From contig NZ_AP031572.1 in assembly GCF_040436315.1 (NCBI RefSeq), positions 3,286,001-3,350,000 of the forward strand: a stretch of 64,000 nt of DNA. Reading direction: 5' to 3'. The notes beneath the pieces are model-generated. The model made no database searches. It was not told the DNA's origin and worked only from the letters and a program-made list of their open reading frames with translations. This DNA comes from Synechocystis sp. LKSZ1. GTDB taxonomy: Bacteria > Cyanobacteriota > Cyanobacteriia > Cyanobacteriales > Microcystaceae. Shown here in pieces: positions 1 to 64,000 of this stretch; positions within the stretch are counted from its first letter, which is position 1, and each line of letters starts with the position of its first letter. A program made the position numbers and the translations under genes.

Positions 1-219
1 GAATCGATCCAGGAGCGGGCAACGGTGACGCAACAAACCCACCGCTACTACAGTACGCCCCACTCCCTCAAGTCGGTAGAGCCTATCCTGACCGGTAAGT
101 ATTTGCAGGAGCCAACCCGGCAAGCACCACCGCTTGAATTAACCGAGGCCATGGGCCTGCCCGTTCCCCCCGCCTTAGCAACCTCATTCCCCGCAAAGGA
201 GCAAGTCAACCGTGGCTGA
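1..219 (+). CDS. ndhK: NAD(P)H-quinone oxidoreductase subunit K, 3' end
   Basis: The window opens inside this gene; the first base is in frame and 72 C-terminal residues are visible. The tail contains the [17 protein letters not shown] stretch typical of cyanobacterial NdhK, followed by LTGKYLQ. NdhK carries the N2 [4Fe-4S] cluster of the photosynthetic NDH-1 complex in the thylakoid membrane, but the cluster cysteines lie upstream of the window. The stop codon overlaps the start of ndhJ by 8 bp, the usual ndhC-ndhK-ndhJ arrangement, so translational coupling is likely. Identification is from the C-terminus only. Confidence 0.9.
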
Positions 220-742
220 AGAACAATCTCTCCCTAATTCTCCGGAGGCAACCACTACCATCGTCCAGGCCGGCCCCGTATCCACTTGGTTAAGCGAGAA
301 CGGCTTTGCCCACGATAGCCTGGCGGTGGATCATTTAGGCGTCGAAATCCTGCGGGTCGAACCGGAACTCCTGCTGCCCCTGGCAACGGCCCTCTACGCC
401 TACGGTTTCAACTACCTCCAATGCCAAGGGGCCTACGATGAAGGGCCCGGCCAAGCACTCGTCAGCTTTTACCATCTGATCAAGGTGGGAGATGATAGTC
501 GTCACCCCGAGGAAGTGCGCCTCAAGGTTTTCTTGCCCCGCAACAATCCCCGACTCCCCTCGGTCTACTGGATCTGGCGAGGTGCCGATTGGCAGGAACG
601 GGAATGCTACGACATGTTCGGCATTGTCTATGAGGGCCATCCCGGTCTGAAGCGCATTCTCATGCCTGAAGATTGGATTGGCTGGCCCCTGCGGAAGGAC
701 TATATTTCCCCCGATTTTTACGAACTCCAGGATGCCTATTAG
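212..742 (+). CDS. ndhJ: NAD(P)H-quinone oxidoreductase subunit J
   Basis: A 176-residue protein of normal length for NdhJ, the 30-kDa-subunit homologue of complex I in the peripheral arm of NDH-1. The family signature [10 protein letters not shown] lies at residues 129-138, followed by [14 protein letters not shown] and RKDY. The start is a GTG at 212 inside the end of ndhK, preceded by AAAGGA about 11 bases upstream. NDH-1 takes part in respiration, cyclic electron flow around photosystem I and CO2 uptake. No anomaly is seen. Confidence 0.96.
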
Positions 743-785
743 GGCTTTTCTTCGTCGGTTCAACAAAAATTAAGATCATTTTGCT

Positions 786-826
786 CCCCTCGCCCAGTAA
801 TTGGGAGAGGGGTTGGGGGTGAGGGC
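786..826. repeat. C/G-rich palindromic intergenic repeat
   Basis: Between ndhJ and pdxJ, a block reads CCCCTCGCCC, a short AT spacer, then GGGAGAGGGG followed by GTTGGGGGTGAGGGC. The two arms can form an imperfect hairpin. Pieces of this kind (GGGAGAGGGGTTGGGGGTGAGGG) are frequent dispersed intergenic repeats in cyanobacterial genomes. Only one clear copy is visible here, so its repeat status rests on general knowledge. It could also act as a terminator for the ndh operon, though no T tract follows. Confidence 0.5.
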
Positions 827-882
827 CAGAAAAGTTGCTTTCTTGAATGCCCCCTGTTTGTTGTGTTTAGGAGTTTTCTGCC

Positions 883-1611
883 GTGTTAACCTTGGGCGTC
901 AATATCGATCATGTGGCCACCCTGCGTCAGGCCCGTCGCACCGTCGAACCCGATCCGGTCACAGCGGCCCTCCTGGCAGAATTAGCCGGGGCCGATGGCA
1001 TTACGGCCCATCTACGGGAAGACCGTCGCCATATTCAAGAACGGGATATTCACCTGCTCCGGCAAACCGTGCGGACTCACCTCAATCTGGAAATGGCTGC
1101 AACCCCGGAAATGTTAGCTATTGCCCTGGCGGTCAAACCAGATTATGTCACCCTCGTCCCCGAAAAACGTGAGGAAGTGACCACCGAAGGGGGCCTAGAT
1201 GTTGCAGGAAATCTAGAGCGTTTGCAACGAATGGTGTATGATCTCCAGTCGGCCAAAATTCCTGTTAGTCTCTTCATTGACCCCGAACCCCAACAGATTG
1301 AAGCGGCGGCGAAAGTCGAGGCCAAGTTCATTGAACTACACACGGGGCGTTATGCCGATGCCCCCACAGCAGAAGACCAGGCCCAGGAATTGGGCGCACT
1401 TCAGCAAAGTTGTGACCAGGCCCTGAGCTTAGGACTGCGCATTAATGCCGGTCATGGCCTCACCTACTGGAATGTCTATGATGTCGCCTGTTTACCAGGG
1501 GTCGAGGAACTCAATATTGGTCATAGCATTATTAGCCGGGCTGTCTTAGTGGGCCTAGAACGAGCGGTAAGGGAAATGAAACTCGCCATGCTGGGTCAAG
1601 TCGCTCCCTGA
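883..1611 (+). CDS. pdxJ: pyridoxine 5'-phosphate synthase
   Basis: A 242-residue protein matching PdxJ throughout. PdxJ condenses 1-deoxy-D-xylulose 5-phosphate with 3-amino-2-oxopropyl phosphate to give pyridoxine 5'-phosphate, in the deoxyxylulose-dependent vitamin B6 pathway. The N-terminus [15 protein letters not shown] is the phosphate/substrate-binding signature. HLREDRRH at 43-50 supplies active-site histidine and arginines, E70 in LNLEMA is the catalytic glutamate, and NAGHGL is the late histidine motif. The start is GTG at 883, with AGGAG about 9 bases upstream (870-874). It is probably a single-gene unit. Confidence 0.96.
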
Positions 1612-1671
1612 GGCATGGTAGCCTGTATAGTTGGGGTTTCCCTGATTACAAATACTGATACTCAATGCGTT

Positions 1672-2001
1672 ATGGCAACTTACTACTACGTCCTGGCGAG
1701 TCAACGATTTTTGCTTGAAGAAGAACCCTTTGAGGAAGTCCTGAAGGAACGGACGCGGGACTATCAAGAAAAAAATAAAGAAATTGATTTTTGGCTTGTT
1801 AAACAACCGGCTTTTCTAGCAGCTCCGGAAATGCAGGCCCTCAAGGCCCAAGTTCCCCCCCAGAACGTGGCGGTGATCTCCACCAATAAATCCTTTATTG
1901 TCTGGCTAAAATTACGCCTAGAGTATGTACTCACTGGCGAATTCCAGGCCCCTTCGGCCAGTATTCCCGACCCTCTGGCGTCCCTAGAAGCCGTTGCCTA
2001 A
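1672..2001 (+). CDS. ycf54: Ycf54, accessory factor of the Mg-protoporphyrin IX monomethyl ester cyclase
   Basis: A 109-residue protein from the ATG at 1672. An in-frame upstream extension to 1615 is possible but gives a non-homologous leader. The sequence MATYYYVLASQRFLLEEEP, then KNKEIDFWLVKQPAFL and VISTNKSFIVWLKLRLEYVL, is the Ycf54 family core, conserved from cyanobacteria to plastids. Ycf54 binds and is needed for full activity of the aerobic cyclase (AcsF/CycI) that forms the isocyclic ring of protochlorophyllide. It stands alone, facing the convergent ferredoxin gene. Confidence 0.93.
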   Translation: MATYYYVLASQRFLLEEEPFEEVLKERTRDYQEKNKEIDFWLVKQPAFLAAPEMQALKAQVPPQNVAVISTNKSFIVWLKLRLEYVLTGEFQAPSASIPDPLASLEAVA

Positions 2002-2039
2002 GGGCCTGGGTTAGAAAAAATCCCCTTACCCCGACCTGT

Positions 2040-2279
2040 TTACCAAACGGGGTCGCTGTAGAGCGTAATTTCCAGGGTTTTGACTCCGATAGGGACAGCG
2101 CTAAGGCAAGCACAAACAGGGGTGCCATCCCCCAACTCTACTTCACAGGCATGGCACGACCCCATTAAACAACCAGTGGGGATAAATACGCCGGCCCGTT
2201 CCGCCACGGTTAGCAGGGGTTCTCCCACTTCTGCTTCGATCTGGATGTCATCAGGTAAAAAATGAACCGTCACGGTCAT
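2040..2279 (-). CDS. 2Fe-2S ferredoxin, plant type
   Basis: A 79-residue protein with the plant-type cluster pattern: C37 and C42 with HAC45 (CLMGSCHAC), then the fourth ligand in the PVCACLS segment. It is shorter than photosynthetic ferredoxin PetF (about 97 residues), so it is probably a specialised electron carrier. Its ATG overlaps the cobQ stop by 4 bases, which implies translational coupling with cobyric acid synthase. A link to corrinoid metabolism, such as supplying low-potential electrons for cobalt reduction, is inference from position only. Confidence 0.85.
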   Translation of the reverse strand: MTVTVHFLPDDIQIEAEVGEPLLTVAERAGVFIPTGCLMGSCHACEVELGDGTPVCACLSAVPIGVKTLEITLYSDPVW

Positions 2280-3769
2280 GGGGTCTTCGTCTCCAAATAG
2301 CTCAAAATAGGGTCGAGGTTTAGGTACTGGGCCAGCAATTCTGCCACTTGGTCAAGAATTTTCTCCCGCTGTTGGGCATAGTTGTCTACTACCAGGGGAA
2401 GAAGGCCTAGGCCCCGCCGTTGTCGGAGTTGATTCAGCCAGGCCCGTCGCCAGGGGCCATGATCAAACAGCCCGTGGAGATAGCTTCCCCAGCAGGTCTG
2501 CTCAGCATTGACCAGGCCAAGGTCTTGATCTTGAAATAAGGGAAAGAAGTCTGGAACTGACGAATCTACTTCCGTCAGGCCTTGGTGAATTTCGTAGCCC
2601 GTAACCCTAAACCCTGGAACAGGATAGTGGGCCAGAGCCTGGCGCTGTTGGGTGAGTTTTGTCCCTTGCAGTTGGGTTCGGAGCGGCAATAGCTTTAACC
2701 CGGCAACTGCTCGTAGCTCGCCCTCCTGGCCGCTGGGGTCGGTCACGACCTCCCCTAGCATTTGGTAGCCACCGCAGAGGCCTAGAACCGTGCCGCCCTG
2801 GGCTGCATAGGCCTGAATTTCTTGGGCCATGCCGCTGTGGTGCAGGGCCTGAAGATCCGCCAGGGTGGTTTTAGAACCGGGTAGAATCACCGCATCCAGG
2901 TTGCCGAGGGATTGCTCCAGTCCAATAAACTCAGTACAGACGTTAATTTCTGAGGTGAGAGGATCAAAATCGGTAAAATTGGCGATGCGAGGTAAGCGAA
3001 TAATGCCGATCCTTAGGTCATCAGGGCCCGGCCGGGAGGGCCGTTCTAATAGGGACAAGGAATCCTCCGCCGGAAAGGCAATGTCACTGTAGGGCAAGAC
3101 GCCCAAAACGGGGATTCCCGTGTAGCTTTCTAGCCATTCAATCCCCGAATCCAACAAAGAGCGCTGGCCCCGAAATTTGTTGATCACAATGCCCTTAATC
3201 AAGGCCCGCTCCTCTGGCTCTAGCAGGGCCAAGGTTCCCACCACATGGGCAAAGGCTCCGCCTCGGTCAATATCCACCACCAGTAGAGTCCAGGCCTGGA
3301 GATGGCTGGCCACCCGCATATTGGTCAGGTCGCGGTGCTTGAGATTAATTTCTGCGGGACTGCCGGCCCCTTCACAGACAATGACTTCAAAGGTTTTCTG
3401 CAAAAGCGCTAGGGATTCGGTAATCGCTTGCCAACCCCGCTGAAAATATTGCTGGTAGTAGTCACTGGCCCGAGTGACGCCAACGGCTTCCCCCCGCAAA
3501 ATTACTTGGGAAGTCATGTCTCCCTGGGGTTTGAGCAAAATCGGATTCATGGCTCCCAGCGGTTCGGTTTTGGCTGCCCAAGCTTGCACTGCCTGGGCAT
3601 GGCCCATTTCCTTGCCTTCGGCGGTGACGTAGGCATTCAGGGCCATATTTTGGCCTTTAAAGGGAGCAACCCGGTAACCCTGCTGAGCCAAAAGACGGCA
3701 AAGAGCCGTGGTTACCAGGGATTTTCCGGCATGGGAGGTCGTTCCCACCACCATTACGGCTTTGCTCAT
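2276..3769 (-). CDS. cobQ: cobyric acid synthase
   Basis: A 497-residue protein from the ATG at 3769, the family's usual length. The open frame continues upstream to 3955 but that part is shadow of the next gene. The N-terminal ATP-dependent synthetase domain has VGTTSHAGKS near residue 9 and FKGQNMALN. The C-terminal triad-type glutamine amidotransferase has LGLCGGYQML with nucleophile C332 and SYLHGLFDHG. CobQ amidates four side chains (b, d, e, g) of adenosylcobyrinic a,c-diamide using glutamine and ATP. It overlaps both neighbours by 4 bp, forming a tight three-gene operon. Confidence 0.95.
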   Translation of the reverse strand: MSKAVMVVGTTSHAGKSLVTTALCRLLAQQGYRVAPFKGQNMALNAYVTAEGKEMGHAQAVQAWAAKTEPLGAMNPILLKPQGDMTSQVILRGEAVGVTRASDYYQQYFQRGWQAITESLALLQKTFEVIVCEGAGSPAEINLKHRDLTNMRVASHLQAWTLLVVDIDRGGAFAHVVGTLALLEPEERALIKGIVINKFRGQRSLLDSGIEWLESYTGIPVLGVLPYSDIAFPAEDSLSLLERPSRPGPDDLRIGIIRLPRIANFTDFDPLTSEINVCTEFIGLEQSLGNLDAVILPGSKTTLADLQALHHSGMAQEIQAYAAQGGTVLGLCGGYQMLGEVVTDPSGQEGELRAVAGLKLLPLRTQLQGTKLTQQRQALAHYPVPGFRVTGYEIHQGLTEVDSSVPDFFPLFQDQDLGLVNAEQTCWGSYLHGLFDHGPWRRAWLNQLRQRRGLGLLPLVVDNYAQQREKILDQVAELLAQYLNLDPILSYLETKTP

Positions 3770-4170
3770 AGCGAGAAGGAAAACCAACGACGGAGCTGGT
3801 TTTGCAGTCGTTCCCACCAAATCGGCTGGGGCCAGCTCTGGCCTTGGCCCTGCCATTGGGACTGGATTTGTTTCCCCAGCGGGGTGAGGCGAAACTGGTC
3901 GGTAATGCCTTGCCCATCTACCTCCCGGCGCAGTAGGCCCACTTGGATCAACCACATAAATTCCCGTTCAACCCGCCCCTCTCCCAAGGCCTGGGCAACA
4001 TATCCCTGTTGCAGTCCCGCTTTCCCTGCAATGGCACTGAGGGGAATACTTTGGCTATCCATGGCGACTAGCAGGGGTAAACGAAACGGAGAACAACGCA
4101 GGGCCCGTTCTGCTCGTTGTCGAGCCGCTGCTGAATAGACCAAGGAAAAGTCAGCACGAGTTGAGGTCAT
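3766..4170 (-). CDS. conserved cyanobacterial protein, winged-helix-like (Npun_F0494-type)
   Basis: A 134-residue basic protein heading the cobQ operon; its stop codon overlaps the cobQ ATG by 4 bases. It has no catalytic motif I can name. Residues about 45-105 (IPLSAIAGKAGLQQGYVAQA, then REFMWLIQVGLLRREVDGQG, then FRLTPLGKQIQ) have the spacing of a winged-helix domain with a C-terminal wing. The tail is rich in tryptophan and glutamine. It resembles a small family found only in cyanobacteria (Npun_F0494). DNA binding is a guess from the fold-like pattern. Confidence 0.6.
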   Translation of the reverse strand: MTSTRADFSLVYSAAARQRAERALRCSPFRLPLLVAMDSQSIPLSAIAGKAGLQQGYVAQALGEGRVEREFMWLIQVGLLRREVDGQGITDQFRLTPLGKQIQSQWQGQGQSWPQPIWWERLQNQLRRWFSFSL

Positions 4171-4607
4171 AGGAGCCCAAAGGTGAAAGAATAGCTAACA
4201 ATCCTTTATTGTAAACACTTCCCCTAGTTACAGAAATTTAAACGACTAGAGCGGGAACTGAGAGGACTGTTTTCTCAGATTGTTCGCAACATTTCGTTAC
4301 AAAAAAACAGGAAAAATTTTAACAAGACGTAACAGACAGAAGTCCCACTGGCGTTGTATAAAATATTACTGAGGGAAGTCAAGGTTGCCTAAAGCTTACA
4401 AAGAGCTAGCTCCATCACCCCTTAGGGTAAATGAAATCGCTCTAGTGCTTTTTCTCAGATTTCTCGGTGATTATGCCTGAAAACTCAGAAAAGCAGTCAA
4501 GCTAGTACCGCGTTCTTCCCTAGGTTGTTTCATCAACCTGTCCCTAGGTTTTAGGGAATCGCAAATCTGAAATCCCAACTCAACTCAGTCAAGTAGGAGA
4601 TTAATCA
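4171..4607 (+). promoter_or_regulatory. cpc operon promoter region and long 5' leader
   Basis: A 437-bp gene-free region between the divergent cobQ cluster and cpcB. A -10-like TATAAA lies at 4357-4362 without a good -35, giving a leader of over 200 nt if used. Near the gene, AGGTTG and CAACCT form a small hairpin at about 4521-4539, inside two CCCTAGGTT repeats (4518-4526 and 4549-4557). A purine-rich ribosome site (TAGGAG, 4593-4598) precedes the cpcB ATG. Strong promoters with long leaders are typical of cpc operons; the exact start site is not determined here. Confidence 0.55.
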
Positions 4608-5126
4608 ATGTTTGACGTATTCACTCGGGTTGTATCCCAAGCTGATGCTCGTGGCGAGTATCTTTCCAATTCTCAACTGGACGCCCTCACTTCTACCGTT
4701 GGTGAAGGTTTAAAACGTATTGATTGCGTTAACCGCATGACCGGTAGTGCCTCTGCCATTGTTTCCAACGCTGCTCGCGCCCTGTTTGCTGAACAGCCCC
4801 AACTCATCCAACCCGGTGGAAACGCTTACACCCATCGCCGTATGGCTGCTTGCTTACGTGACATGGACATCATCCTCCGCTATGTTACCTACGCAACCTT
4901 TACCGGTGATGCTTCCGTTCTCGAAGACCGTTGCTTAAATGGTCTCCGTGAAACCTATGTTGCTCTGGGTGTTCCCGGTGCTTCCGTTGCTGCTGGCGTT
5001 CAAAAAATGAAAGAAGCTGCCCTGGATATCGTTAACGATCCCAATGGCATTACCCGCGGTGATTGCAGTGCGCTAGTTGCTGAAATCGCTGGTTACTTCG
5101 ACCGCGCCGCTGCTGCTGTTGCCTAG
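4608..5126 (+). CDS. cpcB: C-phycocyanin beta subunit
   Basis: A 172-residue protein, exactly the CpcB length. Phycocyanobilin attachment cysteines are C82 (MAACLRDM) and C153 (RGDCSAL), and N72 (GGNAYT) is the site of conserved asparagine N-methylation. With CpcA it builds the hexameric discs of phycobilisome rods. C109 is the usual buried cysteine. A further cysteine at position 40 ([10 protein letters not shown]) replaces the serine I expect from the Synechocystis protein. First gene of the cpcB-cpcA-cpcC-cpcC-cpcD operon. Codon use is smooth and strongly biased, fitting very high expression. Confidence 0.98.
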
Positions 5127-5229
5127 TCTTGGCCTTTATATCTGCCAATTAGGTTAAGAGTCTTTAACTTAAATACTCACCATTCCATATCTAGGAAACT
5201 TTTCAAATTAAACGGGAGATACCAGAACT

Positions 5230-5718
5230 ATGAAAACCCCCTTGACCGAAGCCGTCGCTACCGCTGATTCCCAAGGCCGCTACTTGAGCGCCACCGAACT
5301 GCAAGTTGCTTTTGGTCGTCTGCGCCAAGCCAACTCCGGTATTCAAGCTGCTAAAGCGTTAAGTGCTAATGCTCAAAGCTTGGTTAACGGTGCTGCCCAA
5401 GCTGTTTACAACAAGTTCCCCTACACCACCCAAATGCAAGGTGCTAACTTTGCCGCTGACCAACGTGGCAAAGACAAATGTGCTCGTGACATCGGTTACT
5501 ACCTCCGCATTATCACCTACTGCTTGGTTGCTGGTGGAACTGGCCCCCTCGATGAGTACCTCATCGCTGGTCTTGATGAAATCAACCGCACCTTCGACCT
5601 CTCTCCCAGCTGGTACGTTGAAGCTTTGAAATATATCAAAGCCAACCATGGTCTGAGCGGAGATGCTCGTGATGAAGCCAATTCCTACATTGACTATGCT
5701 ATCAATGCCCTAAGCTAG
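5230..5718 (+). CDS. cpcA: C-phycocyanin alpha subunit
   Basis: A 162-residue protein of standard CpcA length, starting [20 protein letters not shown]. The single phycocyanobilin attachment cysteine is C84 in [13 protein letters not shown]. It pairs with CpcB to form the phycocyanin monomer of phycobilisome rods. The gene follows cpcB after 103 bp and has its own ribosome site (GGGAGAT about 15 bases upstream). A stem-loop after the stop separates the abundant cpcBA message from the linker genes. Confidence 0.98.
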
Positions 5719-5736
5719 TCATCTTGAGTTAACAAT

Positions 5737-5795
5737 GACCTGGAAAGGCGGAGGGCTGTTGACAACTTGTTAGCAATCTTCCGACTCTCCAGGTC
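5737..5795 (+). promoter_or_regulatory. stem-loop between cpcA and the first rod-linker gene
   Basis: A perfect 8-bp inverted repeat, GACCTGGA at 5737-5744 and TCCAGGTC at 5788-5795, brackets 43 bases; inside it GGCGGAG/CTTCCG-type pairing may extend the stem. No U tract follows, so it is not a simple terminator. In other cyanobacteria the cpcBA segment accumulates far above the linker segment, and stem-loops at its 3' end act in partial termination or mRNA protection. That role is inferred here. Confidence 0.6.
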
Positions 5796-5838
5796 TTGCT
5801 GTATCTATGTTGATCTATAACAAAGGAGACTTAATCTA

Positions 5839-6657
5839 GTGGGAATTACAATTGCAGCGTCCCGACTGGGGGTCGAACCCTACGCCAATGCCAGTCCAAT
5901 CGAACTCCGTCCTGATTTCAGCCAAGATGATGCCACTGCGGTAATTCGCGCAGTTTATCGTCAAGTGTTAGGCCATGATTATGTCATGGAATCTGAGCGA
6001 CTCAAAGGTGCAGAATCTTTGCTCCGTAACGGCTCTATCAGTGTACGGGATTTTGTTCGTACGGTTGCGCAATCTGAACTCTACAAAGGAAAGTTTTTTT
6101 ATAACAATTTCCAAACCAGAGTGATTGAACTGAATTATAAGCATCTGCTGGGTCGTCCTCCCTACGATGAGTCGGAAGTAATCTTTCATTTAGACCTTTA
6201 CGAAAATGAAGGATTTGAGGCTGATATCGATTCCTATATTGATTCGGTAGAATATCAAGAAAATTTTGGGGAAAACATTGTTCCCTACTACCGTTTTAAT
6301 AATCAAATTGGTGATCGTACCGTCGGTTTTACCCGTATGTTCCGCCTATATCGCGGTTATGCCAATAGCGATCGCGCCCAAAGCAATGGTGGGAAAGCCA
6401 AGTTAACACGGGAATTAGCCCAGAATAGTGTTTCTCCTGTTTATATTGGTTCGACAGGGGATTGCTTGCACGGCACTTCGGCGGGGAGCCGCAATCAGTT
6501 CTATCGCTTACGGGTGATCCAAGGTGCCGTAGCTGGTCGAACCACTCGTGTTCGCCGTAGTAGTACGGAAGTGATTGTCTCCTACGAGCAATTATCCAAC
6601 CAGTTGCAGCAAATTAATCGGCAGGGTGGTACTATTGTTAGTATCACCCCGGCATAA
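5839..6657 (+). CDS. cpcC: phycobilisome rod linker polypeptide (CpcC2-type)
   Basis: A 272-residue rod linker. An N-terminal phycobilisome linker domain (about residues 20-180, with [24 protein letters not shown] and [16 protein letters not shown]) is followed by a C-terminal CpcD-like domain (about 215-272, with FYRLRVIQG and a VSITPA end). Linkers sit in the central cavity of phycocyanin hexamers and fix their order along the rod. The start is GTG at 5839 with AAAGGAG about 11 bases upstream. In length and order it corresponds to Synechocystis CpcC2, the distal linker. Parts are nearly identical in DNA to the next gene. Confidence 0.94.
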
Positions 6658-6687
6658 TGAAATTTAAACGGCAAGGAGAATTTATCA

Positions 6688-7563
6688 GTGGCTATTACAG
6701 TTGCAGCTTCCAGACTGGGAATTGAACCCTATAACAACGCGAGCCCAACCGAACTACGTCCTGATTTTACCCAGGATGATGCCAAGGCGGTAATCCGTGC
6801 GGTCTATCGCCAGGTATTGGGTAATGATTATGTGATGGAATCAGAGCGGCTTAAAGGTGCAGAATCGTTACTTTGTAATGGTTCTATTAGCGTCCGCGAG
6901 TTTGTTCGTACTGTTGCCAAGTCCGAATTGTATAAAAAGAAATTTTTCTACAACAATTTTCAGACGCGGGTTATCGAACTCAATTACAAGCATCTGTTGG
7001 GCCGAGCTCCCTACGATGAGTCGGAAGTAATCTTTCATTTAGACCTTTACGAAAATAAAGGTTTTGATGCTGAAATTGATTCCTACATTGATTCGGTAGA
7101 ATATCAAGACAATTTTGGGGAAAATATCGTTCCCTACTACCGTTTCAACAATCAAGTTGGAGACCGGACGGTGGGCTTTACCCGGATCTTCCGCCTGTAC
7201 CGGGGCTATGCCAATAGTGACCGGGCCCAGCTAGAGCGGAACGATACTCGTTTGGCGACGGAACTGGCCCAAAATAGTGTCTCCGCCATTGTTGGCCCCA
7301 GTGGTAGCAATGTGGGTTGGGCTTATCGTCCTTCCAAAGCGGGGGTTACTCCCGCCAAGGCTCTGGGCGGTACCGTTCCCTACGGGAATGTCCGGAAACT
7401 CTTCCGCGTGGAAATTGCGGCCATTAGCGCCCCTGGCTATCCGAAGGTTCGCCGGAGCAATAAAGCCGTTATTGTTCCCCTAGAACAATTGAATAATACT
7501 CTCCAGCAAATTCATCGTCTGGGGGGCAAGGTAGCCAGCATTACCCCGGCTAGCTTGAATTAA
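6688..7563 (+). CDS. cpcC: phycobilisome rod linker polypeptide (CpcC1-type)
   Basis: A 291-residue paralogue of the preceding linker, 30 bp downstream, with GTG start at 6688 and AAGGAG upstream. The linker domain covers about residues 20-180 and the CpcD-like domain about 230-287 ([18 protein letters not shown]). Compared with the first copy it has a longer hinge ([19 protein letters not shown]), which accounts for the extra 19 residues and matches the longer Synechocystis CpcC1, the linker nearer the core. Tandem duplication of an ancestral rod linker is evident. Confidence 0.94.
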
Positions 7564-7573
7564 ACGGAAGTCC

Positions 7574-7617
7574 AGTCTCGGAGCTTCTTCCCTAATCTCG
7601 GAAAATTAACCGAGACT
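7574..7617 (+). promoter_or_regulatory. mutually exclusive stem-loops between cpcC1 and cpcD
   Basis: AGTCTCGG at 7574-7581 is the perfect reverse complement of CCGAGACT at 7610-7617. The intervening TCTCGG at 7596-7601 can also pair with CCGAGA at 7610-7615 across an 8-base AT loop. The two stems share the right arm, so only one can form at a time. No U run follows either stem. A role in processing or tuning cpcD expression is inference. Confidence 0.5.
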
Positions 7618-7691
7618 AGTGGAGGAAGTCTCCTTTTCAGGGGCTTTCAGAGGTATCTGCTTTCGCTTTAGTTAGGAGACAGTTAATCAAT

Positions 7692-7949
7692 ATGTTAGGT
7701 CAATCTGCACTGGTCGGTTATTCCAATGCGGCATCCGCCAATCGCGTTTTTGTTTACGAAGTGAGTGGCCTGCGTCAAACGGAAGCCAGCGAGAATAATT
7801 CCTACGATATTCGCCGGAGTGGTAGTGTCTTTATCAAGGTTCCCTACGCTCGTATGAATGAGGAAATGCGTCGGATTACCCGTCTTGGGGGAACGATTGT
7901 AAGCATCAAACCTTATTCATCTCAAGCTGAGAATGCTGACAATAACTAG
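7692..7949 (+). CDS. cpcD: phycobilisome rod-capping linker CpcD
   Basis: An 85-residue protein, standard for CpcD, consisting of one CpcD domain: FVYEVSGLRQTEASENN, then IRRSGSVFIKVPYARMNEEMRRITRLGGTI cut by short loops, ending VSIKPY. CpcD caps the core-distal end of phycocyanin rods and limits rod length. It is the last gene of the cpc operon, with AGGAG at 7674-7678 as ribosome site and a rho-independent terminator 30 bp after the stop. Confidence 0.95.
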   Translation: MLGQSALVGYSNAASANRVFVYEVSGLRQTEASENNSYDIRRSGSVFIKVPYARMNEEMRRITRLGGTIVSIKPYSSQAENADNN

Positions 7950-7979
7950 GGTTTAGGCCGCGAGAGAAGTCATGGTAAG

Positions 7980-8006
7980 GGTAGAGAAAGATTCTCTACC
8001 TTTTTT
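7980..8006 (+). terminator. rho-independent terminator of the cpc operon
   Basis: A perfect 9-bp stem, GGTAGAGAA at 7980-7988 and TTCTCTACC at 7992-8000, with a 3-base loop, is followed directly by six T residues. It lies 30 bp after the cpcD stop and on the same strand. Confidence 0.92.
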
Positions 8007-8040
8007 GCGTGAATTTTTGTGCTAACAAGCGGCCGTTTCA

Positions 8041-8069
8041 GGAACTTTTTGCGCTATCCTGACCTCAAA
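8041..8069 (+). promoter_or_regulatory. possible ECF-type promoter upstream of the sigma factor gene
   Basis: GGAACTT at 8041-8047 resembles the AAC-containing -35 box used by many extracytoplasmic-function sigma factors. A TCAAA element follows after 17 bases at 8065-8069. ECF sigma genes are often autoregulated from such a promoter. Only one site is visible and the -10 match is weak, so this is a tentative call. Confidence 0.3.
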
Positions 8070-8095
8070 TGACCTGAGTGAGGAGCTATAGTCTG

Positions 8096-8758
8096 ATGGA
8101 TAAATCAATTCGCCCTGCTGACCTCGGGGCCTTGCTTCGAGACGACAAGGGTTCTCAGTTTTCCTGTGGCCTAGACCGCCTATCCAACTACGACTTAATT
8201 CTGCGCTGTCAAGCCCAAGCTTATCCAGATAATTCCGCCTTTGATGAATTATTACGACGTTATCAATCCCACGTGGATAAGATTTTGTATCATTTAGCAC
8301 CAGATTGGCAAGACCGGGCTGACCTGGCCCAGGAGGTTTGGATTCGAGTATATCGAAACATCAAACGTCTCCAGGAGCCGGTAAAGTTTAAGGGCTGGTT
8401 GAGCCGTATTGCCACCAATTTGTTCTACGACGAATTGCGTAAACGCAAGCGAGTCAGTCATCCTATTTCCTTAGATGCACCCCGGCGCGTAGAGGATGGT
8501 GAAGTAGATTGGGATATTGTCTCTGACTACCCCAGCCCAGATGACACTTTGACGACGGCAGAGTTCTACGAAAGTCTGCAAGCAGCGATTGCAGATCTGC
8601 CCACAGCCTTTCGGACAACCATTATTTTGCGAGAAATTGATGGCCTACCCTATGAGGAAATTGCAGAAATGACGGGAGTTTCCCTCGGAACTGTTAAATC
8701 ACGCATTGCCCGAGCCCGAGCTAAACTCCAATCTGTTTTGCAATCCTACCTGAGTTAG
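8096..8758 (+). CDS. sigG: ECF (group 3) RNA polymerase sigma factor, SigG-like
   Basis: A 220-residue sigma factor. I chose the ATG at 8096, which has GAGGAG 10 bases upstream, over a GTG at 8078. Region 2 spans roughly residues 40-110 (FDELLRRYQ, DLAQEVWIRVYRN, FKGWLSRIATNLFYDELRKRK) and region 4 roughly 160-215 (LPTAFRTTIILREIDGLPYEEIAEMTG, VKSRIARARAKL; both read with gaps). There is no region 3 or 1, as in ECF factors. Together with the adjacent anti-sigma gene it matches cyanobacterial SigG, an envelope- or stress-responsive factor. The symbol is assigned by similarity and context. Confidence 0.85.
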   Translation: MDKSIRPADLGALLRDDKGSQFSCGLDRLSNYDLILRCQAQAYPDNSAFDELLRRYQSHVDKILYHLAPDWQDRADLAQEVWIRVYRNIKRLQEPVKFKGWLSRIATNLFYDELRKRKRVSHPISLDAPRRVEDGEVDWDIVSDYPSPDDTLTTAEFYESLQAAIADLPTAFRTTIILREIDGLPYEEIAEMTGVSLGTVKSRIARARAKLQSVLQSYLS

Positions 8759-8863
8759 GTACCGGCTGACCGATTTCCTCTGTGAGGAGTCCCCTGATCT
8801 GATATTGAGTGCCATTCACAGCCGAAATTGTTATGGTTACGGCTCAGTCTTTCATAGAGGTCA

Positions 8864-9343
8864 ATGATGACACAACCGTTTCCCGATTTACCCGACTCCT
8901 CCAACGAGGTTTCTTCTGTTCATTTCCATCCCGCTGACCGGTTTCAATTACTCAGTGCTTATCTTGATAGAGAAGTGACGGCCCAGGAACATCGTCAGGT
9001 ACAGATGTGGATTGATACAGATCCCCAGTTTAAACAGGCCTATCTCAATCTATTACGCCTGCAACAGGCCATGCCGCAACTCCCAGGGCCTCCTCCGTCT
9101 ATTTCAGCGGCGGAACTATCGCAACGGGTCTTCACCCAGATTGCCCAGGAAAATCGTTATCAACAGTGCTGGCGTTGGGGAAGCATTGCCGTAGCAGTGG
9201 GTTTGGGAGTGGTAACCTCTCTCTGCTGGGGGCCAGTTAGAAGCTTCCTGCCAGGCCCTCAACAGGCCCAGAGAGAGACACCAGAGTCCCTCATGATTGC
9301 CCTGAATCAACCTTTGTTTGATGTTCCAACGGAAACTCATTAG
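8864..9343 (+). CDS. membrane-anchored anti-sigma factor
   Basis: A 159-residue protein 105 bp after the ECF sigma gene. The N-terminal part (RFQLLSAYLDREVTAQEHRQ, about residues 27-46) has the LSAYLDxE start of anti-sigma domains. A single transmembrane helix near residues 105-125 (WGSIAVAVGLGVVTSLCW) is followed by a short C-terminal tail of about 35 residues. The HxxxCxxC zinc motif of ZAS-type anti-sigma factors is absent. Position and topology imply that it holds the sigma factor at the membrane; the signal is unknown. Its last 53 bp overlap the convergent gene. Confidence 0.8.
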   Translation: MMTQPFPDLPDSSNEVSSVHFHPADRFQLLSAYLDREVTAQEHRQVQMWIDTDPQFKQAYLNLLRLQQAMPQLPGPPPSISAAELSQRVFTQIAQENRYQQCWRWGSIAVAVGLGVVTSLCWGPVRSFLPGPQQAQRETPESLMIALNQPLFDVPTETH

Positions 9344-9734
9344 GAGACCATTGGCCTCCCGGAAGATAGTCTCCTTGGTAAGCCTGAATACGCGCCATCT
9401 CCATTTGGTACAGCCAAACTAATCCGAGGGAATCCCCCTGCATGTCGTAGACGACTTGCCGAATGCGATTATACTCATTGTCCTGGGGGCCGCGTCGGGA
9501 CTGGTAGTCCTCTAGCTGGTCGAGGGCCACCAAAATATGATCATCGGTAAAGCTAAGGCAATAGCCATAAACGCGATCATTGCCAACGGCCAAGGCGGGA
9601 TAGCCTAGATTTAAGTGATACAGTCGGCCCTGAGTATAAGCCGGAATAGCCGCTGTCACATGCCCAGTGCAGTAGCGTTGATAGTTGATTTCCCCTGGCT
9701 TTAGGGTTCCGTAGACAAATACCCGGAGGCTCAT
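9291..9734 (-). CDS. gamma-glutamylcyclotransferase family protein
   Basis: A 147-residue AIG2/GGCT-like protein. The N-terminal FVYGTLKPGE at 6-15 is the substrate-binding loop, GYPAL follows near residue 44, and E75 in ALDQLEDYQ is the catalytic glutamate position. Family members release 5-oxoproline from gamma-glutamyl compounds or modify gamma-glutamylamines. A 5-oxoprolinase gene lies at 29.8 kb, but far away. The 3' end overlaps the anti-sigma gene by 53 bp on the opposite strand. Confidence 0.88.
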   Translation of the reverse strand: MSLRVFVYGTLKPGEINYQRYCTGHVTAAIPAYTQGRLYHLNLGYPALAVGNDRVYGYCLSFTDDHILVALDQLEDYQSRRGPQDNEYNRIRQVVYDMQGDSLGLVWLYQMEMARIQAYQGDYLPGGQWSPNEFPLEHQTKVDSGQS

Positions 9735-9752
9735 CGCTTTTTACTTTTCTAA

Positions 9753-10574
9753 TTAGTAACTATAGGGGTCGGCCGGTGTGGGAATCGGTTTAACGGCATC
9801 GGCGACTAAAACTAATTGGCGCTTTTTTTCTTGAGTAGTTTCCCCCGTTTGATGATGGAGTGGCAGGGTTTCCGTGGCCATCGTCCCCTCAATCTCTAGC
9901 CAACTATCTTGGGGATACTGCTGACGGTCTCCCGGTAATTTAACCGGCAATCCCACCGGATAAGCATCCACTGCGCAACAGGTGAGGATAAAACGACTAA
10001 TGAGCAAGTAATTATTCGGTAAATCGGGAGAATAAACCACAAACCCCTGGACTTTGGCCTTTTGACCTTGATAAGCATCCGGTTCAGGATAGCTATTCAG
10101 CGTGCGAATCCAATCCACTAAGCTCCGCTCTTCTGGCTTAACTTGACTGACAAAGCTGGCCGCTTCTAGTTGAGTTGCTGGCAAGGTATTACTGATACCC
10201 CGTTGTAGGGCCATTTGACTGGTAAAAACGGTGGGAGGAATGGCCAACCCCAAAAGTGCCGTCAGCAGAAGCAGACCACTTCCAACGCCGAGGGGAAGGA
10301 GAGTCAGGTGGGTAACGCTGTCATTGGCTTCAGTACCCGGGGAACGACGTAACCCGCGCTTGAGACTGAGAGCCAGGCGACTCCCCCCCAGCAAGACCAG
10401 AATGAGACCCGTGATCGTAACCAAGCCAAAGTAGTTGGGGTGGATGAGGAGTTGTAATTCTCCACGGAAGGAGTATGTCAGTAGCAGAATACCCCAGGCC
10501 AGAATACCCAGGCCGTCCAAGCCAGAAAACCAGAGGGCACGGGGAATACGGTGAAAAAAGGAGGAAGCGGTCAT
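9753..10574 (-). CDS. TIGR03943-family protein, partner of the upstream permease
   Basis: A 273-residue protein with two or three N-terminal hydrophobic segments (about residues 15-70 and 90-115) followed by an extracytoplasmic beta-rich domain. That domain contains GFVVYSPDLPNNYLLISRF and CCAVDAYPVGLPVKLPG, both read in parts. This CC-containing C-terminal domain is typical of TIGR03943 proteins (Bacillus YcgQ type), which occur next to a DUF318/ArsP-like permease, as here 18 bp away. The transported substance is not established; a metal or metalloid is often suggested. Confidence 0.82.
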   Translation of the reverse strand: MTASSFFHRIPRALWFSGLDGLGILAWGILLLTYSFRGELQLLIHPNYFGLVTITGLILVLLGGSRLALSLKRGLRRSPGTEANDSVTHLTLLPLGVGSGLLLLTALLGLAIPPTVFTSQMALQRGISNTLPATQLEAASFVSQVKPEERSLVDWIRTLNSYPEPDAYQGQKAKVQGFVVYSPDLPNNYLLISRFILTCCAVDAYPVGLPVKLPGDRQQYPQDSWLEIEGTMATETLPLHHQTGETTQEKKRQLVLVADAVKPIPTPADPYSY

Positions 10575-10592
10575 TGCACACCAGGAATGCTT

Positions 10593-11594
10593 CTAGAACA
10601 AATAACTATAGGCCAGACTCAGCAAAAAAGTGAGTTGGGCGGCCAGCACTAAAAGATAGACTAAAATACGGCCCTGAAAGATAGACAGCATTAGACTAAT
10701 ACTTTTAATATCAATCATCGGCCCAAAAACCAGAAAGGCCAGCAGGGAACTGCTCGTAAACGTGGTTGCAAAGGAAAGCGCAAAAAACGAATCCACTGTT
10801 GAACAGACGGAGACAATCGCGGCCAACATCATCATGGCCAGAATCGAGGTCAGCGTACCCTGGCCGAGTAGTAAAACGTACTCCCGAGGGACAAAGCCTT
10901 GGATACCAGCGGCAATCAAACTACCAATAATTAACATACCGCCGAGTTCGCGGAGTTCCTGCACCACATTGTCACAAAATAACTGCCAGCGTTGGGGGGC
11001 CTGGGGAGGCAGAAGCAGAGATTCGTCCAAACGAAGGGGTTGGCCCGGTTGGCCTAGTAGAAAAGTACCGGACTGGAGCAAGGGCGAGGCGGCTGCAGAA
11101 GAAGCCAAAGGAGCCGACAGGGCTTGGCGAGGAACAGCAACCCGTTTAAGCAGGAGAGGATTTAGAAGCGGTTGGGGGTCTTTTTGCAGACTGAACAGGC
11201 AACTGATCACTAAGGTAATCAGTAACGAGCACACCACTCGGGCCACCACCAGACTGGGTTGGTCTCGGAAGGCAACCCAAGTTGACCAGATGACGATGGG
11301 ATTGAGGGTCGGGGCGGATAATAAAAACGCAACGGCGACAGAAGTCGGCAGGCCCTGGATCAGAAAACGTCGGGCCACCGGTACATTGCCACATTCACAG
11401 ACCGGAAAGAGGAAACCCATTAAGCTCCCTGCCAAGGCCCCCAGGAAAGGATGACGCGGCAGGGCCTGAATCAGTTTTTTATCATCACTGAAGACGAGCA
11501 ACACACTGGAGAGAATGACCCCAAGAGTCAGAAAGGGCAAGGCCTCAACGAATAAGCTCAGGAAGATGGTAAAAGCTTGGTGCAGTTGTGTCAT
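10593..11594 (-). CDS. permease, DUF318/ArsP_2 family
   Basis: A 333-residue integral membrane protein with about eight hydrophobic helices and a central cytoplasmic loop near residues 150-205. Family marks are the ALPFLTLGV start, FLFPVCECGNVPVARR near residue 60 with two cysteines in a membrane helix, SAPTLNPIV, and a second half with SVCSTVDSFFALSF and FGPMIDIKS. It is co-transcribed with the TIGR03943 protein 18 bp downstream. The paired cysteines suit a soft-metal or thiol-reactive substrate, but none is proven. Confidence 0.87.
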   Translation of the reverse strand: MTQLHQAFTIFLSLFVEALPFLTLGVILSSVLLVFSDDKKLIQALPRHPFLGALAGSLMGFLFPVCECGNVPVARRFLIQGLPTSVAVAFLLSAPTLNPIVIWSTWVAFRDQPSLVVARVVCSLLITLVISCLFSLQKDPQPLLNPLLLKRVAVPRQALSAPLASSAAASPLLQSGTFLLGQPGQPLRLDESLLLPPQAPQRWQLFCDNVVQELRELGGMLIIGSLIAAGIQGFVPREYVLLLGQGTLTSILAMMMLAAIVSVCSTVDSFFALSFATTFTSSSLLAFLVFGPMIDIKSISLMLSIFQGRILVYLLVLAAQLTFLLSLAYSYLF

Positions 11595-11660
11595 GGCAAA
11601 GAGGGCAATTAACCGAGACTAAAGCCAGACCTAGCGCTAAACGCAGGCCACTATAGCCTA

Positions 11661-12083
11661 TTACTTCGGTTTTGTATTGGCTGGGGAAGCGGGAATGGTG
11701 GACGCCTTCTCTTGGAGGGCAACCTGTTGTTTGATAGCGGTTAGTAATTGTTTTAACTGGGTTTGTTCGGGGTAGAGTTTCACCAGTTTTTCCATGGGAG
11801 CAATGGCCCCTTTGAGGTCATTCATCTGGAGACGGGTCTCCACCAGGCCCTGGAGAGCGCTAGGATTGTTGGGCTCCCGAGCCAAGACTTTTTCGTAGCC
11901 TTCGGCTAACTTTTTTAGTTGCTCCGGATTGGCCTTGGATGAGGCTTGCTCACTCGTCGGCGGCGCTGCTCGGAAGAGGGGCATAAGGGGAATCACCATC
12001 ATGCCCAAGAAGGCTAACCCAGAGCCAATGATAAAAATCTTTTGTAAAACCTTAAGTGTTTTTTTTGAGCTGGAATCTGCCAT
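11661..12083 (-). CDS. membrane-anchored TPR protein
   Basis: A 140-residue protein: a basic N-terminus, one transmembrane helix at about residues 15-38 (IFIIGSGLAFLGMMVIPLMP), a low-complexity linker, then about two tetratricopeptide repeats (residues 50-120; GYEKVLAREPNNPSALQGLV and GAIAPMEKLVKLYPEQTQLK). The tail is rich in Pro, Ala and Lys. TPRs mediate protein contacts; no partner is evident. It may share a transcript with the permease pair, 66 bp downstream. Confidence 0.75.
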   Translation of the reverse strand: MADSSSKKTLKVLQKIFIIGSGLAFLGMMVIPLMPLFRAAPPTSEQASSKANPEQLKKLAEGYEKVLAREPNNPSALQGLVETRLQMNDLKGAIAPMEKLVKLYPEQTQLKQLLTAIKQQVALQEKASTIPASPANTKPK

Positions 12084-13171
12084 GGGGAAATTGAAAAACA
12101 GAGCAAGGCCTTGTTCAAATTAGGCCATCGCAAGGGCTACCCCACCATAGCATTTCCCGGTTCGGTCAGAGGGTTCCTGGAAGCAGTGCGCAAGAACTAA
12201 ATAGAGCGATTGATTTAGCGAATACCTTCTCTAATTTAAATTGCCAATAATTTTATACTCTGAAGTTTTTGCAGGGATACTGCTTTAGGATGCTCACGCT
12301 GCATACAAAGACACGAGTTTGCAAAAGAGGTTAGGATAAACTAGAGGTTGCATTGAGAAAAGGAGAAAAATGCAATGTCCAGGGTATGGAAATCCAAAAA
12401 TCTGTCAAAACGGCAGACGTAGTCTTAAAGACAGAACACGAGTCTACAATGATAGTTCTTATGGATGCTATCGCAATTTTATTGAAGTAGTGACGAAAAT
12501 CAGGAGTTCACAAGGACGAGCCTGAAGGGAATCATTCCTAGTAGTTGATCAACAGCATTGTAGTAGCGTTTAGCTGGCTTTTAGAGAATTTGACTGGTGA
12601 ATCTTGGCGGCTCATGGGAGATGTTAAGGGGTTAGCGAGTGCCCGAGCGTGTCAATCGGGTCTTTTAAGCTAGATTTCTTGTGCTTGTCGTCAACTAACC
12701 TGTTGTTTTATGAAGTACTTTTACCCCAAAAAGAGTGAGATGCTCTCATCTTTGTGAAGTTAGTTAAAGAATCCTTGTCATTTATGCTTAGAATTTGTAG
12801 ATTAAATATATGGAGCAAACGGGCTCCAGTGGCAGATAAAACAGCCAATCTCCAGTAAAACCCAGTTAGTTTAAAGAAAGAGGTAAAATCGAGCTGTTTC
12901 ATTTCACATCTGTCTCTCTGACCGCGAACAACACCCAATCCGAAAACTATTATTCCCCAAACTAGATGACATGGGAGAAATGCAATCTTAAGCCTTTAGG
13001 ATTGATAGCTCCAAGGATGATCGAGATGACAAGGGGGAGAAAAGGAGAGTAGGTTTTGGGTGTTGTTATTGTTGGGTTATGGTATTTTCTGGAATCTTTG
13101 CGACGAAAATACCACAATGGTGGGGTTAGCGACAGCAGACCCAAAGGCATCTTTCCATCAACCATTGACCT
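12084..13171. other. gene-poor stretch, about 1.1 kb
   Basis: Apart from a decayed transposase-like fragment near 12370, no convincing gene is present. The open frames on the minus strand at 12708-12938 and 12962-13294 lack a recognisable family and a ribosome site. The stretch is AT-richer than the flanks, with short poly-A and poly-T runs. No tRNA cloverleaf or known structural RNA is apparent. It looks like degraded mobile-element territory. Confidence 0.5.
12370..12525 (+). pseudogene. remnant of an IS1-type transposase N-terminus (InsA-like)
   Basis: A 51-codon frame begins MQCPGYGNPKICQNGRR after a good ribosome site (AAGGAG) and ends at a TGA. IS1-type InsA proteins start with a zinc ribbon, MxCPxCGS..I.KNGxR...C..CGRQFIE. 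Here the second zinc cysteine is Tyr, and the later ..CYRNFIE fits the tail of the ribbon. No downstream transposase follows and I see no clear terminal repeats. The call rests on this short similarity only. Confidence 0.4.
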
Positions 13172-16100
13172 GTGACACCTCCCAGCCCCGAGATTTCCCA
13201 AAACGCCCCAATGATCTCCCCCCCTCGGCACCAGGCCCTGTTGACGGTGGTCAGTAAGATTCGTGAATCCCTTTCCCTCGAAAAGATTTTCCAAACCACG
13301 GCCCTAGAAGTGCGTCAACTATTAGAAGCTGACCGGGTAGGCATCTATCGCTTTATCCCCGATTCCCAGGGCCGTACCGGGGAGTTTGTGGCGGAGGATG
13401 TGCGAATTCCCTTTGCGCCCCTGGGGGGTCGTCAAATTACAGACCATTGCTTCGCCAATGAATATGGTGACGCCTACCGTGCCGGCAAGCGCTGGGTGGT
13501 GACGGATCTAGAAGCCATGGAGTTACCCGTTTGCCATCAGCAACTACTGGCTAGCCTGGGTTTTCGGGCCAATGTTGTTGTGGCCCTAGTGGCTGGGGGA
13601 GAGCTCTGGGGCCTGCTGACCCTCCATCAATGCGCCCAACCCCGACAATGGCAGGCGGAGGAATTGGACTTTATCGATCAGGTGGCCCTGCATCTGGGGG
13701 TTGCTATCCAACAAGCAGAACTCTTGGCCCAACAGCAACAGCAGGCCCAGGCCTTGGCCCAAATGCTGGAACGGAGTCAGGTGACAGAAAAAATTGTGGA
13801 TAAGATCCGGCGTTCTCTAGAACTTAATCCTATTTTTCAGACGGTTACCCAGGATGTGCTGTCAGTACTCCAGGCTGACCGAGTTTTGATTGTTCAGTTT
13901 ACACCAGAGACATCGGGGGTCAAGGGGCGCCTGGTGGCAGAGGCCATGGCCGTTGGGGTTGAGCCCCTAGCCCTGGCTAAAATCTTGCCTAAAACCTGGC
14001 CCTATGTTTTTCCCAAAGGCAGTCGGGGCAATACTCACTATGCTTGCGAAGATAGTCAACGGGACGAGATTGATGACTATCAACGCTATCTCTTTCAGGA
14101 ACTTGGCATCCGGGCCTTCTTGGCCGTGACGCTGTTTACTAATGACCAAGCCTGGGGCCTCCTCTGCATCCAGCAATGTCACCAGCCCCGGCCATGGCAG
14201 GCGGGAGACCTGGAATTTGTCACGAAAATTGCCTCCCATCTCGGCATTGCTCTCCAGCAGGTGGAGTTATTGCGTCAGGCCCGTAATCAGGCGGCTTCCC
14301 TAGAGGTGGTTCTTGTCCAGGCCCAGCAACAACGGGCGGAACAAATTAAGGCTCTCCAGCGGGAGCGAGCCGTTTCCGAGGTGATTGATAAAATTCGTCG
14401 TACCCTAGACCTCGATACGATTTTTCAAACCACAGTGACGGAGGTTGGTCAACTCCTCCAGACCGATCAAGTGCTAATTCTCCATTTGACGGATGAAGAT
14501 AATCCCTGTCCCCAGGGCCAGTTCATTTCCGAGGCCCTGCATCCCAACGATTGTCACTGCCATTCAGCCCTGGGAACCTCCCCCCATCTCAGTTCCCATT
14601 GGTTCCAGCATTTTTCCCAGGGCCTGATGTTGGCCATTGATGATACTCAGGAACCCTTATCTTTTCCTCATCTGCCGGAGTTTCTGGCGGGCCTAGCCGT
14701 CAGAGCCGTCCTAGTTGTACCCCTGTGGAGGGGGAACGACCTCTGGGGCTTGCTTTGTATTAACGACTGCCATGCCCCCCGACGCTGGCAAAGTTCCGAG
14801 ATTGAATTTGTCCTCAAGATTGCCTTGAATTTAGGCGTGGCCCTCCAGCAAGCTGAACTCTTAGCCGAAACCCAAAAACGCTATCTTGAGCTTCAGCAGG
14901 CCTTGGCCAAGGTACAAGTCCAGAAAGAACACCTAGCCCGAATTGCGGAAGAAGAACGAACCCTGGCTCGGGTGGTGGATCGCATCCGCCAAACCCTTGA
15001 TCTCACTACTATTTTCCAAACCACCACGGAGGAAGTCCGCCACCTGCTAAGCTGTGACCGAGTTTTAGTGTATCGTTTTGAGGCCGATTGGAGTGGTCAC
15101 TTCCTCTACGAATCCGTGGCCAGTTTATGGCGCCCCCTCATTACGGCAGTAGGAGCGATGCCGACTTGGCAAGATACCTATCTCCAGGAGCATCAGGGAG
15201 GACGCTACCGCCATCAAGACATTTTTGTGATTGATGACATTGAGCAGGCGAGTTTGTCCGATTGCCACCTCGCTATCCTGCGGGATTTTCAAGTGCGAGC
15301 GTTTATTATCGTCCCCGTCTTTGTTCGGGAAAAACTTTGGGGCCTGCTAGGCGTGTACCAGAACGAAGCCCCGCGCCATTGGCAGGAACGAGAAACAAGT
15401 TTACTCCGGCAGATCGCGAATCAACTGGGGGTGGCAGTCTACCAGGCCCAACTATTGCACCAAGTGCGAGAACAATCCCAGGATTTGGAGAATACCCTGA
15501 TTGATTTAAACGCCATTGTGGATAACTTGGTCGATGGCCTCTTGGTTACAGATGTTGCGGGACGGGTGACGCGCTTTAACCCGGCCCTACAGGCCATGTT
15601 TAACTTAATTGGAACCGATCTCAAGGGTCTACAACTCGAGGCCTGTTTCCCGCTGGCATTGGCGGCCTTAGCTGAACCCCATAACCTTGATAGTCCTCCC
15701 GTGCGCACCGCAGAAGTGGCCCTGGGCCAGGGCCGGATTGGCCAGGCCATTGCCTCCCAACTCCTAAAACCATCGTCCAACGGCAAAGAAGAATGTTTAG
15801 GGTCGGTAATCATGATCCGGGATGTCACCCGTGAGCGGGAAGTAGACCGCATGAAAACGGATTTTTTGGCGACAGTGTCCCACGAACTCCGCACCCCCCT
15901 GACCTCGGTACTGGGTTTTGCCTCAGTTATCCAAACTAAGCTCCAGACCGTTATCTTTCCGGCCCTCGATCCCCATCACCCCAAGCTCCAGAAAACCGTC
16001 CAGAAAATTGATCAAAATTTACAGATTATCGTGGCCGAAGCGGAGCGATTAACGGATCTGATTAATGATGTCCTGGATATCGCCAAGATGGAATCAGGGA

Positions 16101-16594
16101 ATTTGGAATGGTGCCTAGGGCCGCGTCCTCTTTTGCCTATCCTCGAGCGGGCCATGACCACCGTCGAGCCGCTCTTTAGTCAAAAATCCCTCCGACTCCA
16201 GGCAGACTTTTCCCCTGACCTCCCCCTGGTCCTAGTGGATGAAAATCGCATTTTGCAGGTCTTGCTCAATTTATTATCTAATGCCATAAAATTTACGGAA
16301 CAGGGTATCGTCCGTTGTTGTGCCGAACAGCAGGGAGATGTCCTCCAGGTTACTGTTGCCGACAGTGGCCGGGGCATTCCCAAGACAGAACAAGCCAAAA
16401 TTTTTGATCCCTTTTACCAAGGAGGGAATGTCCTCACCAATAAACCCCAGGGAACAGGGCTCGGCCTCCCCATTTGTCGGCAAATTATAGAACACCACGG
16501 CGGGCAGATCTGGGTGGAAAGTGAGCCGGGCCAAGGCAGTCAATTTCACTTCACCCTGCCCCTCTATTCGCCAGAATCACCTCCCGGCGTCTAG
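13172..16594 (+). CDS. four-GAF sensor histidine kinase with cyanobacteriochrome signatures
   Basis: A 1140-residue kinase from the GTG at 13172; an ATG at 13211 would remove 13 residues. Four GAF domains lie at about 20-185, 205-375, 400-570 and 595-765, then a PAS domain (about 785-885), HisKA with H904 (SHELRTPL) and HATPase_c (LLNLLSNAIKFT, DSGRGIP, GTGLGLPI). GAF1 has DHCF with C93 and VCH with C121, 28 residues apart, the DXCF cyanobacteriochrome pattern. GAF4 has DCHLAIL with C698. GAF2 and GAF3 lack the CH cysteine. There is no transmembrane helix or receiver domain. A response-regulator gene follows 69 bp downstream. Confidence 0.9.
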   Translation: MTPPSPEISQNAPMISPPRHQALLTVVSKIRESLSLEKIFQTTALEVRQLLEADRVGIYRFIPDSQGRTGEFVAEDVRIPFAPLGGRQITDHCFANEYGDAYRAGKRWVVTDLEAMELPVCHQQLLASLGFRANVVVALVAGGELWGLLTLHQCAQPRQWQAEELDFIDQVALHLGVAIQQAELLAQQQQQAQALAQMLERSQVTEKIVDKIRRSLELNPIFQTVTQDVLSVLQADRVLIVQFTPETSGVKGRLVAEAMAVGVEPLALAKILPKTWPYVFPKGSRGNTHYACEDSQRDEIDDYQRYLFQELGIRAFLAVTLFTNDQAWGLLCIQQCHQPRPWQAGDLEFVTKIASHLGIALQQVELLRQARNQAASLEVVLVQAQQQRAEQIKALQRERAVSEVIDKIRRTLDLDTIFQTTVTEVGQLLQTDQVLILHLTDEDNPCPQGQFISEALHPNDCHCHSALGTSPHLSSHWFQHFSQGLMLAIDDTQEPLSFPHLPEFLAGLAVRAVLVVPLWRGNDLWGLLCINDCHAPRRWQSSEIEFVLKIALNLGVALQQAELLAETQKRYLELQQALAKVQVQKEHLARIAEEERTLARVVDRIRQTLDLTTIFQTTTEEVRHLLSCDRVLVYRFEADWSGHFLYESVASLWRPLITAVGAMPTWQDTYLQEHQGGRYRHQDIFVIDDIEQASLSDCHLAILRDFQVRAFIIVPVFVREKLWGLLGVYQNEAPRHWQERETSLLRQIANQLGVAVYQAQLLHQVREQSQDLENTLIDLNAIVDNLVDGLLVTDVAGRVTRFNPALQAMFNLIGTDLKGLQLEACFPLALAALAEPHNLDSPPVRTAEVALGQGRIGQAIASQLLKPSSNGKEECLGSVIMIRDVTREREVDRMKTDFLATVSHELRTPLTSVLGFASVIQTKLQTVIFPALDPHHPKLQKTVQKIDQNLQIIVAEAERLTDLINDVLDIAKMESGNLEWCLGPRPLLPILERAMTTVEPLFSQKSLRLQADFSPDLPLVLVDENRILQVLLNLLSNAIKFTEQGIVRCCAEQQGDVLQVTVADSGRGIPKTEQAKIFDPFYQGGNVLTNKPQGTGLGLPICRQIIEHHGGQIWVESEPGQGSQFHFTLPLYSPESPPGV

Positions 16595-16663
16595 GCCAAG
16601 ATCCGTTTTCCAAGATGCTATGCTAGGAATACCCGTAGGCTTCTCTTTATTATTGTTCCTTCG

Positions 16664-17080
16664 ATGACCCAATCTGAATGCTTGGCTAGACTGCAAAGAA
16701 GCATTTTAATTGCTGATGATGAGCCAAATATTCTGATTTTAATGGAGCAGGTATTGGAGGAATTGGAGGAAGAGGGGGTAAAACTGTTTCTGGTCAACAA
16801 TGGTACAGATGCCTTGTCCACCCTAGTGGCTCAGCGTCCTGCCCTTGTATTTCTAGATGTTATGATGCCCGAGCTGAGCGGCTTTGAGGTATGCCGCCTC
16901 GTCAAGGACAATCCTGACCTCCAGTCTATTTATATTGTATTATTGACCGCCAAAGGCCAGGCCTTTGATCACGAACAAGGGATGGCGGTTGGCGCAGATT
17001 GCTATATGACCAAACCCTTTCGTCCCAAGGAGATTTTAACCAAGGCACGACGGATTTTACAACGACAGGCCGGGAACTAG
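16664..17080 (+). CDS. single-domain response regulator
   Basis: A 138-residue CheY-like receiver with no output domain. The acidic pocket DDE is at 18-20, the phosphoacceptor is D65 (VFLDVMMPE), and the switch residues are T95 (LLTAKG) and K117 (MTKPFRP). It lies between the GAF kinase and a diguanylate cyclase on the same strand, with 69 and 60 bp gaps. It is therefore the probable phosphoacceptor of the kinase, and perhaps a link to the cyclase. That pathway is inference from order. Confidence 0.92.
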   Translation: MTQSECLARLQRSILIADDEPNILILMEQVLEELEEEGVKLFLVNNGTDALSTLVAQRPALVFLDVMMPELSGFEVCRLVKDNPDLQSIYIVLLTAKGQAFDHEQGMAVGADCYMTKPFRPKEILTKARRILQRQAGN

Positions 17081-17140
17081 AGCAGTCCAAGAAAAATTGT
17101 CCCACCATTGACGGCAACATTTCAGCTTAGAGCGCGTACT

Positions 17141-18529
17141 ATGGTTAGCCTGAAATTACGGAAAATTTTGCAAAAACCCGAGGTTCTTAACCTGCTGGAA
17201 ACGTTTGAGCAGGTTTTTCAGCTACCCATTGCGGTCTACGATCTCCAAGGCGAATGCCTATGGGGAACCGAATCTACTGACTTTGACTATCGTTTCAGTA
17301 TTCACACCCCTGAGGCTTGTCTCGGCCAGGTGCGAGGAGATCAACGTTTGGCGGTTTTAGCCCAGTGGTTAAGTTGTCTCTGCCGAGAAGAATGGGAAAA
17401 AAAATGCCTGGCAGTAGAAACCTTGCAGAAATACGAAGAGGTTAATTTTCTCTCGGATTTCTCCGTCAAAATCTCTAACTGTACTAGTCTGGCAGAAATG
17501 ACTGCCATGATTTATCCGGAGATTCAGCAACTTTTCCAAGCGACTCAGGCCTTTATTGTCCTTTCTCACTCGTCAGATTCTAGCCTGGAGGCCCTGTCCC
17601 CCCCGGCGCCGGATCCTTTGGCTGCTTATGCCGAGCTTGACGCCATTTTTCAGCGTATTCTGGCCCGCCAGGAAACAGAAATTATTAACGACCTCTCCCG
17701 GAGTCAAGAGAATGCTAGAGGGCCTGGCTCCCTTCGTTCTTGGATGCTAGCGCCGCTGAAAACTCAAAATCAAACCATCGGCATTCTTGGCGTTGCCCAC
17801 ACCGAGCCCATGCAATATTCCTCGGAGGATTTGAATTTATTTATTACCCTTTCCTCCCAGGTGGCGGCGGCCATTCAAACCGCCCAGTACTATGAAAAAT
17901 TAAAGGAATATTCCCAAACCCTAGAACAACGGGTAATGGAAAGAACCCAAGAACTGGAGGCCGCTAAGCAACAATTAGAAAAAGCGAACCAGGAATTAAA
18001 ACGTTTGGCCATCTACGATGATTTAACCGCTATTCCTAATCGTCGTTACTTCAATCAGTACATTCAGCAGGAATGGCGGCGCTGTCTCCGCGACCAGCAA
18101 AGCCTATCCCTGATTCTTTGTGATGTGGATTATTTCAAAAACTACAACGACTACTACGGTCACCAAGCCGGGGATGAATGCCTGCGGCGCGTGGCAGAAG
18201 TCATTACCCAAAGTCTAAAGCGCTCTCCAGATCTCGTGGCCCGCTACGGTGGCGAAGAATTTGCCATTATTTTGCCCAATACGGATTCCTACGGTGCCTA
18301 TTTCCTCGCCGAACGCATTCAGGCTAATTTATTTGCCCAGGCCATTCCCCATTGTCATTCCTACAGTAGTTCCTACCTGACCCTCAGCCTGGGGATTGCC
18401 ACAGCGATTCCCTCTGGTAACTCTTCCCTCGAGACCCTCATTAAGCTAGCGGACCAGGCCCTCTACGATGCTAAAGAGCAAGGTCGTAATCAAATCCGGG
18501 CTAGGGTACTGTCCTTTAAGTTAGTTTAG
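17141..18529 (+). CDS. GAF-GGDEF diguanylate cyclase
   Basis: A 462-residue soluble protein from the ATG at 17141; a TTG at 17108 is less likely. Residues about 10-110 form an N-terminal sensor-like domain (LNLLETFEQVFQLPIAVYD, cysteine-containing). A GAF-like domain covers about 115-260, a coiled coil about 262-295, and a GGDEF domain about 297-455. The active-site GGEEF is at 370-374, and RSPD at 361-364 is a product-inhibition site correctly spaced before RYGGEEF. It should make c-di-GMP from two GTP under feedback control. The signal is unknown; the two genes before it suggest light or redox input. Confidence 0.92.
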   Translation: MVSLKLRKILQKPEVLNLLETFEQVFQLPIAVYDLQGECLWGTESTDFDYRFSIHTPEACLGQVRGDQRLAVLAQWLSCLCREEWEKKCLAVETLQKYEEVNFLSDFSVKISNCTSLAEMTAMIYPEIQQLFQATQAFIVLSHSSDSSLEALSPPAPDPLAAYAELDAIFQRILARQETEIINDLSRSQENARGPGSLRSWMLAPLKTQNQTIGILGVAHTEPMQYSSEDLNLFITLSSQVAAAIQTAQYYEKLKEYSQTLEQRVMERTQELEAAKQQLEKANQELKRLAIYDDLTAIPNRRYFNQYIQQEWRRCLRDQQSLSLILCDVDYFKNYNDYYGHQAGDECLRRVAEVITQSLKRSPDLVARYGGEEFAIILPNTDSYGAYFLAERIQANLFAQAIPHCHSYSSSYLTLSLGIATAIPSGNSSLETLIKLADQALYDAKEQGRNQIRARVLSFKLV

Positions 18530-18783
18530 TTGCGGTACGGCTCAATCCGGAGGGGATGGTTGGGTTTCGTCGTCAGGCCAAAATCCTGCAAGAGTTTTAC
18601 TACGCCAAAGGCCAGGAGTACGCCTAAAATGAGGCCACATCCTAACAAAATCAGAAACCATTTATTGGCTTGTTGTTTCGCTCGTTGTTGTCGTGCTAAG
18701 GAAAGTCGGTTTTCTGGGGCGTCTGGAGAAGAGAAAGCCTGGCGGTTGCTATTATTGCCGTCGGAAGGTGGAGGAAAAATCAT
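18526..18783 (-). CDS. small conserved membrane protein
   Basis: An 85-residue protein: a polar N-terminus, a basic stretch (LARQQRAKQQANKW, about 29-42), one transmembrane helix (FLILLGCGLILGVLLAFGVV, about 43-62) and a short tail. I do not recognise a family. Its start overlaps the stop of the upstream gene by 4 bp, so the two are co-translated, and its stop overlaps the convergent diguanylate cyclase by 4 bp. Confidence 0.65.
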   Translation of the reverse strand: MIFPPPSDGNNSNRQAFSSPDAPENRLSLARQQRAKQQANKWFLILLGCGLILGVLLAFGVVKLLQDFGLTTKPNHPLRIEPYRN

Positions 18784-19247
18784 AGTTGGTTTAGGGCTGT
18801 TTGTAGTTTCTGGAAAAGGTCTGATTCCGTGACAGTAGGCGTAAAGTGATCGATAGACCGTGGACGGGGGGGAGATGACAATACCTCAACCCGAGGGAGG
18901 GCCGAACGAGGTGGGGTTGCGGCCGGGGCCTCAGGGGCCGATGGGGACAGGGCCAGCGGGCCTCGGTGGGGGAGTTTTTGAGAGACAAGACGCTCGAAAT
19001 CGTGGTTAAAGTGAAAATTCGGTTGACCACGCTGGCCCCAAAAATTTAGCAAATGCTCGACAGAAACTGCTTTATAACGTCCTTGATAGAGAGCCTCTAA
19101 CACCGCTAGGCGAATCCACTGGGGAGAAAATTGTTGGAGCCAGTGTTCGAGGAGGAAGCGCGGCGTCAGGCCCTTGAGGTCAAAGCCATAGCAGGTTAGA
19201 AGCGTAGCCGTTTGCAAAATCTGCAGGTCTGGAGTCCTGGGAGCCAT
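18780..19247 (-). CDS. conserved cyanobacterial protein of unknown function
   Basis: A 155-residue protein. The first half (about 1-95) looks folded and helical: DLQILQTATLLTCYGFDLKG, then LLEHWLQQFSPQWIRLAVLE and ALYQGRYKAVSVEHLL. The second half is a proline-, serine- and arginine-rich linker ending in a short helix (SDLFQKLQTALNQL). I do not recognise a named family and see no catalytic motif. It heads a two-gene operon with the small membrane protein and lies divergent to prfB. Confidence 0.65.
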   Translation of the reverse strand: MAPRTPDLQILQTATLLTCYGFDLKGLTPRFLLEHWLQQFSPQWIRLAVLEALYQGRYKAVSVEHLLNFWGQRGQPNFHFNHDFERLVSQKLPHRGPLALSPSAPEAPAATPPRSALPRVEVLSSPPRPRSIDHFTPTVTESDLFQKLQTALNQL

Positions 19248-19395
19248 AAAAACATCAAGGTCGAAAAATCGCTGAGTTTAAGTCAAGTTGGTTTAAATAT
19301 TAACGCAGAGAGGGAACCCTAAAACAGCTAGAATAGTCACTCCTGGGCTTGGCTATAGAAGCCAAGAGTACAGTTTTTGTTTGTATTCGTGAACC

Positions 19396-20512
19396 ATGCT
19401 AGAGATTAGTGACCTAAAACGAGACCTGGAAACCCTCCACACGCGCCTGGGGCAAACCCAGGACTATCTTTGACCTTCCTGCTCTCCAGGCCAAAATTAA
19501 CGACCTAGAACAAACTGCTGCCCAACCCAACTTTTGGGACAGTACAGACCAAGCACAAGCAACCCTACAAAAACTTAACGACCTGAAATCCCAAGTCGAG
19601 CAGTACCAGGCCTGGCGACGTCAATGGGACGATAGTCAAGCGATTGTGGAATTGCTAGACCTAGAGCCAGATGACAGCCTATTCCAAGAGGCCCGAGACA
19701 CCTTGAAATACCTCCGCCAGGCCCTGGATCGTTGGGAATTGCAACAACTGCTGAGGGGCCCCTACGATGCTAAGGGTGCTGTTTTAAGCATCAATGCTGG
19801 GGCAGGCGGTACCGATGCCCAGGATTGGGCAGAGATGTTGTTACGGATGTACAGTCGTTGGGGAGAGCAACAGGGCTATAAAGTCCACTTGGCAGAAATT
19901 TCCGAAGGGGATGAAGCGGGTATTAAATCGGCCACCCTAGAAATTGAAGGACGCTATGCCTACGGCTATCTGAAGGGAGAAAAGGGAACCCACCGTCTCG
20001 TTCGTATTTCTCCGTTCAACGCCAACGGTAAACGGCAAACCAGTTTTGCGGGCGTGGAGGTGATGCCGGCCCTGGGGGATGAGGCCATTAACCTAGATAT
20101 TCCCGACAAGGATCTGGAAATTACCACTTCCCGGGCCGGGGGTAAAGGCGGCCAAAACGTCAACAAAGTAGAAACTGCTGTTCGCATTGTGCACCTCCCC
20201 ACGGGCCTAGCCGTTCGCTGTACTCAAGAGCGTTCCCAACTCCAAAATAAGGAAAAGGCCCTATTGATCCTCAAGGCCAAACTGCTAGTAGTTCTCCAAG
20301 AGCAACGGGCCCAGGCCATTGCAGAAATTCGGGGGGACATGGTGGAGGCGGCCTGGGGCAACCAAATTCGTAACTACGTTTTTCATCCCTACCAACTGGT
20401 CAAGGATCTCCGCACCAACGTGGAGACCACCGATGTGACGGGGGTGATGAATGGAGACCTCAATGCAATGATCGAAGCCTATCTGCGCCATCTCCCTCGA
20501 GAAGAAACCTAA
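19396..20512 (+). CDS. prfB: peptide chain release factor 2, programmed +1 frameshift
   Basis: The gene is read as 19396-19470 joined to 19472-20512, giving 371 residues. Codons 1-25 end at CTT, followed by an in-frame TGA at 19471-19473; skipping one base continues at GAC in the +1 frame. The slip site TATCTTTGAC with an AGGA element just before it is the autoregulatory prfB signal: low RF2 favours shifting at UGA. SPF at 205-207 is the stop-codon recognition tripeptide and GGQ at 251-253 the peptidyl-tRNA hydrolysis motif, both at the positions known for E. coli RF2. It terminates at UAA and UGA. Confidence 0.96.
19462..19474 (+). promoter_or_regulatory. programmed +1 ribosomal frameshift site of prfB
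   Basis: The CAG-GAC-TAT-CTT-TGA-C context contains the conserved CUU-UGA-C slip sequence. An AGGA element sits directly upstream, in the place of the Shine-Dalgarno-like stimulator of the E. coli site. The TGA at 19471 is the sensor stop codon. Confidence 0.95.
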
Positions 20513-20562
20513 CTCCGATTCCCCTCCCCCAATCCCTGACCCCTTACCTGAAACGTTCGACT

Positions 20563-20742
20563 ATGGCCACTCCCATCTCTTGGACGGCGGAAGCCGAAGC
20601 CAAACTCAAGGAAATTCCCTTCTTTGTCCGTCCCTTTGCCCGCAAGAAAATCGAAGCCTATGCCCAGGAAAATAATTTGCTCCCCATTACCCTGGCAGTC
20701 TACGGGGAAGCCAAGGCCAAGTTTAACCAGAAATACAATTAG
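20563..20742 (+). CDS. PCP-reductase-like small protein
   Basis: A 59-residue protein, MATPISWTAEAEAKLKEIPF onward, 50 bp after prfB. The pattern WTxEAExxLxxIPFFVRxFARKKIExYA is the PCP_red domain found at the C-terminus of light-independent protochlorophyllide reductase subunit B and as free-standing small proteins in cyanobacteria. The role of the stand-alone form is not known to me. The short length and lysine-rich tail suggest a protein-interaction module. Confidence 0.8.
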   Translation: MATPISWTAEAEAKLKEIPFFVRPFARKKIEAYAQENNLLPITLAVYGEAKAKFNQKYN

Positions 20743-20872
20743 CCGTTATCTGGCCCTGGTCTGCAAGCCATCTCTAGTCCAGTCAGCATAACTTGGCATG
20801 GCTGATGGGCCGTCTGTTTTCGTCAGATCCCTCTGCGATGGTGAGACAGCGGCTCAACCACAATCTAGTGCT

Positions 20873-22210
20873 TTATGCTGGGAGGGCCGCTTGACTCAGG
20901 CGCTGATAAACCGTCACCAGGCCCTGGGCATCGCCGACATTGCCGGGAAATAGCACCACCGGCAGGTTGGGAAAGCGGGGATGGTCGGCATCGGTTCTGA
21001 CTAGAGAACAACCGGGTAAAATCTGGCCCAGTAAACGAGCCGAGCGCAGGGCCAGGCCCGTACTGAGGACATCATTAGATGTAATGCCCCCCTTACTAAT
21101 TAAAAAACTAATGTCGGTTGGCAGATGACGCACAATCTCCATCAAAAAGCGAGAGACTTCCGTGCCAAAGGCTAGGCGACTTTCCACATCGGGAAAGGTG
21201 AGTTCTTGGCGACTGGTATAAAAAACGGGCGTTTTACCCGCATTATATTGGGCTGTCATTAAACAATCGCTGAGCAGGGTATTCCAAGCGGTTTCATCCG
21301 TTAAGCAATCGTCCCTTAGATATTCCACATTGATTTCAATCCCAACGATGTCGGGGAGTTTTAAGAGTTCCGCCAACTGGGCTGAGGATTTTTTGACGTG
21401 GGAACCGACAATAATGGCACCGGTATTTTGATTGGGCCGGTACTGGGCCATTTTTTCTGCAGAAACTGGCTGGGGGCCGAGATTGGCCAGAGAGGTCAAA
21501 ATACTCGCGGCACTGCGAAAGAGGAAATGCTTGCCTTCCGCCGCCACCGTTAAGAGATCCTGGGCAAAGCGGTCTAGATCGGCTTGGCTTTCGGCATCCA
21601 CGACGACGCACTGATTATGGGTTAACTGCCGTAGTCGGGCCTGGGTACCCTGCCTAATATCCTCCAGTAGGAAGCGCGTCACCTGCTCGGCTGGAATCTG
21701 GTGCCGAGTTTTTTCAGCCACGTAGTCTGGCAGATAGCTGTGACGATAGCCAAAAACAGAATCCTGGGCAAATTCGGTTTCATGGACGGGGGTTGGCATG
21801 CCATCCACCATCAGGTAATGGATACTATCTTGGGTGAAGCGGCCCCCTTCAAAAAAGGCAGGAATCAGAAAATGGGCATCAAAGTCTCCTAATTCCTGGG
21901 CAATAATGTCGGTTTCGAGGGGATAGTGGCCCCGCAGGGTGGAATCCGAACGACTAACGACCAAAAAATCTTCAATGCCTTCGGCGGTTAGGGCACTCTT
22001 TAGGTTATGGCACACCTCCCGAGTGACGCGCTGAGCTTCCTGGGGACTCAGAGCCCGAGTATTGGTCAAAATGAAAAAAATGGGAACCGCATCCCTCAGG
22101 CCTAGACGGAGAGTTTCCACATCCCATTGCATCAGCAACAAGCAACTATGAACAGTCTGGGAACCCGTGGGGTCGTCATCAAGGACAATAATTTTGGTCG
22201 GAGCAGTCAT
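20873..22210 (-). CDS. four-carbon acid sugar kinase family protein (DUF1537)
   Basis: A 445-residue protein of the DUF1537/OtnK family. The N-terminal domain has IIVLDDDPTGSQTVH (about 7-21) and SRSDSTLRGHYPLE (about 86-99), the substrate-binding marks. The C-terminal nucleotide-binding domain has FLISKGGITSNDVL and a late FPGNVGDAQGL, where most members have PGxxGxxxAL. Family members phosphorylate four-carbon acid sugars such as D-erythronate and D-threonate. No partner catabolic gene is nearby, so its substrate here is open. It is divergent from the next gene with 53 bp between. Confidence 0.83.
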   Translation of the reverse strand: MTAPTKIIVLDDDPTGSQTVHSCLLLMQWDVETLRLGLRDAVPIFFILTNTRALSPQEAQRVTREVCHNLKSALTAEGIEDFLVVSRSDSTLRGHYPLETDIIAQELGDFDAHFLIPAFFEGGRFTQDSIHYLMVDGMPTPVHETEFAQDSVFGYRHSYLPDYVAEKTRHQIPAEQVTRFLLEDIRQGTQARLRQLTHNQCVVVDAESQADLDRFAQDLLTVAAEGKHFLFRSAASILTSLANLGPQPVSAEKMAQYRPNQNTGAIIVGSHVKKSSAQLAELLKLPDIVGIEINVEYLRDDCLTDETAWNTLLSDCLMTAQYNAGKTPVFYTSRQELTFPDVESRLAFGTEVSRFLMEIVRHLPTDISFLISKGGITSNDVLSTGLALRSARLLGQILPGCSLVRTDADHPRFPNLPVVLFPGNVGDAQGLVTVYQRLSQAALPA

Positions 22211-22263
22211 GGCGAAAAAAGGGCGCTAGGCTAGAGGACGGTTCTGTTTCACATCCTATCGTC

Positions 22264-23475
22264 ATGCGTACCATTGCTGAGATCAATGAAAAAATTCGTC
22301 GCCAACAGGCAGTGGTCTGGACAGTGGAGGAAGTGAAGGCCCGGGTGGACGAACTGGGCATTAAAAAGATTGCCCAACAGGTTGATGTGGTCTGCACCGG
22401 TACCTTTGAACCCATGGAATCCTCCGGGGCCATGATTAATCTGGGCCATACCGATCCCCCAATTAAAATCCGCCAATGTTGGCTAGATGGGGTTCCCGCC
22501 TATGCCGGTCTAGGGGCCGTTGATCTATACATTGGGGCCACAGCGATGGGAGATTACCCCACCAACCTCGACCCCCTGGAGATGGAGGGCCGGAGCGGTA
22601 ATCTAGGGCTAGAACGGGGCGGGGGCCATGTGATTGAGGATTTAATCGCCGGTAAAACAGTCACCCTGCGGGCTACGGGCCAGGGAACCGACTGCTACCC
22701 CCGCACCTCTCTGGAGACGATGATTAGCAAAGCTAGTATCAACCAGTTTTATCTCTACAATCCCCGCAACCTCTACCAAAACTTTATTGTGGGCGTCAAC
22801 GGTGGCGACCGGCCCCTCTACACCTATCTTGGCCCTCTGCAACCCCGCCTGGGCAATGCAGTTTATTCCAATCCAGGGGCCATGGCACCGTTATTTAACG
22901 ATCCCGACCTGAATTTGATTGGCGTAGGGACACGGATTTTTCTCGGCGGCGGTATTGGTTACGTGGCCTGGGAGGGAACTCAGCATTTTCCCTTGCAAAA
23001 GCGCTTGGCCAACCATACCCCCATTGGCCCGGCTGCAACTCTGGCCCTGATCGGCGATGCTAAACAGATGGATCGTCATTGGGTGCGGGGTTGCTACTTT
23101 AAGAACTACGGGACGTCCCTGATGTTGGGGGTCGGTGTGCCTCTGCCGGTGCTAGATGAAGCCGTGATTACGGCCTGTGCGGTGCAGGACCATGAAGTAG
23201 TGGCCCCGGTGGTCGATTTTTCCATTCCCCGTCGGGTGCGGCCCACCTTTGGCCTGGTCTCCTACGCCCAACTCAAAAGTGGCCGGATGACGATCGAGGG
23301 TAAAACCGTCAGGGTGGCCCCCCTGGCTAGCATTGCCCGCTCCCGCGCCGTTGCCGAAGAACTCAAGGCCTGGATTAGCCAAGGCCAATTTGAATTGACG
23401 GAACCTGTGGCCACCATTGCCCCAGACCGGGCCTTTTTACCCCAAGACCAATTGGGGAACCGGGCCTTGGATTGA
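22264..23475 (+). CDS. homocysteine biosynthesis protein, DUF39 family
   Basis: A 403-residue protein of the DUF39 family. Marks are IAEINEKI at the start, VDVVCTGTFEPMESSGAMI (about 40-58), LGHTDPPIKIR, GGGHVIEDLI and TDCYPRTSLET, with cysteines at about 44 and 139. In methanogenic archaea DUF39 proteins, with a NIL/ferredoxin partner, convert aspartate semialdehyde and sulfide to homocysteine. Cyanobacteria carry the family without the fused ferredoxin, as here. Sulfur insertion into homocysteine is thus the expected role. Confidence 0.85.
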   Translation: MRTIAEINEKIRRQQAVVWTVEEVKARVDELGIKKIAQQVDVVCTGTFEPMESSGAMINLGHTDPPIKIRQCWLDGVPAYAGLGAVDLYIGATAMGDYPTNLDPLEMEGRSGNLGLERGGGHVIEDLIAGKTVTLRATGQGTDCYPRTSLETMISKASINQFYLYNPRNLYQNFIVGVNGGDRPLYTYLGPLQPRLGNAVYSNPGAMAPLFNDPDLNLIGVGTRIFLGGGIGYVAWEGTQHFPLQKRLANHTPIGPAATLALIGDAKQMDRHWVRGCYFKNYGTSLMLGVGVPLPVLDEAVITACAVQDHEVVAPVVDFSIPRRVRPTFGLVSYAQLKSGRMTIEGKTVRVAPLASIARSRAVAEELKAWISQGQFELTEPVATIAPDRAFLPQDQLGNRALD

Positions 23476-23492
23476 CGGCCCCATCATCCCCA

Positions 23493-25247
23493 TTAGTATT
23501 GGCTACCGGATTTGCGGTGTTGAATGGCCGTTACGCCATCCTTAGTTAGTAGGTGACCATTGTGAACTTGGGCGTAAATGAGCTGATGATCGCCCGCAGG
23601 GAATTGGTCTTGAATGGTGCATTCCAGAGCGGCGAGGGCATCGGTAAGAATCAAACAACCATTTTCAGCTTCGCGGGTTTCCAGATGAGTAAACCCCTGC
23701 TGGGTTGATTCTTGGAAGGAGAAATGGCGTCGCACTGTCCGCCCCTCTTTTAAAATGCTCAAAACCAGGGGGGTTCCCGGAGGAAGCTGGCTGAAAAATG
23801 GGTCTTCCGATGGTAGGGCCAGCATCAAGCCAGGTGGATTAAAGGTCGCCTGAGCTACCCACGAAGTCAAAATTCCGTAATGAAGATCTCCCTGACGAAT
23901 CGTCGCGACACAGAGAGAGCCAATGATCCGACCCAGGGCCTGAGCTGTACGGTCAGCCTGGGCATCATTCACTGCCTGACGGGGGACTTGCTGTTTTGAG
24001 CGACGGCGGAGTTGCTGAGCAAACTGAGTACCGGCCTCTTTACAGGCCCCTAGGGTGACGCCATCGGGGCTAAAGCGCACTCGAATCGGATCAAAGCCAA
24101 ATTGATAACCAGCATCCCGGAGCTTTTGTTCTAGCAAGTCAATGGCTTCGCCACTCCAACCAAAGGAGCCAAAGATACCGGCCAGTTTCGTTTTGGGAAC
24201 ATTCGCCAGAATGGCCCCCAGGGCCGTTTGAATTTGTACGGGAGCGTGGCCCCCTAGGGTCGGAGTACCAATAATAAATCCATCGCAGGCTGTCACGGCC
24301 TCTGCAATCGTATCCGCTGGCGTCACCTCGCAGTTGAAGGATTGCACCGTAACATCGGCTGCCATTAGGCCCCTAGCAATGGCATCGGCCACTTTGGCAG
24401 TATTGCCGTAGGCCGACGTATACAGCAAAGCGACTCGCAAACTACGCTGGGTCTGTTGCTGACACCAATAGCGGTAGTCTTGACGAAATCTACTCAAGCT
24501 AAAGCGGACTAAGGGGCCATGGCCAGGGGCAAGGCCGGTTAGGGCTAGCGACTCAAACTGGTCGAGAATCGGCTCCACTTGCTTGGCCTGGGGGGCCTGG
24601 AGACAGTCAAAATAGTAGCGGCGGTCATCTTCTAACTGCCGCCAGTTTTCATCCCAAAGGACGTCATCGCAAATATGGGCTCCAAAAAGCTTGTCACTGA
24701 AAAGAATTTGAGTGGCTGGGTCGTAGGTACAAAGTCCATCGGGCCACCGGGGTGTTGGCGCTTGAAAAAACTGTAGACAGTGCCCCTGCCCTAAATCTAA
24801 GCTGTCCCCAGGACGCACTGGAAAGAGGGTATCCTGATCGGCGATCAGGGCATTTCTCAAGGCATTGGCCGCCGGACGAGAACAGATGATAGTCGCCTGG
24901 GGGGCCTGTTGTCGGAGTTGCTCCAGGGTTGCCATGCGGTTGGAGTTGACGTGACTGGTAATGATGTAGTCGATTTCTGAGAAGGCCACCTGGCGCTGTA
25001 ATTCGTCTAAATAAATCCTGGTGAAGGAGGCTCCGGGGGGGTCGATCACCACCGTTTTGTCGGCCCGGATCAGGTAGGAGTTGGCAGTGGTGCCCCGACG
25101 ACGGCCGTATTCCACTTCAAACTTGAGGCGTTCCCACGTACGAGACCGTAGCACCTGGGTATTTTTCCCGATGTCTGCCACCTGGACGTCACGAGGCCGG
25201 GGAACAATGGAAAAATCAATGGAGGGAGACGTTAGGAAGGAAGTCAT
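23493..25247 (-). CDS. flv2: flavodiiron protein Flv2
   Basis: A 584-residue diflavin flavoprotein from the ATG at 25247; upstream in-frame starts run into the preceding gene. Domains in order: beta-lactamase-like diiron domain (about 25-275), flavodoxin-like domain (about 285-425; LLYTSAYGNTAKVADAIARG) and a C-terminal flavin reductase-like domain (about 440-584). The canonical HxExDH iron-ligand motif is replaced by HVNSNR, the mark of Flv1/Flv2-type subunits, while GHG is kept. With Flv4 it forms a heterodimer that takes electrons near photosystem II and protects it in high light and low CO2. Confidence 0.93.
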   Translation of the reverse strand: MTSFLTSPSIDFSIVPRPRDVQVADIGKNTQVLRSRTWERLKFEVEYGRRRGTTANSYLIRADKTVVIDPPGASFTRIYLDELQRQVAFSEIDYIITSHVNSNRMATLEQLRQQAPQATIICSRPAANALRNALIADQDTLFPVRPGDSLDLGQGHCLQFFQAPTPRWPDGLCTYDPATQILFSDKLFGAHICDDVLWDENWRQLEDDRRYYFDCLQAPQAKQVEPILDQFESLALTGLAPGHGPLVRFSLSRFRQDYRYWCQQQTQRSLRVALLYTSAYGNTAKVADAIARGLMAADVTVQSFNCEVTPADTIAEAVTACDGFIIGTPTLGGHAPVQIQTALGAILANVPKTKLAGIFGSFGWSGEAIDLLEQKLRDAGYQFGFDPIRVRFSPDGVTLGACKEAGTQFAQQLRRRSKQQVPRQAVNDAQADRTAQALGRIIGSLCVATIRQGDLHYGILTSWVAQATFNPPGLMLALPSEDPFFSQLPPGTPLVLSILKEGRTVRRHFSFQESTQQGFTHLETREAENGCLILTDALAALECTIQDQFPAGDHQLIYAQVHNGHLLTKDGVTAIQHRKSGSQY

Positions 25248-25284
25248 AGTATTACAAAGGCTGTTGTTGGCGGAATAAAAACCG

Positions 25285-25806
25285 TTAGAGATCTTTACCA
25301 TTGGTTTCGATGAGTTCATTGGCAAAGCGCATTCTGTGGCGACGAGACACCTGTTGCTCTGGATCAATGCCATCGAAGGTGGGCGGAATCCAGACCCGAA
25401 TCACCAGCAGGGCCCCTAATACTAAAAGAAAGGAGCAGGTGGCTAGTACCTGAATCCAGGGGGTTTCCAAGACTCCCCGCACAATAATTTCCCGCAACAC
25501 CGATACAATCGAAACCTCCACGGCTACGCCGATGGAAATGCGATGTTCCTTCAGGTAAATGATTAGCAAACGGAACAACTCGACCAGAATTAGCAGAAAC
25601 AAGATATCGGCGGTCACATGGGGAAAGTCAAGGGGCGGCAGTAGGGATAAAAACATTTCCCGGAGCTGCATCACCATGAAGCTAAACAGTCCGATGCACA
25701 GGGAAATTACAATCAGATCCTGCACGAGTTCGAGAATAGAGACAATTTGGCTACCCTTAACCTGAGTAATCCAGCGGGGAGAGGGGGAAGAGGAGAGGTG
25801 TTGCAT
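25285..25806 (-). CDS. PsiE-like membrane protein of the flv4-2 operon (Sll0218 type)
   Basis: A 173-residue protein with four hydrophobic segments at about 28-55, 65-86, 93-110 and 120-140. The motif LIIYLKEHRISIGVAVEVSI with VSVLREIIVRG is typical of PsiE-family proteins. Position between flv4 and flv2 identifies it with Synechocystis Sll0218, a thylakoid protein implicated in photosystem II assembly or stabilisation. The gaps are 71 bp to flv4 and 37 bp to flv2. Its molecular function is unknown. Confidence 0.87.
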   Translation of the reverse strand: MQHLSSSPSPRWITQVKGSQIVSILELVQDLIVISLCIGLFSFMVMQLREMFLSLLPPLDFPHVTADILFLLILVELFRLLIIYLKEHRISIGVAVEVSIVSVLREIIVRGVLETPWIQVLATCSFLLVLGALLVIRVWIPPTFDGIDPEQQVSRRHRMRFANELIETNGKDL

Positions 25807-25877
25807 GGGTCAATCACTTAGGGATAGGTGGATGGGAGGATAAAGTGCAGGCTGTCCTGTGGGCCTTGGGGAGAATG

Positions 25878-27608
25878 CTAGTAGTGACTGCCGGTTTTGC
25901 GATGGTGAACGGCGGTCAAGCTATCCGTATTGGCAACCCGTCCAGTACTGGCAGTACAGTAGACAATCCAGTGGTCGCTGGTCTCTAAGCGATGGGTCAC
26001 GGTGCACTCTAGGTAAGCCAAGGCCTCGGCCAAAATAGGAGAGCCGTTCTCGGCATCATAGGTGGCAATTCCGGCGAAACGGTCGGCTCCAGGGGGAAAC
26101 CGCTTGAGAAAATGCTTCATCAGTCGGTGATAGTTGCCTTCCTGGAGGACGTTAAGAACAAAACTATCACCTACCTGCAGTAGGGATTCGATGGCTCGGT
26201 CTTTGGCCACGGCCACGGCCACGCCCAAGGGCTGAAAACTCGCCTGAATCACCCAGGAGGCTAGCATGGCCCCGGTCACCTCCGCTTTGCGGGCCGTTAA
26301 GAGATAAAGGCCACTGCTAATACGGCCCAGGGCCTGGTCTAATTCAGCATCCAGATGGGCTTTTTGGGCACTACGGTCCCGATTTAACCACTGGCCGAGG
26401 TCAGTACCTGCTTCTTCGCAGAGTTTATCGGTGGCAGGGGAAGGGGCTTCTTTCACTAGAATGGGCGCAAAGGCCTCCGTCAGTCCCAATTCCTGGAAAC
26501 GATTCCGCAGGGGGTAGATCGGTTCATCGTGGCCGCCCCCGGTTTCAAACAGGCCAATTGCTTGCTTACGATTAGCCGCCGCAAGAATCGTACTGAGTAC
26601 TGGATGTAATCGGCTATTGTCTTCCTGGGGAGGCATGCCGACCACCAAACCCGCTGCATCGTGGACGAATTCCCGTACCTCATGGGAATCCACTGCAGCA
26701 AGATTGACCAGCTCTATGGCCGTACCGGTTTTATGGAGACCCTGGGCAATGGCGTGGGCCATGCGGTCGCTGAACCCGTAGTCTTCTAGATAAAAAACGG
26801 CCACAAAGGGTTCAGCTTGGGCCTGGGTTTCACTCCAGGTTCGGTAGCGCTCCAGCCACATTTCCTTGTGGTGTCGTAACAAGGGGCCATGGCCCGTTGC
26901 TACCAGGTTAATATCCAGAGGGTCTATCCGCTTTAGGGCCCCCAGCACCGACCGGGCATTGGGCCCCATCAGGCAGTCGTAATAGTACTGAAAGTCGGCC
27001 TCCAAAAGCCTGGGAACCTCGTCGTAGAGCGCATCATCGCAGTAGTGCATCCCAAAAACATCACAGGTATACAGCACTTCGGTTCCCCGGTCGTAGGTCA
27101 AAATAGTATCGGGCCAGTGGAGATTGGGGGCCGAAATAAACTCCAAACAATGGCCCTGGCCTAAATCCAGGCTGTCACCGCTCTTCACAGTCCAAGCATT
27201 GAAGGAACAATGTATCTGGCTCTGCAAAAACTGCATTGCGACCTTCGAGCCCACCACTGTTATCTGAGGCGCTATGGCCAATAGCTGTTGGATGAGGCCG
27301 CTGTGGTCAGGTTCGGTATGGTTAACGATCAGGTAGTCAATTTGGGCCGGGTCAATTAACTTCTGTAGAGAATCCAGGTAGAGAGCCTCAAATTTTTGAT
27401 GAGACGTATCAACGAGGGCTATCTTGTCACCCCGAATTAAAAATGAATTATAGGTAGTTCCATTTTGCAGTTCAAATTCTATATCGAAGCGGTCGCGATC
27501 CCAATCGAGGCAACGAATCGCCGTAGAATCCTGGGCAATGCTGGCCGTTTGCAACGTTAAGCGACTGGATCGGTTGGCTGTGCGGATCGAATCAGTCAAG
27601 ACAACCAT
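25878..27608 (-). CDS. flv4: flavodiiron protein Flv4
   Basis: A 576-residue diflavin protein and the first gene of the operon. The diiron site is complete in sequence: NHTEPDHSG (about 95-103), the acidic YTCDVFGMHYCDD and ATGHGPLLR. A flavodoxin-like domain (about 270-410; FYLEDYGFSDRMAHAIAQG) and a C-terminal flavin reductase-like domain (about 425-576) follow. Flv4 partners Flv2, whose diiron ligands are altered, in oxygen-dependent photoprotection at low CO2. A candidate LysR-type operator lies 130 bp upstream. Confidence 0.94.
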   Translation of the reverse strand: MVVLTDSIRTANRSSRLTLQTASIAQDSTAIRCLDWDRDRFDIEFELQNGTTYNSFLIRGDKIALVDTSHQKFEALYLDSLQKLIDPAQIDYLIVNHTEPDHSGLIQQLLAIAPQITVVGSKVAMQFLQSQIHCSFNAWTVKSGDSLDLGQGHCLEFISAPNLHWPDTILTYDRGTEVLYTCDVFGMHYCDDALYDEVPRLLEADFQYYYDCLMGPNARSVLGALKRIDPLDINLVATGHGPLLRHHKEMWLERYRTWSETQAQAEPFVAVFYLEDYGFSDRMAHAIAQGLHKTGTAIELVNLAAVDSHEVREFVHDAAGLVVGMPPQEDNSRLHPVLSTILAAANRKQAIGLFETGGGHDEPIYPLRNRFQELGLTEAFAPILVKEAPSPATDKLCEEAGTDLGQWLNRDRSAQKAHLDAELDQALGRISSGLYLLTARKAEVTGAMLASWVIQASFQPLGVAVAVAKDRAIESLLQVGDSFVLNVLQEGNYHRLMKHFLKRFPPGADRFAGIATYDAENGSPILAEALAYLECTVTHRLETSDHWIVYCTASTGRVANTDSLTAVHHRKTGSHY

Positions 27609-27738
27609 AGAGAGTTTCTATCCTCAATGATTAATTGATTTGCTTAGCTCTATGATTTCTTTCTCGACAGGATTTGTAAAATACCAATATCAAAAGCCAA
27701 AAATAAGTAAATCTAATCCAAAAAAACTTATTGTATTT

Positions 27739-27757
27739 ATTGATTAAATATCATTGA
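27739..27757 (-). promoter_or_regulatory. possible NdhR/CcmR-like operator upstream of flv4
   Basis: On the minus strand the site reads TCAATG, seven bases, ATCAAT. These are both perfect half-sites of the motif recalled for the LysR-type repressor NdhR (CcmR), TCAATG-N10-ATCAAT, but with 7 rather than 10 bases between. NdhR represses flv4-2 in Synechocystis. Partly overlapping it, ATCATTGAG and CTCAACGAT (27750-27770) form an imperfect inverted repeat, 8 of 9 matching. Spacing is the weak point. Confidence 0.45.
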
Positions 27758-27896
27758 GGATCTCAACGATAAGGAAAGGTGCTCAGAAAACCACCATTGG
27801 ACTTCTCCGGTGAAAATGGGTCAATTGCGCTAGGATGCAGTAGGCGCTGATTCATCAGGTCTGCCATGCTAGCTTTGCCAATCTTCAATTCTGTCT

Positions 27897-28712
27897 ATGT
27901 GCCGTTTGCTCGGGTATTTGGGAGCGCCGATTTCCTTAGAAAAACTTCTCTACCAACCAAAACATTCCCTCATTGTGCAGAGCTATCAACCGAAGGAAAT
28001 GACCGCCGGTCTCCTCAATGCCGATGGTTTTGGAGTGGGTTGGTACGATGACCGCCGGGCGATGGAACCCTTTCTCTACAAAAATATTCTGCCCATCTGG
28101 AGCGATATTAATCTCCCCCACCTGAGTCGTTACGTCGAATCTGGCTGCTTCTTGGGCTATGTCCGCAGCGCCACTCCTCCCCTCGCGGTGGATTTAACCA
28201 ATTGCCAACCCTTTAGCCACCAACAGCTACTTTTTATCCACAACGGCTTTATTAATCACTTTCGCACAAGCCTATATCGTCCCATTCGGAATTTACTGAG
28301 TGATGAAAGCTACCAGTTTATCCATGGCACCACAGACTCAGAACATATTTTTGCGCTGTTCCTCAATTTTTTACAGCAGTCTCCCCATTTATCTCTGGCA
28401 GAAGCTTTGCAGGAGACCCTATTGACCCTCACCCATCTAGCCAAGGCCCGGCACACCTATTTCTCCGCTAACATCATCATTAGTGATGGCCAACAATTGG
28501 TGGCGAGTCGTTACGCCAACCGCAGCCCGATCCCTAGTCTCTATTGGTTAGCAGCAACGGAGGAATTGGCCCCAGGGGTGATTGTGGCCTCAGAGCCGCT
28601 ATTTGACGGGCCTTGGCAGGCTTGTTTACCCCATAGCTTGCTTCAAGTGGATCCTTCTGGCCAAGTAAAAACCACAACCCTGGACTTTGGGGCCACCGTC
28701 CCTTTGCGGTGA
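27897..28712 (+). CDS. class II glutamine amidotransferase, EgtC-like
   Basis: A 271-residue Ntn-hydrolase. MCRLLGYLG places the catalytic nucleophile at C2 after methionine removal. [36 protein letters not shown] (read in parts) and [14 protein letters not shown] are the family marks. In ergothioneine synthesis EgtC removes the gamma-glutamyl group from hercynyl-gamma-glutamylcysteine sulfoxide. No egtB or egtD lies nearby, and the related YafJ family has similar motifs, so the exact substrate is uncertain. It is divergent from flv4. Confidence 0.78.
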
Positions 28713-28740
28713 AAATCAGACTCATGGCCCTTAATCGTAG

Positions 28741-29172
28741 TTAAGCCGTAACAGCCATCAGGCTGTTGTCTTGCTTAAACATATCCGAGGGCATAATTTT
28801 CTCAATAACGCAGTGGTGCATCCAGTTGATTTCGTAGGCACCAAAGTAAGAATGAACTAAAAGATGCAGCCCATTGCTATACATCCGCTTGATAATCGTT
28901 TCTCTAAACCAGTCTTCCTTGCTGGCGTAACCGTCTAACTCTACGGAAAACACAAGATTAACGTAGCGGTCACAGAGGGCCTCCCCCGTCGGCAGTTTTT
29001 CGACATAACCGAGCTTCCGAGCCACTTGAATATTGAATAGCACCGTCTCAAAGGTTTCCTGGGGGTCAGTGGTGCCACAAATATGGGTGGCCCGACTGGC
29101 GAGTAGGAGGGGAATAGCAGACTCTTGGGTTCTCTGAAAATCCTGCGTAATGCGGGCGATTAAGCTATCCAT
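28741..29172 (-). CDS. conserved cyanobacterial protein of unknown function
   Basis: A 143-residue protein from the ATG at 29172; a TTG two codons upstream is less likely. It has no signal peptide or membrane helix. Seemingly structured parts are MDSLIARITQDFQRTQESAI, LLASRATHICGTTDPQETFE and the histidine-rich YEINWMHHCVIEKIM near residue 118. I do not recognise the family. The reading frame is clean and its codon use matches the neighbours, so it is probably real. Confidence 0.6.
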   Translation of the reverse strand: MDSLIARITQDFQRTQESAIPLLLASRATHICGTTDPQETFETVLFNIQVARKLGYVEKLPTGEALCDRYVNLVFSVELDGYASKEDWFRETIIKRMYSNGLHLLVHSYFGAYEINWMHHCVIEKIMPSDMFKQDNSLMAVTA

Positions 29173-29771
29173 AGTCAAACCCTTCGTTAAATAAATTAAT
29201 CATGAGTTTAGCGGCTTACGGCTGATAGTCTACAGAGTCTTTTCGCATGGTTTTGTAGCCAATTACTCACAAGCAGGAAAGAAATTATAAAGGAAACATA
29301 AAAAAGTAGTATTTTTCTGGTTGGCGGCTCGGTTTTTCCTGAAAAATAAGCAATGCATGGTTTAACTCTATCGTTAAATCGTCAAGCAAAGATTCTATAA
29401 TTTGACCTTATGAATTTGATTAGTCGGTTTTTGTATCTGTACTCAAAAGAGGCTTATCTGATGCCACAAGGGGTCAGACTAAATCGCGGGGGCAGAAGGA
29501 TCGCAATCTGAATTCATTGTCATGAACCGGTTTTCACACCCGAAGAAAAAAGACGACTCAAATCCTTGTCCAGGAGGAGTCTTCGCCCCAGATCGGTCAC
29601 TAAAAGACTAGTCCCGATGGTGCTGGACTCCGATTAGCGGCGGCCTTGAGTTGACGAAAAAAGATATGGAGTTTGCCTCAAACCAGCTTGTTTAGATTGC
29701 AGTGATTGAAGAAGGAATCGATATCCCTCCCATGGCACAGTAGAAGAAGCAAAGACTGTAGCCCCTTAGCC
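29173..29771. other. intergenic region, about 600 bp, no gene seen
   Basis: The stretch between the unknown minus-strand gene and 5-oxoprolinase holds no convincing reading frame, tRNA or terminator. The first 250 bases are AT-rich and should contain the promoter of the upstream minus-strand gene; the rest is of mixed composition. An in-frame extension of the oxoprolinase frame up to 29706 is present but has no family similarity. Confidence 0.5.
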
Positions 29772-32700
29772 ATGACCAAATTCTACGTTGACCGAGGCGG
29801 AACCTTTACCGATATTGTCGCGATTACCCAGAACTTAGTAGTGGCTAAGCGTTGTCGAGAAGACCGTCGCTTTAGTTGCTTTCCGCTACCCCAGGGCCAG
29901 ACGGTAATTCTCTATAAACTGTTGTCGGAGAACCCAGAACGGTATCCAGATGCGGTGATTCAAGGAATTCGAGATATTTTAGGCCTTTCTGCTGACGAAC
30001 CGATTTCTCCGTCTCTGGTCAAAGCCGTCAAAATGGGAACGACGGTGGCCACCAATGCTCTGCTAGAACGTAAGGGAGAGCCAGTCCTGTTGGTGATAAC
30101 CCAGGGCCTGGGGGATGCCCTCCAGATTGGTTATCAAGACCGTCCCGACCTCTTTGCCCTCCAGATTCACAAGCCCAGTCCGCTCTACGCCCAGGTGGTG
30201 GAAGTTGAGGAACGTCTGGATGCGGCGGGCCACGTACTGGTTCCCCTCAATCTAGCCCAGGCCGAGCAAGCCTTACGAACGGCCTATGTCCAGGGCCTAC
30301 GAAGTTGTGCCATCGTCTTGATGCACGCCTATCGTTATCCGGCCCATGAGTTGGCCTTGGCAGAACTGGCCCGTCAGATCGGTTTTGAGCAAATTTCCCT
30401 CTCTTCAGAAGTAAGTCCCCTGATTAAACTGGTCTATCGGGGGGATACCACGGCGGTGGATGCCTATCTGTCGCCGATCCTGAAACGTTATGTCCAGCAA
30501 GTACAGGGCCAACTCCCTGGCGTATCTTTACAGTTTATGCAATCCCACGGGGGCCTCATTGACGCCCCCCATTTTCGCGGCAAGGATAGTATCCTGTCCG
30601 GGCCAGCTGGGGGCCTGGTGGGGGCCGTGAAAACGGCCCAGCGAGCAGGCTTTGAGAAGATGATTAGCTTTGATATGGGCGGAACTTCGACGGACGTGGC
30701 CCATTTCAGCGGCGAGTACGAACGGCTCTGGGAAACGGAAATTGCTGGGGTACGGATGCGGGTTCCGAGTTTGGCTATTCATACCGTGGCGGCAGGCGGG
30801 GGTTCCATTCTGCATTTTGACGGCCAGCGCTATCAAGTCGGCCCCGATTCCGCTGGTGCTAATCCCGGCCCGGCTAGTTATCGTCGGGGTGGGCCGTTAA
30901 CGGTCACTGATGCTAATGTTCTACTGGGGCGGCTCCAGACAGATTATTTTCCTGCGCTTTTTGGCCCTCAGGCCAATTTACCGTTAGATGCCGCCATCGT
31001 GCGGACTCAGTTCGAGCAATTGGCCCAAACCATTCAACAGGCAACGGGCCTTGCCACCTCCCCAGAAAGCGTGGCGGAAGGCTTTTTGGCCATTGCCATT
31101 GAAAACATGGCCAACGCCATCAAAAAAATTAGTCTCCAGCGGGGCTATGATGTCAGCGACTACGTTCTCTGCTGTTTTGGCGGAGCCGGGGGCCAGGTCG
31201 TTTGTCGCCTAGCAGATAGTTTGGGGATGGCTCGTATTTTGATTCATCCCTACGCCGGGGTCTTGTCGGCCTATGGCATGGGCCTAGCAGAACAGCGGGT
31301 ATTAACGGCCATGACCATTGAGGCGCCCCTAACGGCAACTCTGTTAACGAGCCTCCAGTCGGCCTATCAGCAACTGGAGCAGAGGACTCTTCCCGACGGC
31401 CTTCCCCCCCAGGCCAACGGGGAGCAGATGATTCAGCAAATTGAACTCAAGTACGAAGGCACCGACACCAGCCTCGGCCTGGATTTTGTCCCGGATCTGG
31501 CCCACCTCCAGCAAAAATTTAGCCAACTCCACCAGCAACGCTACGGCTTTCTCCAGGCCGATAAGGCCCTGTGGGTTGCGGCCATCACCGTCGAGCGTAT
31601 TGAACGTCTCGATTGTCCCCCGGAACCCATCTGGCAAGATTTAGGAAAAAGCGCGGAACCGATTGAGCAGGTCCCGTTCTATGACCAAGGCCGATGGCAG
31701 ACAGCCCCGGTTTATCAGCGCGATCAACTCCAGTCGGAACAGACTATTATCGGCCCGGCCTTGATTGTGGAGGGAACCAGTACTATCGTGATTGAAGTTG
31801 GTTGGCAGGCCCGGTTGGGATCTCCTTTAGAGAATCAGCCGCAACCCTGTTATCTGCTCCTAGAAAAATGCTCCCCCGTCCCCCCAGCGATTTCCCCAGC
31901 ATCTTCAGCGACTCAGGCTGGCCACTGTGACCCAGTTCGATTGGAAATTTTTAGTAATCTCTATCAATTTATTGCTGAGCAGATGGGGATTATACTCCAA
32001 CAAACAGCGGCTTCAGTGAATATCAAAGAGCGCCTCGATTTCTCCTGTGCGATTTTTGACCAAAAGGGAGATTTAGTCGCCAATGCGCCCCATATCCCGG
32101 TTCATCTTGGTTCCATGAGTGAAAGCGTTAAAGCTCTCCTTACTGACCCCAAAGTCACGCTTCAACCGGGGAATGTCTATCTTTCTAATAATCCCTACAA
32201 CGGCGGAACCCATCTCCCCGATGTGACGGTGATTACCCCCATGTTCGATGCCCAAGGAGAAACGATTCTCTTTTATCTGGCTTCCCGGGGCCATCAAGCC
32301 GATATTGGCGGCATCAGTCCTGGCTCCATGCCGGCCCATAGTCAGGATATTCGCGAAGAAGGGATCCTCTTTGACAATGTTCTGCTGGTGCAACAAGGGG
32401 AATTTCAAGAAATAGCGATTCGGCAATTACTGAACACCGGGCCCTATCCGGCGCGTAATCCTGAACAAAATATCGCCGATTTTAAGGCCCAAATTGCAGC
32501 CAATAACCGGGGCCAGTTGGCCCTAAGGCAAATGGTCGAACAGTATGGACTTTCTCTCGTCCAGGCCTATATGGGCCATGGGCAAGATTATGCCGAGACC
32601 TGTGTCCGCCAGGCCCTTGGCCGACTCCGTTCTGGGGCCTTTCGCGTTGAGTTGGACAATGGCCTACAGATTCAAGTGAGGATTACGGTCGATTCCCAAC

Positions 32701-33455
32701 GACGAGAAGCGGTGATTGATTTTACTGGCACCTCTCCCCAGGGGGCCCATAATTTCAATACTCCGCGGGCCGTTGTCCAGGCCGTGGTGCTTTACGTTAT
32801 TCGGACATTGGTGGCGGAAAATATTCCCCTTAATGCCGGTTGTCTCAAGCCGTTGCATCTGATTATTCCAGAGGGTTCCCTACTAAATCCCCAGTTTCCG
32901 GCGGCCGTCGTGGCCGGTAACGTGGAAACGTCCCAAGCCCTTGCCAATGCTCTTTACGGGGCCCTGGGCCGTTTAGCGGCTAGCCAAGGCACGATGAATA
33001 ATCTTAGTTTTGGCAATGAAAACTATCAATATTATGAAACTATTGCGGGAGGAAGTGGGGCAGGGCCAGATTTTGCCGGTACGGATGCCGTGCAGACCCA
33101 CATGACCAATTCTCGAATTACCGACCCGGAAATTCTCGAAGCCCGCTTCCCTGTGATTTTAGAGCAGTTTGCAATTCGGCCCCAGAGTGGCGGAACCGGC
33201 CAGTATCCAGGGGGCAATGGCGTGATTCGGCAACTCCGCTTTCGAGAAGCCATGCAGGTTTCTCTATTATCCAACAATCGTCGGGTGGTCCCTTTTGGCC
33301 TAGCCGGGGGCCAGCCAGGCCAGGTTGGCCAGAATCAGGTGATACGGGCGAATGGAGAAATCCAAGCATTAGAGGGGTGTAGCCAAGTGGCCCTGCAAGC
33401 GGGGGATCGCCTCAGAATTAGCACCCCTGGCGGTGGTGGCTATGGGGCCAGGTAA
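29772..33455 (+). CDS. 5-oxoprolinase, ATP-hydrolysing (fused hydantoinase A/B)
   Basis: A 1227-residue protein from the ATG at 29772, where family homology begins (MTKFYVDRGGTFTDIVAI). The N-terminal hydantoinase A/oxoprolinase half (about 1-700) has the DRGGTFTD phosphate loop, MGTTVATNALLER, SGPAGGLVGA and FDMGGTSTDV. The C-terminal hydantoinase B half (about 735-1225) has NNPYNGGTHLPD and ends RISTPGGGGYG. It opens 5-oxoproline to glutamate at the cost of ATP, completing the gamma-glutamyl cycle; a cyclotransferase lies at 9.3 kb. The length fits eukaryote-like OPLAH. Confidence 0.92.
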   Translation: MTKFYVDRGGTFTDIVAITQNLVVAKRCREDRRFSCFPLPQGQTVILYKLLSENPERYPDAVIQGIRDILGLSADEPISPSLVKAVKMGTTVATNALLERKGEPVLLVITQGLGDALQIGYQDRPDLFALQIHKPSPLYAQVVEVEERLDAAGHVLVPLNLAQAEQALRTAYVQGLRSCAIVLMHAYRYPAHELALAELARQIGFEQISLSSEVSPLIKLVYRGDTTAVDAYLSPILKRYVQQVQGQLPGVSLQFMQSHGGLIDAPHFRGKDSILSGPAGGLVGAVKTAQRAGFEKMISFDMGGTSTDVAHFSGEYERLWETEIAGVRMRVPSLAIHTVAAGGGSILHFDGQRYQVGPDSAGANPGPASYRRGGPLTVTDANVLLGRLQTDYFPALFGPQANLPLDAAIVRTQFEQLAQTIQQATGLATSPESVAEGFLAIAIENMANAIKKISLQRGYDVSDYVLCCFGGAGGQVVCRLADSLGMARILIHPYAGVLSAYGMGLAEQRVLTAMTIEAPLTATLLTSLQSAYQQLEQRTLPDGLPPQANGEQMIQQIELKYEGTDTSLGLDFVPDLAHLQQKFSQLHQQRYGFLQADKALWVAAITVERIERLDCPPEPIWQDLGKSAEPIEQVPFYDQGRWQTAPVYQRDQLQSEQTIIGPALIVEGTSTIVIEVGWQARLGSPLENQPQPCYLLLEKCSPVPPAISPASSATQAGHCDPVRLEIFSNLYQFIAEQMGIILQQTAASVNIKERLDFSCAIFDQKGDLVANAPHIPVHLGSMSESVKALLTDPKVTLQPGNVYLSNNPYNGGTHLPDVTVITPMFDAQGETILFYLASRGHQADIGGISPGSMPAHSQDIREEGILFDNVLLVQQGEFQEIAIRQLLNTGPYPARNPEQNIADFKAQIAANNRGQLALRQMVEQYGLSLVQAYMGHGQDYAETCVRQALGRLRSGAFRVELDNGLQIQVRITVDSQRREAVIDFTGTSPQGAHNFNTPRAVVQAVVLYVIRTLVAENIPLNAGCLKPLHLIIPEGSLLNPQFPAAVVAGNVETSQALANALYGALGRLAASQGTMNNLSFGNENYQYYETIAGGSGAGPDFAGTDAVQTHMTNSRITDPEILEARFPVILEQFAIRPQSGGTGQYPGGNGVIRQLRFREAMQVSLLSNNRRVVPFGLAGGQPGQVGQNQVIRANGEIQALEGCSQVALQAGDRLRISTPGGGGYGAR

Positions 33456-33567
33456 TACCAAATCTTCAAGTTGAAGCTACAGATTTTTACCCCTCCGCCT
33501 CCGGCACCTCCCCTTGCTAAGGGGACAGTGGGGTCATTTGTGTAGTTAGATTTCAGAGATTTGGTAT
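33455..33567. mobile_element. possible MITE-like element bounded by 11-bp inverted repeats
   Basis: ATACCAAATCT at 33455-33465 is the perfect reverse complement of AGATTTGGTAT at 33557-33567. The enclosed 91 bases are non-coding and include a CCTCCGCC/CACCTCCCC-rich block with CTTGCTAAGG. Elements ending in (A)ATACCAAAT are common small non-autonomous elements in cyanobacteria. The left end coincides with the last base of the oxoprolinase stop codon. No target duplication could be confirmed. Confidence 0.45.
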
Positions 33568-33591
33568 AATTTCGTCTGAAGTATTTGCATT

Positions 33592-33616
33592 AAAAAACGC
33601 CTTCTCTGGGAAGGCG
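33592..33616 (-). terminator. rho-independent terminator of moeB
   Basis: CGCCTTC at 33598-33604 and GAAGGCG at 33610-33616 make a perfect 7-bp stem with a 5-base loop. Six A residues at 33592-33597 become a U6 tract on the minus strand, just after the moeB stop at 33650. Confidence 0.9.
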
Positions 33617-33649
33617 AATCCTGTCGTTGGTGGAAATCAGAGTTTAGAT

Positions 33650-34828
33650 TTAGTACTGCGTAACACTGGAATCGACCTCTTTACTCCAGGCCGTTATGCC
33701 GCCTTTGACGTTGATCCCTTCGATGCCAGCTTCCTTGAGGAGAGTTAACGCCTTGGCCGAGCGCCCTCCCATTTTGCAATGGGCAATTAAAATTCCCTCG
33801 TGGCCATCCAGCAGTTCCTTCACCTTTTCAATGCCGTGGCCAGCCTCAATATCTGGTAGAGGAACCAAGACCGAGCCAGGAATCCGGGCAATATCATATT
33901 CATTGGGGTTGCGGACATCCAACAAAATAAAGTCTTTGTCTTGACGCTCCATCAGGGCCTTCAATTCCAGCACCGTCATCTCAGATAGTGCAGAAGATTC
34001 CGCTACTTCTGCCGCCTTAGCCTGGGGAATGCCACAGAACTGCTCGTAATCAATCAGCTTTTCAATGACAGGGCGTTCGGGATTGGGACGCAACCGCAGT
34101 TCCCGGAATTTCATCTCCCAAGCATTAAATAACAACAGACGGCCGCTGAGGGTATTCGGAGCTCCGAGGATAATTTTTAAGGCTTCTGTCGCCTGAATTG
34201 TACCGATAATCCCTGGTAAAACGCCGAGAACCCCCCCTTCGGCACAGGAGGGCACCATTCCTGGTGGGGGCGGTTCGGGGTAGAGGTCACGGTAGTTGGG
34301 GCCATCCTGATAGTTAAAGACCGTTGCCTGGCCCTCAAAGCGGAAGATAGAGCCGTAGACATTGGGCTTGTTCAAGAGCACACAGGCATCGTTGGTTAGA
34401 TAACGGGTGGGAAAGTTATCCGTACCATCAATCACAATATCGTAGGGCCGAATAATATCTAGGGCATTACTGGCGGTGAGTTGAGTTTCGTAGAGGTCAA
34501 CCTGACAGTAGGGATTAATTTCCAGAATGCGGTGTTTCGCCGACTCGATCTTTGGTTTCCCGACCCAGGAAGTGCCGTGGATGATCTGGCGTTGTAGGTT
34601 GGAATGATCGACAATGTCAAAATCAATAATGCCAATCCGGCCAATCCCAGCGGCGGCGAGGTAGAGAAGAAGAGGAGAGCCAAGGCCCCCTGTTCCGATA
34701 CAGAGGATGCTAGCGGCCTTGATTCGTTTTTGTCCGTCTAGCCCTACTTCCGGCAAAATAATGTGGCGAGAATAACGTTGATAGTCGTCGGGAGAGAGTT
34801 CAATCTCTGCTAAGTTTGGATTAAGCAT
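33650..34828 (-). CDS. moeB: molybdopterin-synthase adenylyltransferase MoeB with rhodanese domain
   Basis: A 392-residue ThiF/MoeB-type E1-like protein. The ATP-binding loop GTGGLGSP is at 45-52, DGTDNFPTRY follows, and CAEGGVLGVLPGIIG is the region around the adenylation site. A C-terminal rhodanese domain (about 280-392) has the catalytic loop CKMGGRSAKA with C351. Such fusions adenylate and may sulfurate the C-terminus of small ubiquitin-like carriers (MoaD, ThiS and relatives). Which carrier it serves here is not shown by context. A strong terminator follows. Confidence 0.9.
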   Translation of the reverse strand: MLNPNLAEIELSPDDYQRYSRHIILPEVGLDGQKRIKAASILCIGTGGLGSPLLLYLAAAGIGRIGIIDFDIVDHSNLQRQIIHGTSWVGKPKIESAKHRILEINPYCQVDLYETQLTASNALDIIRPYDIVIDGTDNFPTRYLTNDACVLLNKPNVYGSIFRFEGQATVFNYQDGPNYRDLYPEPPPPGMVPSCAEGGVLGVLPGIIGTIQATEALKIILGAPNTLSGRLLLFNAWEMKFRELRLRPNPERPVIEKLIDYEQFCGIPQAKAAEVAESSALSEMTVLELKALMERQDKDFILLDVRNPNEYDIARIPGSVLVPLPDIEAGHGIEKVKELLDGHEGILIAHCKMGGRSAKALTLLKEAGIEGINVKGGITAWSKEVDSSVTQY

Positions 34829-34940
34829 AGGCGTTACCTACGGGAATTAATCGAGCCTTACAACCGTAGGAAAATAACCATTCTACTGTTTTTTGTCTGC
34901 TCTTGACTTTTTCTGTCCTTCTACTTTTCTCAAAATTCCG

Positions 34941-35324
34941 ATGGCTGATCCCAAAAACGTCCTAGGAAAATCTTTGCAATGTTGTTGCCAATCCCCTCGT
35001 ACCGGTTTTTATCGTGATGGGTATTGCCAAACAGGGCCCGATGATTTTGGGCGGCATGTGGTGTGCGCCCAGATGACGGCAGAGTTTTTGGCCTTTACCC
35101 AGGCCCGAGGCAATGATCTGTCCACGCCGATTCCTGCCTATCAATTTCCTGGCCTGAAACCGGGAGATAAATGGTGTCTCTGTGCCAGTCGGTGGCAAGA
35201 AGCAAGGGAAGCGGGTATTGCCCCTCCCGTCGATCTCCACGCAACCCATGAAAAGGCCCTGGAGATCATTGCTCTAGAAGACTTGATTACCCATGCCTTG
35301 CCGAGCAATGGTGCAAATGCCTAG
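34941..35324 (+). CDS. DUF2237 family protein
   Basis: A 127-residue protein from the ATG at 34941. The pattern NVLGKSLQCCCQSPRTGFYR, then GYCQTGPDDFGRHVVCAQMT, then FPGLKPGDKWCLCASRW and the APPVDLHATHEKAL end defines DUF2237, a widespread family of unknown function. Seven cysteines, three of them adjacent, suggest metal or redox chemistry, but this is not established. It stands alone, convergent with the str operon. Confidence 0.85.
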   Translation: MADPKNVLGKSLQCCCQSPRTGFYRDGYCQTGPDDFGRHVVCAQMTAEFLAFTQARGNDLSTPIPAYQFPGLKPGDKWCLCASRWQEAREAGIAPPVDLHATHEKALEIIALEDLITHALPSNGANA

Positions 35325-35352
35325 AAACTTGGCCCAGTTGGCCCTGTAACAG

Positions 35353-35378
35353 AAAACCCCACTAATGATTGAGTGGGG
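35353..35378 (-). terminator. terminator of the str operon
   Basis: CCCCACT at 35357-35363 and AGTGGGG at 35372-35378 form a perfect 7-bp stem. On the minus strand it is followed by TTTT (35353-35356). It lies 34 bp after the rpsJ stop and may also slow read-through from DUF2237 on the other strand. Confidence 0.82.
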
Positions 35379-35411
35379 CTAGATCAAAGATATTTGATTT
35401 TCTTATAATTT

Positions 35412-35729
35412 TTAGAGCTTGACTTCGATGTCAACCCCAGCCGGTAAGTCGAGTTTCATCAAGGCATCAATGGTCTTGGAGGACGGTTGGTAAATATCAA
35501 TAATGCGGCGGTGGGTGCGGGTTTCAAAGTGCTCCCGTGAATCCTTATCAACGTGGGGAGAACGCAGGACGCAATAAATTTTACGCTTGGTGGGCAGGGG
35601 AATTGGTCCAATCGCTGTAGCGTTGGTGCGATTAGCCGTATCGACAATCTTGTCGCAGGAGGTATCTAGAAGACGACGGTCAAAGGCCTTGAGGCGGATG
35701 CGGATTTTTTGTTGTTGGATAGTAGCCAT
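35412..35729 (-). CDS. rpsJ: 30S ribosomal protein S10
   Basis: A 105-residue S10: [20 protein letters not shown] at the start, [20 protein letters not shown] in the middle and [16 protein letters not shown] at the end. It sits in the head of the small subunit and, as NusE, takes part in antitermination. In cyanobacteria rpsJ closes the str operon behind tuf, as here, 132 bp downstream of it, rather than opening the S10 operon. Confidence 0.97.
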
Positions 35730-35861
35730 GGGTAAATTACGATAATTTCTTAAGTTTTCAAGGTGCAGAATGACAGAACCGGAGAATAACTAGGGATCAG
35801 GAAATCAAAGAGTAGCAGTGATTTCCTGAGAACCCTAATTATCTCAAGCATGGTCTAGGGC

Positions 35862-37091
35862 CTACTTCAAGATTTTAGAGACAACGCCAGCACCAATAGT
35901 ACGGCCACCCTCACGAATCGCGAAGCGCATCCCTTGCTCAATAGCAATGGGGCAGATCAGTTCAACGGTCATTTTGATCCGGTCGCCGGGCATGACCATT
36001 TCTACGGCACCGCCATCATCAGAGGTATAGCTCTTGATGGTTCCCGTTACGTCGGTTGTCCGCACGTAGAACTGGGGACGGTAGTTGGCAAAGAAAGGCG
36101 TGTGGCGGCCCCCTTCTTCTTTTTTGAGGACGTAAACTTCCCCTTCAAATTCGGTGTGGGGCGTAATGGACTTGGGCTTAGCCAGTACCATACCGCGCTC
36201 GATTTCTTCCTTTTGCACACCCCGGAGCAGAAGACCGACGTTATCACCCGCCATCCCTTCTTCTAGGGTTTTTTGGAACATTTCTACGCCAGTGACGGTT
36301 GTGCTCTTGGTGTCTTTGATACCCACGATCTCAACGGTTTCACCGACTTTGATTTTGCCCCGTTCAATCCGACCGGTGGCAACGGTGCCCCGACCGGTGA
36401 TGGAGAACACGTCTTCGACGGCCATCAGGAAGGGCTTATCAACTTCCCGCTCGGGGGTATCAATGTAGTCGTCAACGGCATCCATCAGGTCATAGATTTT
36501 ATCGACCCACTCATTTTCCCCTTTGACAATTTTGGGGTTGGCGACCATTGCATCCAAGGCTTCTTTGGCCGAGCCAGCAATAATGGGAATGTCATCACCA
36601 GGGAAATCGTAGTCGCTGAGGAGTTCACGCACCTCTAGCTCTACCAGTTCCAGCAATTCGTCGTCATCCACCATGTCTTTTTTGTTGAGGAAGACCACCA
36701 GCTTGGGCACCCCGACCTGTTTGGCGAGCAGGATGTGCTCACGGGTTTGAGGCATAGGGCCATCCGCGGCGGAAACCACCAGAATACCCCCGTCCATTTG
36801 GGCAGCTCCGGTAATCATGTTTTTAACGTAGTCAGCGTGACCAGGGCAGTCCACGTGGGCATAGTGACGGTTTTCCGTTTCGTATTCTACGTGAGCCGTG
36901 TTGATGGTAATCCCCCGCGCTTTTTCTTCGGGAGCGGCATCAATATCATCGTATTTACGAGCCTTTGCTTGACCCAGGGCCGACAGGGTCATGGTGATAG
37001 CGGCTGTTAGGGTCGTTTTACCGTGGTCAACGTGGCCAATAGTGCCGATGTTAACGTGGTCTTTCGTCCGTTCAAATTTTGCGCGTGCCAT
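35862..37091 (-). CDS. tuf: elongation factor Tu
   Basis: A 409-residue EF-Tu of cyanobacterial length. The P-loop [10 protein letters not shown] is at 18-27, DCPGHADY and NKKDMVDD are the G3 and G4 motifs, and the domain 2 and 3 sequences match to the [10 protein letters not shown] end. It delivers aminoacyl-tRNA to the ribosome. Codon use is strongly biased, as for highly expressed genes. It lies between fusA and rpsJ in the str operon, 58 bp after fusA. Confidence 0.98.
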
Positions 37092-37149
37092 GGGTAAATG
37101 TTTCCTTTGTTAGATTCTGCGTACAGTTTGGCCTAATCCCTAGACTAAA

Positions 37150-39225
37150 CTAGGCGTTCCCTTTGTTTTTTGCAATGATCGCTTCCGCGACATTCCGGGG
37201 GACTTCTGCATAGTGACTAAACTCCATGGAGAAAATCCCCCGACCTTGGGTTTTGGACCGGATATCGGTCGCGTAACCAAACATTTCTGCCAATGGAACT
37301 TTAGCAGAAACCTTGGCCACGCCCTGCTCCGTCTCTTGCCCCTCAATTTGCCCACGACGGGAATTGAGGTCACCGATAATGTTGCCGATGAAGTCTTCAG
37401 GAACCTCGACTTCAACCTTCATCATGGGTTCTAGGAGCACAGGAGCAGCGTTGAGGACAGCTTCTTTGATTGCCATCGAACCAGCAATCTTGAAAGCCAT
37501 TTCTGAGGAATCCACGTCATGGTAAGAGCCATCCACAAGAGTGGCCCTGAGATCAATAACGGGATAGCCCGCCAGAATTCCCGAGGCACAAGCCTCCTTC
37601 ATTCCCTGTTCTGAGGGAGCAATGTACTCTTTGGGTACGGTGCCGCCCACAATTTTGGAAACAAATTCAAAACCTGACCCCGGCTCCGCCGGTTCTAGGT
37701 CGATCACGACGTGACCATATTGACCCTTTCCTCCACTTTGACGGATAAATTTCCCCTCGGCCCGCACCGCCTTCCGAATGGTTTCTCGGTAGGCCACCTG
37801 GGGAGCGCCAACATTGGCCTCCACTTTAAATTCCCGTAGCATGCGATCTACTAGAATTTCTAAGTGGAGTTCTCCCATGCCAGCAATGACGGTCTGATTC
37901 GTTTCCGGATCTACTGTCACCCGAAACGTGGGGTCTTCTTCCGATAACGACTGCAAGGCCTTGGATAATTTTTCCATATCCTGCTTCGTTTTGGGTTCTA
38001 CCGCCACCGAAATCACGGGTTCGGGGATGTACAGGGACTCTAGAACAATCGCCGCTCCTTCTTCACAGAGGGTATCGCCGGTGAGGGTATCCTTTAGGCC
38101 AAGGACGGCTCCAAGGTCTCCCGCCCGGAGTTCATCCACCTCAATTCGGTCATCGGCCTTGAGAACAATGAGACGAGAAATCCGCTCTTTCTTGTTTTTT
38201 GTAGAGTTGAGGACATAGCTTCCCTTCTGCAAAACCCCCGAATAAACCCGCACAAAGGTTAGACGACCATAGGGGTCTGCCATGACCTTAAAGGCAAGGG
38301 CCGAAAGCGGTGCCTCGTCATCAGCGGGACGTTGGGCTATTTCACCGTTGGGTAATTCTCCTTCGATGGCGGGAACTTCCAGGGGCGAGGGTAAATAGTC
38401 GATGACCGCATCCAGCAGTAACTGCACACCCTTATTCTTGAAGGCTGAACCACAGAGCACCGGCACAATGGAGCCATTGATCGTGCCCTGCCGCAGCCCT
38501 TGACGCAGTTCATCTGCTGTTAAGTCTTCCCCTTCCAGGTATTTTTCCATCAGGGCATCGTCGGCTTCCGCCACGGCCTCTACCAGTTGCAAACGATGGG
38601 CCTGGGCCTGCTCCTGCATGGACTCAGGAATGGGAATCTCAGCAATATCCGTACCAAGGTCGTTGGTGTAAAGATAGGCCGTCATCTTGACCAAATCAAC
38701 GATGCCCTTAAAGTCTCCTTCACTGCCAATGGGTATCTGCACGGGGACGGCATTGGCCCGGAGACGGTCTCGCATCTGTTCGTACACCCGGAAGAAATTG
38801 GCCCCGGTACGATCCATTTTGTTGATGAACGCAATTCGTGGTACCCGGTAGCGGTCAGCCTGCCGCCAAACCGTTTCGGATTGGGGCTGAACGCCGCCGA
38901 CGGAACAAAATACAGCGATCACTCCGTCCAGGACGCGCATGGAACGTTCCACCTCGATGGTGAAATCGACGTGGCCAGGGGTATCAATGATATTGATGCG
39001 ATGGTCTTGCCAACTGGTGCTAATCGCCGCCGCCGTAATCGTAATGCCCCGTTCCCGCTCCTGGGCCATCCAGTCGGTTACAGCTGTTCCCTCGTGGACT
39101 TCTCCCAATTTGTGGACAACGCCAGAGTAGAACAGGATTCGTTCGGTTGTCGTTGTTTTACCCGCATCAATGTGGGCCGCGATGCCAATATTCCGCACTC
39201 GCTCTAGGGGGATAGACCGTCCCAC
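37150..39225 (-). CDS. fusA: elongation factor G
   Basis: A 691-residue [23 protein letters not shown] holds the P-loop, DTPGHVDF and NKMDRTGA follow, and domains III-V run to the [14 protein letters not shown] end. It drives translocation on the ribosome. It is the third gene of the str operon, 160 bp after rpsG. Length and motifs are normal for the cytosolic housekeeping copy. Confidence 0.97.
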
Positions 39226-39385
39226 TGCTACCTCCTCATCGCTGGTTTTACCAGGGTTGCAATAGTATTTCTGGGGTTGATGGTGTTGGTGAAAGTAACC
39301 GCCTTTACAATTCTATACGTTTCTTTGCCTGTCTTTAATATGGAGAGCCCAGGGAAAGGCGGCGGATTACCGCCCCTCTGATGGC

Positions 39386-39856
39386 TTAATAACGGTAGTG
39401 GGCAAAGGCCTTATTCGCTTCAGCCATCCGGTGGGTTTCTTCCCGTTTCTTGATAGCGGCTCCGGTTTCGTTGGCTGCATCCATAATTTCATTGGCCAGT
39501 TTGCTCGCCATGGTTCTGCCACCACGGGAGCGGGCATATTGCACCAGCCAACGCAGGGCCAGGGCTGTCCCCCGAGATGAACGGACTTCCATGGGCACTT
39601 GGTAGGTGGCACCACCGACCCGACGGGCTTTGACTTCCACAAGGGGGGTCAAGTTTTTAACCGCTTTTTCAAAGACTTCCAACGGCTCATTCCCTGTTTT
39701 CTCGCCGACGCTTTTCAGGGCATCGTAAACAATGTTCGAGGCTAAGGATTTTTTGCCGCTCCGCATGACCCGACGAATGGTCATATTAACGAGACAGCTA
39801 TTATAGACGGGATCAGGGGGGACAGGGCGCTTTTTAACGTTTCCGCGACGAGACAT
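39386..39856 (-). CDS. rpsG: 30S ribosomal protein S7
   Basis: A 156-residue S7, the usual length. It begins [20 protein letters not shown], contains [13 protein letters not shown] and [13 protein letters not shown], and ends [10 protein letters not shown]. It nucleates assembly of the 30S head and contacts the E-site tRNA. Second gene of the str operon, 157 bp after rpsL. Confidence 0.97.
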
Positions 39857-40013
39857 AGTGCTTTATTTTCTGAACTGAACAAACAATTAAATAGCTTTCC
39901 GTATATCTCAAAGGAGCTCTAGGAAATAGGGCAATCCTCTCAGGGGTGGATTACACGGCGATTAAGATATAGATAAAAGGACTGGGGTGGCGTAAAGCCA
40001 ATGATTTAGAAGC

Positions 40014-40394
40014 TTACTTCTTGGCTTTTTCTCGTTTAGTACCGTATTTAGAACGTCCTTGCTTACGGTCTTTAACCCCGGTGGCATCTAGAGTTCCGCG
40101 GACGATATGGTATCTGACCCCCGGTAGATCCTTAACCCGGCCACCCCGAATCAAAACAACGGAGTGTTCTTGTAGGTTGTGGCCAATGCCCGGAATGTAG
40201 GCGGTCACTTCAAAGCCAGAGGTCAACCGAACCCGAGCAACTTTACGCAGGGCTGAGTTGGGCTTTTTGGGTGTGGTGGTATAGACCCGAGTGCAGACCC
40301 CACGACGTTGAGGGCATTGCTTCAGGGCAGGGGATTTGGTCTTTTTCTGGACTTTCGAGCGTTCGCTACGAATTAACTGCTGAATAGTGGGCAT
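40014..40394 (-). CDS. rpsL: 30S ribosomal protein S12
   Basis: A 126-residue S12. [40 protein letters not shown] and the [20 protein letters not shown] segment are the decoding-centre sequences. The two lysines in which streptomycin-resistance changes arise, in TPKKPNS and just after GGRVK, are wild type. First gene of the str operon. Confidence 0.98.
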
Positions 40395-40458
40395 GGGTTA
40401 TGAAGGAAGAATATTAGCTAGACTCCCAGGGTTCAGATAGAATCGTTGACAAATTCCC

Positions 40459-40488
40459 ATCTTACCGACTTAAGTAGGAGGGTGTCAA
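40459..40488 (-). promoter_or_regulatory. promoter of the str operon
   Basis: On the minus strand a perfect -35 TTGACA (40488-40483) and a -10 TAAGAT (40464-40459) are separated by 18 bases, 65 bp before the rpsL ATG. The -35 lies across the 3' end of the gene at 40485. Confidence 0.7.
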
Positions 40489-41144
40489 CCCTGTTCAGGG
40501 CCCCCCATCATATCATGTTGCGTTCCCCAGACCCCAGGCGGTACATGAATCAGATCCTCAGGGCGGTCAATATCCACCAGACAGGGCAGAGTCGTATAGC
40601 CCCACGCCTTTTGAACTATTTTTTCGCATGTTTGCTGATACACCAGATGACTCCCCCAGGCAATATCCCGGAAAAGTTCGGGAATAAGCTGTCCCAGTCC
40701 CAGGAGGTAGTAGCCACCATCTTCCGCCGGGCCCAAAACAACATCGCAGTCGCTTAAGTATTGAAAAGCCTGTTGTAGTAACTCTGTAGTTAGCCCAGGA
40801 CAATCCGTCCCAATGATGACAACGTGATGAGCCCCCGCCTCAAAGGCCGCTTGAAAAGCTTGACCCATTCGTTCCCCGAGATCACCAGGGCCTTGGGGAT
40901 AGTAGGAAATGTCAGGCCCTAACCAATCTTGCATCGAGGACAGGGAAGGGCCATCAAAGTAAACATTTAGAGTAATGGGGGTCGTTTGCTGGAGGGCCTG
41001 GACTTGCCGCAGAGTATGTTCTGTCAGGAAACGATGTAGATCAGCAGCCCCTTGGGGCCCTAGGGCCGGAATCAGTCGAGTTTTTGCTTGACCAGGTGTC
41101 GGGTAACGTGTGAAAAGAATTAACTGCTGGAGCATCGTGCTCAT
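40485..41144 (-). CDS. TIGR04282-family glycosyltransferase-like protein (DUF2064)
   Basis: A 219-residue protein from the ATG at 41144, which overlaps the upstream methyltransferase stop by 4 bp; an upstream extension is shadow. Marks are LILFTRYPTPGQAKTRLIPA (nucleotide-binding start), GDLGERM, IIGTDCPGL and LGPAEDGGYYLLGL. It belongs to the GT-A-like nucleotidyl/glycosyltransferase group and is named in arsenosugar contexts as TIGR04282. Coupling to a SAM methyltransferase is consistent with that, but other pathways use the family. Confidence 0.83.
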   Translation of the reverse strand: MSTMLQQLILFTRYPTPGQAKTRLIPALGPQGAADLHRFLTEHTLRQVQALQQTTPITLNVYFDGPSLSSMQDWLGPDISYYPQGPGDLGERMGQAFQAAFEAGAHHVVIIGTDCPGLTTELLQQAFQYLSDCDVVLGPAEDGGYYLLGLGQLIPELFRDIAWGSHLVYQQTCEKIVQKAWGYTTLPCLVDIDRPEDLIHVPPGVWGTQHDMMGGPEQG

Positions 41145-41749
41145 GGGGCCTGGAAAATACTGAGTACAACCGGGCCAAGCAACGCATAATGCCCGAGACA
41201 CTGTAAACCACTCTGATGGGCAAAAGCCTCACGTTGATGGGGAGAATAAAATCGGAGACCGCCGGGAGTGAACGCCAGGCTGGTGCTTCCCCACAGAGAA
41301 CTGTAGTCAGCCAGATAAAAACGGCCCTGGATCTTAAGGACCCGTGCCACCTCATCAAAGACCCGTTGGGGCTCGGGGTAATGCAAAAAGCTAATGGTGT
41401 TGAAAACGGCATCAAATTGGCCCTGGGCCGCCGGTAGTGCCTCCGCATTACCAGGATAAAACAGAAGACGGGGATGGTGTTGATTTTGCCGCCGGGCCTG
41501 AAATAGCATTTCGGGCGATAGATCCAGGCCTAGGCCCTGGAGCTGAGGATACTGCTCTGCAAGGCGATGGAGTAATTTTCCGGTGCCACAACCGAGATCC
41601 AGCACTTGGGCTGAGTCCGGCAGGGTGACGTAGGACAGCAAGCGCCGATGAATGGCCTGGTAAAAAATAGTCGTCAGCAGACAGTCGTAGGCAGGGGCCC
41701 AGCGGTCAAAAAGGCGGGTTTTTTGCTCAAAAAACGAAGCATTGGCCAT
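41141..41749 (-). CDS. class I SAM-dependent methyltransferase
   Basis: A 202-residue Rossmann methyltransferase. Motif I VLDLGCGTGK is at 49-58, GLDLSPEML marks motif II, GNAEALPAAQGQFDAVF motif III/IV, and a GRFYLADYSS segment follows. It is a Methyltransf_11-type small-molecule enzyme; the substrate cannot be read from sequence. The stop overlaps the TIGR04282 gene by 4 bp, so the two probably work in one pathway. Confidence 0.85.
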   Translation of the reverse strand: MANASFFEQKTRLFDRWAPAYDCLLTTIFYQAIHRRLLSYVTLPDSAQVLDLGCGTGKLLHRLAEQYPQLQGLGLDLSPEMLFQARRQNQHHPRLLFYPGNAEALPAAQGQFDAVFNTISFLHYPEPQRVFDEVARVLKIQGRFYLADYSSLWGSTSLAFTPGGLRFYSPHQREAFAHQSGLQCLGHYALLGPVVLSIFQAP

Positions 41750-41808
41750 AGGTCGTGAACACAGACGGGTTATTTTAAGCCTAGACGAATTTTTAGGACT
41801 CTTGGGTT

Positions 41809-42996
41809 ATGTCTTCTCCTCCAATTCCAGCCTCGGCCCATAAGGCCTTACTCCAGGCTTTAGACCAAGCCCCAGCCCAACGATTCACCTTTGCCGAGTT
41901 TATGGACTGGGTTCTGTACCATCCCGTTTATGGTTATTACAGTCGCGGCAGGGTCGCCATTGGTGTTCAGGGTGACTTTGTGACATCAGCGAGTCTCGGG
42001 CCTGATTTTGGTGAATTGCTGGCGGTTCAATTCCAAGAAATGTGGCAAATACTGGGGTGTCCCTCTTCTTTTAATCTTTTGGAAATGGGAGCCGGAACAG
42101 GCAATTTAGCCTATAGCATTCTAAATTTTATCAAAGAAAACTATCCAGCGTTTTGGTTGGCTTTAGATTATCAAATTATTGAGATTTCTCCCGGCTTAAA
42201 GATTCAGCAACGCCAGACCTTACAGGCCTTTTTAGATAACGTTCGTTGGGCTCATTGCTCTGAAATAGCCGACCAATCCCTCGTAGGATGTTGTTTTAGT
42301 AATGAATTAGTCGATGCCTTTCCTGTCCATCGTGTGATTCGTCACCAGGGCCAGTTAAAAGAAATTTATGTCACAGCCCAGGCGGGACAATTAATAGAAA
42401 TCATCGATAACTTATCAACACCTCAGTTATCACTTTACTTCCAAGAATTAGGTATCGACTTAACGGCCCCGGAATATCCTGAGGATTATTGTACAGAGGT
42501 TAACCTCCAGGCCAGATCTTGGTTACAACAAGTAGCCCCAAAGCTAGACCGGGGCTATATTCTCACTATCGACTATGGTTATTCTGCCCAGAAATATTAT
42601 CATCCCCAACGCTATCAAGGCACCCTCCAATGCTATTACCAACAGCGTTACCACGCCGATCCCTACCTTAATCTGGGAGAGCAAGATATTACCAGCCATG
42701 TCAATTTCACGGCCCTGGAGCAATGGGGAAAACAATGCAGTCTAGAATCATTGGGTGGGTTACCCCAGAGCTTATTTTTAATGAATTTAGGTCTCGGAGA
42801 ACGATTGGCAAACTTATCAAACAGTGATTATTCCTTGCCAGAACTTTTACAGCGACGAGAACAACTTCATCAACTAATAGATCCCGTCGGTCTGGGTAAA
42901 TTTTGGGTGCTTCTACAGGGTAAAAATCTAGAAGCTAGCTCATACTCAGCTTCGCTCCGAGGCTTGCAGAATTTTGATATTTTACCGACTATCTAG
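41809..42996 (+). CDS. MidA/NDUFAF7-like SAM-dependent methyltransferase
   Basis: A 395-residue protein of the MidA (DUF185) family. RFTFAEFMDWVLYHPVYGYY (26-44), GDFVTSASLGPDFGELLAVQ (55-74) and LLEMGAGTGNLAYSIL (90-105) are the signature blocks, with CCFSNELVDAFPVH later. The mitochondrial homologue methylates an arginine of complex I subunit NDUFS2 during assembly. A role in NDH-1 assembly in cyanobacteria is plausible but unproven. It overlaps the convergent GGDEF-EAL gene by 8 bp. Confidence 0.88.
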   Translation: MSSPPIPASAHKALLQALDQAPAQRFTFAEFMDWVLYHPVYGYYSRGRVAIGVQGDFVTSASLGPDFGELLAVQFQEMWQILGCPSSFNLLEMGAGTGNLAYSILNFIKENYPAFWLALDYQIIEISPGLKIQQRQTLQAFLDNVRWAHCSEIADQSLVGCCFSNELVDAFPVHRVIRHQGQLKEIYVTAQAGQLIEIIDNLSTPQLSLYFQELGIDLTAPEYPEDYCTEVNLQARSWLQQVAPKLDRGYILTIDYGYSAQKYYHPQRYQGTLQCYYQQRYHADPYLNLGEQDITSHVNFTALEQWGKQCSLESLGGLPQSLFLMNLGLGERLANLSNSDYSLPELLQRREQLHQLIDPVGLGKFWVLLQGKNLEASSYSASLRGLQNFDILPTI

Positions 42997-45900
42997 ACCC
43001 ACTAATAGGAGCAGATTTCTCGGCTAAAATGCGGTGTAAAAAATCCGTGGCTTGGTCGGGGAGCAGGGCCTTGGCAAATAAATAGCCCTGAGCAAACTCG
43101 CAACCTAGTTGATGCAATTGGGCGAGGTGGCTGGGGGTCTCAATCCCTTCAGCAATGGATTGAATACCGAGCTGATGGCTCAGGGTAATGATGGTTTCTA
43201 CTATTTTGTGGCTACGGGAACTGTCCAGCATGGCCTGAATAAAAGATTGATCAATTTTGAGACTATGGACTGGAAATTGGTAGAGATAGTTCAAGGAGGA
43301 ATAGCCCGTACCAAAATCATCAATACTAATCTGAATCCCCTGATGCTGGAGTTGTTGTAGGAGAATGATGGTTTTTTCCACATTTTCCACCAGCATACTT
43401 TCGGTAATTTCTAAGGTGATCGCCTGAGTCGGTAATTGCCATTGTTGTTGCAGGGCCGTAATTTCAGGTAATAAATCCCCTAGCCAGAGGTCGAGGGCCG
43501 ACAGATTAATACTTATTTTTAGGGTCTGGAATTGGGGAAATTGTTGATGCCATTGGGCCAATTGGGCACAGGCAGTCTGGAGCACCCAGCGGTCAATAGG
43601 GACAATCAGACCGGTTTCTTCGGCAATGGGAATGAAGTCCTTAGGAGTTAGCAAGCCCTTTTCTGGGTGTTGCCAGCGTACCAGGGCCTCAAACCCATAA
43701 ACTTGTCCACTTTCAATCGCCATAATCGGTTGGTAATAAACCTGAAATTGATGGTGCTTAAGGGCCTGACGAAGATCCTGTTCTAGGTAAAGACGCTGGA
43801 GGGCCTCACGGTGCATCTCCGCATCAAAAATTTCGTAGCGGGCCTTGCCCTTAGCCTTCGCCTGGTACATGGCAATATCCCCATCCCGCAAAATTTCAGC
43901 GGCTTCGCTATAGTGCGAAGAATTTAGGACAATCCCAATACTGCTACTCAGGAAAATATCCCGTTCCTGGATCTGAATCGGTTGGCAAAGTTTAGCTAGA
44001 ATTCGCTCTGTAATCAACACCACTTCCGCCAGGCCCTTGACATCTTCTAAGAGGACGATAAACTCGTCTCCCCCTAAGCGTGCCGCTAGATCCGTTGCCC
44101 GTAAATGGTTTTGCAAACTGTGGCCCACCTCGATCAGCACCTGATCGCCCACGAGATGCCCCAGGCTATCATTAATCACCTTAAAACGATCGAGGTCAAA
44201 GAATAGCACTGCAAATTGGTACTGGGGATTCCGCTGGGCCCGGTGCAGGGCCAACTCCAGACGTTCAACCAAGAGATTCCGATTAGGCAGGCCCGTTAAG
44301 CCATCGTGCATGGCTTCGTGTTTCAATTGGTCTTGAATTCGCACTCGCTCGGAAATATCCCGAGAGGTCGTTTGGATTTGGAGGACTTGGCCCTGATCAT
44401 CAAGAATCGGTTTCGCCAGGGTTTCCAGCCATACATAATGGCCGTCTTGATGACGTATGCGGTAACGAGCCGGACTGGCTAAGCCAGAGCGAATCTGAGG
44501 CAGAACCTCGGCCTCTAGCCACTCTCGATCCTCAGGATGATAGAGTGCGTAGGGATAGGTACCGACCAAGTCTTCTGGCCGATAGCCCAATAAGTTCTCA
44601 CAGGAAGGGCTAACGTATACATAGCAACAATCCGGGGCGTGCAAGCAGACTAAATCATGGCTATTTTCAGCCAGTAGCTGATAGAGTTCTTTACTTTCTT
44701 GCAGGGCCATCTCCGAGTATTTTCGTTCAGTGATATCGGTGATAGTGCCGACGTAGCCCTGGAGACAACCAGCGGAATCGTACTCCGGGCTAGCCTGGCC
44801 ATAAACCCAGATAATATGACCGTTGGGATGCTGGAAACGATGTTCTAGGCGAAAGGTGCTCTGGGTCTGTAGGGCCTGTTGCCAGGCCTGGGCCACTAAG
44901 GCTTTGTCTTCGTCATAGAGTACCTGACTCCACCCCATGCCCAAGGCTTCTTCGAGGGTCAGCCCGGTAATCTGACACCAGGGAGGGTTGACGTAGAGAC
45001 AATTCCCCAGAGCATCCGTGCGAAAGATACCGACGGGGAGTTGACTAATCAGGGACTGATAGCTGTGCTGACTTTCCCGCAGGGCATCTTCTGCTTGCTT
45101 CCGCTCCGTAATATCGATCACCAGGGAATCCCAGATCACGTCGCCGTTGTCCTGGCCCTGGGGTTGACCGGCTCCCTGCAAACACTTCTGCTGGCCCGAA
45201 GGCGTGATGATACGCCATTGCCAAGACCAGGGCTGGAGGGTTTGGGCCGAGGTCAAGACTGACTGCCGCAGGGCCACAATGTCCTCCGGATGACTCCGTT
45301 GCCAGAGAAGATGGACATCCTGTTCCGCATCTATCGCTTCCACTCCCCATAACTGGTAGCACCCAGGACTCATATACAGTACAGCATCAGTGCCATCGGG
45401 GTGGAGAATATAGCGAAAGATTGCCCCTGGAATATTAGCTGCTAAATTTCTGAGACGAGTTTCTCGCTCCTGCAGAGCCTGTTCAATGACCTTGCGGTCA
45501 CTAATATCAAAAACAACCCCTAAAACTCGGAGGATTTGATGACCGCTATAAATGCCCTGAGCCTGGGCTTGGAGCCAGCGAATTTCTCCATCCGGCAAGA
45601 TCACTCGAAATTGATGCTGATAGTAAGTCTGATTGGTCAGGGCCTTGTCTAGGGCAAATTCCAAGGGCGCGACATCTTCCGGATGAACAACTTGTAAAAA
45701 GGCTGGATAACTGGGGGTCGTCTCGGGGTTAATCCCTAGCAGGGAGAAAGTTTGGGCGTTCCACTGCAGTAAATCCTGCTGGAAATCCCAATCCCAGGTG
45801 CCAACGCCGTTGAAATCTAGAATCAGGCGTTGGCGTTCCTCTGTCTCCCGTAGTTTTCGTTCTGTTTCTCGCAGGGAGGTAATATCTCGGCCAACGGATT

Positions 45901-46378
45901 GCAGGCCCATCAACTGGCCCTGGGCGTTGAAAATCCCTTGGTTAAGCCATTGCGTCCAACCCGTTCTATCTCCGGCACGATGGTCACGATTTTCAGCGGT
46001 GAAAGAAGGATTTTCAGGCGTGAGTTGGGTAATCTGCTGGAGAATGGATTCCAGGTCATTAGGGTCAGCAAAATCAATCCAGCGACGACCGATGATTTCC
46101 TCGAGAGGACAACCGAGGGCCTGGCAGAGAGCCGGATTGGCGTAGGTAATGGTGGTATCCGGTTGGGAATGAAGAATAAAGTCCTGTTGGCTATCCAGGA
46201 GGTAATAGGCCTGGGAGAGAGACGCAGAGCGGTGCCCCAGGGGAGTAGCCTGGAACTCCATCACCCATTGCTTGATACTGTCGGGCAACTGTTGCCAATC
46301 TTCCCTAGAAATACCCTTGGATAGGCAAAATGTATTAGGATGCTCGGCTTCCATACGAGTGTTAATGTCCCAGAGCAT
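42989..46378 (-). CDS. multi-PAS GGDEF-EAL protein
   Basis: A 1129-residue soluble protein. Five PAS/PAC units (about 50-170, 175-300, 305-435, 440-565, 565-690) end in the typical DITERK or DISERV. A GGDEF domain (about 695-855) has GGDEF at 769-773 and RATD nine residues before it as an inhibitory I-site. The EAL domain (about 870-1115) has EAL at 897-899, NLSALDL, DDFGTGYSSL and IAEGIET, so both halves look catalytic. It could make or degrade c-di-GMP depending on PAS signals. No transmembrane helix is seen. Confidence 0.92.
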   Translation of the reverse strand: MLWDINTRMEAEHPNTFCLSKGISREDWQQLPDSIKQWVMEFQATPLGHRSASLSQAYYLLDSQQDFILHSQPDTTITYANPALCQALGCPLEEIIGRRWIDFADPNDLESILQQITQLTPENPSFTAENRDHRAGDRTGWTQWLNQGIFNAQGQLMGLQSVGRDITSLRETERKLRETEERQRLILDFNGVGTWDWDFQQDLLQWNAQTFSLLGINPETTPSYPAFLQVVHPEDVAPLEFALDKALTNQTYYQHQFRVILPDGEIRWLQAQAQGIYSGHQILRVLGVVFDISDRKVIEQALQERETRLRNLAANIPGAIFRYILHPDGTDAVLYMSPGCYQLWGVEAIDAEQDVHLLWQRSHPEDIVALRQSVLTSAQTLQPWSWQWRIITPSGQQKCLQGAGQPQGQDNGDVIWDSLVIDITERKQAEDALRESQHSYQSLISQLPVGIFRTDALGNCLYVNPPWCQITGLTLEEALGMGWSQVLYDEDKALVAQAWQQALQTQSTFRLEHRFQHPNGHIIWVYGQASPEYDSAGCLQGYVGTITDITERKYSEMALQESKELYQLLAENSHDLVCLHAPDCCYVYVSPSCENLLGYRPEDLVGTYPYALYHPEDREWLEAEVLPQIRSGLASPARYRIRHQDGHYVWLETLAKPILDDQGQVLQIQTTSRDISERVRIQDQLKHEAMHDGLTGLPNRNLLVERLELALHRAQRNPQYQFAVLFFDLDRFKVINDSLGHLVGDQVLIEVGHSLQNHLRATDLAARLGGDEFIVLLEDVKGLAEVVLITERILAKLCQPIQIQERDIFLSSSIGIVLNSSHYSEAAEILRDGDIAMYQAKAKGKARYEIFDAEMHREALQRLYLEQDLRQALKHHQFQVYYQPIMAIESGQVYGFEALVRWQHPEKGLLTPKDFIPIAEETGLIVPIDRWVLQTACAQLAQWHQQFPQFQTLKISINLSALDLWLGDLLPEITALQQQWQLPTQAITLEITESMLVENVEKTIILLQQLQHQGIQISIDDFGTGYSSLNYLYQFPVHSLKIDQSFIQAMLDSSRSHKIVETIITLSHQLGIQSIAEGIETPSHLAQLHQLGCEFAQGYLFAKALLPDQATDFLHRILAEKSAPISGSR

Positions 46379-46474
46379 AAACCGCCCACGCCCTAGATTC
46401 TAGCTTACTGGAATGACCCTTGATAGAATGTAGAGATCTAAATCAATCTTGATTTTTCCAAGGAGTAAAGGGGC

Positions 46475-47347
46475 GTGACCGTAAAACCAGAATGGCTTAG
46501 GGTAAAAGCTCCCCAGTGGCAACGGGTCGGCAGTGTTAAGGAAATTTTGCGGGATCTATCTCTCAATACGGTGTGTGAAGAGGCTTCCTGTCCCAATATT
46601 GGTGAATGTTTCCAGGCCGGCACGGCTACTTTTCTGATTATGGGGCCGGCTTGTACTCGGGCCTGTCCCTACTGCGACATTGACTTTGAGAAAAAGCCCC
46701 AACCCCTCGATCCGACGGAACCTTTGCGGCTAGCGGAAGCCGTGCAACGCCTCAAGCTAAATCACGTAGTCATCACCTCCGTTAATCGAGACGACCTGGC
46801 CGATGGCGGTGCTTCCCAGTTTGTTCGTTGTATTGAAGCTATTCGCGGCCGTTCTCCCCAGACAACGATTGAAGTTCTCATCCCCGATCTGTGCGGTAAT
46901 TGGCAGGCCTTAGAACTCATTTTGCAGGCCCAGCCGGAGGTTTTGAATCACAATACCGAAACCGTGCCCCGTCTCTACCGGCGTGTGCGGCCCCAGGGAG
47001 ATTATCAACGATCCCTGACCTTGTTGCAAAAAGCTAGAGAACTCCTGCCCAAGGTCTATAGCAAATCGGGAATTATGGTCGGTCTGGGAGAAACCGATGC
47101 GGAAGTTCGTCAAGTCATGCAAGATCTGCGACAAGTGGATTGCGATATTTTGACCCTCGGCCAGTACCTACAACCAACAGCCAAACACCTAGGGGTTCAA
47201 GACTTTATCCCCCCGGTTCAATTTGAGGCTTGGCAAAACTTTGGCGAATCCTTGGGATTTTTGCAAGTGGTGGCCTCGCCCCTGACCCGCAGTTCCTACC
47301 ATGCTGAACAGGTACGGGCTCTGATGGAGCAGTATCCTCGTTCTTAG
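46475..47347 (+). CDS. lipA: lipoyl synthase
   Basis: A 290-residue radical-SAM enzyme. The auxiliary [4Fe-4S] cluster motif is C34-C39-C45 ([12 protein letters not shown]) and the radical-SAM CxxxCxxC is C60-C64-C67 (CTRACPYC). RSSYHAE near the end supplies the serine ligand to the auxiliary cluster. It inserts two sulfur atoms into protein-bound octanoyl groups to form lipoyl cofactors. The start is GTG at 46475 with AAGGAG 14 bases before. It is probably monocistronic. Confidence 0.96.
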
Positions 47348-47411
47348 GCACAATTCACTACGACCCAAATAACACTACCCGGTATTTTTTGGAGGAATAT
47401 CGCCTTAGCCC

Positions 47412-47696
47412 CTAGGACTCGGAGGTAAGGGGGCGGGCTCGAACCCGCCGCACCGGCAAATTGGCAATCAGGGCTGTCATACGTTGGTCACTTTCTAGGG
47501 ATAACTCCATATCATCCGAATCGATTTCGACGTAGCGGCCCACCACTTCCAAAATATCGCGGCGCATGGCCTCCATCATCTCTGGACTCAGGCCCGAGCG
47601 GTCGTTAGCAATCACTAATTTGAGCCGGCGTTTGGCATCTTCCCCACTCCGGTTATTACCACGGCCAAATAGACGTTCCAACATATCCATAATCAT
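47412..47696 (-). CDS. minE: cell division topological specificity factor MinE
   Basis: A 94-residue MinE. The N-terminal membrane/MinD-binding segment MLERLFGR is followed by AKRRLKLVIANDRSGLSPEM and the dimerisation domain (IDSDDMELSLE). MinE releases MinD from the membrane by stimulating its ATPase, confining the MinCD inhibitor to the poles. It is third in minC-minD-minE, 41 bp after minD. Confidence 0.96.
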   Translation of the reverse strand: MIMDMLERLFGRGNNRSGEDAKRRLKLVIANDRSGLSPEMMEAMRRDILEVVGRYVEIDSDDMELSLESDQRMTALIANLPVRRVRARPLTSES

Positions 47697-47737
47697 ACTG
47701 CTATCGGTTAATGAGGTGATTCCAGGGGCTCAAGGGC

Positions 47738-48538
47738 CTAACTGCCAAATAGACGGCGACGAATGCGGGCCAACAGGCCCTCGTGGGCAGCCATGAAATC
47801 CAAGAAGGGAATATCTTGGCCATCTAGGCGGCGGGCAATGTTTTGAAAGGCCAAACCGGGAACCGATAGCTTTTCCTCTAGCACCAGGGGTTCACCTTTA
47901 TTGGTGGAAATAATAATTTTTTGGTCATCGGGCACAACGCCCAGCAGGGGAATAGCCAGAAGATCCAGAATATCGTCCACACTGATCATTTGATTCAACT
48001 GAATCATTTCTGGCCGTAGACGGTTGACGATCAGGCGAATTTTGCCAATACTTTCGGCCTCCAGTAAGCCAATCACCCGGTCAGCATCCCGCACCGCCGA
48101 CATTTCTGGGGTGGTCACGATCAAGGCTTCCTGGGCCGGGGCGACGGCATTGCGAAAGCCCATTTCAATTCCTGCCGGACAGTCAATCAAAATGTAGTCA
48201 AATTTCGGCAGGAGTTGGTCCACTAAGGATTGCATTTGCTCGGCATTGATGGCATCCTTTGAACGATTTTGGGCCGCTGGCAACAACACTAAGTTGGAAA
48301 GTCGTTTGTCTTTTACCAGGGCCTTATCAATACTACAATCCCCAGCCAAAACATCAATGGCCGTGTAAACAATGCGCTGCTCTAATCCCAGGAGCAAGTC
48401 CAAATTTCTCAGGCCAAAATCAGCATCCACCAGGGCCACTTTTTTGCCGAGGCGAGCCAGAGCAGCTCCTAGATTGGCGGTGGTCGTCGTTTTTCCGACA
48501 CCACCTTTGCCAGACGTCACAACAATAATCCGATTCAT
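47738..48538 (-). CDS. minD: septum site-determining protein MinD
   Basis: A 266-residue Walker ATPase of the ParA/MinD family. The deviant P-loop GKGGVGKTT is at 10-18, DADFGLRNLDLLLG and DCPAGIEMGF follow, and the C-terminal amphipathic helix (LLARIRRRLFG) is the membrane-targeting sequence. It binds ATP at the membrane, recruits MinC and is displaced by MinE. It lies 55 bp after minC. Confidence 0.97.
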   Translation of the reverse strand: MNRIIVVTSGKGGVGKTTTTANLGAALARLGKKVALVDADFGLRNLDLLLGLEQRIVYTAIDVLAGDCSIDKALVKDKRLSNLVLLPAAQNRSKDAINAEQMQSLVDQLLPKFDYILIDCPAGIEMGFRNAVAPAQEALIVTTPEMSAVRDADRVIGLLEAESIGKIRLIVNRLRPEMIQLNQMISVDDILDLLAIPLLGVVPDDQKIIISTNKGEPLVLEEKLSVPGLAFQNIARRLDGQDIPFLDFMAAHEGLLARIRRRLFGS

Positions 48539-48593
48539 AACAAACGACTAGGGTGAAGGGAATAGAGAAGAAGGACTGGTTGAAGATTGTAGG

Positions 48594-49319
48594 CTATTTC
48601 CGACGTTTAAACTGACGGACGGTTGTTAAACGAATCCCTTCCGGCGTTATATGGGCAATCTCAGGATGACCTGGGTCAGGGTTTGCCGCTGGAACCCGAG
48701 CAACTCGATCCGCAATGCGAATTTGACTTGCGCCCAAGCGTAGAATCATAATAACAGCCTCCTGATCTCCCGCCGCCCCTGCATGGGCGGTTCCCCGTAG
48801 CGTGCCCCAGATTAATATATCGCCGTCGGCAATAATTTCACTACCAGGATTAACATCCCCTAGCAAAATGACATCACCAGGATGGCGAATTTCGGTGCCG
48901 GAGCGCAGGGTCTGTTTAAGGACGAGGGGCGGTTGCTGGGCCGGTGGGGTATCACTAAAGAGTTGAGGTTTGGGAGGCGTCTGGTCTACGGAATAGCCGG
49001 CGCTGGCCGCGGCCACGGCGGTTTGACGACGCTGGGTGACTACCCATTGGAGTTCCAGGCTAAACTCCCGTAGGATATCGGCCAGGCCCTGTAACTGGCG
49101 GCCATCCAAAAGCCGGTCTTGGGCCACTAAATGAACCGGATAGCGGGGCGGCCAACGTTTCTCCTGCAAACGGAGGGTATTGCTTAAACTTTGTTCAAGT
49201 TCCAGCCAACTTTGCTGGGCATCCTTTGTTTCAGTGGGGTCAATGGCCGGCAAAATCAGGTGAAGACAATTATCGTGGGATTGTAAGCGCACTGAGGCCA
49301 AGGGCATTTCCGCGGTCAT
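48594..49319 (-). CDS. minC: septum site-determining protein MinC
   Basis: A 241-residue MinC. The N-terminal FtsZ-antagonist domain is divergent, as usual. The C-terminal beta-helix (about 130-241) has the LRSGTEIRHPGDVILLGDVN, ADGDILIWGTLRGTAHAGA and EAVIMILRLGASQIRIA segments that bind MinD and self-associate. It blocks Z-ring assembly away from mid-cell. First gene of the min operon. Confidence 0.94.
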   Translation of the reverse strand: MTAEMPLASVRLQSHDNCLHLILPAIDPTETKDAQQSWLELEQSLSNTLRLQEKRWPPRYPVHLVAQDRLLDGRQLQGLADILREFSLELQWVVTQRRQTAVAAASAGYSVDQTPPKPQLFSDTPPAQQPPLVLKQTLRSGTEIRHPGDVILLGDVNPGSEIIADGDILIWGTLRGTAHAGAAGDQEAVIMILRLGASQIRIADRVARVPAANPDPGHPEIAHITPEGIRLTTVRQFKRRK

Positions 49320-49480
49320 GAGCTAGCAGGGGGGAAAGAGAAACGATCGATTTTCACCATACCATTCAGCCTAAGGACACAATACTCCATATCACTATCA
49401 TGAATGACTCAACATATTAAAGTCTTCTCGACAGTAGTCTTTCCTTAAAGGCTCCTCCCAAAACAGGTTTTAGGCTCCTA

Positions 49481-49500
49481 GAATAGATCAAAGTCTATTC
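49481..49500 (+). promoter_or_regulatory. inverted repeat, probable operator of the ArsR-type gene
   Basis: GAATAGA at 49481-49487 and TCTATTC at 49494-49500 are perfect 7-bp arms around TCAAAG. A second, overlapping palindrome CTATT-CA-AATAG follows at 49495-49506. The sites lie 27-46 bp before the start codon, where ArsR/SmtB repressors usually bind to regulate themselves. A TATAAT-like -10 lies at 49520-49525. Confidence 0.55.
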
Positions 49501-49526
49501 AAATAGAGCCTTATATTCATATAATT

Positions 49527-49934
49527 ATGGCAAACCGTTCTCTCCAAACCACTCTTATGGCTGTTATGGCTCCCTCCCAGAATCCGGGTCATGGCGAAAG
49601 TTTATCGCCCGCGGCCCTAGCAATGATCGCCGATTTTTTTAAAATGCTAGCAGAGGTCAGTCGTCTTGAGATTGTCTGTGCCTTGAAGCAAGGGCCCCTA
49701 ACCGTCAGTCAGATTATTGAACAGACAGGCTTGGGCCAGGCCAATGTCTCGAAACACCTGAAGCTCTTGACCAATGCGGGAATTTTAAGTCGAACCCAGC
49801 AGGGAGTCAATGTGGTCTATGAAATTGCGAACCCCGTGATTTTTCCCCTCTGTGACCTGGTGTGTAATTCCCTCGTTAGTCAACTCCATCAACAAAATCA
49901 GGCCCTAGAAAGTCTGCAACTTTTTCGTTCCTAG
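49527..49934 (+). CDS. ArsR/SmtB-family transcriptional regulator
   Basis: A 135-residue winged-helix repressor. The core spans about 28-105: MIADFFKMLAEVSRLEIVCA, LTVSQIIEQTGLGQANVSKH as helix-turn-helix, then GILSRTQQGVNVVYEI as the wing. Cysteines lie at 51 (EIVCAL), 109 and 113 (FPLCDLVC). The SmtB alpha-3 ELCVCD metal box is absent. A thiol or sulfur sensor of the BigR/SqrR kind is possible from C51 plus a late cysteine, but unproven. ATGs at 49557 and 49566 are alternative starts, since the TATAAT lies only 2 bases before the first ATG. Confidence 0.87.
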   Translation: MANRSLQTTLMAVMAPSQNPGHGESLSPAALAMIADFFKMLAEVSRLEIVCALKQGPLTVSQIIEQTGLGQANVSKHLKLLTNAGILSRTQQGVNVVYEIANPVIFPLCDLVCNSLVSQLHQQNQALESLQLFRS

Positions 49935-49946
49935 GGCCAAACCGGA

Positions 49947-51632
49947 TTAGAACAGATTAGAATCTGTAACGGCCCCTAGACTACTAGAGGAAACCAACTT
50001 GGCGTACTTGCCTAAAATGCCACGGGTATAGCGGGGAGTCGGAGCCTGCCAACGGGCCCGCCGCTGGGTGAGTTCTTCTTCGCTGACATTGAGCTGAAGG
50101 AGACGCGCATCGGCATCGATCGTGATACTATCTCCTTCTTCCACCAGGGCAATAGTACCGCCGACGTAGGCCTCCGGGGCCACATGACCGACAACCATAC
50201 CGTAGGTGCCGCCGGAAAAACGCCCATCGGTGATTAGACCCACCGTATCGCCCAGGCCAGCTCCAATAATGGCCGAGGTGGGGGCCAGCATTTCTCGCAT
50301 TCCTGGGCCACCTTTCGGGCCTTCGTAACGAACCACCACCACATCACCGGCTTGAATTTTCCCGTCCAGAATCGCCGCTAAACAGTCTTCCTCCGATTCA
50401 AAGACCCGAGCCGGGCCAGTAATTTTGGGATTTTTAACGCCACTGATCTTGGCAACTGAGCCTTCCTGGGCCAGATTTCCCTTGAGAACAGCCAAGTGCC
50501 CCTCGGCATAGACCGGATTCTGCCAGGGCCGGATCACATCCTGGCCGGCTGGGGGTTCCGCCGGAATATCCTTTAAGACTTCTGCAATGGTTTGGCCCGA
50601 AATCGTCAGGGCCTCACCGTGCAGGAGGCCGTGGACAAGTAACATCTTCATTACCTGGGGAATCCCACCGGCCTGGTGCAGGTTTGTGGTGACGTACTTG
50701 CCGGAGGGTTTAAGGTCGCAGAGGACAGGAACTTTATGGCGGATGGCTTCAAAGTCATCCAAGCTGAGGGGAACGCCAATGGTATTGGCAATGGCTAGTA
50801 GATGTAATACTGCGTTGGTAGAACCGCCGACGGCCATAATCACTGCAATGGCATTTTCAAAAGCCTGGCGAGTCAGAATTTGGCTGGGCAGGATTTGGCG
50901 ACGAATGGCCTCCACTAAAACCTTGGCCGATGCTTCGGTACTATCGGCTTTTTCGGCATCCTCAGCGGCCATGGTAGAAGAATAGGGCAGGCTCATACCC
51001 ATCGCTTCAAAGGCGGAGGACATGGTGTTGGCAGTAAACATCCCCCCACAGGAACCGGCCCCAGGGCAGGCATTGCGCTCAATGCCGTAGAGGGTTTTTT
51101 CGTCAATTTTGCCCGCACTGAATTGGCCCACCGCCTCAAAGGAACTGACCACCGTGAGATCTTGTCCTTCGTAGTGACCCGGCTTGATTGTGCCACCGTA
51201 AACAAAAATAGCGGGAATGTTCATCCGGGCCATGGCGATCATGGCCCCCGGCATATTTTTATCGCAACCACCAATGGCCAGCACCCCGTCCATACTCTGG
51301 CCGTTGCAGGCCGTTTCGATGGAATCAGCAATCACTTCCCGAGACACCAAGGAATACTTCATGCCCTCCGTTCCCATGGAAATGCCATCGCTGATGGTGA
51401 TCGTGCCGAACATTTGGGGCATGGCTCCGGCCTGTCGGAGGCCAACTTCGGCCCGCTTCGCCAGGTCATTAATTCCCATATTGCAGGGGGTAATGGTGCT
51501 ATAGCCGTTGGCAATCCCCACAATCGGTTTATTAAAGTCCTCATCCTGGAAACCCACCGCCCGCAACATGGCCCGGTTCGGACTCCGTTGGGTTCCCTGG
51601 GTAACGACGCGGCTTCTGAAATTCTCTGACAT
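49947..51632 (-). CDS. ilvD: dihydroxy-acid dehydratase
   Basis: A 561-residue enzyme from the ATG at 51632; an upstream in-frame start to 51680 adds a non-family leader. Fe-S cluster cysteines are in [19 protein letters not shown] and [18 protein letters not shown], and late motifs [20 protein letters not shown] are intact. It dehydrates dihydroxy acids in valine, isoleucine and leucine synthesis. leuA lies at 62 kb. It is convergent with the ArsR-type gene, 12 bp apart. Confidence 0.96.
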
Positions 51633-51825
51633 CGTATTCTCCTGTCTGGTAGCGCTTTTTGGCCTTGTTTCCATTCTCAATCTTAGACGGCTCTTTACTC
51701 AAGGCCTTGACTTTAGTTAAATAGTTCTTATAACTAGACGAACATTGCTTAGGCACAAGCTCAAATACCCTAATAAGTATAAAGCTACTGCCCTAGTGGA
51801 AGCCTGCAAAGTTCACGTTGTCCGC

Positions 51826-52031
51826 CTACAAATCATCTTCTGATAATTGAGCTATCTTCATTATTGACTTTAACGTTCCCAGCTTTAGGTCTTGATTTTG
51901 ATGCACTGGAATAGAGATGATTTTATCCTGATCAGGATTTTCATAAATATGATGACTACCTGTAATTTTTTTGAGAATCCAGCTTTTTTTTCAACAATTT
52001 TGCACGGCCTTTTCCCTGAAATCGATTTCAT
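51826..52031 (-). pseudogene. hicA: HicA-type mRNA interferase toxin, frameshifted
   Basis: From the ATG at 52031 the frame reads MKSISGKRPCKIVEKK as in HicA, then shifts. The rest of the family sequence, WILKKITGSHHIYENP followed by IPVHQNQDLKLGTLKSIMKI and ending EDDL, continues in another frame to a TAG at 51826. One base is missing near 51982-51991, where a run of eight A and GC stands for an expected GGC codon. The uncorrected frame stops early. The catalytic histidine region (GSHH) lies beyond the shift, so the toxin should be inactive. Its ATG overlaps hicB by 4 bp. Confidence 0.75.
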
Positions 52032-52231
52032 ACTGCTATTTCAATAACACTTGAAAAACGATCTGGTTTTTGGCTTTCATTAGCAACGTCTAGCCGCCCT
52101 TGTATAGCATCCTGAAGATTATTGATAACCTCATCCATGCTATCTCCTTCTGTGATACACCCAGGCAACGCAGGCACTTCTGCCCAGTAACCACCTTCTT
52201 CTGCAGGATGAATAATCGCTTTAATTTTCAT
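52028..52231 (-). CDS. hicB: HicB-type antitoxin
   Basis: A 67-residue HicB domain: MKIKAIIHPAEEGGYWAEVP, ALPGCITEGDSMDEVINNLQ and DAIQGRLD. HicB neutralises the HicA RNase and represses its own promoter. This short form has no separate DNA-binding domain, and the antitoxin gene precedes the toxin, overlapping it by 4 bp. The frame is intact although the downstream toxin gene is broken. Confidence 0.87.
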   Translation of the reverse strand: MKIKAIIHPAEEGGYWAEVPALPGCITEGDSMDEVINNLQDAIQGRLDVANESQKPDRFSSVIEIAV

Positions 52232-52243
52232 GGCTTTGTTGAT

Positions 52244-52489
52244 TTATTGTTTGTTGAATTTAAAATATTGACCTTTAAAAGTAGAAATCAAGACGGCAAA
52301 AATAAGTTCTATTGAAATTTGGGTGAGGCTTCGGTCTAGTCGCCAGACTAGAGATGTTAAGTTGAGCTGAGACGGCATAGGAGTTTTATTTAAAGCCTTG
52401 GCTCTCATCTGACTTAATTCCCACCATAGGTAAATAACCATGCTGCTAATGATAGTGACAACCTTGACGCGGAGGTCATCACGGGCCAC
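52244..52489 (-). CDS. small unrecognised ORF, possibly a gene fragment
   Basis: An 81-codon frame from a GTG at 52489, just upstream of hicB. It begins ARDDLRVKVVTIISSMVIYL and continues with WWELSQMRAKALNKTPM and LVWRLDRSLTQISIEL. The amphipathic helical tail would fit the C-terminus of a DDE transposase, but I cannot assign a family. There is no ribosome site. It may be a relic of an insertion that brought in or flanked the hic genes. Confidence 0.3.
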   Translation of the reverse strand: MARDDLRVKVVTIISSMVIYLWWELSQMRAKALNKTPMPSQLNLTSLVWRLDRSLTQISIELIFAVLISTFKGQYFKFNKQ

Positions 52490-52596
52490 GATGACTATTG
52501 ATTAGGCTTTCCCTGGGGGCCAGTTCTCATAAGCTACCCTAGACAGCAAGTCCTCTTTTCAATCTTTTTGTCCTAGCGTTCCCTTCCTGAGTCACT

Positions 52597-53811
52597 ATGC
52601 AAACGCTTACCCAACCCCCGACGACTGCCACCCCAGAATTTGATACCACGATTCATCGCCGCAAAACACGGCCGGTTCCCGTCGGTGCCGTCACCATTGG
52701 TGGGGGCCATCCCGTGGTCGTCCAATCCATGATCAATGAGGATACGCTGGACATTGATGGATCCGTGGCCGGTATTCGTCGGCTCCATGAAATTGGCTGT
52801 GAAATTGTTCGCGTCACCGTACCGAGTATGGCCCATGCCAAGGCCCTAGCGGAGATCAAGGCCAAGTTGCTGTCCACCTACCAAGCCGTACCCCTGGTGG
52901 CGGATGTGCATCATAACGGCATGAAAATTGCCCTAGAGGTGGCTAAACACGTCGATAAGGTGCGGATTAATCCCGGCCTCTACGTCTTTGAAAAGCCCAA
53001 TGCCAACCGCGAGGCCTTTAGCGCCGAAGAATTTGGCGAAATTGGTGACAAAATTCGAGAAACCCTAGAACCCTTGGTGGTTTCTCTGCGAGACCAGGGT
53101 AAATCGATGCGGATTGGGGTCAATCACGGTTCCCTCTCGGAGCGGATGCTCTTTACCTATGGTGATACCCCGGAAGGCATGGTGCAGTCGGCCCTGGAAT
53201 TTATCAAAATCTGTGAATCCCTTGATTTCTGTAACCTTGTCATTTCCATGAAGGCTTCGCGGGTGCCGGTGATGCTGGCGGCCTATCGTTTGATGGTGAA
53301 GCGCATGGATGAGTTGGGTATGGATTATCCCCTACACTTGGGAGTCACGGAAGCCGGGGACGGAGAATACGGCCGGATTAAATCCACCGCGGGTATTGCA
53401 ACGCTTTTGGCCGATGGCATTGGCGATACGATTCGGGTTTCCCTCACGGAAGCGCCGGAGAAGGAAATTCCCGTCTGCTATAGCATTCTCCAGGCCCTGG
53501 GCTTACGGAAAACCATGGTGGAATACGTGGCTTGTCCTTCCTGCGGTCGTACTCTCTTTAATCTAGAGGACGTGCTCCACGAAGTCCGCGAAGCCACCAA
53601 ACACCTCACCGGCCTGGATATTGCCGTTATGGGTTGTATTGTGAATGGGCCAGGGGAAATGGCCGATGCAGATTACGGTTACGTCGGTAAACAAGCGGGT
53701 TACATTGCCCTCTACCGGGGCCGGGAAGAAATTAAACGAGTTCCCGAAGACCAAGGAGTGGCGGAATTGATTAATCTGATTAAGGCTGATGGCCGTTGGG
53801 TTGATCCTTAA
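52597..53811 (+). CDS. ispG: 4-hydroxy-3-methylbut-2-enyl diphosphate synthase, ferredoxin type
   Basis: A 404-residue IspG (GcpE). The [4Fe-4S] ligands are C313, C316 and C347 with E354 (CPSC, then GCIVNGPGE). The N-terminal TIM-barrel part has [19 protein letters not shown] and RINPGL. It converts methylerythritol cyclodiphosphate to HMBDP in the MEP isoprenoid pathway, using ferredoxin in cyanobacteria. It has the short bacterial form without the plant insertion. coaE follows 27 bp downstream on the same strand. Confidence 0.96.
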
Positions 53812-53838
53812 CCCTTTGAAGATCCTTGAGGCCTGGCC

Positions 53839-54447
53839 ATGGCATTAGGGCAAGGTGATTCTCCAAAGCGCTTAATTGGCTTAACCGGCGGTATCGCTAC
53901 GGGCAAATCCACTGTGGCCGATTATCTCCAGCAACGTTACCAATTAACCCTTCTGGATGCGGATCACTATGCACGGGAGGCTGTGAGTCCCTTGTCACCA
54001 ATTTTGCAGGCCCTGGCCCAACGCTATGGCCTAGTGATTTTATTAGCCGATGGTAATTTAGACCGGCCGAAGTTGGGGGAAATTATTTTTAACGACCCCC
54101 AGGAAAGGGCCTGGGTAGAAAGTCAAATCCATCCCTACGTGCGGGCCTGTTTCGAGCAGGCCCTGCACCAACTTTCCGACCCCACCCTCGTCTTGGTGAT
54201 TCCTCTGCTCTTTGAGGCGGGCCTAACGGATTGGGTCACGGAGATCTGGGTCGTTACCTGTCGGCCAGAGCAACAATTACAGCGTCTTATCCAGCGCAAT
54301 TCTTTGAGCGAAGACCAAGCCCAGCAACGTATTCTCAGTCAATTGCCCTTGGCTAAAAAGGTGGAGCGGGCTGATGTGGTTTTAGATAATTCTGGGGATC
54401 TGGCCCATCTTTATGGCCAGATTGATCAGGCCCTGGGTCGTCGGTAG
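53839..54447 (+). CDS. coaE: dephospho-CoA kinase
   Basis: A 202-residue P-loop kinase: LIGLTGGIATGKSTV is the ATP loop (about 12-26), LLDADHYAREAV binds dephospho-CoA, and VIPLLFEAGL and VTCRPEQQLQRLIQRN form the lid region. It phosphorylates dephospho-CoA in the last step of CoA synthesis. The 27-bp gap to ispG suggests a shared transcript. Confidence 0.95.
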   Translation: MALGQGDSPKRLIGLTGGIATGKSTVADYLQQRYQLTLLDADHYAREAVSPLSPILQALAQRYGLVILLADGNLDRPKLGEIIFNDPQERAWVESQIHPYVRACFEQALHQLSDPTLVLVIPLLFEAGLTDWVTEIWVVTCRPEQQLQRLIQRNSLSEDQAQQRILSQLPLAKKVERADVVLDNSGDLAHLYGQIDQALGRR

Positions 54448-54469
54448 AAGGACTCAGGCCGGAACTAGC

Positions 54470-54787
54470 TTAAAGCAGGCCGCTTAATTGTTGGATCAGT
54501 TGGGTCGCCGGTTGAACTCCTTCAATGCGATGAACAGGCTGGCCCTGTTTAAACAGAACGAGGGTAGGCAGGCCTTGGACTTGGTAGAGGGAGGCAAGCT
54601 GGGGATAGCGATCCGTATCTATCTTAACCACCTGGAGGCGTTCACCCAGAGCCCCACTGACTTGATCCAGAATCGTAGCCATCATCTGACAAGGGCCACA
54701 CCAAGTTGCATAAAAATCCACCAGCACCGGACGAGGGCTACTCTGGAGCATATCTTGGAAACTCGTAAATTGCTTTTTCACGGCCAT
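54470..54787 (-). CDS. thioredoxin
   Basis: A 105-residue thioredoxin from the ATG at 54787; the upstream extension is shadow of the next gene. The active site is WCGPC with C30 and C33. DFYATWC, VVKIDTDRYPQLASLYQVQG and LPTLVLFKQGQ are classical, with the cis-proline in the LPT loop. It is of the m-type/housekeeping group by appearance. Reduction of metabolic enzymes and peroxiredoxins is the general role; specific targets cannot be read. Confidence 0.93.
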   Translation of the reverse strand: MAVKKQFTSFQDMLQSSPRPVLVDFYATWCGPCQMMATILDQVSGALGERLQVVKIDTDRYPQLASLYQVQGLPTLVLFKQGQPVHRIEGVQPATQLIQQLSGLL

Positions 54788-54821
54788 GACAACGGATCTC
54801 CCTAAAGGCTCAATACGCCGA

Positions 54822-55541
54822 TCATAGCAATTCCGCCACGCGGCCATAGCGAGCAATAACGGAGCTTTGGGGATGACGCTGATTATAGAGCCAGGCCCAG
54901 AGTTGGTCACCCAAGGAAAAATGCCACCATTCCTCGGGATGACGCAAAAACCCTGCGGCCTCCATGGCCTGATTTAACAGGTTTCGGTGTTGCTGGTAGG
55001 CCAGGGCCTGGGGGTCAGGAGAGTTGGCATAGTAGTCCGGTAGCGAGCGGGGAGACAGTTCATCAATGTCCCCGCCCATATCAACGATCTGGCCCTGGGC
55101 ATCCATCAGAGTCAGGTCGATGGCGGCCCCGGTACTGTGGGGTGGCGGCGTTGCTGAATCGGGACTGGGCATAGCCCAGACTTGATAGACCTCTTGCAAA
55201 AGTTGTTGGCGTTCCTGGGGACTCAAGGCCCGACTCCCTAATCCCTTGGCCTGTTGGAGTTGAGCCAGAGTATAGTCCACCATAAATTGCTGAACGGCCA
55301 AGGGCCGGTAGGCATCAAAAATGAGTAATTTCCAGCCTGGGGCCTGTTGGCTTAAATGGGTCTGGGCCCGAGCTAAGGCCTGGAGAACGCCTTGGCGGAG
55401 AACGTAGGGGGATTGGCCCTGATAGTCGGCTCCCAGTTGGAGGTAAGGCGGAGGGTCAGTTAGAGCAATGGTAGATAAGTCAATGGGGAGCAGGGGTTCA
55501 CCACAATCCTGAATCGGCACGGTTCGATAGGGCTTGAGCAT
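54822..55541 (-). CDS. D-alanyl-D-alanine dipeptidase-like (VanX/M15) protein
   Basis: A 239-residue protein from the ATG at 55541; a TTG nine codons upstream is possible. The M15 metal site is recognisable: DAYRPLAVQQ near residue 93, PHSTGAAIDLTL with zinc histidine and aspartate, and EEWWHF with the catalytic glutamate and last histidine. VanX-type enzymes split D-Ala-D-Ala. In non-resistant bacteria homologues probably recycle cell-wall dipeptide. No signal peptide is seen, so it should be cytoplasmic. Confidence 0.87.
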   Translation of the reverse strand: MLKPYRTVPIQDCGEPLLPIDLSTIALTDPPPYLQLGADYQGQSPYVLRQGVLQALARAQTHLSQQAPGWKLLIFDAYRPLAVQQFMVDYTLAQLQQAKGLGSRALSPQERQQLLQEVYQVWAMPSPDSATPPPHSTGAAIDLTLMDAQGQIVDMGGDIDELSPRSLPDYYANSPDPQALAYQQHRNLLNQAMEAAGFLRHPEEWWHFSLGDQLWAWLYNQRHPQSSVIARYGRVAELL

Positions 55542-55639
55542 CTGGCACAGAGGGAATAATGGCCCCAAAAATTCGATGATACCATCAGAAAATAGCTGGA
55601 ACAGTCCGGCCCCTTTATCTCGGTTGTTAACTTACTACC

Positions 55640-56437
55640 ATGGTCCAACGTGCTCTCGTCGGTTTCTCTCTCGGCCTAGCTGGCCTGGGACTATTCTCCC
55701 CCTCGGTGACAGCCACTACACCAATGAAGCAATCCCCAGCGGCCCTGATGGGAAAAACCTGGCAGTTAACCCAGTGGGATGGGGAAGCGCTCCTCCCAAA
55801 CACCGAAATAGTCCTAACTTTCGCAGAACAAAATCTAGTAGGCTCAGGAGGCTGTAATCGTTTTCGTGGTACCTACCAAGTCCAACCGCCAATGCTTAAA
55901 GTGAATGAGGCCATCGCTACCACCCGCAAGGCCTGTCCCCGAGGCATTATGGCCCAGGAGAATCGTTTTCTTCAAGGCTTGGCTCAGGTCAATCGGTTTA
56001 GCCTCACGCCTGAGGGCGATCTGAATTTGTACTACAATCACCAGGGCCAGACTAAACGGCTGTTCTTTCAGGCCCAGGGAAGCACTGCTTCTCTTGAAAA
56101 ACAGACTTGGCAACTCACCCAACTAGGGGAACAGGCGATTAAGACGACTAAGCCACCGACCCTAACCTTCCAAGGGAAATCCTTCTCGGGTAGCGGGGGC
56201 TGTAACCGCTTGGTGGGCCAATTTGAAACTAGCGGTGAGCGACTGTTGATTAAGGAACCTATTGCTTCGACGATGATGGCCTGTGCGGAACCGTTGATGC
56301 AACAGGAACAGCAATTTATCCAGGCCCTACAGCAGGCCAAACGCTATCAGATAAACGAAAACAGAGAACTCATTATTTACTTTGGCCAGGGAAATAGCAC
56401 GGCCTCGTTGGTCTTTAAGCCCGTCGGGATGCCGTAG
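55640..56437 (+). CDS. exported protein with two META domains
   Basis: A 265-residue protein with an N-terminal signal peptide (MVQRALVGFSLGLAGLGLF; cleavage near residue 25). Two META/HslJ-type domains follow, about 36-135 and 150-262. Each has WQLTQ at its start, an SGxGGCNR core (VGSGGCNRF and FSGSGGCNRL) and a late cysteine (KACPRG; MACAEP). The duplicated cysteine pairs may form disulfides. HslJ-like proteins are linked to envelope stress and drug tolerance. The function here is unknown. Confidence 0.82.
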   Translation: MVQRALVGFSLGLAGLGLFSPSVTATTPMKQSPAALMGKTWQLTQWDGEALLPNTEIVLTFAEQNLVGSGGCNRFRGTYQVQPPMLKVNEAIATTRKACPRGIMAQENRFLQGLAQVNRFSLTPEGDLNLYYNHQGQTKRLFFQAQGSTASLEKQTWQLTQLGEQAIKTTKPPTLTFQGKSFSGSGGCNRLVGQFETSGERLLIKEPIASTMMACAEPLMQQEQQFIQALQQAKRYQINENRELIIYFGQGNSTASLVFKPVGMP

Positions 56438-56451
56438 TCGGTCGTGGAAAG

Positions 56452-56709
56452 CTATTTTTCTAAGCGCACGGCATACCATTGCAAATAGGCCTCAGGGCCT
56501 AGATCTAAATCACAATAATTGTCCCGTAGGTAATCTGCCTGTTGGACGGGATCTAGCTGTTTAGTCACGCCAGCGGGGAGATCCCCAGCATAGGTCTGGA
56601 GGATTCCCTGGAGTTTTTGGCTCAACTCCTCCGGGGTTAAAAATTGTTCCGCTTGGTCTGTTTCCAAGACCACAAACATGTCGGATTGATACATTAATGA
56701 ATTGGACAT
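56452..56709 (-). CDS. chlororespiratory reduction protein 7-like (CRR7)
   Basis: An 85-residue protein matching the CRR7 family: MYQSDMFVVLETDQAEQFLT, PEELSQKLQGIL, DNYCDLDLGPEAYLQWYAVR. In Arabidopsis CRR7 is needed to build the chloroplast NDH complex. The cyanobacterial protein is a short conserved homologue, probably an NDH-1 assembly or accessory factor. It lies 19 bp downstream of the ABC ATPase on the same strand. Confidence 0.75.
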   Translation of the reverse strand: MSNSLMYQSDMFVVLETDQAEQFLTPEELSQKLQGILQTYAGDLPAGVTKQLDPVQQADYLRDNYCDLDLGPEAYLQWYAVRLEK

Positions 56710-56728
56710 TGCAATCTCCGCAAAAGGA

Positions 56729-57724
56729 TCATTGGCTGAAAGTAATTCCCCGTTCCCGTAGTTGACGGATAAAGTACTCCTCCAGAGAGGCCCGGGCCAG
56801 ATTCATGCTGATCAGTTGGGCCTCAAGTTTAGGGAGGGCATCGATGAAGGCTTGGGGGTTGCCGTGGAGTTGACCGTGCCATAAACCGTCCTCTAGGCGG
56901 AGTTCCTTCAGCCAAGGCTCTAGGTGTTCCTGGCTACTACCCTTGAGAATGACTTGATAAATATCAGCTCGGCCTAAAATTTCCTCCAATGACCCAATAC
57001 AGAGCAGTTCCCCTCGGGCCAAGATAGCAATGCGGTCGCAGATTTGTTCCACATCTGCCAAAATATGGGAGTTAAAAAAGATGGTTTTGCCCTGGGCCTT
57101 TAGGGACAGAATAATTTCCCGGACTTGATAGCGCCCCAGAGGATCTAGGCCCGACATGGGTTCATCCAGAAAAACCACTTCCGGGTCATTGATCAAGGCC
57201 TGGGCCATGCCAACCCGTTGCAACATCCCCTTAGAGTACTGCCGCATTTGTTTTTTCTTGGCTGTCTTTTGGGCTAGTCCGACAAGGTCACACATTTCGC
57301 CAATACGACCTTGGAGAATCGTGCGGGGTACCTGAAATAGGCCGCCAACAAACTCTAGAAATTCCCAAGCCGTCAAAAAATCGTAGAAATAGGCATTTTC
57401 TGGTAAGTAACCGACCCGTTGTTTGGTTTGACGGTCTCCGATGGGCTTGCCCAGCAGAACCGCCCGGCCCGTACTGGGACGAATCACCCCCAGCAGGATT
57501 TTGAGGAGGGTGGTTTTCCCGGCCCCGTTTGGCCCTAGTAGGCCAAAGGTTTCTCCCTGGTGAACCGTGAGGGAAAAGTCCTTGAGGGATTGTACTTTTT
57601 GGTTAAGCCAGAACCCGGTGCGGTAGGTCTTGCTGAGATTCCAGGTTTCGACCACATGGGCGACGGGTTGGCTAGGGGTGACAAGGGTAGAGTCGGAGGT
57701 CATCGTCATAGCAGAGTCAGCCAA
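56729..57724 (-). CDS. ABC transporter ATP-binding protein
   Basis: A 331-residue CcmA-type ATPase. Walker A GPNGAGKTT is at 64-72, signature YSKGMLQRVGMAQAL follows, and Walker B is VVFLDEPMSGLDP. The nucleotide domain spans about 25-245, followed by a C-terminal regulatory-like part of about 85 residues. No permease gene adjoins it, so its membrane partner must lie elsewhere. The substrate is unknown. Confidence 0.9.
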   Translation of the reverse strand: MADSAMTMTSDSTLVTPSQPVAHVVETWNLSKTYRTGFWLNQKVQSLKDFSLTVHQGETFGLLGPNGAGKTTLLKILLGVIRPSTGRAVLLGKPIGDRQTKQRVGYLPENAYFYDFLTAWEFLEFVGGLFQVPRTILQGRIGEMCDLVGLAQKTAKKKQMRQYSKGMLQRVGMAQALINDPEVVFLDEPMSGLDPLGRYQVREIILSLKAQGKTIFFNSHILADVEQICDRIAILARGELLCIGSLEEILGRADIYQVILKGSSQEHLEPWLKELRLEDGLWHGQLHGNPQAFIDALPKLEAQLISMNLARASLEEYFIRQLRERGITFSQ

Positions 57725-57757
57725 GGGTTAACACTTTCTTGATGGCCATTCTACATT

Positions 57758-59014
57758 TTAAGGATTGGCCGGTCGCAGGATAGCAAAGGCGGACGTGTAG
57801 CCGTGGAGAAAGGTTTGTTGGCCAACGGGGCCAATCTCGCCGTTGCAGAAGAAACCCCCCAGAGGAACCCCCGGTAAAAATCGCTGAAAGACTTGCGAGT
57901 CAAAGTTGGCATCGGGGTAGAGATTGGTGCCCCGGCCCAGACAGGAAAACATCAAGGCCCCCAGGGCCTGAGAAGTCGGATGGGCCTGGAGATAGTCACT
58001 GAGGAGGAATTGCAGATCTTCGGCGGAGGTTTGGGCATCCCGAAGATGAAACTGGAGACGCTGTCCCCGTCTAACCCGGTCGCCGATGGCAATGGCCCCC
58101 TGACGGGGATCCACCCCCAGCAGATTGCGAATCAGAAAATCTCCCGGCTGGAGACTGAGTTTAAAACTATCCATGGCCACCCCCACAAACAGGGCCGTCT
58201 GGGCCAGTTCCCGGTCTGAGTCATTAAGGGTTTGTACCAACTCCCGTAGGACTTCCAGGGGAGGCGCGGTAATTAACTCGCCGGTGCTGGGAGAGATGGC
58301 CTGAATTTCTGTGATGATATTGCGTTCTCCATCCGTCACTTGGAAGGGTTTCCCGATGGGACGACAGCCCTGGGCCACAATGCTATCGACCTGAATCGCG
58401 CCACTCAAAGCCACACCCACGGTTCCCTGACCGTAGAGTCGGGGGGCCGAACGGCCAGCCTGGGCATAGAATAACGGGCCCGGTGCCATGCTGTCGCCAC
58501 CACTGGCCAAGCCGCCAATTTTGTTCCCCCGGGGATAGGCAAAGTCAAGGCCGGCTAGGAGGTCGGTAATGCCCCCAGCCATAGGGTCGACGAGCAAAAT
58601 GAAGTGGGGATTATCTGCTGGATCAACGCCAATTAGATCAATCCAAGCCTGGGGCGGCCCATCCAGATCCGGTAGTTGATTGCCATCAATCTGAAAGGGA
58701 TGGATCGTCACGCCCGGCAAATGGCCCACACTGAGACTCAGGGCCGGGCCCTGCTCAATTTCCTCAATATCATTGGAGGTCGTGCCAACAATCCCTCCGC
58801 CTAGGCAACCAATCACGGTTGGTATGGGTAACTTTTCCAACAATAAGGGCATCAAACGCAGTGCATCGCTGGCAAAGGCCGAGGACAAAAAAACAATGCC
58901 CAGGTCGGGCTTCCCCGTGAGTTGATGCTGGATTGTAGCAGTAACTTCGTTTAAAGCCGCTTCTAGGGAAGGACGAGTGGAAAGTGCATTAGCCCATTGC
59001 ATGGCGGTGGTCAT
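57758..59014 (-). CDS. FIST-domain sensory protein
   Basis: A 418-residue FIST (F-box and intracellular signal transduction) protein. The N-terminal FIST domain covers about 35-230 (GIVFLSSAFASDALRLMPLL, TVIGCLGGGIVGT) and the FIST_C part about 240-400 (FLIRNLLGVDPRQGAIAIGD, ALMFSCLGRG, GGFFCNGEIGPVG). FIST modules are thought to bind small ligands such as amino acids. Here no kinase or cyclase output domain is attached, as is common for cyanobacterial stand-alone FIST proteins. Confidence 0.87.
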   Translation of the reverse strand: MTTAMQWANALSTRPSLEAALNEVTATIQHQLTGKPDLGIVFLSSAFASDALRLMPLLLEKLPIPTVIGCLGGGIVGTTSNDIEEIEQGPALSLSVGHLPGVTIHPFQIDGNQLPDLDGPPQAWIDLIGVDPADNPHFILLVDPMAGGITDLLAGLDFAYPRGNKIGGLASGGDSMAPGPLFYAQAGRSAPRLYGQGTVGVALSGAIQVDSIVAQGCRPIGKPFQVTDGERNIITEIQAISPSTGELITAPPLEVLRELVQTLNDSDRELAQTALFVGVAMDSFKLSLQPGDFLIRNLLGVDPRQGAIAIGDRVRRGQRLQFHLRDAQTSAEDLQFLLSDYLQAHPTSQALGALMFSCLGRGTNLYPDANFDSQVFQRFLPGVPLGGFFCNGEIGPVGQQTFLHGYTSAFAILRPANP

Positions 59015-59215
59015 AGCGGTGACGGAGGCGTCGGTAACGACGAAGACACAGGTCTTCTAACCAGAATACTCCCTATCTATCGACCCAGGAAATGAATCGC
59101 TTGGGCCAACTATTTTTGAGGCGCTGGCTTCCCTCCCGAGAGAAGCGCTTTTTTGCGCCCCCAGGCCAGTACAATACTTTATTGTGTCCACTAACACCAA
59201 AAACAACCCCATCGC

Positions 59216-60568
59216 ATGGCCAAGGCTTACATTATCGGATTAGGGCGGTCAGGAATTGCCGCTGCACGGGTTTTACGGCGAGATGGCTGGGATGTCATCC
59301 TGAGTGACCGTTCCGTGAGCCCGAGTTTGCAGGCCATGGGGGCTCCTCTGATCGCAGAAGGTATCACACTTAAGTTAGGCCATCAATTAGAGCCCGACTC
59401 CGAGCACTGGCCCGATCGAATTGTGGTCAGCCCTGGAGTGCCCTGGGATTTGCCCGCCTTGGTACAGGCCAGGGAAAAGGGAGTGGAAGTCCTAGGAGAA
59501 ATTGAACTTGCCTGGCAGTACTTGGGCCAAACTCCTTGGGTAGGCGTCACCGGAACTAACGGTAAAACGACGACGACTTCGCTGATTCAAGTTATTTTTC
59601 AAGCTGCGGGTCTCCAGGCTCCAGCCTGCGGCAACATCGGCTATGCGGCCTGTGAGTTAGTCCTCCAGGGCCAGAAATTTGATTGGATTATTGCCGAAAT
59701 TAGTAGTTACCAGATAGAAGCTGCCGCCACCCTAGCCCCTAAAATTGGCCTATGGACGACCTTTACCCCCGATCATCTCCAGCGCCATAAAACCCTAGAA
59801 AACTACTACGCGATTAAAGCTTCTCTATTACAGCGCTCCGAACAACAGATTTTCAACGGTGACGATGCCTACCTATATCAGCAAGGCCCTAATCAATGGC
59901 CCGAGGCCTACTGGACGAGTGTGCAGGGAAAAGAAAAACTCCGCTGCGACCCGAAACGCGGGGTTTATCTAGAGGATCATTGGGTATCGGCCTTTGGAGA
60001 ACTGATTCTGCCCATGAACCTCTTTAAAATGCCGGGCTTGCATAACCAGCAAAACCTACTCATGGCTGTGGCAACAGCTCGCCTAGCCGGCATTGATAAG
60101 AAAGCAATTACTGAAGCCTTGGTCGCTTTTCGGGGAGTACCCCACCGCCTAGAACGGATTGCCAATTTACGGGGGATTGAATTTATTAATGACAGTAAAG
60201 CCACGAACTACGATGCCGCTGAAGTGGGATTAGCCTCGGTACCGGCTCCGGCCATCCTGATTGCAGGCGGAGAAGCCAAGGAAGGCGACGACCGCCGCTG
60301 GATCGGGGAAATCAAGGCCCGAGCCGCCGCTGTTTTGCTGATTGGAGAAGCGGCCCCTCAATTTGCCCAGCGCCTAGAGGACTGTGGCTATCATGACTAC
60401 GAAATTGTTGAGACCATGGCCAAAGCGGTGGAACGCTCCCTTACTCTGGCGCCGCTGAAGGGGGTCAAGGTGGTGCTTCTGTCACCCGCCTGTGCGAGTT
60501 TTGACCAGTATCAGAGCTTTGAGCAACGGGGAGATGATTTCCGTCAATGCTGTTTGGCCTGGATTTGA
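59216..60568 (+). CDS. murD: UDP-N-acetylmuramoyl-L-alanine--D-glutamate ligase
   Basis: A 450-residue Mur ligase. The N-terminal UDP-binding part has [15 protein letters not shown], the central ATPase has [14 protein letters not shown], and the C-terminal part has [20 protein letters not shown] and [12 protein letters not shown]. It adds D-glutamate to UDP-MurNAc-L-Ala in peptidoglycan synthesis. It stands alone, not in a mur cluster, as is common in cyanobacteria. Confidence 0.96.
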
Positions 60569-60801
60569 CCAACTCCCGCCAACGACCCGGCACTCCGCAT
60601 TGTACTCAAACAGTATTTTGACTAGGTTTTGTCTATGTTTAAAGCCTGACTAGATAGGGACTTAATCAAAGCTTAAAAAAGTCTTAGCTAAATATTAAAA
60701 AAGATTGTAAGAACAAAATCTATAATCATTTGATTACTGCATGAATCATTCAGTCCTGGCCCGAGGGCCAAGCTCACGCCATTGTACGCAAGGTTGAAGT
60801 T

Positions 60802-61947
60802 ATGCTAAGCAGTCCGGTAGCCGTGGAAAAAGCAGACAACTTGGAACATCTGCCCTTGGATGATTATCGGGTGCCTGCTAGTATTACCACAGAAAGTGTT
60901 AAAAATCATTTATTAGAATATCCTAGCTTGCCCGGTTTTTTAGTAGTCAACAATAACCAAGTCCTGGGGTCGATTACCCGCCGCGCCTTTTTTGAAAAAT
61001 TAAGTAGTGATATTAGTATTGCGTTGTACGCCCGCCGTCCCATCAGCGTTTTGCTCGACAATATGGATGAGGATGTCTTGAAAATTTCTGCCCATACCTC
61101 AATTACCGACGCCGTCAGGCTGTCCTTTTGTCGCCCGACGAAATCGGTGTACGATCCTATTGTGGTAGTTAAACAGGGCCAGGAAGTCGGCATGCTGGAT
61201 TTTAGTAAGTTAATTCTGGCCCAATCAGAAATGTTTTCCACCATGAACCACCGCTTAGTGGCCCAGGAACAGGAATTACGGGAGTACGCAGAGCAAGCAG
61301 CAGAACAGGGCCGACGAGTGCAGAAATACGCCGAACAACTCGAAGAACAGCAGGAAGCCCTCCAGGAACGCAATGACCTACTGGAAGCCCAAAAGTCCCA
61401 GCTTGAAGAACAAAAGTCCCAACTACAGCTTAAAACCCAAGAACTCTCCCTCAAAACGGAAGAAATCATTAGCCTGAATCGACGCTTTGAAGAAGTCGGA
61501 AGCTTGCTTTCTCGGGAAGGTCAAAAAACCTTTGCTTCCTTAAGTAAAGGCGTTGAATCGGTTATTCAATTTACCCAAAATATTAACAAAATCACCCAGG
61601 ATTTCCGAGAAAAATTAGCCAATATTGATCAGGGTAACGACTTGATCAATAAAATCAGCAAGCGGGTGGAAAACCTCTCCTTCCAGGCCTCAATTATCAG
61701 CACCAGCTTACCGGTCAGTGATGATAACCGTCTCCCCTTTAACATGATCATTGAGGAAATTGAAAAACTCAGTATTCAAATTGCCGAGGCTAATACCACC
61801 ATCAACGATATTTCCAAAGAACTCAGGGATCAAATTCGTGCCTTGGTGAAAACTGCCGAGGATAACCAAGAAGTGGTTACCAACTTATCCCGTAATTCCC
61901 AAAAAACGGAAGCGGCCCTGGCTAGTCTATCCCAGTTATTAGTCTAG
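60802..61947 (+). CDS. soluble CBS/coiled-coil protein with degenerate chemoreceptor-like domain
   Basis: A 381-residue protein without a membrane helix. Residues about 15-140 resemble a CBS pair (LLEYPSLPGFLVVNNNQVLG, RRPISVLLDNMDEDVLKISA, YDPIVVVKQGQEVG). Residues about 145-235 are a glutamine- and glutamate-rich coiled coil with near-repeats of EAQKSQLEEQKSQLQLKTQE. Residues about 236-381 resemble a methyl-accepting-type helical bundle (VENLSFQASIIST, MIIEEIEKLSIQIAEANTTI) lacking the classic kinase-contact tip. It may pass a nucleotide or redox signal to an unidentified partner. I know no named family for it. Confidence 0.65.
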   Translation: MLSSPVAVEKADNLEHLPLDDYRVPASITTESVKNHLLEYPSLPGFLVVNNNQVLGSITRRAFFEKLSSDISIALYARRPISVLLDNMDEDVLKISAHTSITDAVRLSFCRPTKSVYDPIVVVKQGQEVGMLDFSKLILAQSEMFSTMNHRLVAQEQELREYAEQAAEQGRRVQKYAEQLEEQQEALQERNDLLEAQKSQLEEQKSQLQLKTQELSLKTEEIISLNRRFEEVGSLLSREGQKTFASLSKGVESVIQFTQNINKITQDFREKLANIDQGNDLINKISKRVENLSFQASIISTSLPVSDDNRLPFNMIIEEIEKLSIQIAEANTTINDISKELRDQIRALVKTAEDNQEVVTNLSRNSQKTEAALASLSQLLV

Positions 61948-61975
61948 GGGCTAGCCAGAGTCATTATCTTGAGGG

Positions 61976-63583
61976 TTACAGAGACGCCGTTACAGGTTGT
62001 TTCCCTGTGGCATTCTGGCTTTCGAGGGCCGCGTAGAGACGATTAAGGGCGTTCAGGTAGGCCCGCGCTGAAGCCACAATAATATCGGTGTTGGCCGCAT
62101 AGCCAGTGTAAATCACATCATTGTGACGTAGGCGAATGGTCACTTTGCCCAGGGCATCAATGCCTTCTGTGACAGACTTGACCGAAAATTCGATCAGGTC
62201 GTTGGGCAAATTCACCACGCGGTTAATGGCCTTGTAAACAGCATCCACCGGGCCAGTCCCAATGGCCGCATCCGTCAGTTCCTGTCCATCAGGGGTGCGG
62301 ACGGATACCGTGGCCGTCGGACGGGAATAGTCGCCACAGGAAACCTGCACCAGTTCTAGGCGGAAAAGTTCCGGGGCCTGGCGAATTTCGTCGTTGACAA
62401 TGGCTTCAAGATCCCAATCGGTAATTTCCTTGCGCTTATCCGCCACTTCTTTAAAGCGCAGGAAGGCGTTATTGAGTTCATTTTCACTAAGTTCAAACCC
62501 CAGTTCCTTCAGGCGAGTACGAAAGGCGTTGCGTCCCGACAGCTTACCCAAAACAATTTGGTTGTTGGTCAAGCCAATGGATTCCGCATCCATGATCTCG
62601 TAGGTCAGCTTATTTTTGAGCACGCCATCCTGGTGAATACCTGACTCGTGGGCAAAGGCGTTGGCCCCGACAATGGCTTTATTGGGCTGTACCATCATGC
62701 CCGTTAGCTCAGAAACGAGACGAGAAGTAGAGTAAATTTGTTTGGTATCAATGCGGGTCAGGGGTTCGCTCGATTCGACCGGCCGACCAAGGAAGGGATT
62801 AAAGTAGGCCCGGCGCACATGCAGGGCCATGACCAATTCTTCCAGGGCCGCATTACCGGCTCGTTCCCCAATACCATTGATCGTACATTCCAGTTGGCGG
62901 GCCCCATTTTTAACGGCTTCTAGAAAGTTGGCCACCGCCAGACCCAGATCATTATGGCCATGGACGGAAATAATGGCCTGGTCGATATTGGGCACATTTT
63001 CTTTAATACCCTTAATCAAGGCCCCGAACTCCGAAGGTGTAGTATAGCCCACCGTATCGGGAATATTAATCGTCGTGGCCCCGGCGGCAATGGCCTGCTC
63101 TAGGACTTGATAGAGAAATTCCGGGTCACTCCGGCCTGCATCTTCGGGGGAAAATTCCACATCATCCACGAGGGAGCGGGCATAGGCCACCATCTCGGGC
63201 ACGATTTGCAGAACTTCTGCCCGTGTTTTTTTGAGTTTATACTCTAGGTGGATATCGGAGGTCGCCAAAAAAGTATGGATACGATGTTTGGCCGCTGGTT
63301 TCAGGGCCTCAGCCGCTGTTTTAATATCATTGCGTGTGGCGCGGGCTAGGCCACAAATCATCGGGCCGGTTTCGGTGCCCACAGTTTCGGCAATTTTTTG
63401 CACCGCTTCAAAGTCCCCAGGACTGGCAAAGGGAAAACCCGCTTCGATGACATCAACTCCCAGGCGGGCCAGGGCGCGGGCGATGGTCAGTTTCTCATCA
63501 ACGGTCAGGGTAGCACCGGGGGACTGTTCCCCATCACGGAGGGTGGTATCAAAGATAATGATGCGGTCGGGATGAGTTGTCAT
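61976..63583 (-). CDS. leuA: 2-isopropylmalate synthase
   Basis: A 535-residue LeuA from the ATG at 63583; a GTG four codons upstream is less likely. [15 protein letters not shown] near residue 11 is the metal/substrate site, [15 protein letters not shown] follows, and [14 protein letters not shown] is the second metal motif. A C-terminal regulatory domain (about 400-535) has the [20 protein letters not shown] segment for leucine feedback. It condenses acetyl-CoA and 2-oxoisovalerate at the start of leucine synthesis, using the product of the ilvD pathway. Confidence 0.95.
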
Positions 63584-63704
63584 ACGCGCTGGCACTTCAC
63601 GCAGGAAGGAAAAAGGAAATTATTTCAGAATTATATCCCAAGGCTTCGGGGGCTTGGGGCAAACGGCTGGCTGATCCCAGACTGATCGGCCTCAATGACC
63701 AGAA

Positions 63705-63947
63705 ATGGCATCGATCGGAGGTTTGGCCCTGTCTCCCCATGATGAGCTCAATTTTGTGTTTGCGTTTATTGCGTTTATTCTTCATTTGATGAATTTGGCT
63801 CATTCTGTAGTCTGTGAGGCATTCAAGCAACAGCGAATAAGTTTAAAAAATCTACCGCAAAGCGTTGAAGCGTTACTAACCGTTTATGAAAGGCAAGGTC
63901 TAGTCCAGACGGTAGCAGAACTCAGGATATACAATGGCTTACTTTAA
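63705..63947 (+). CDS. unrecognised ORF near the window edge, possibly a gene fragment
   Basis: An 80-codon frame, ending in a TAA at 63947. From about codon 12 it looks protein-like and hydrophobic-helical (FAFIAFILHLMNLAHSVVCE), then polar: SLKNLPQSVEALLTVYERQG and VQTVAELRIYNGLL. No ribosome site precedes the ATG at 63705, and the first dozen codons overlap the leuA upstream region. It may be the C-terminal remnant of a larger gene. I cannot assign a family. Confidence 0.35.
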   Translation: MASIGGLALSPHDELNFVFAFIAFILHLMNLAHSVVCEAFKQQRISLKNLPQSVEALLTVYERQGLVQTVAELRIYNGLL

Positions 63948-64000
63948 AATTCTCAAAATGTTGTCTGTCTAACAGCTCAAATTAGCGGTGGCAGATATTT

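Follow-up and report, generated by a model that had tools for sequence, protein, structure and literature searches.

The third GAF domain of the histidine kinase Slr1393 is a standard object of photophysics, and passages of PMC9152790 give its red/green states as 649/536 nm. In the literature passages on Slr1393, the full-length kinase is assigned neither a partner nor a target. Routes from a cyanobacterial kinase to a cyclase are described for other systems: in the passages that treat them, CdgK of Anabaena PCC 7120 signals to the response regulator and diguanylate cyclase CdgS (PMC9927289), and AphC purportedly signals in far-red light to CyaC, an adenylate cyclase (PMC4284465). PtxD/NpF2164 of Nostoc punctiforme is described as having seven GAF domains and six colours (PMC5812497).

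The window analysed here, a 64,000-nucleotide stretch of the Synechocystis sp. LKSZ1 genome, encodes a four-GAF orthologue of Slr1393, as judged by sequence from close relatives of the latter (G002-G004). We read this locus, with a probability of roughly 0.68, as a phycocyanobilin-based two-colour histidine kinase of the Slr1393 type that drives second-messenger synthesis through a receiver protein. The genome encodes one Fe_bilin_red reductase (PcyA family). The kinase occupies a single open frame of 1140 aa with a GTG start (13172..16594; this and all features below lie on the + strand), in the order GAF1-GAF2-GAF3-GAF4-PAS-like-HisKA-HATPase_c. Four GAF stretches, HisKA and HATPase_c exceed the Pfam cut-offs, in agreement with the first-pass annotation of a four-GAF kinase; among the matches listed (25 of 84), no NCBIfam model does so. 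Translation could instead begin at the ATG at 13211 (M14). The PAS-like segment after GAF4 (aa 779-818; 15506..15625) matches Pfam PAS_8 just below its curated cut-off (E 5.3e-4). This segment, like the orthology to Slr1393, the probable DXCF origin of GAF2 and GAF3 and the two genes downstream of the kinase, is absent from the first-pass annotation. The HisKA and HATPase_c region (aa 894-1132; 15851..16567) has an H-box, SHELRTPLT at 903, and all of the N, G1, F and G2 boxes, as in an orthodox histidine kinase.

Orthology is seen among relatives of the same genus. G002-G004 encode three-GAF versions without GAF1, a layout that the window kinase does not have, and G001 keeps the whole four-GAF arrangement. 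The GAF domains of G002-G004 find their best matches, in order, in window GAF2, GAF3 and GAF4, and identity to the window kinase is about 51% over aa 204-1140, kinase core included. In the reverse direction, window GAF2 scores higher against the second GAF domain of these kinases; the tree joins it with the first (100/99). Their third GAF domain is identical to PDB 5dfx (Slr1393) at 136-146 of 159 residues (144/159 in G003). Two GAF domains in the G002-G004 kinases lack a bilin cysteine, as presumably do two in Slr1393 itself. A gain of GAF1 private to the LKSZ1 genome was rejected, because G001 also has GAF1 and locus L099 of G014 has a four-GAF DXCF-DXCF-DXCF-XRG layout. The three-GAF Slr1393 form looks derived, through loss of GAF1 and dispersal of partner genes, and the window kinase appears to represent an earlier and more complete version of Slr1393.

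Two genes follow the kinase. The first, 69 bases downstream, encodes a single-domain response regulator (REC) of 138 aa (16664..17080). The second (17108..18529, probable start ATG 17141) encodes a diguanylate cyclase composed of an unnamed N-terminal domain, a GAF domain and a GGDEF domain, with the motifs predicted for an active-type enzyme: GGEEF at 381 and an RxxD I-site, RSPD, at 372. NCBIfam has nothing above cut-off for REC among the matches listed (25 of 90), and only the generic GGDEF domain model for the cyclase (25 of 27 listed). Neither promoter-like sites (8 versus 6.2 in shuffles) nor terminator-like sites (11 versus 10.0 in shuffles) are enriched. Together the downstream genes probably turn the kinase signal into a second messenger. 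Light would act through the GAF linkers and PAS-like segment to shift the helical register and so alter autophosphorylation at H904. The next gene's product, the stand-alone REC, would receive the phosphoryl group and in turn control the diguanylate cyclase of the third gene and hence c-di-GMP.

Alternatively, REC and the cyclase might be mere neighbours, with the kinase signalling to another regulator and the cyclase answering its own GAF domain. Lacking an output domain, REC could have its effect elsewhere. G001-G004 carry the cyclase orthologue away from the kinase gene; in G001 it is not adjacent to REC, and in G002-G004 kinase, REC and cyclase genes are all dispersed. Kinase and REC lie apart in G042, locus L011 has no REC downstream of the kinase, and 11 of 30 loci from the class that encode a homologue of the cyclase N-terminal part have no REC beside it. 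Against this, a REC homologue adjoins the N-terminal-part protein in the other 19. Of 38 hand-picked loci, window included, 36 have REC immediately after the kinase, and in 21 of the 38, across genera, a protein of N-terminal part plus GAF is next in order (in L093-L099 the sequence stops before a third gene could be seen). The order kinase-REC-GGDEF recurs in G005, L010 and L021-L024. Where a fetched locus encodes a GAF4-like kinase, REC is downstream in 25 of 27 cases; of all 81 kinase-core relatives examined, 26 lack a REC within 9 kb, and 24 of these 26 are without a GAF4-like domain. Across 38 related genomes, 14 have both kinase and REC, 1 the kinase only, 3 REC only and 20 neither (Fisher p 9e-7, a value that ignores shared ancestry and depends on presence thresholds of our own choice), and the two genes are at most about 2 kb apart in 10 of the 14. 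We therefore consider mere neighbourhood rather unlikely and favour coupling of the kinase to the cyclase through REC.

The third gene varies at its catalytic end. In other cyanobacteria the N-terminal domain and GAF are retained and are followed by a class III cyclase or by no catalytic domain. The unnamed N-terminal domain has no Pfam match (PocR E 0.13) and no PDB match by sequence, and GAF structures dominate the matches in a fold search of this domain plus GAF. Its homologues also head PP2C-like phosphatases, Ser/Thr kinases and one histidine kinase; none of these eight has REC beside it, so they are described as homologues only and not as third genes. A broader proposal, which we advance tentatively and hold to be doubtful as a whole, is a modular light-to-second-messenger operon in several cyanobacterial families. 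It would combine a multi-cyanobacteriochrome kinase, a stand-alone REC and a third protein (conserved, unnamed N-terminal domain plus GAF) with an exchanged catalytic end (a class III cyclase in some members, a diguanylate cyclase in others including that of the window, and none in a few); the unnamed domain would dock phosphorylated REC, and Slr1393 would be a reduced descendant, with its dispersed REC and cyclase orthologues as unrecognized partners. The neighbourhoods of the G003 REC and cyclase orthologues resemble what we take to be those of slr1982 and slr1047 in PCC 6803. Since a passage of PMC3726282 calls Slr1047 a Tat component, we claim no PCC 6803 locus tag for either orthologue.

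Between the two candidate chromophore domains lie GAF2 (aa 195-383; 13754..14320) and GAF3 (aa 390-580; 14339..14911), the counterparts of GAF1 and GAF2 in the three-GAF kinases. Neither has the canonical or the DXCF cysteine: when the four GAF domains are aligned by profile, GAF2 has Y and GAF3 has H in the column of C121, and the lack of the CH cysteine noted at first pass holds there. CH dipeptides occur elsewhere in the two domains (residues 336, 461-464 and 532-536), outside this column. GAF2 misses 22 and GAF3 misses 16 of 53 DXCF-conserved positions, and eight residues of the DXCF consensus are gone from both (D80, C82, F83, Y91, C110, H111, N123 and H141). Tree branches of GAF2 lineages are very long, which together with the lost consensus residues is as expected of relaxed constraint. 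The grouping of the first GAF domains is supported at 98/99 in one tree and is not resolved in the other, and placing GAF3 on the XRG side is not rejected at 5% (AU p 0.065), which makes its DXCF origin less than decisive. GAF2 and GAF3 are best described as probable decayed DXCF domains. With the cysteines absent, the earlier suggestion that they are non-chromophoric also appears probable, and they would probably act as signal-transmitting spacers. Retention of both domains in all five same-genus orthologues, despite the loss of both cysteines, would suit binding of another ligand (nucleotide, heme or non-covalent bilin) that adds a non-light input; the eight consensus residues lost from both domains and the long GAF2 branches argue against such a role, which we regard as unlikely.

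GAF4 (aa 586-777; 14927..15502) is assigned to the XRG (extended red/green) type and is the counterpart of Slr1393 GAF3, which it joins in the tree at 100/99 (5dfx). The DTYL and DCHLAIL motifs of the first-pass annotation are at residues 668-671 and around C698 (codon 15263-15265), respectively. The domain reads W666-Q-D-T-Y-L671 followed by C698-H699, with no DXCF cysteine, in line with the WXDXXL definition of XRG domains in a passage of PMC11284453. It groups with AnPixJg2 and NpR6012g4 (93/86 in one tree, 90/84 in the other) and retains 40 of 42 XRG-conserved positions. The earlier proposal of a different colour type therefore agrees with tree, conserved residues and PDB matches. GAF4 is a probable red/green bilin domain, and its photocycle would most likely be that of Slr1393 GAF3.

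GAF1 (aa 15-199; 13214..13768) carries the canonical C121-H122 pair and a DXCF cysteine, both in aligned columns, as the earlier DHCF and VCH calls had it: DHCF spans residues 91-94, and C93 (codon 13448-13450) precedes C121 (codon 13532-13534) by 28 residues. DXCF-motif domains of related kinases form its tree group (84/83 in one tree, 96/96 in the other). TePixJ, the only characterized DXCF domain in both trees, falls outside that group in each, although the AU test does not reject a placement within it (p 0.17). A passage of PMC11284453 places DXCF domains in various lineages, and a grouping with TePixJ is therefore no defining mark of the type. Bilin binding, PCB-to-PVB isomerisation and a reversible second thioether also characterise DXCF cyanobacteriochromes. 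Neither GAF1 nor GAF4 is placed outside the cyanobacteriochromes, in trees that lack a sound outgroup (the outgroup of one tree sat on a branch of 5.7 and clustered with DXCF domains of the same genome). The AlphaFold2 model of GAF1 (pLDDT 88.2) matches cyanobacteriochrome structures in Foldseek, best 6ob8, with TePixJ 4fof at E 4e-16 and TMq 0.75. Tree, residues, PDB matches and predicted fold thus support the original DXCF-type call, and bilin binding is predicted. GAF1 is a probable blue/green sensor. In its most likely photocycle, C93 would provide a second thioether in the blue-absorbing state, and the other state would absorb green, or possibly teal or orange.

If GAF4 alone were photoactive, GAF1 would have no bilin or no useful photocycle and the protein would amount to Slr1393 with an extra structural domain. 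The six DXCF-conserved positions altered in GAF1, one of them a near-invariant Pro (P>A), the cysteines already gone from two of the four GAF domains and the sister lineage without GAF1 all fit that arrangement. But GAF1 retains 47 of 53 DXCF-conserved positions, fewer being missed than in GAF2 or GAF3, and keeps C93, C121 and (profile numbering) D80, F83, Y91, H111, N123 and H141; DHCF and CH also survive in GAF1 of G001 at a domain identity of 52.2%. A single-colour kinase therefore seems distinctly improbable. Chance occurrence of the motifs in ordinary GAF domains was rejected as next to impossible, since D.CF followed after 24-28 residues by CH came up only once when the residues of the kinase were shuffled 20000 times, trees, PDB matches and the GAF1 fold place the domains among cyanobacteriochromes, and no point was found in its favour.

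The two-colour Slr1393-type reading gives this class of kinase a concrete candidate pathway, REC and then a cyclase, and suggests that the two cysteine-less GAF domains of Slr1393 are relics of DXCF sensors. As a natural two-colour version, it would allow one to measure how a blue/green domain interacts with a red/green one across two dead GAF domains. Cyanobacteria that differ in joining this kinase and REC to a c-di-GMP or a class III cyclase output could show how a light signal is rewired between second messengers, and the operon with its exchanged cyclase is of more interest than the kinase itself.

The kinase belongs to an already known kind of sensor kinase. The first-pass view that it is uncommon is not supported: DXCF and XRG domains are combined in 32 of 48 multi-GAF frames examined, including a second protein in the same genome (L002). 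It resembles PtxD in having several spectrally different cyanobacteriochrome GAF domains per polypeptide, and differs in having two intact GAF domains and a histidine kinase output, whereas PtxD is described as a phototaxis photoreceptor with seven, at least six of them bilin-binding (PMC5812497). GAF1 shares with TePixJ the modelled fold and the position of the D-x-C-F cysteine 28 residues before the canonical Cys-His, a spacing also given at first pass. TePixJ has DPCF where GAF1 has DHCF, some conserved positions are changed in GAF1, and TePixJ is annotated as a methyl-accepting chemotaxis protein, whereas GAF1 is one input of a multi-GAF kinase. CdgK-CdgS and AphC-CyaC are likewise cyanobacterial kinase-to-cyclase pathways, but there the cyclase itself is phosphorylated; the window encodes a separate receiver protein and a cyclase fronted by the unnamed domain and GAF. 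Slr1393 of PCC 6803, judged from G002-G004, shares collinear GAF domains, a kinase core about 51% identical and a red/green GAF3 matching window GAF4. Compared with Slr1393, the window kinase has an additional N-terminal DXCF domain with both cysteines, and its REC and diguanylate cyclase genes are linked in an apparent operon, whereas those of the Slr1393 relatives are scattered.

The four-GAF histidine kinase gene (13172-16594, + strand) lies in a genome assembled as a single 3.67-Mb contig and encodes 1,140 residues from a GTG start, with an alternative ATG at codon 14. Pfam recovers the four GAF domains, HisKA (aa 894-976) and HATPase_c (aa 1023-1132), and a PAS_8 match C-terminal to GAF4 falls below threshold. 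The cysteines, motifs and 28-residue spacing recorded in the first-pass annotation were exact on checking against the sequence, and the protein is a well-formed example of an already known kind.

The proposed DXCF-type identity of GAF1 was borne out in two trees, both of which place it beside the DXCF-motif domains of related kinases (84/83 and 96/96). These trees have no sound outgroup, the outgroup branch of the first being 5.7 and adjoining DXCF domains of the same genome. The characterized DXCF reference TePixJ falls outside the GAF1 group in both; a tree constrained to include it there is 9.5 log-likelihood units worse, a difference too small for rejection (p = 0.17). The best PDB sequence match is 6oap (1.4e-37), with TePixJ (3vv4) at 1.6e-23, and the predicted fold (pLDDT 88.2) matches the cyanobacteriochrome structures 6ob8 (E = 2e-21) and TePixJ 4fof (E = 4e-16). 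GAF1 keeps 47 of 53 positions that are at least 85% conserved among 73 other DXCF GAFs, departing at D24S, S72P, F118L, L124V, P127A and C139T (profile numbering), and its orthologue in the same-genus genome G001 likewise retains DHCF and CH at 52.2% domain identity. According to excerpts of PMC5578081 and PMC11284453, the subfamily usually has a blue-absorbing dark state and a green photoproduct, and teal, green or orange photoproducts are also on record.

GAF4 has Slr1393 GAF3, from Synechocystis sp. PCC 6803, as its best PDB match (8.5e-68) and joins it in the tree (100/99), carries WXDXXL (W666-L671) and C698-H699, and keeps 40/42 positions conserved in extended red/green (XRG) GAFs. Given this kinship, these XRG features and the 649/536 nm photoswitching that an excerpt of PMC9152790 gives for Slr1393 GAF3, a red/green cycle is likely by analogy. 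The DTYL noted at its DXCF position is present in what is an XRG-type domain; it is no oddity, being the normal XRG state. Nor does the pairing of the two types deserve the description 'uncommon': a DXCF GAF accompanies an XRG GAF with a canonical cysteine in 32 of 48 multi-GAF frames (loci chosen by similarity to the window, with repeats, near-copies and the window counted), and PtxD, with seven GAFs and six colours, is described in an excerpt of PMC5812497. The pairing is common. An XRG GAF and a DXCF GAF also occur together in another protein encoded by this genome (C1:3665630-3666793).

GAF2 and GAF3 lack the canonical CH cysteine, as annotated, with Y and H, respectively, in the aligned column and T and H in the DXCF-cysteine column. 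They keep 31/53 and 37/53 DXCF positions, and both have lost D80, C82, F83, Y91, C110, H111, N123 and H141. Both contain L-[CFTLM]-[ITVLAG]-x-x-C, a signature carried by 64/73 DXCF GAFs versus 0/50 XRG GAFs. In the second tree, GAF2, and GAF3 with its four orthologues, fall on the kinase-DXCF side of a 96/96 branch; a tree constrained to put GAF3 on the XRG side is worse by 21.6 log-likelihood units but is not rejected by the AU test (p = 0.065). Signature and tree thus favour, without proving, a reading of both as decayed DXCF domains, against which counts the absence of the signature from their counterparts in all four same-genus genomes (G001-G004). The intact GAF1 of G001 also lacks it.

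Within the genus, the kinase, an orthologue of Slr1393, has a four-GAF form in two genomes and a three-GAF form in three, as the collinear matches show. The G001 GAFs match those of the window in order at 52, 42, 54 and 67%, and the best matches of the three G002-G004 GAFs are, in sequence, GAF2, GAF3 (50-52%) and GAF4 (67-68%). The GAF2 match is weak, and in the reverse comparison GAF2 scores higher against the second GAF of these kinases; the tree joins it with their first GAFs (100/99). The third GAF of the G003 kinase shares 144/159 residues with Slr1393 GAF3 (PDB 5dfx). The kinase of a related genome (G014, locus L099) is DXCF-DXCF-DXCF-XRG, and in the first tree GAF1 joins the N-terminal-most GAFs of other cyanobacterial kinases (98/99), a grouping that the second does not resolve. 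Given this layout and grouping, it is more likely that the Slr1393 line lost GAF1 than that GAF1 was gained.

The gene for a 138-aa single-domain response regulator, REC (16664-17080, +), starts 69 bases past the kinase end and is followed by that of a GAF-GGDEF diguanylate cyclase (17108-18529, +). Genomes G001-G005 each have one close REC relative (53-62%; runner-up 36-41%). Of 38 hand-picked loci, counting the window and three (L029, L030, L041) whose kinases have no cyanobacteriochrome GAFs, 36 have a REC homologue after the kinase; the exceptions are L011 and L094, a locus that stops at the kinase frame end and in whose genome a REC lies 1.9 kb past the matched kinase part. REC occurs within 9 kb downstream of 55/81 kinase-core relatives, and of 25/27 of those with a GAF4-like domain. 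Across 38 related genomes (kinase GAF part at E ≤ 1e-60, REC at E ≤ 1e-33), 14 have both, one the kinase alone (G021), three REC alone and 20 neither (Fisher p = 9e-7, kinship ignored). Among the 14 genomes with both, kinase and REC are no more than about 2 kb from each other in 10 and are separated in G002, G003, G004 and G042; in G002-G004 the cyclase orthologue is at yet another place. By eye, the genes preceding the G003 cyclase orthologue are REC, CheW-like and methyl-accepting chemotaxis-like, a neighbourhood (L148, 8-5567) that may be relevant to phototaxis. In G001, a frame that looks by eye like GAF-GGDEF-EAL (L125, 2764-4740) is oriented towards the kinase-REC pair, and the cyclase orthologue is elsewhere.

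The frame of the third gene begins with TTG at 17108, but relatives start at ATG 17141. For its N-terminal domain (17141-17485), neither Pfam nor a sequence search of the PDB gave a match, PocR-like standing at E = 0.13. The domain recurs together with a GAF in proteins that have one of five types of catalytic output or lack one. This N-terminal part plus GAF is present in the protein after REC at 21 of the 38 hand-picked loci; within that set of 38, loci L093-L099 stop short of where a third gene would show. Among the 21, the output is GGDEF in seven (the window, L010, L021-L024, L146), a class III cyclase in ten (L009, L012-L020; motif in 10/10, Pfam in L009, L012, L013 and L015) and lacking in frame in four (L026, L029, L030, L041). 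By eye, the L041 gene (4344-5459, Coleofasciculus) seems out of cyclase frame past the GAF, possibly a draft-assembly frameshift. All GGDEF rows fall on one side of a 96/93 branch in a 22-row tree of the shared N-terminal part, for which the program warned of long branches, so a single output exchange would suffice for them. N-domain and GAF occur together (E ≤ 1e-40) in 36/145 genomes of the class. Of 30 sampled loci (Pfam run on 10), 15 have a cyclase as output, six have no output, five have a Ser/Thr kinase, two SpoIIE/PP2C, one a histidine kinase and one, the window, GGDEF. A REC homologue adjoins 19 of the 30, namely 12/15 cyclases, the window protein and 6/6 without output (in one case on the opposite strand), and 0/8 phosphatase or kinase versions.

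Elsewhere in the window, prfB (~19390-20512) has an apparent classic programmed frameshift, in which MLEISDLK...QTQDYL is followed by CTT TGA at 19468 and resumes in the other frame as FDLPALQAK. An ECF sigma factor gene and the gene after it lie at 8078-9343, the latter weakly matching an anti-sigma factor model (20.5 of 100 bits, far below cut-off), and an ArsP_1-type permease adjoins a TIGR03943 putative permease subunit (9753-11594, - strand).

The most likely scheme is that light would act on GAF1 and GAF4 (from family knowledge), linker helices would relay the signal to phosphorylation of H904 and then REC at D65 (from intact motifs), and phosphorylated REC would act on the third protein to alter c-di-GMP (from gene order). 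The genome encodes one Fe_bilin_red protein, so phycocyanobilin is the expected bilin. Titles and abstract openings among the matches listed for open-licence PMC held no description of a kinase-REC-cyclase operon or Slr1393 partner. The kinase is of value as a fuller relative of Slr1393 that reveals a probable output pathway. Cyanobacterial kinase-to-cyclase pathways are known from CdgK-CdgS and AphC-CyaC (excerpts of PMC9927289 and PMC4284465), and some cyanobacteriochromes are themselves c-di-GMP enzymes (excerpt of PMC8846402).
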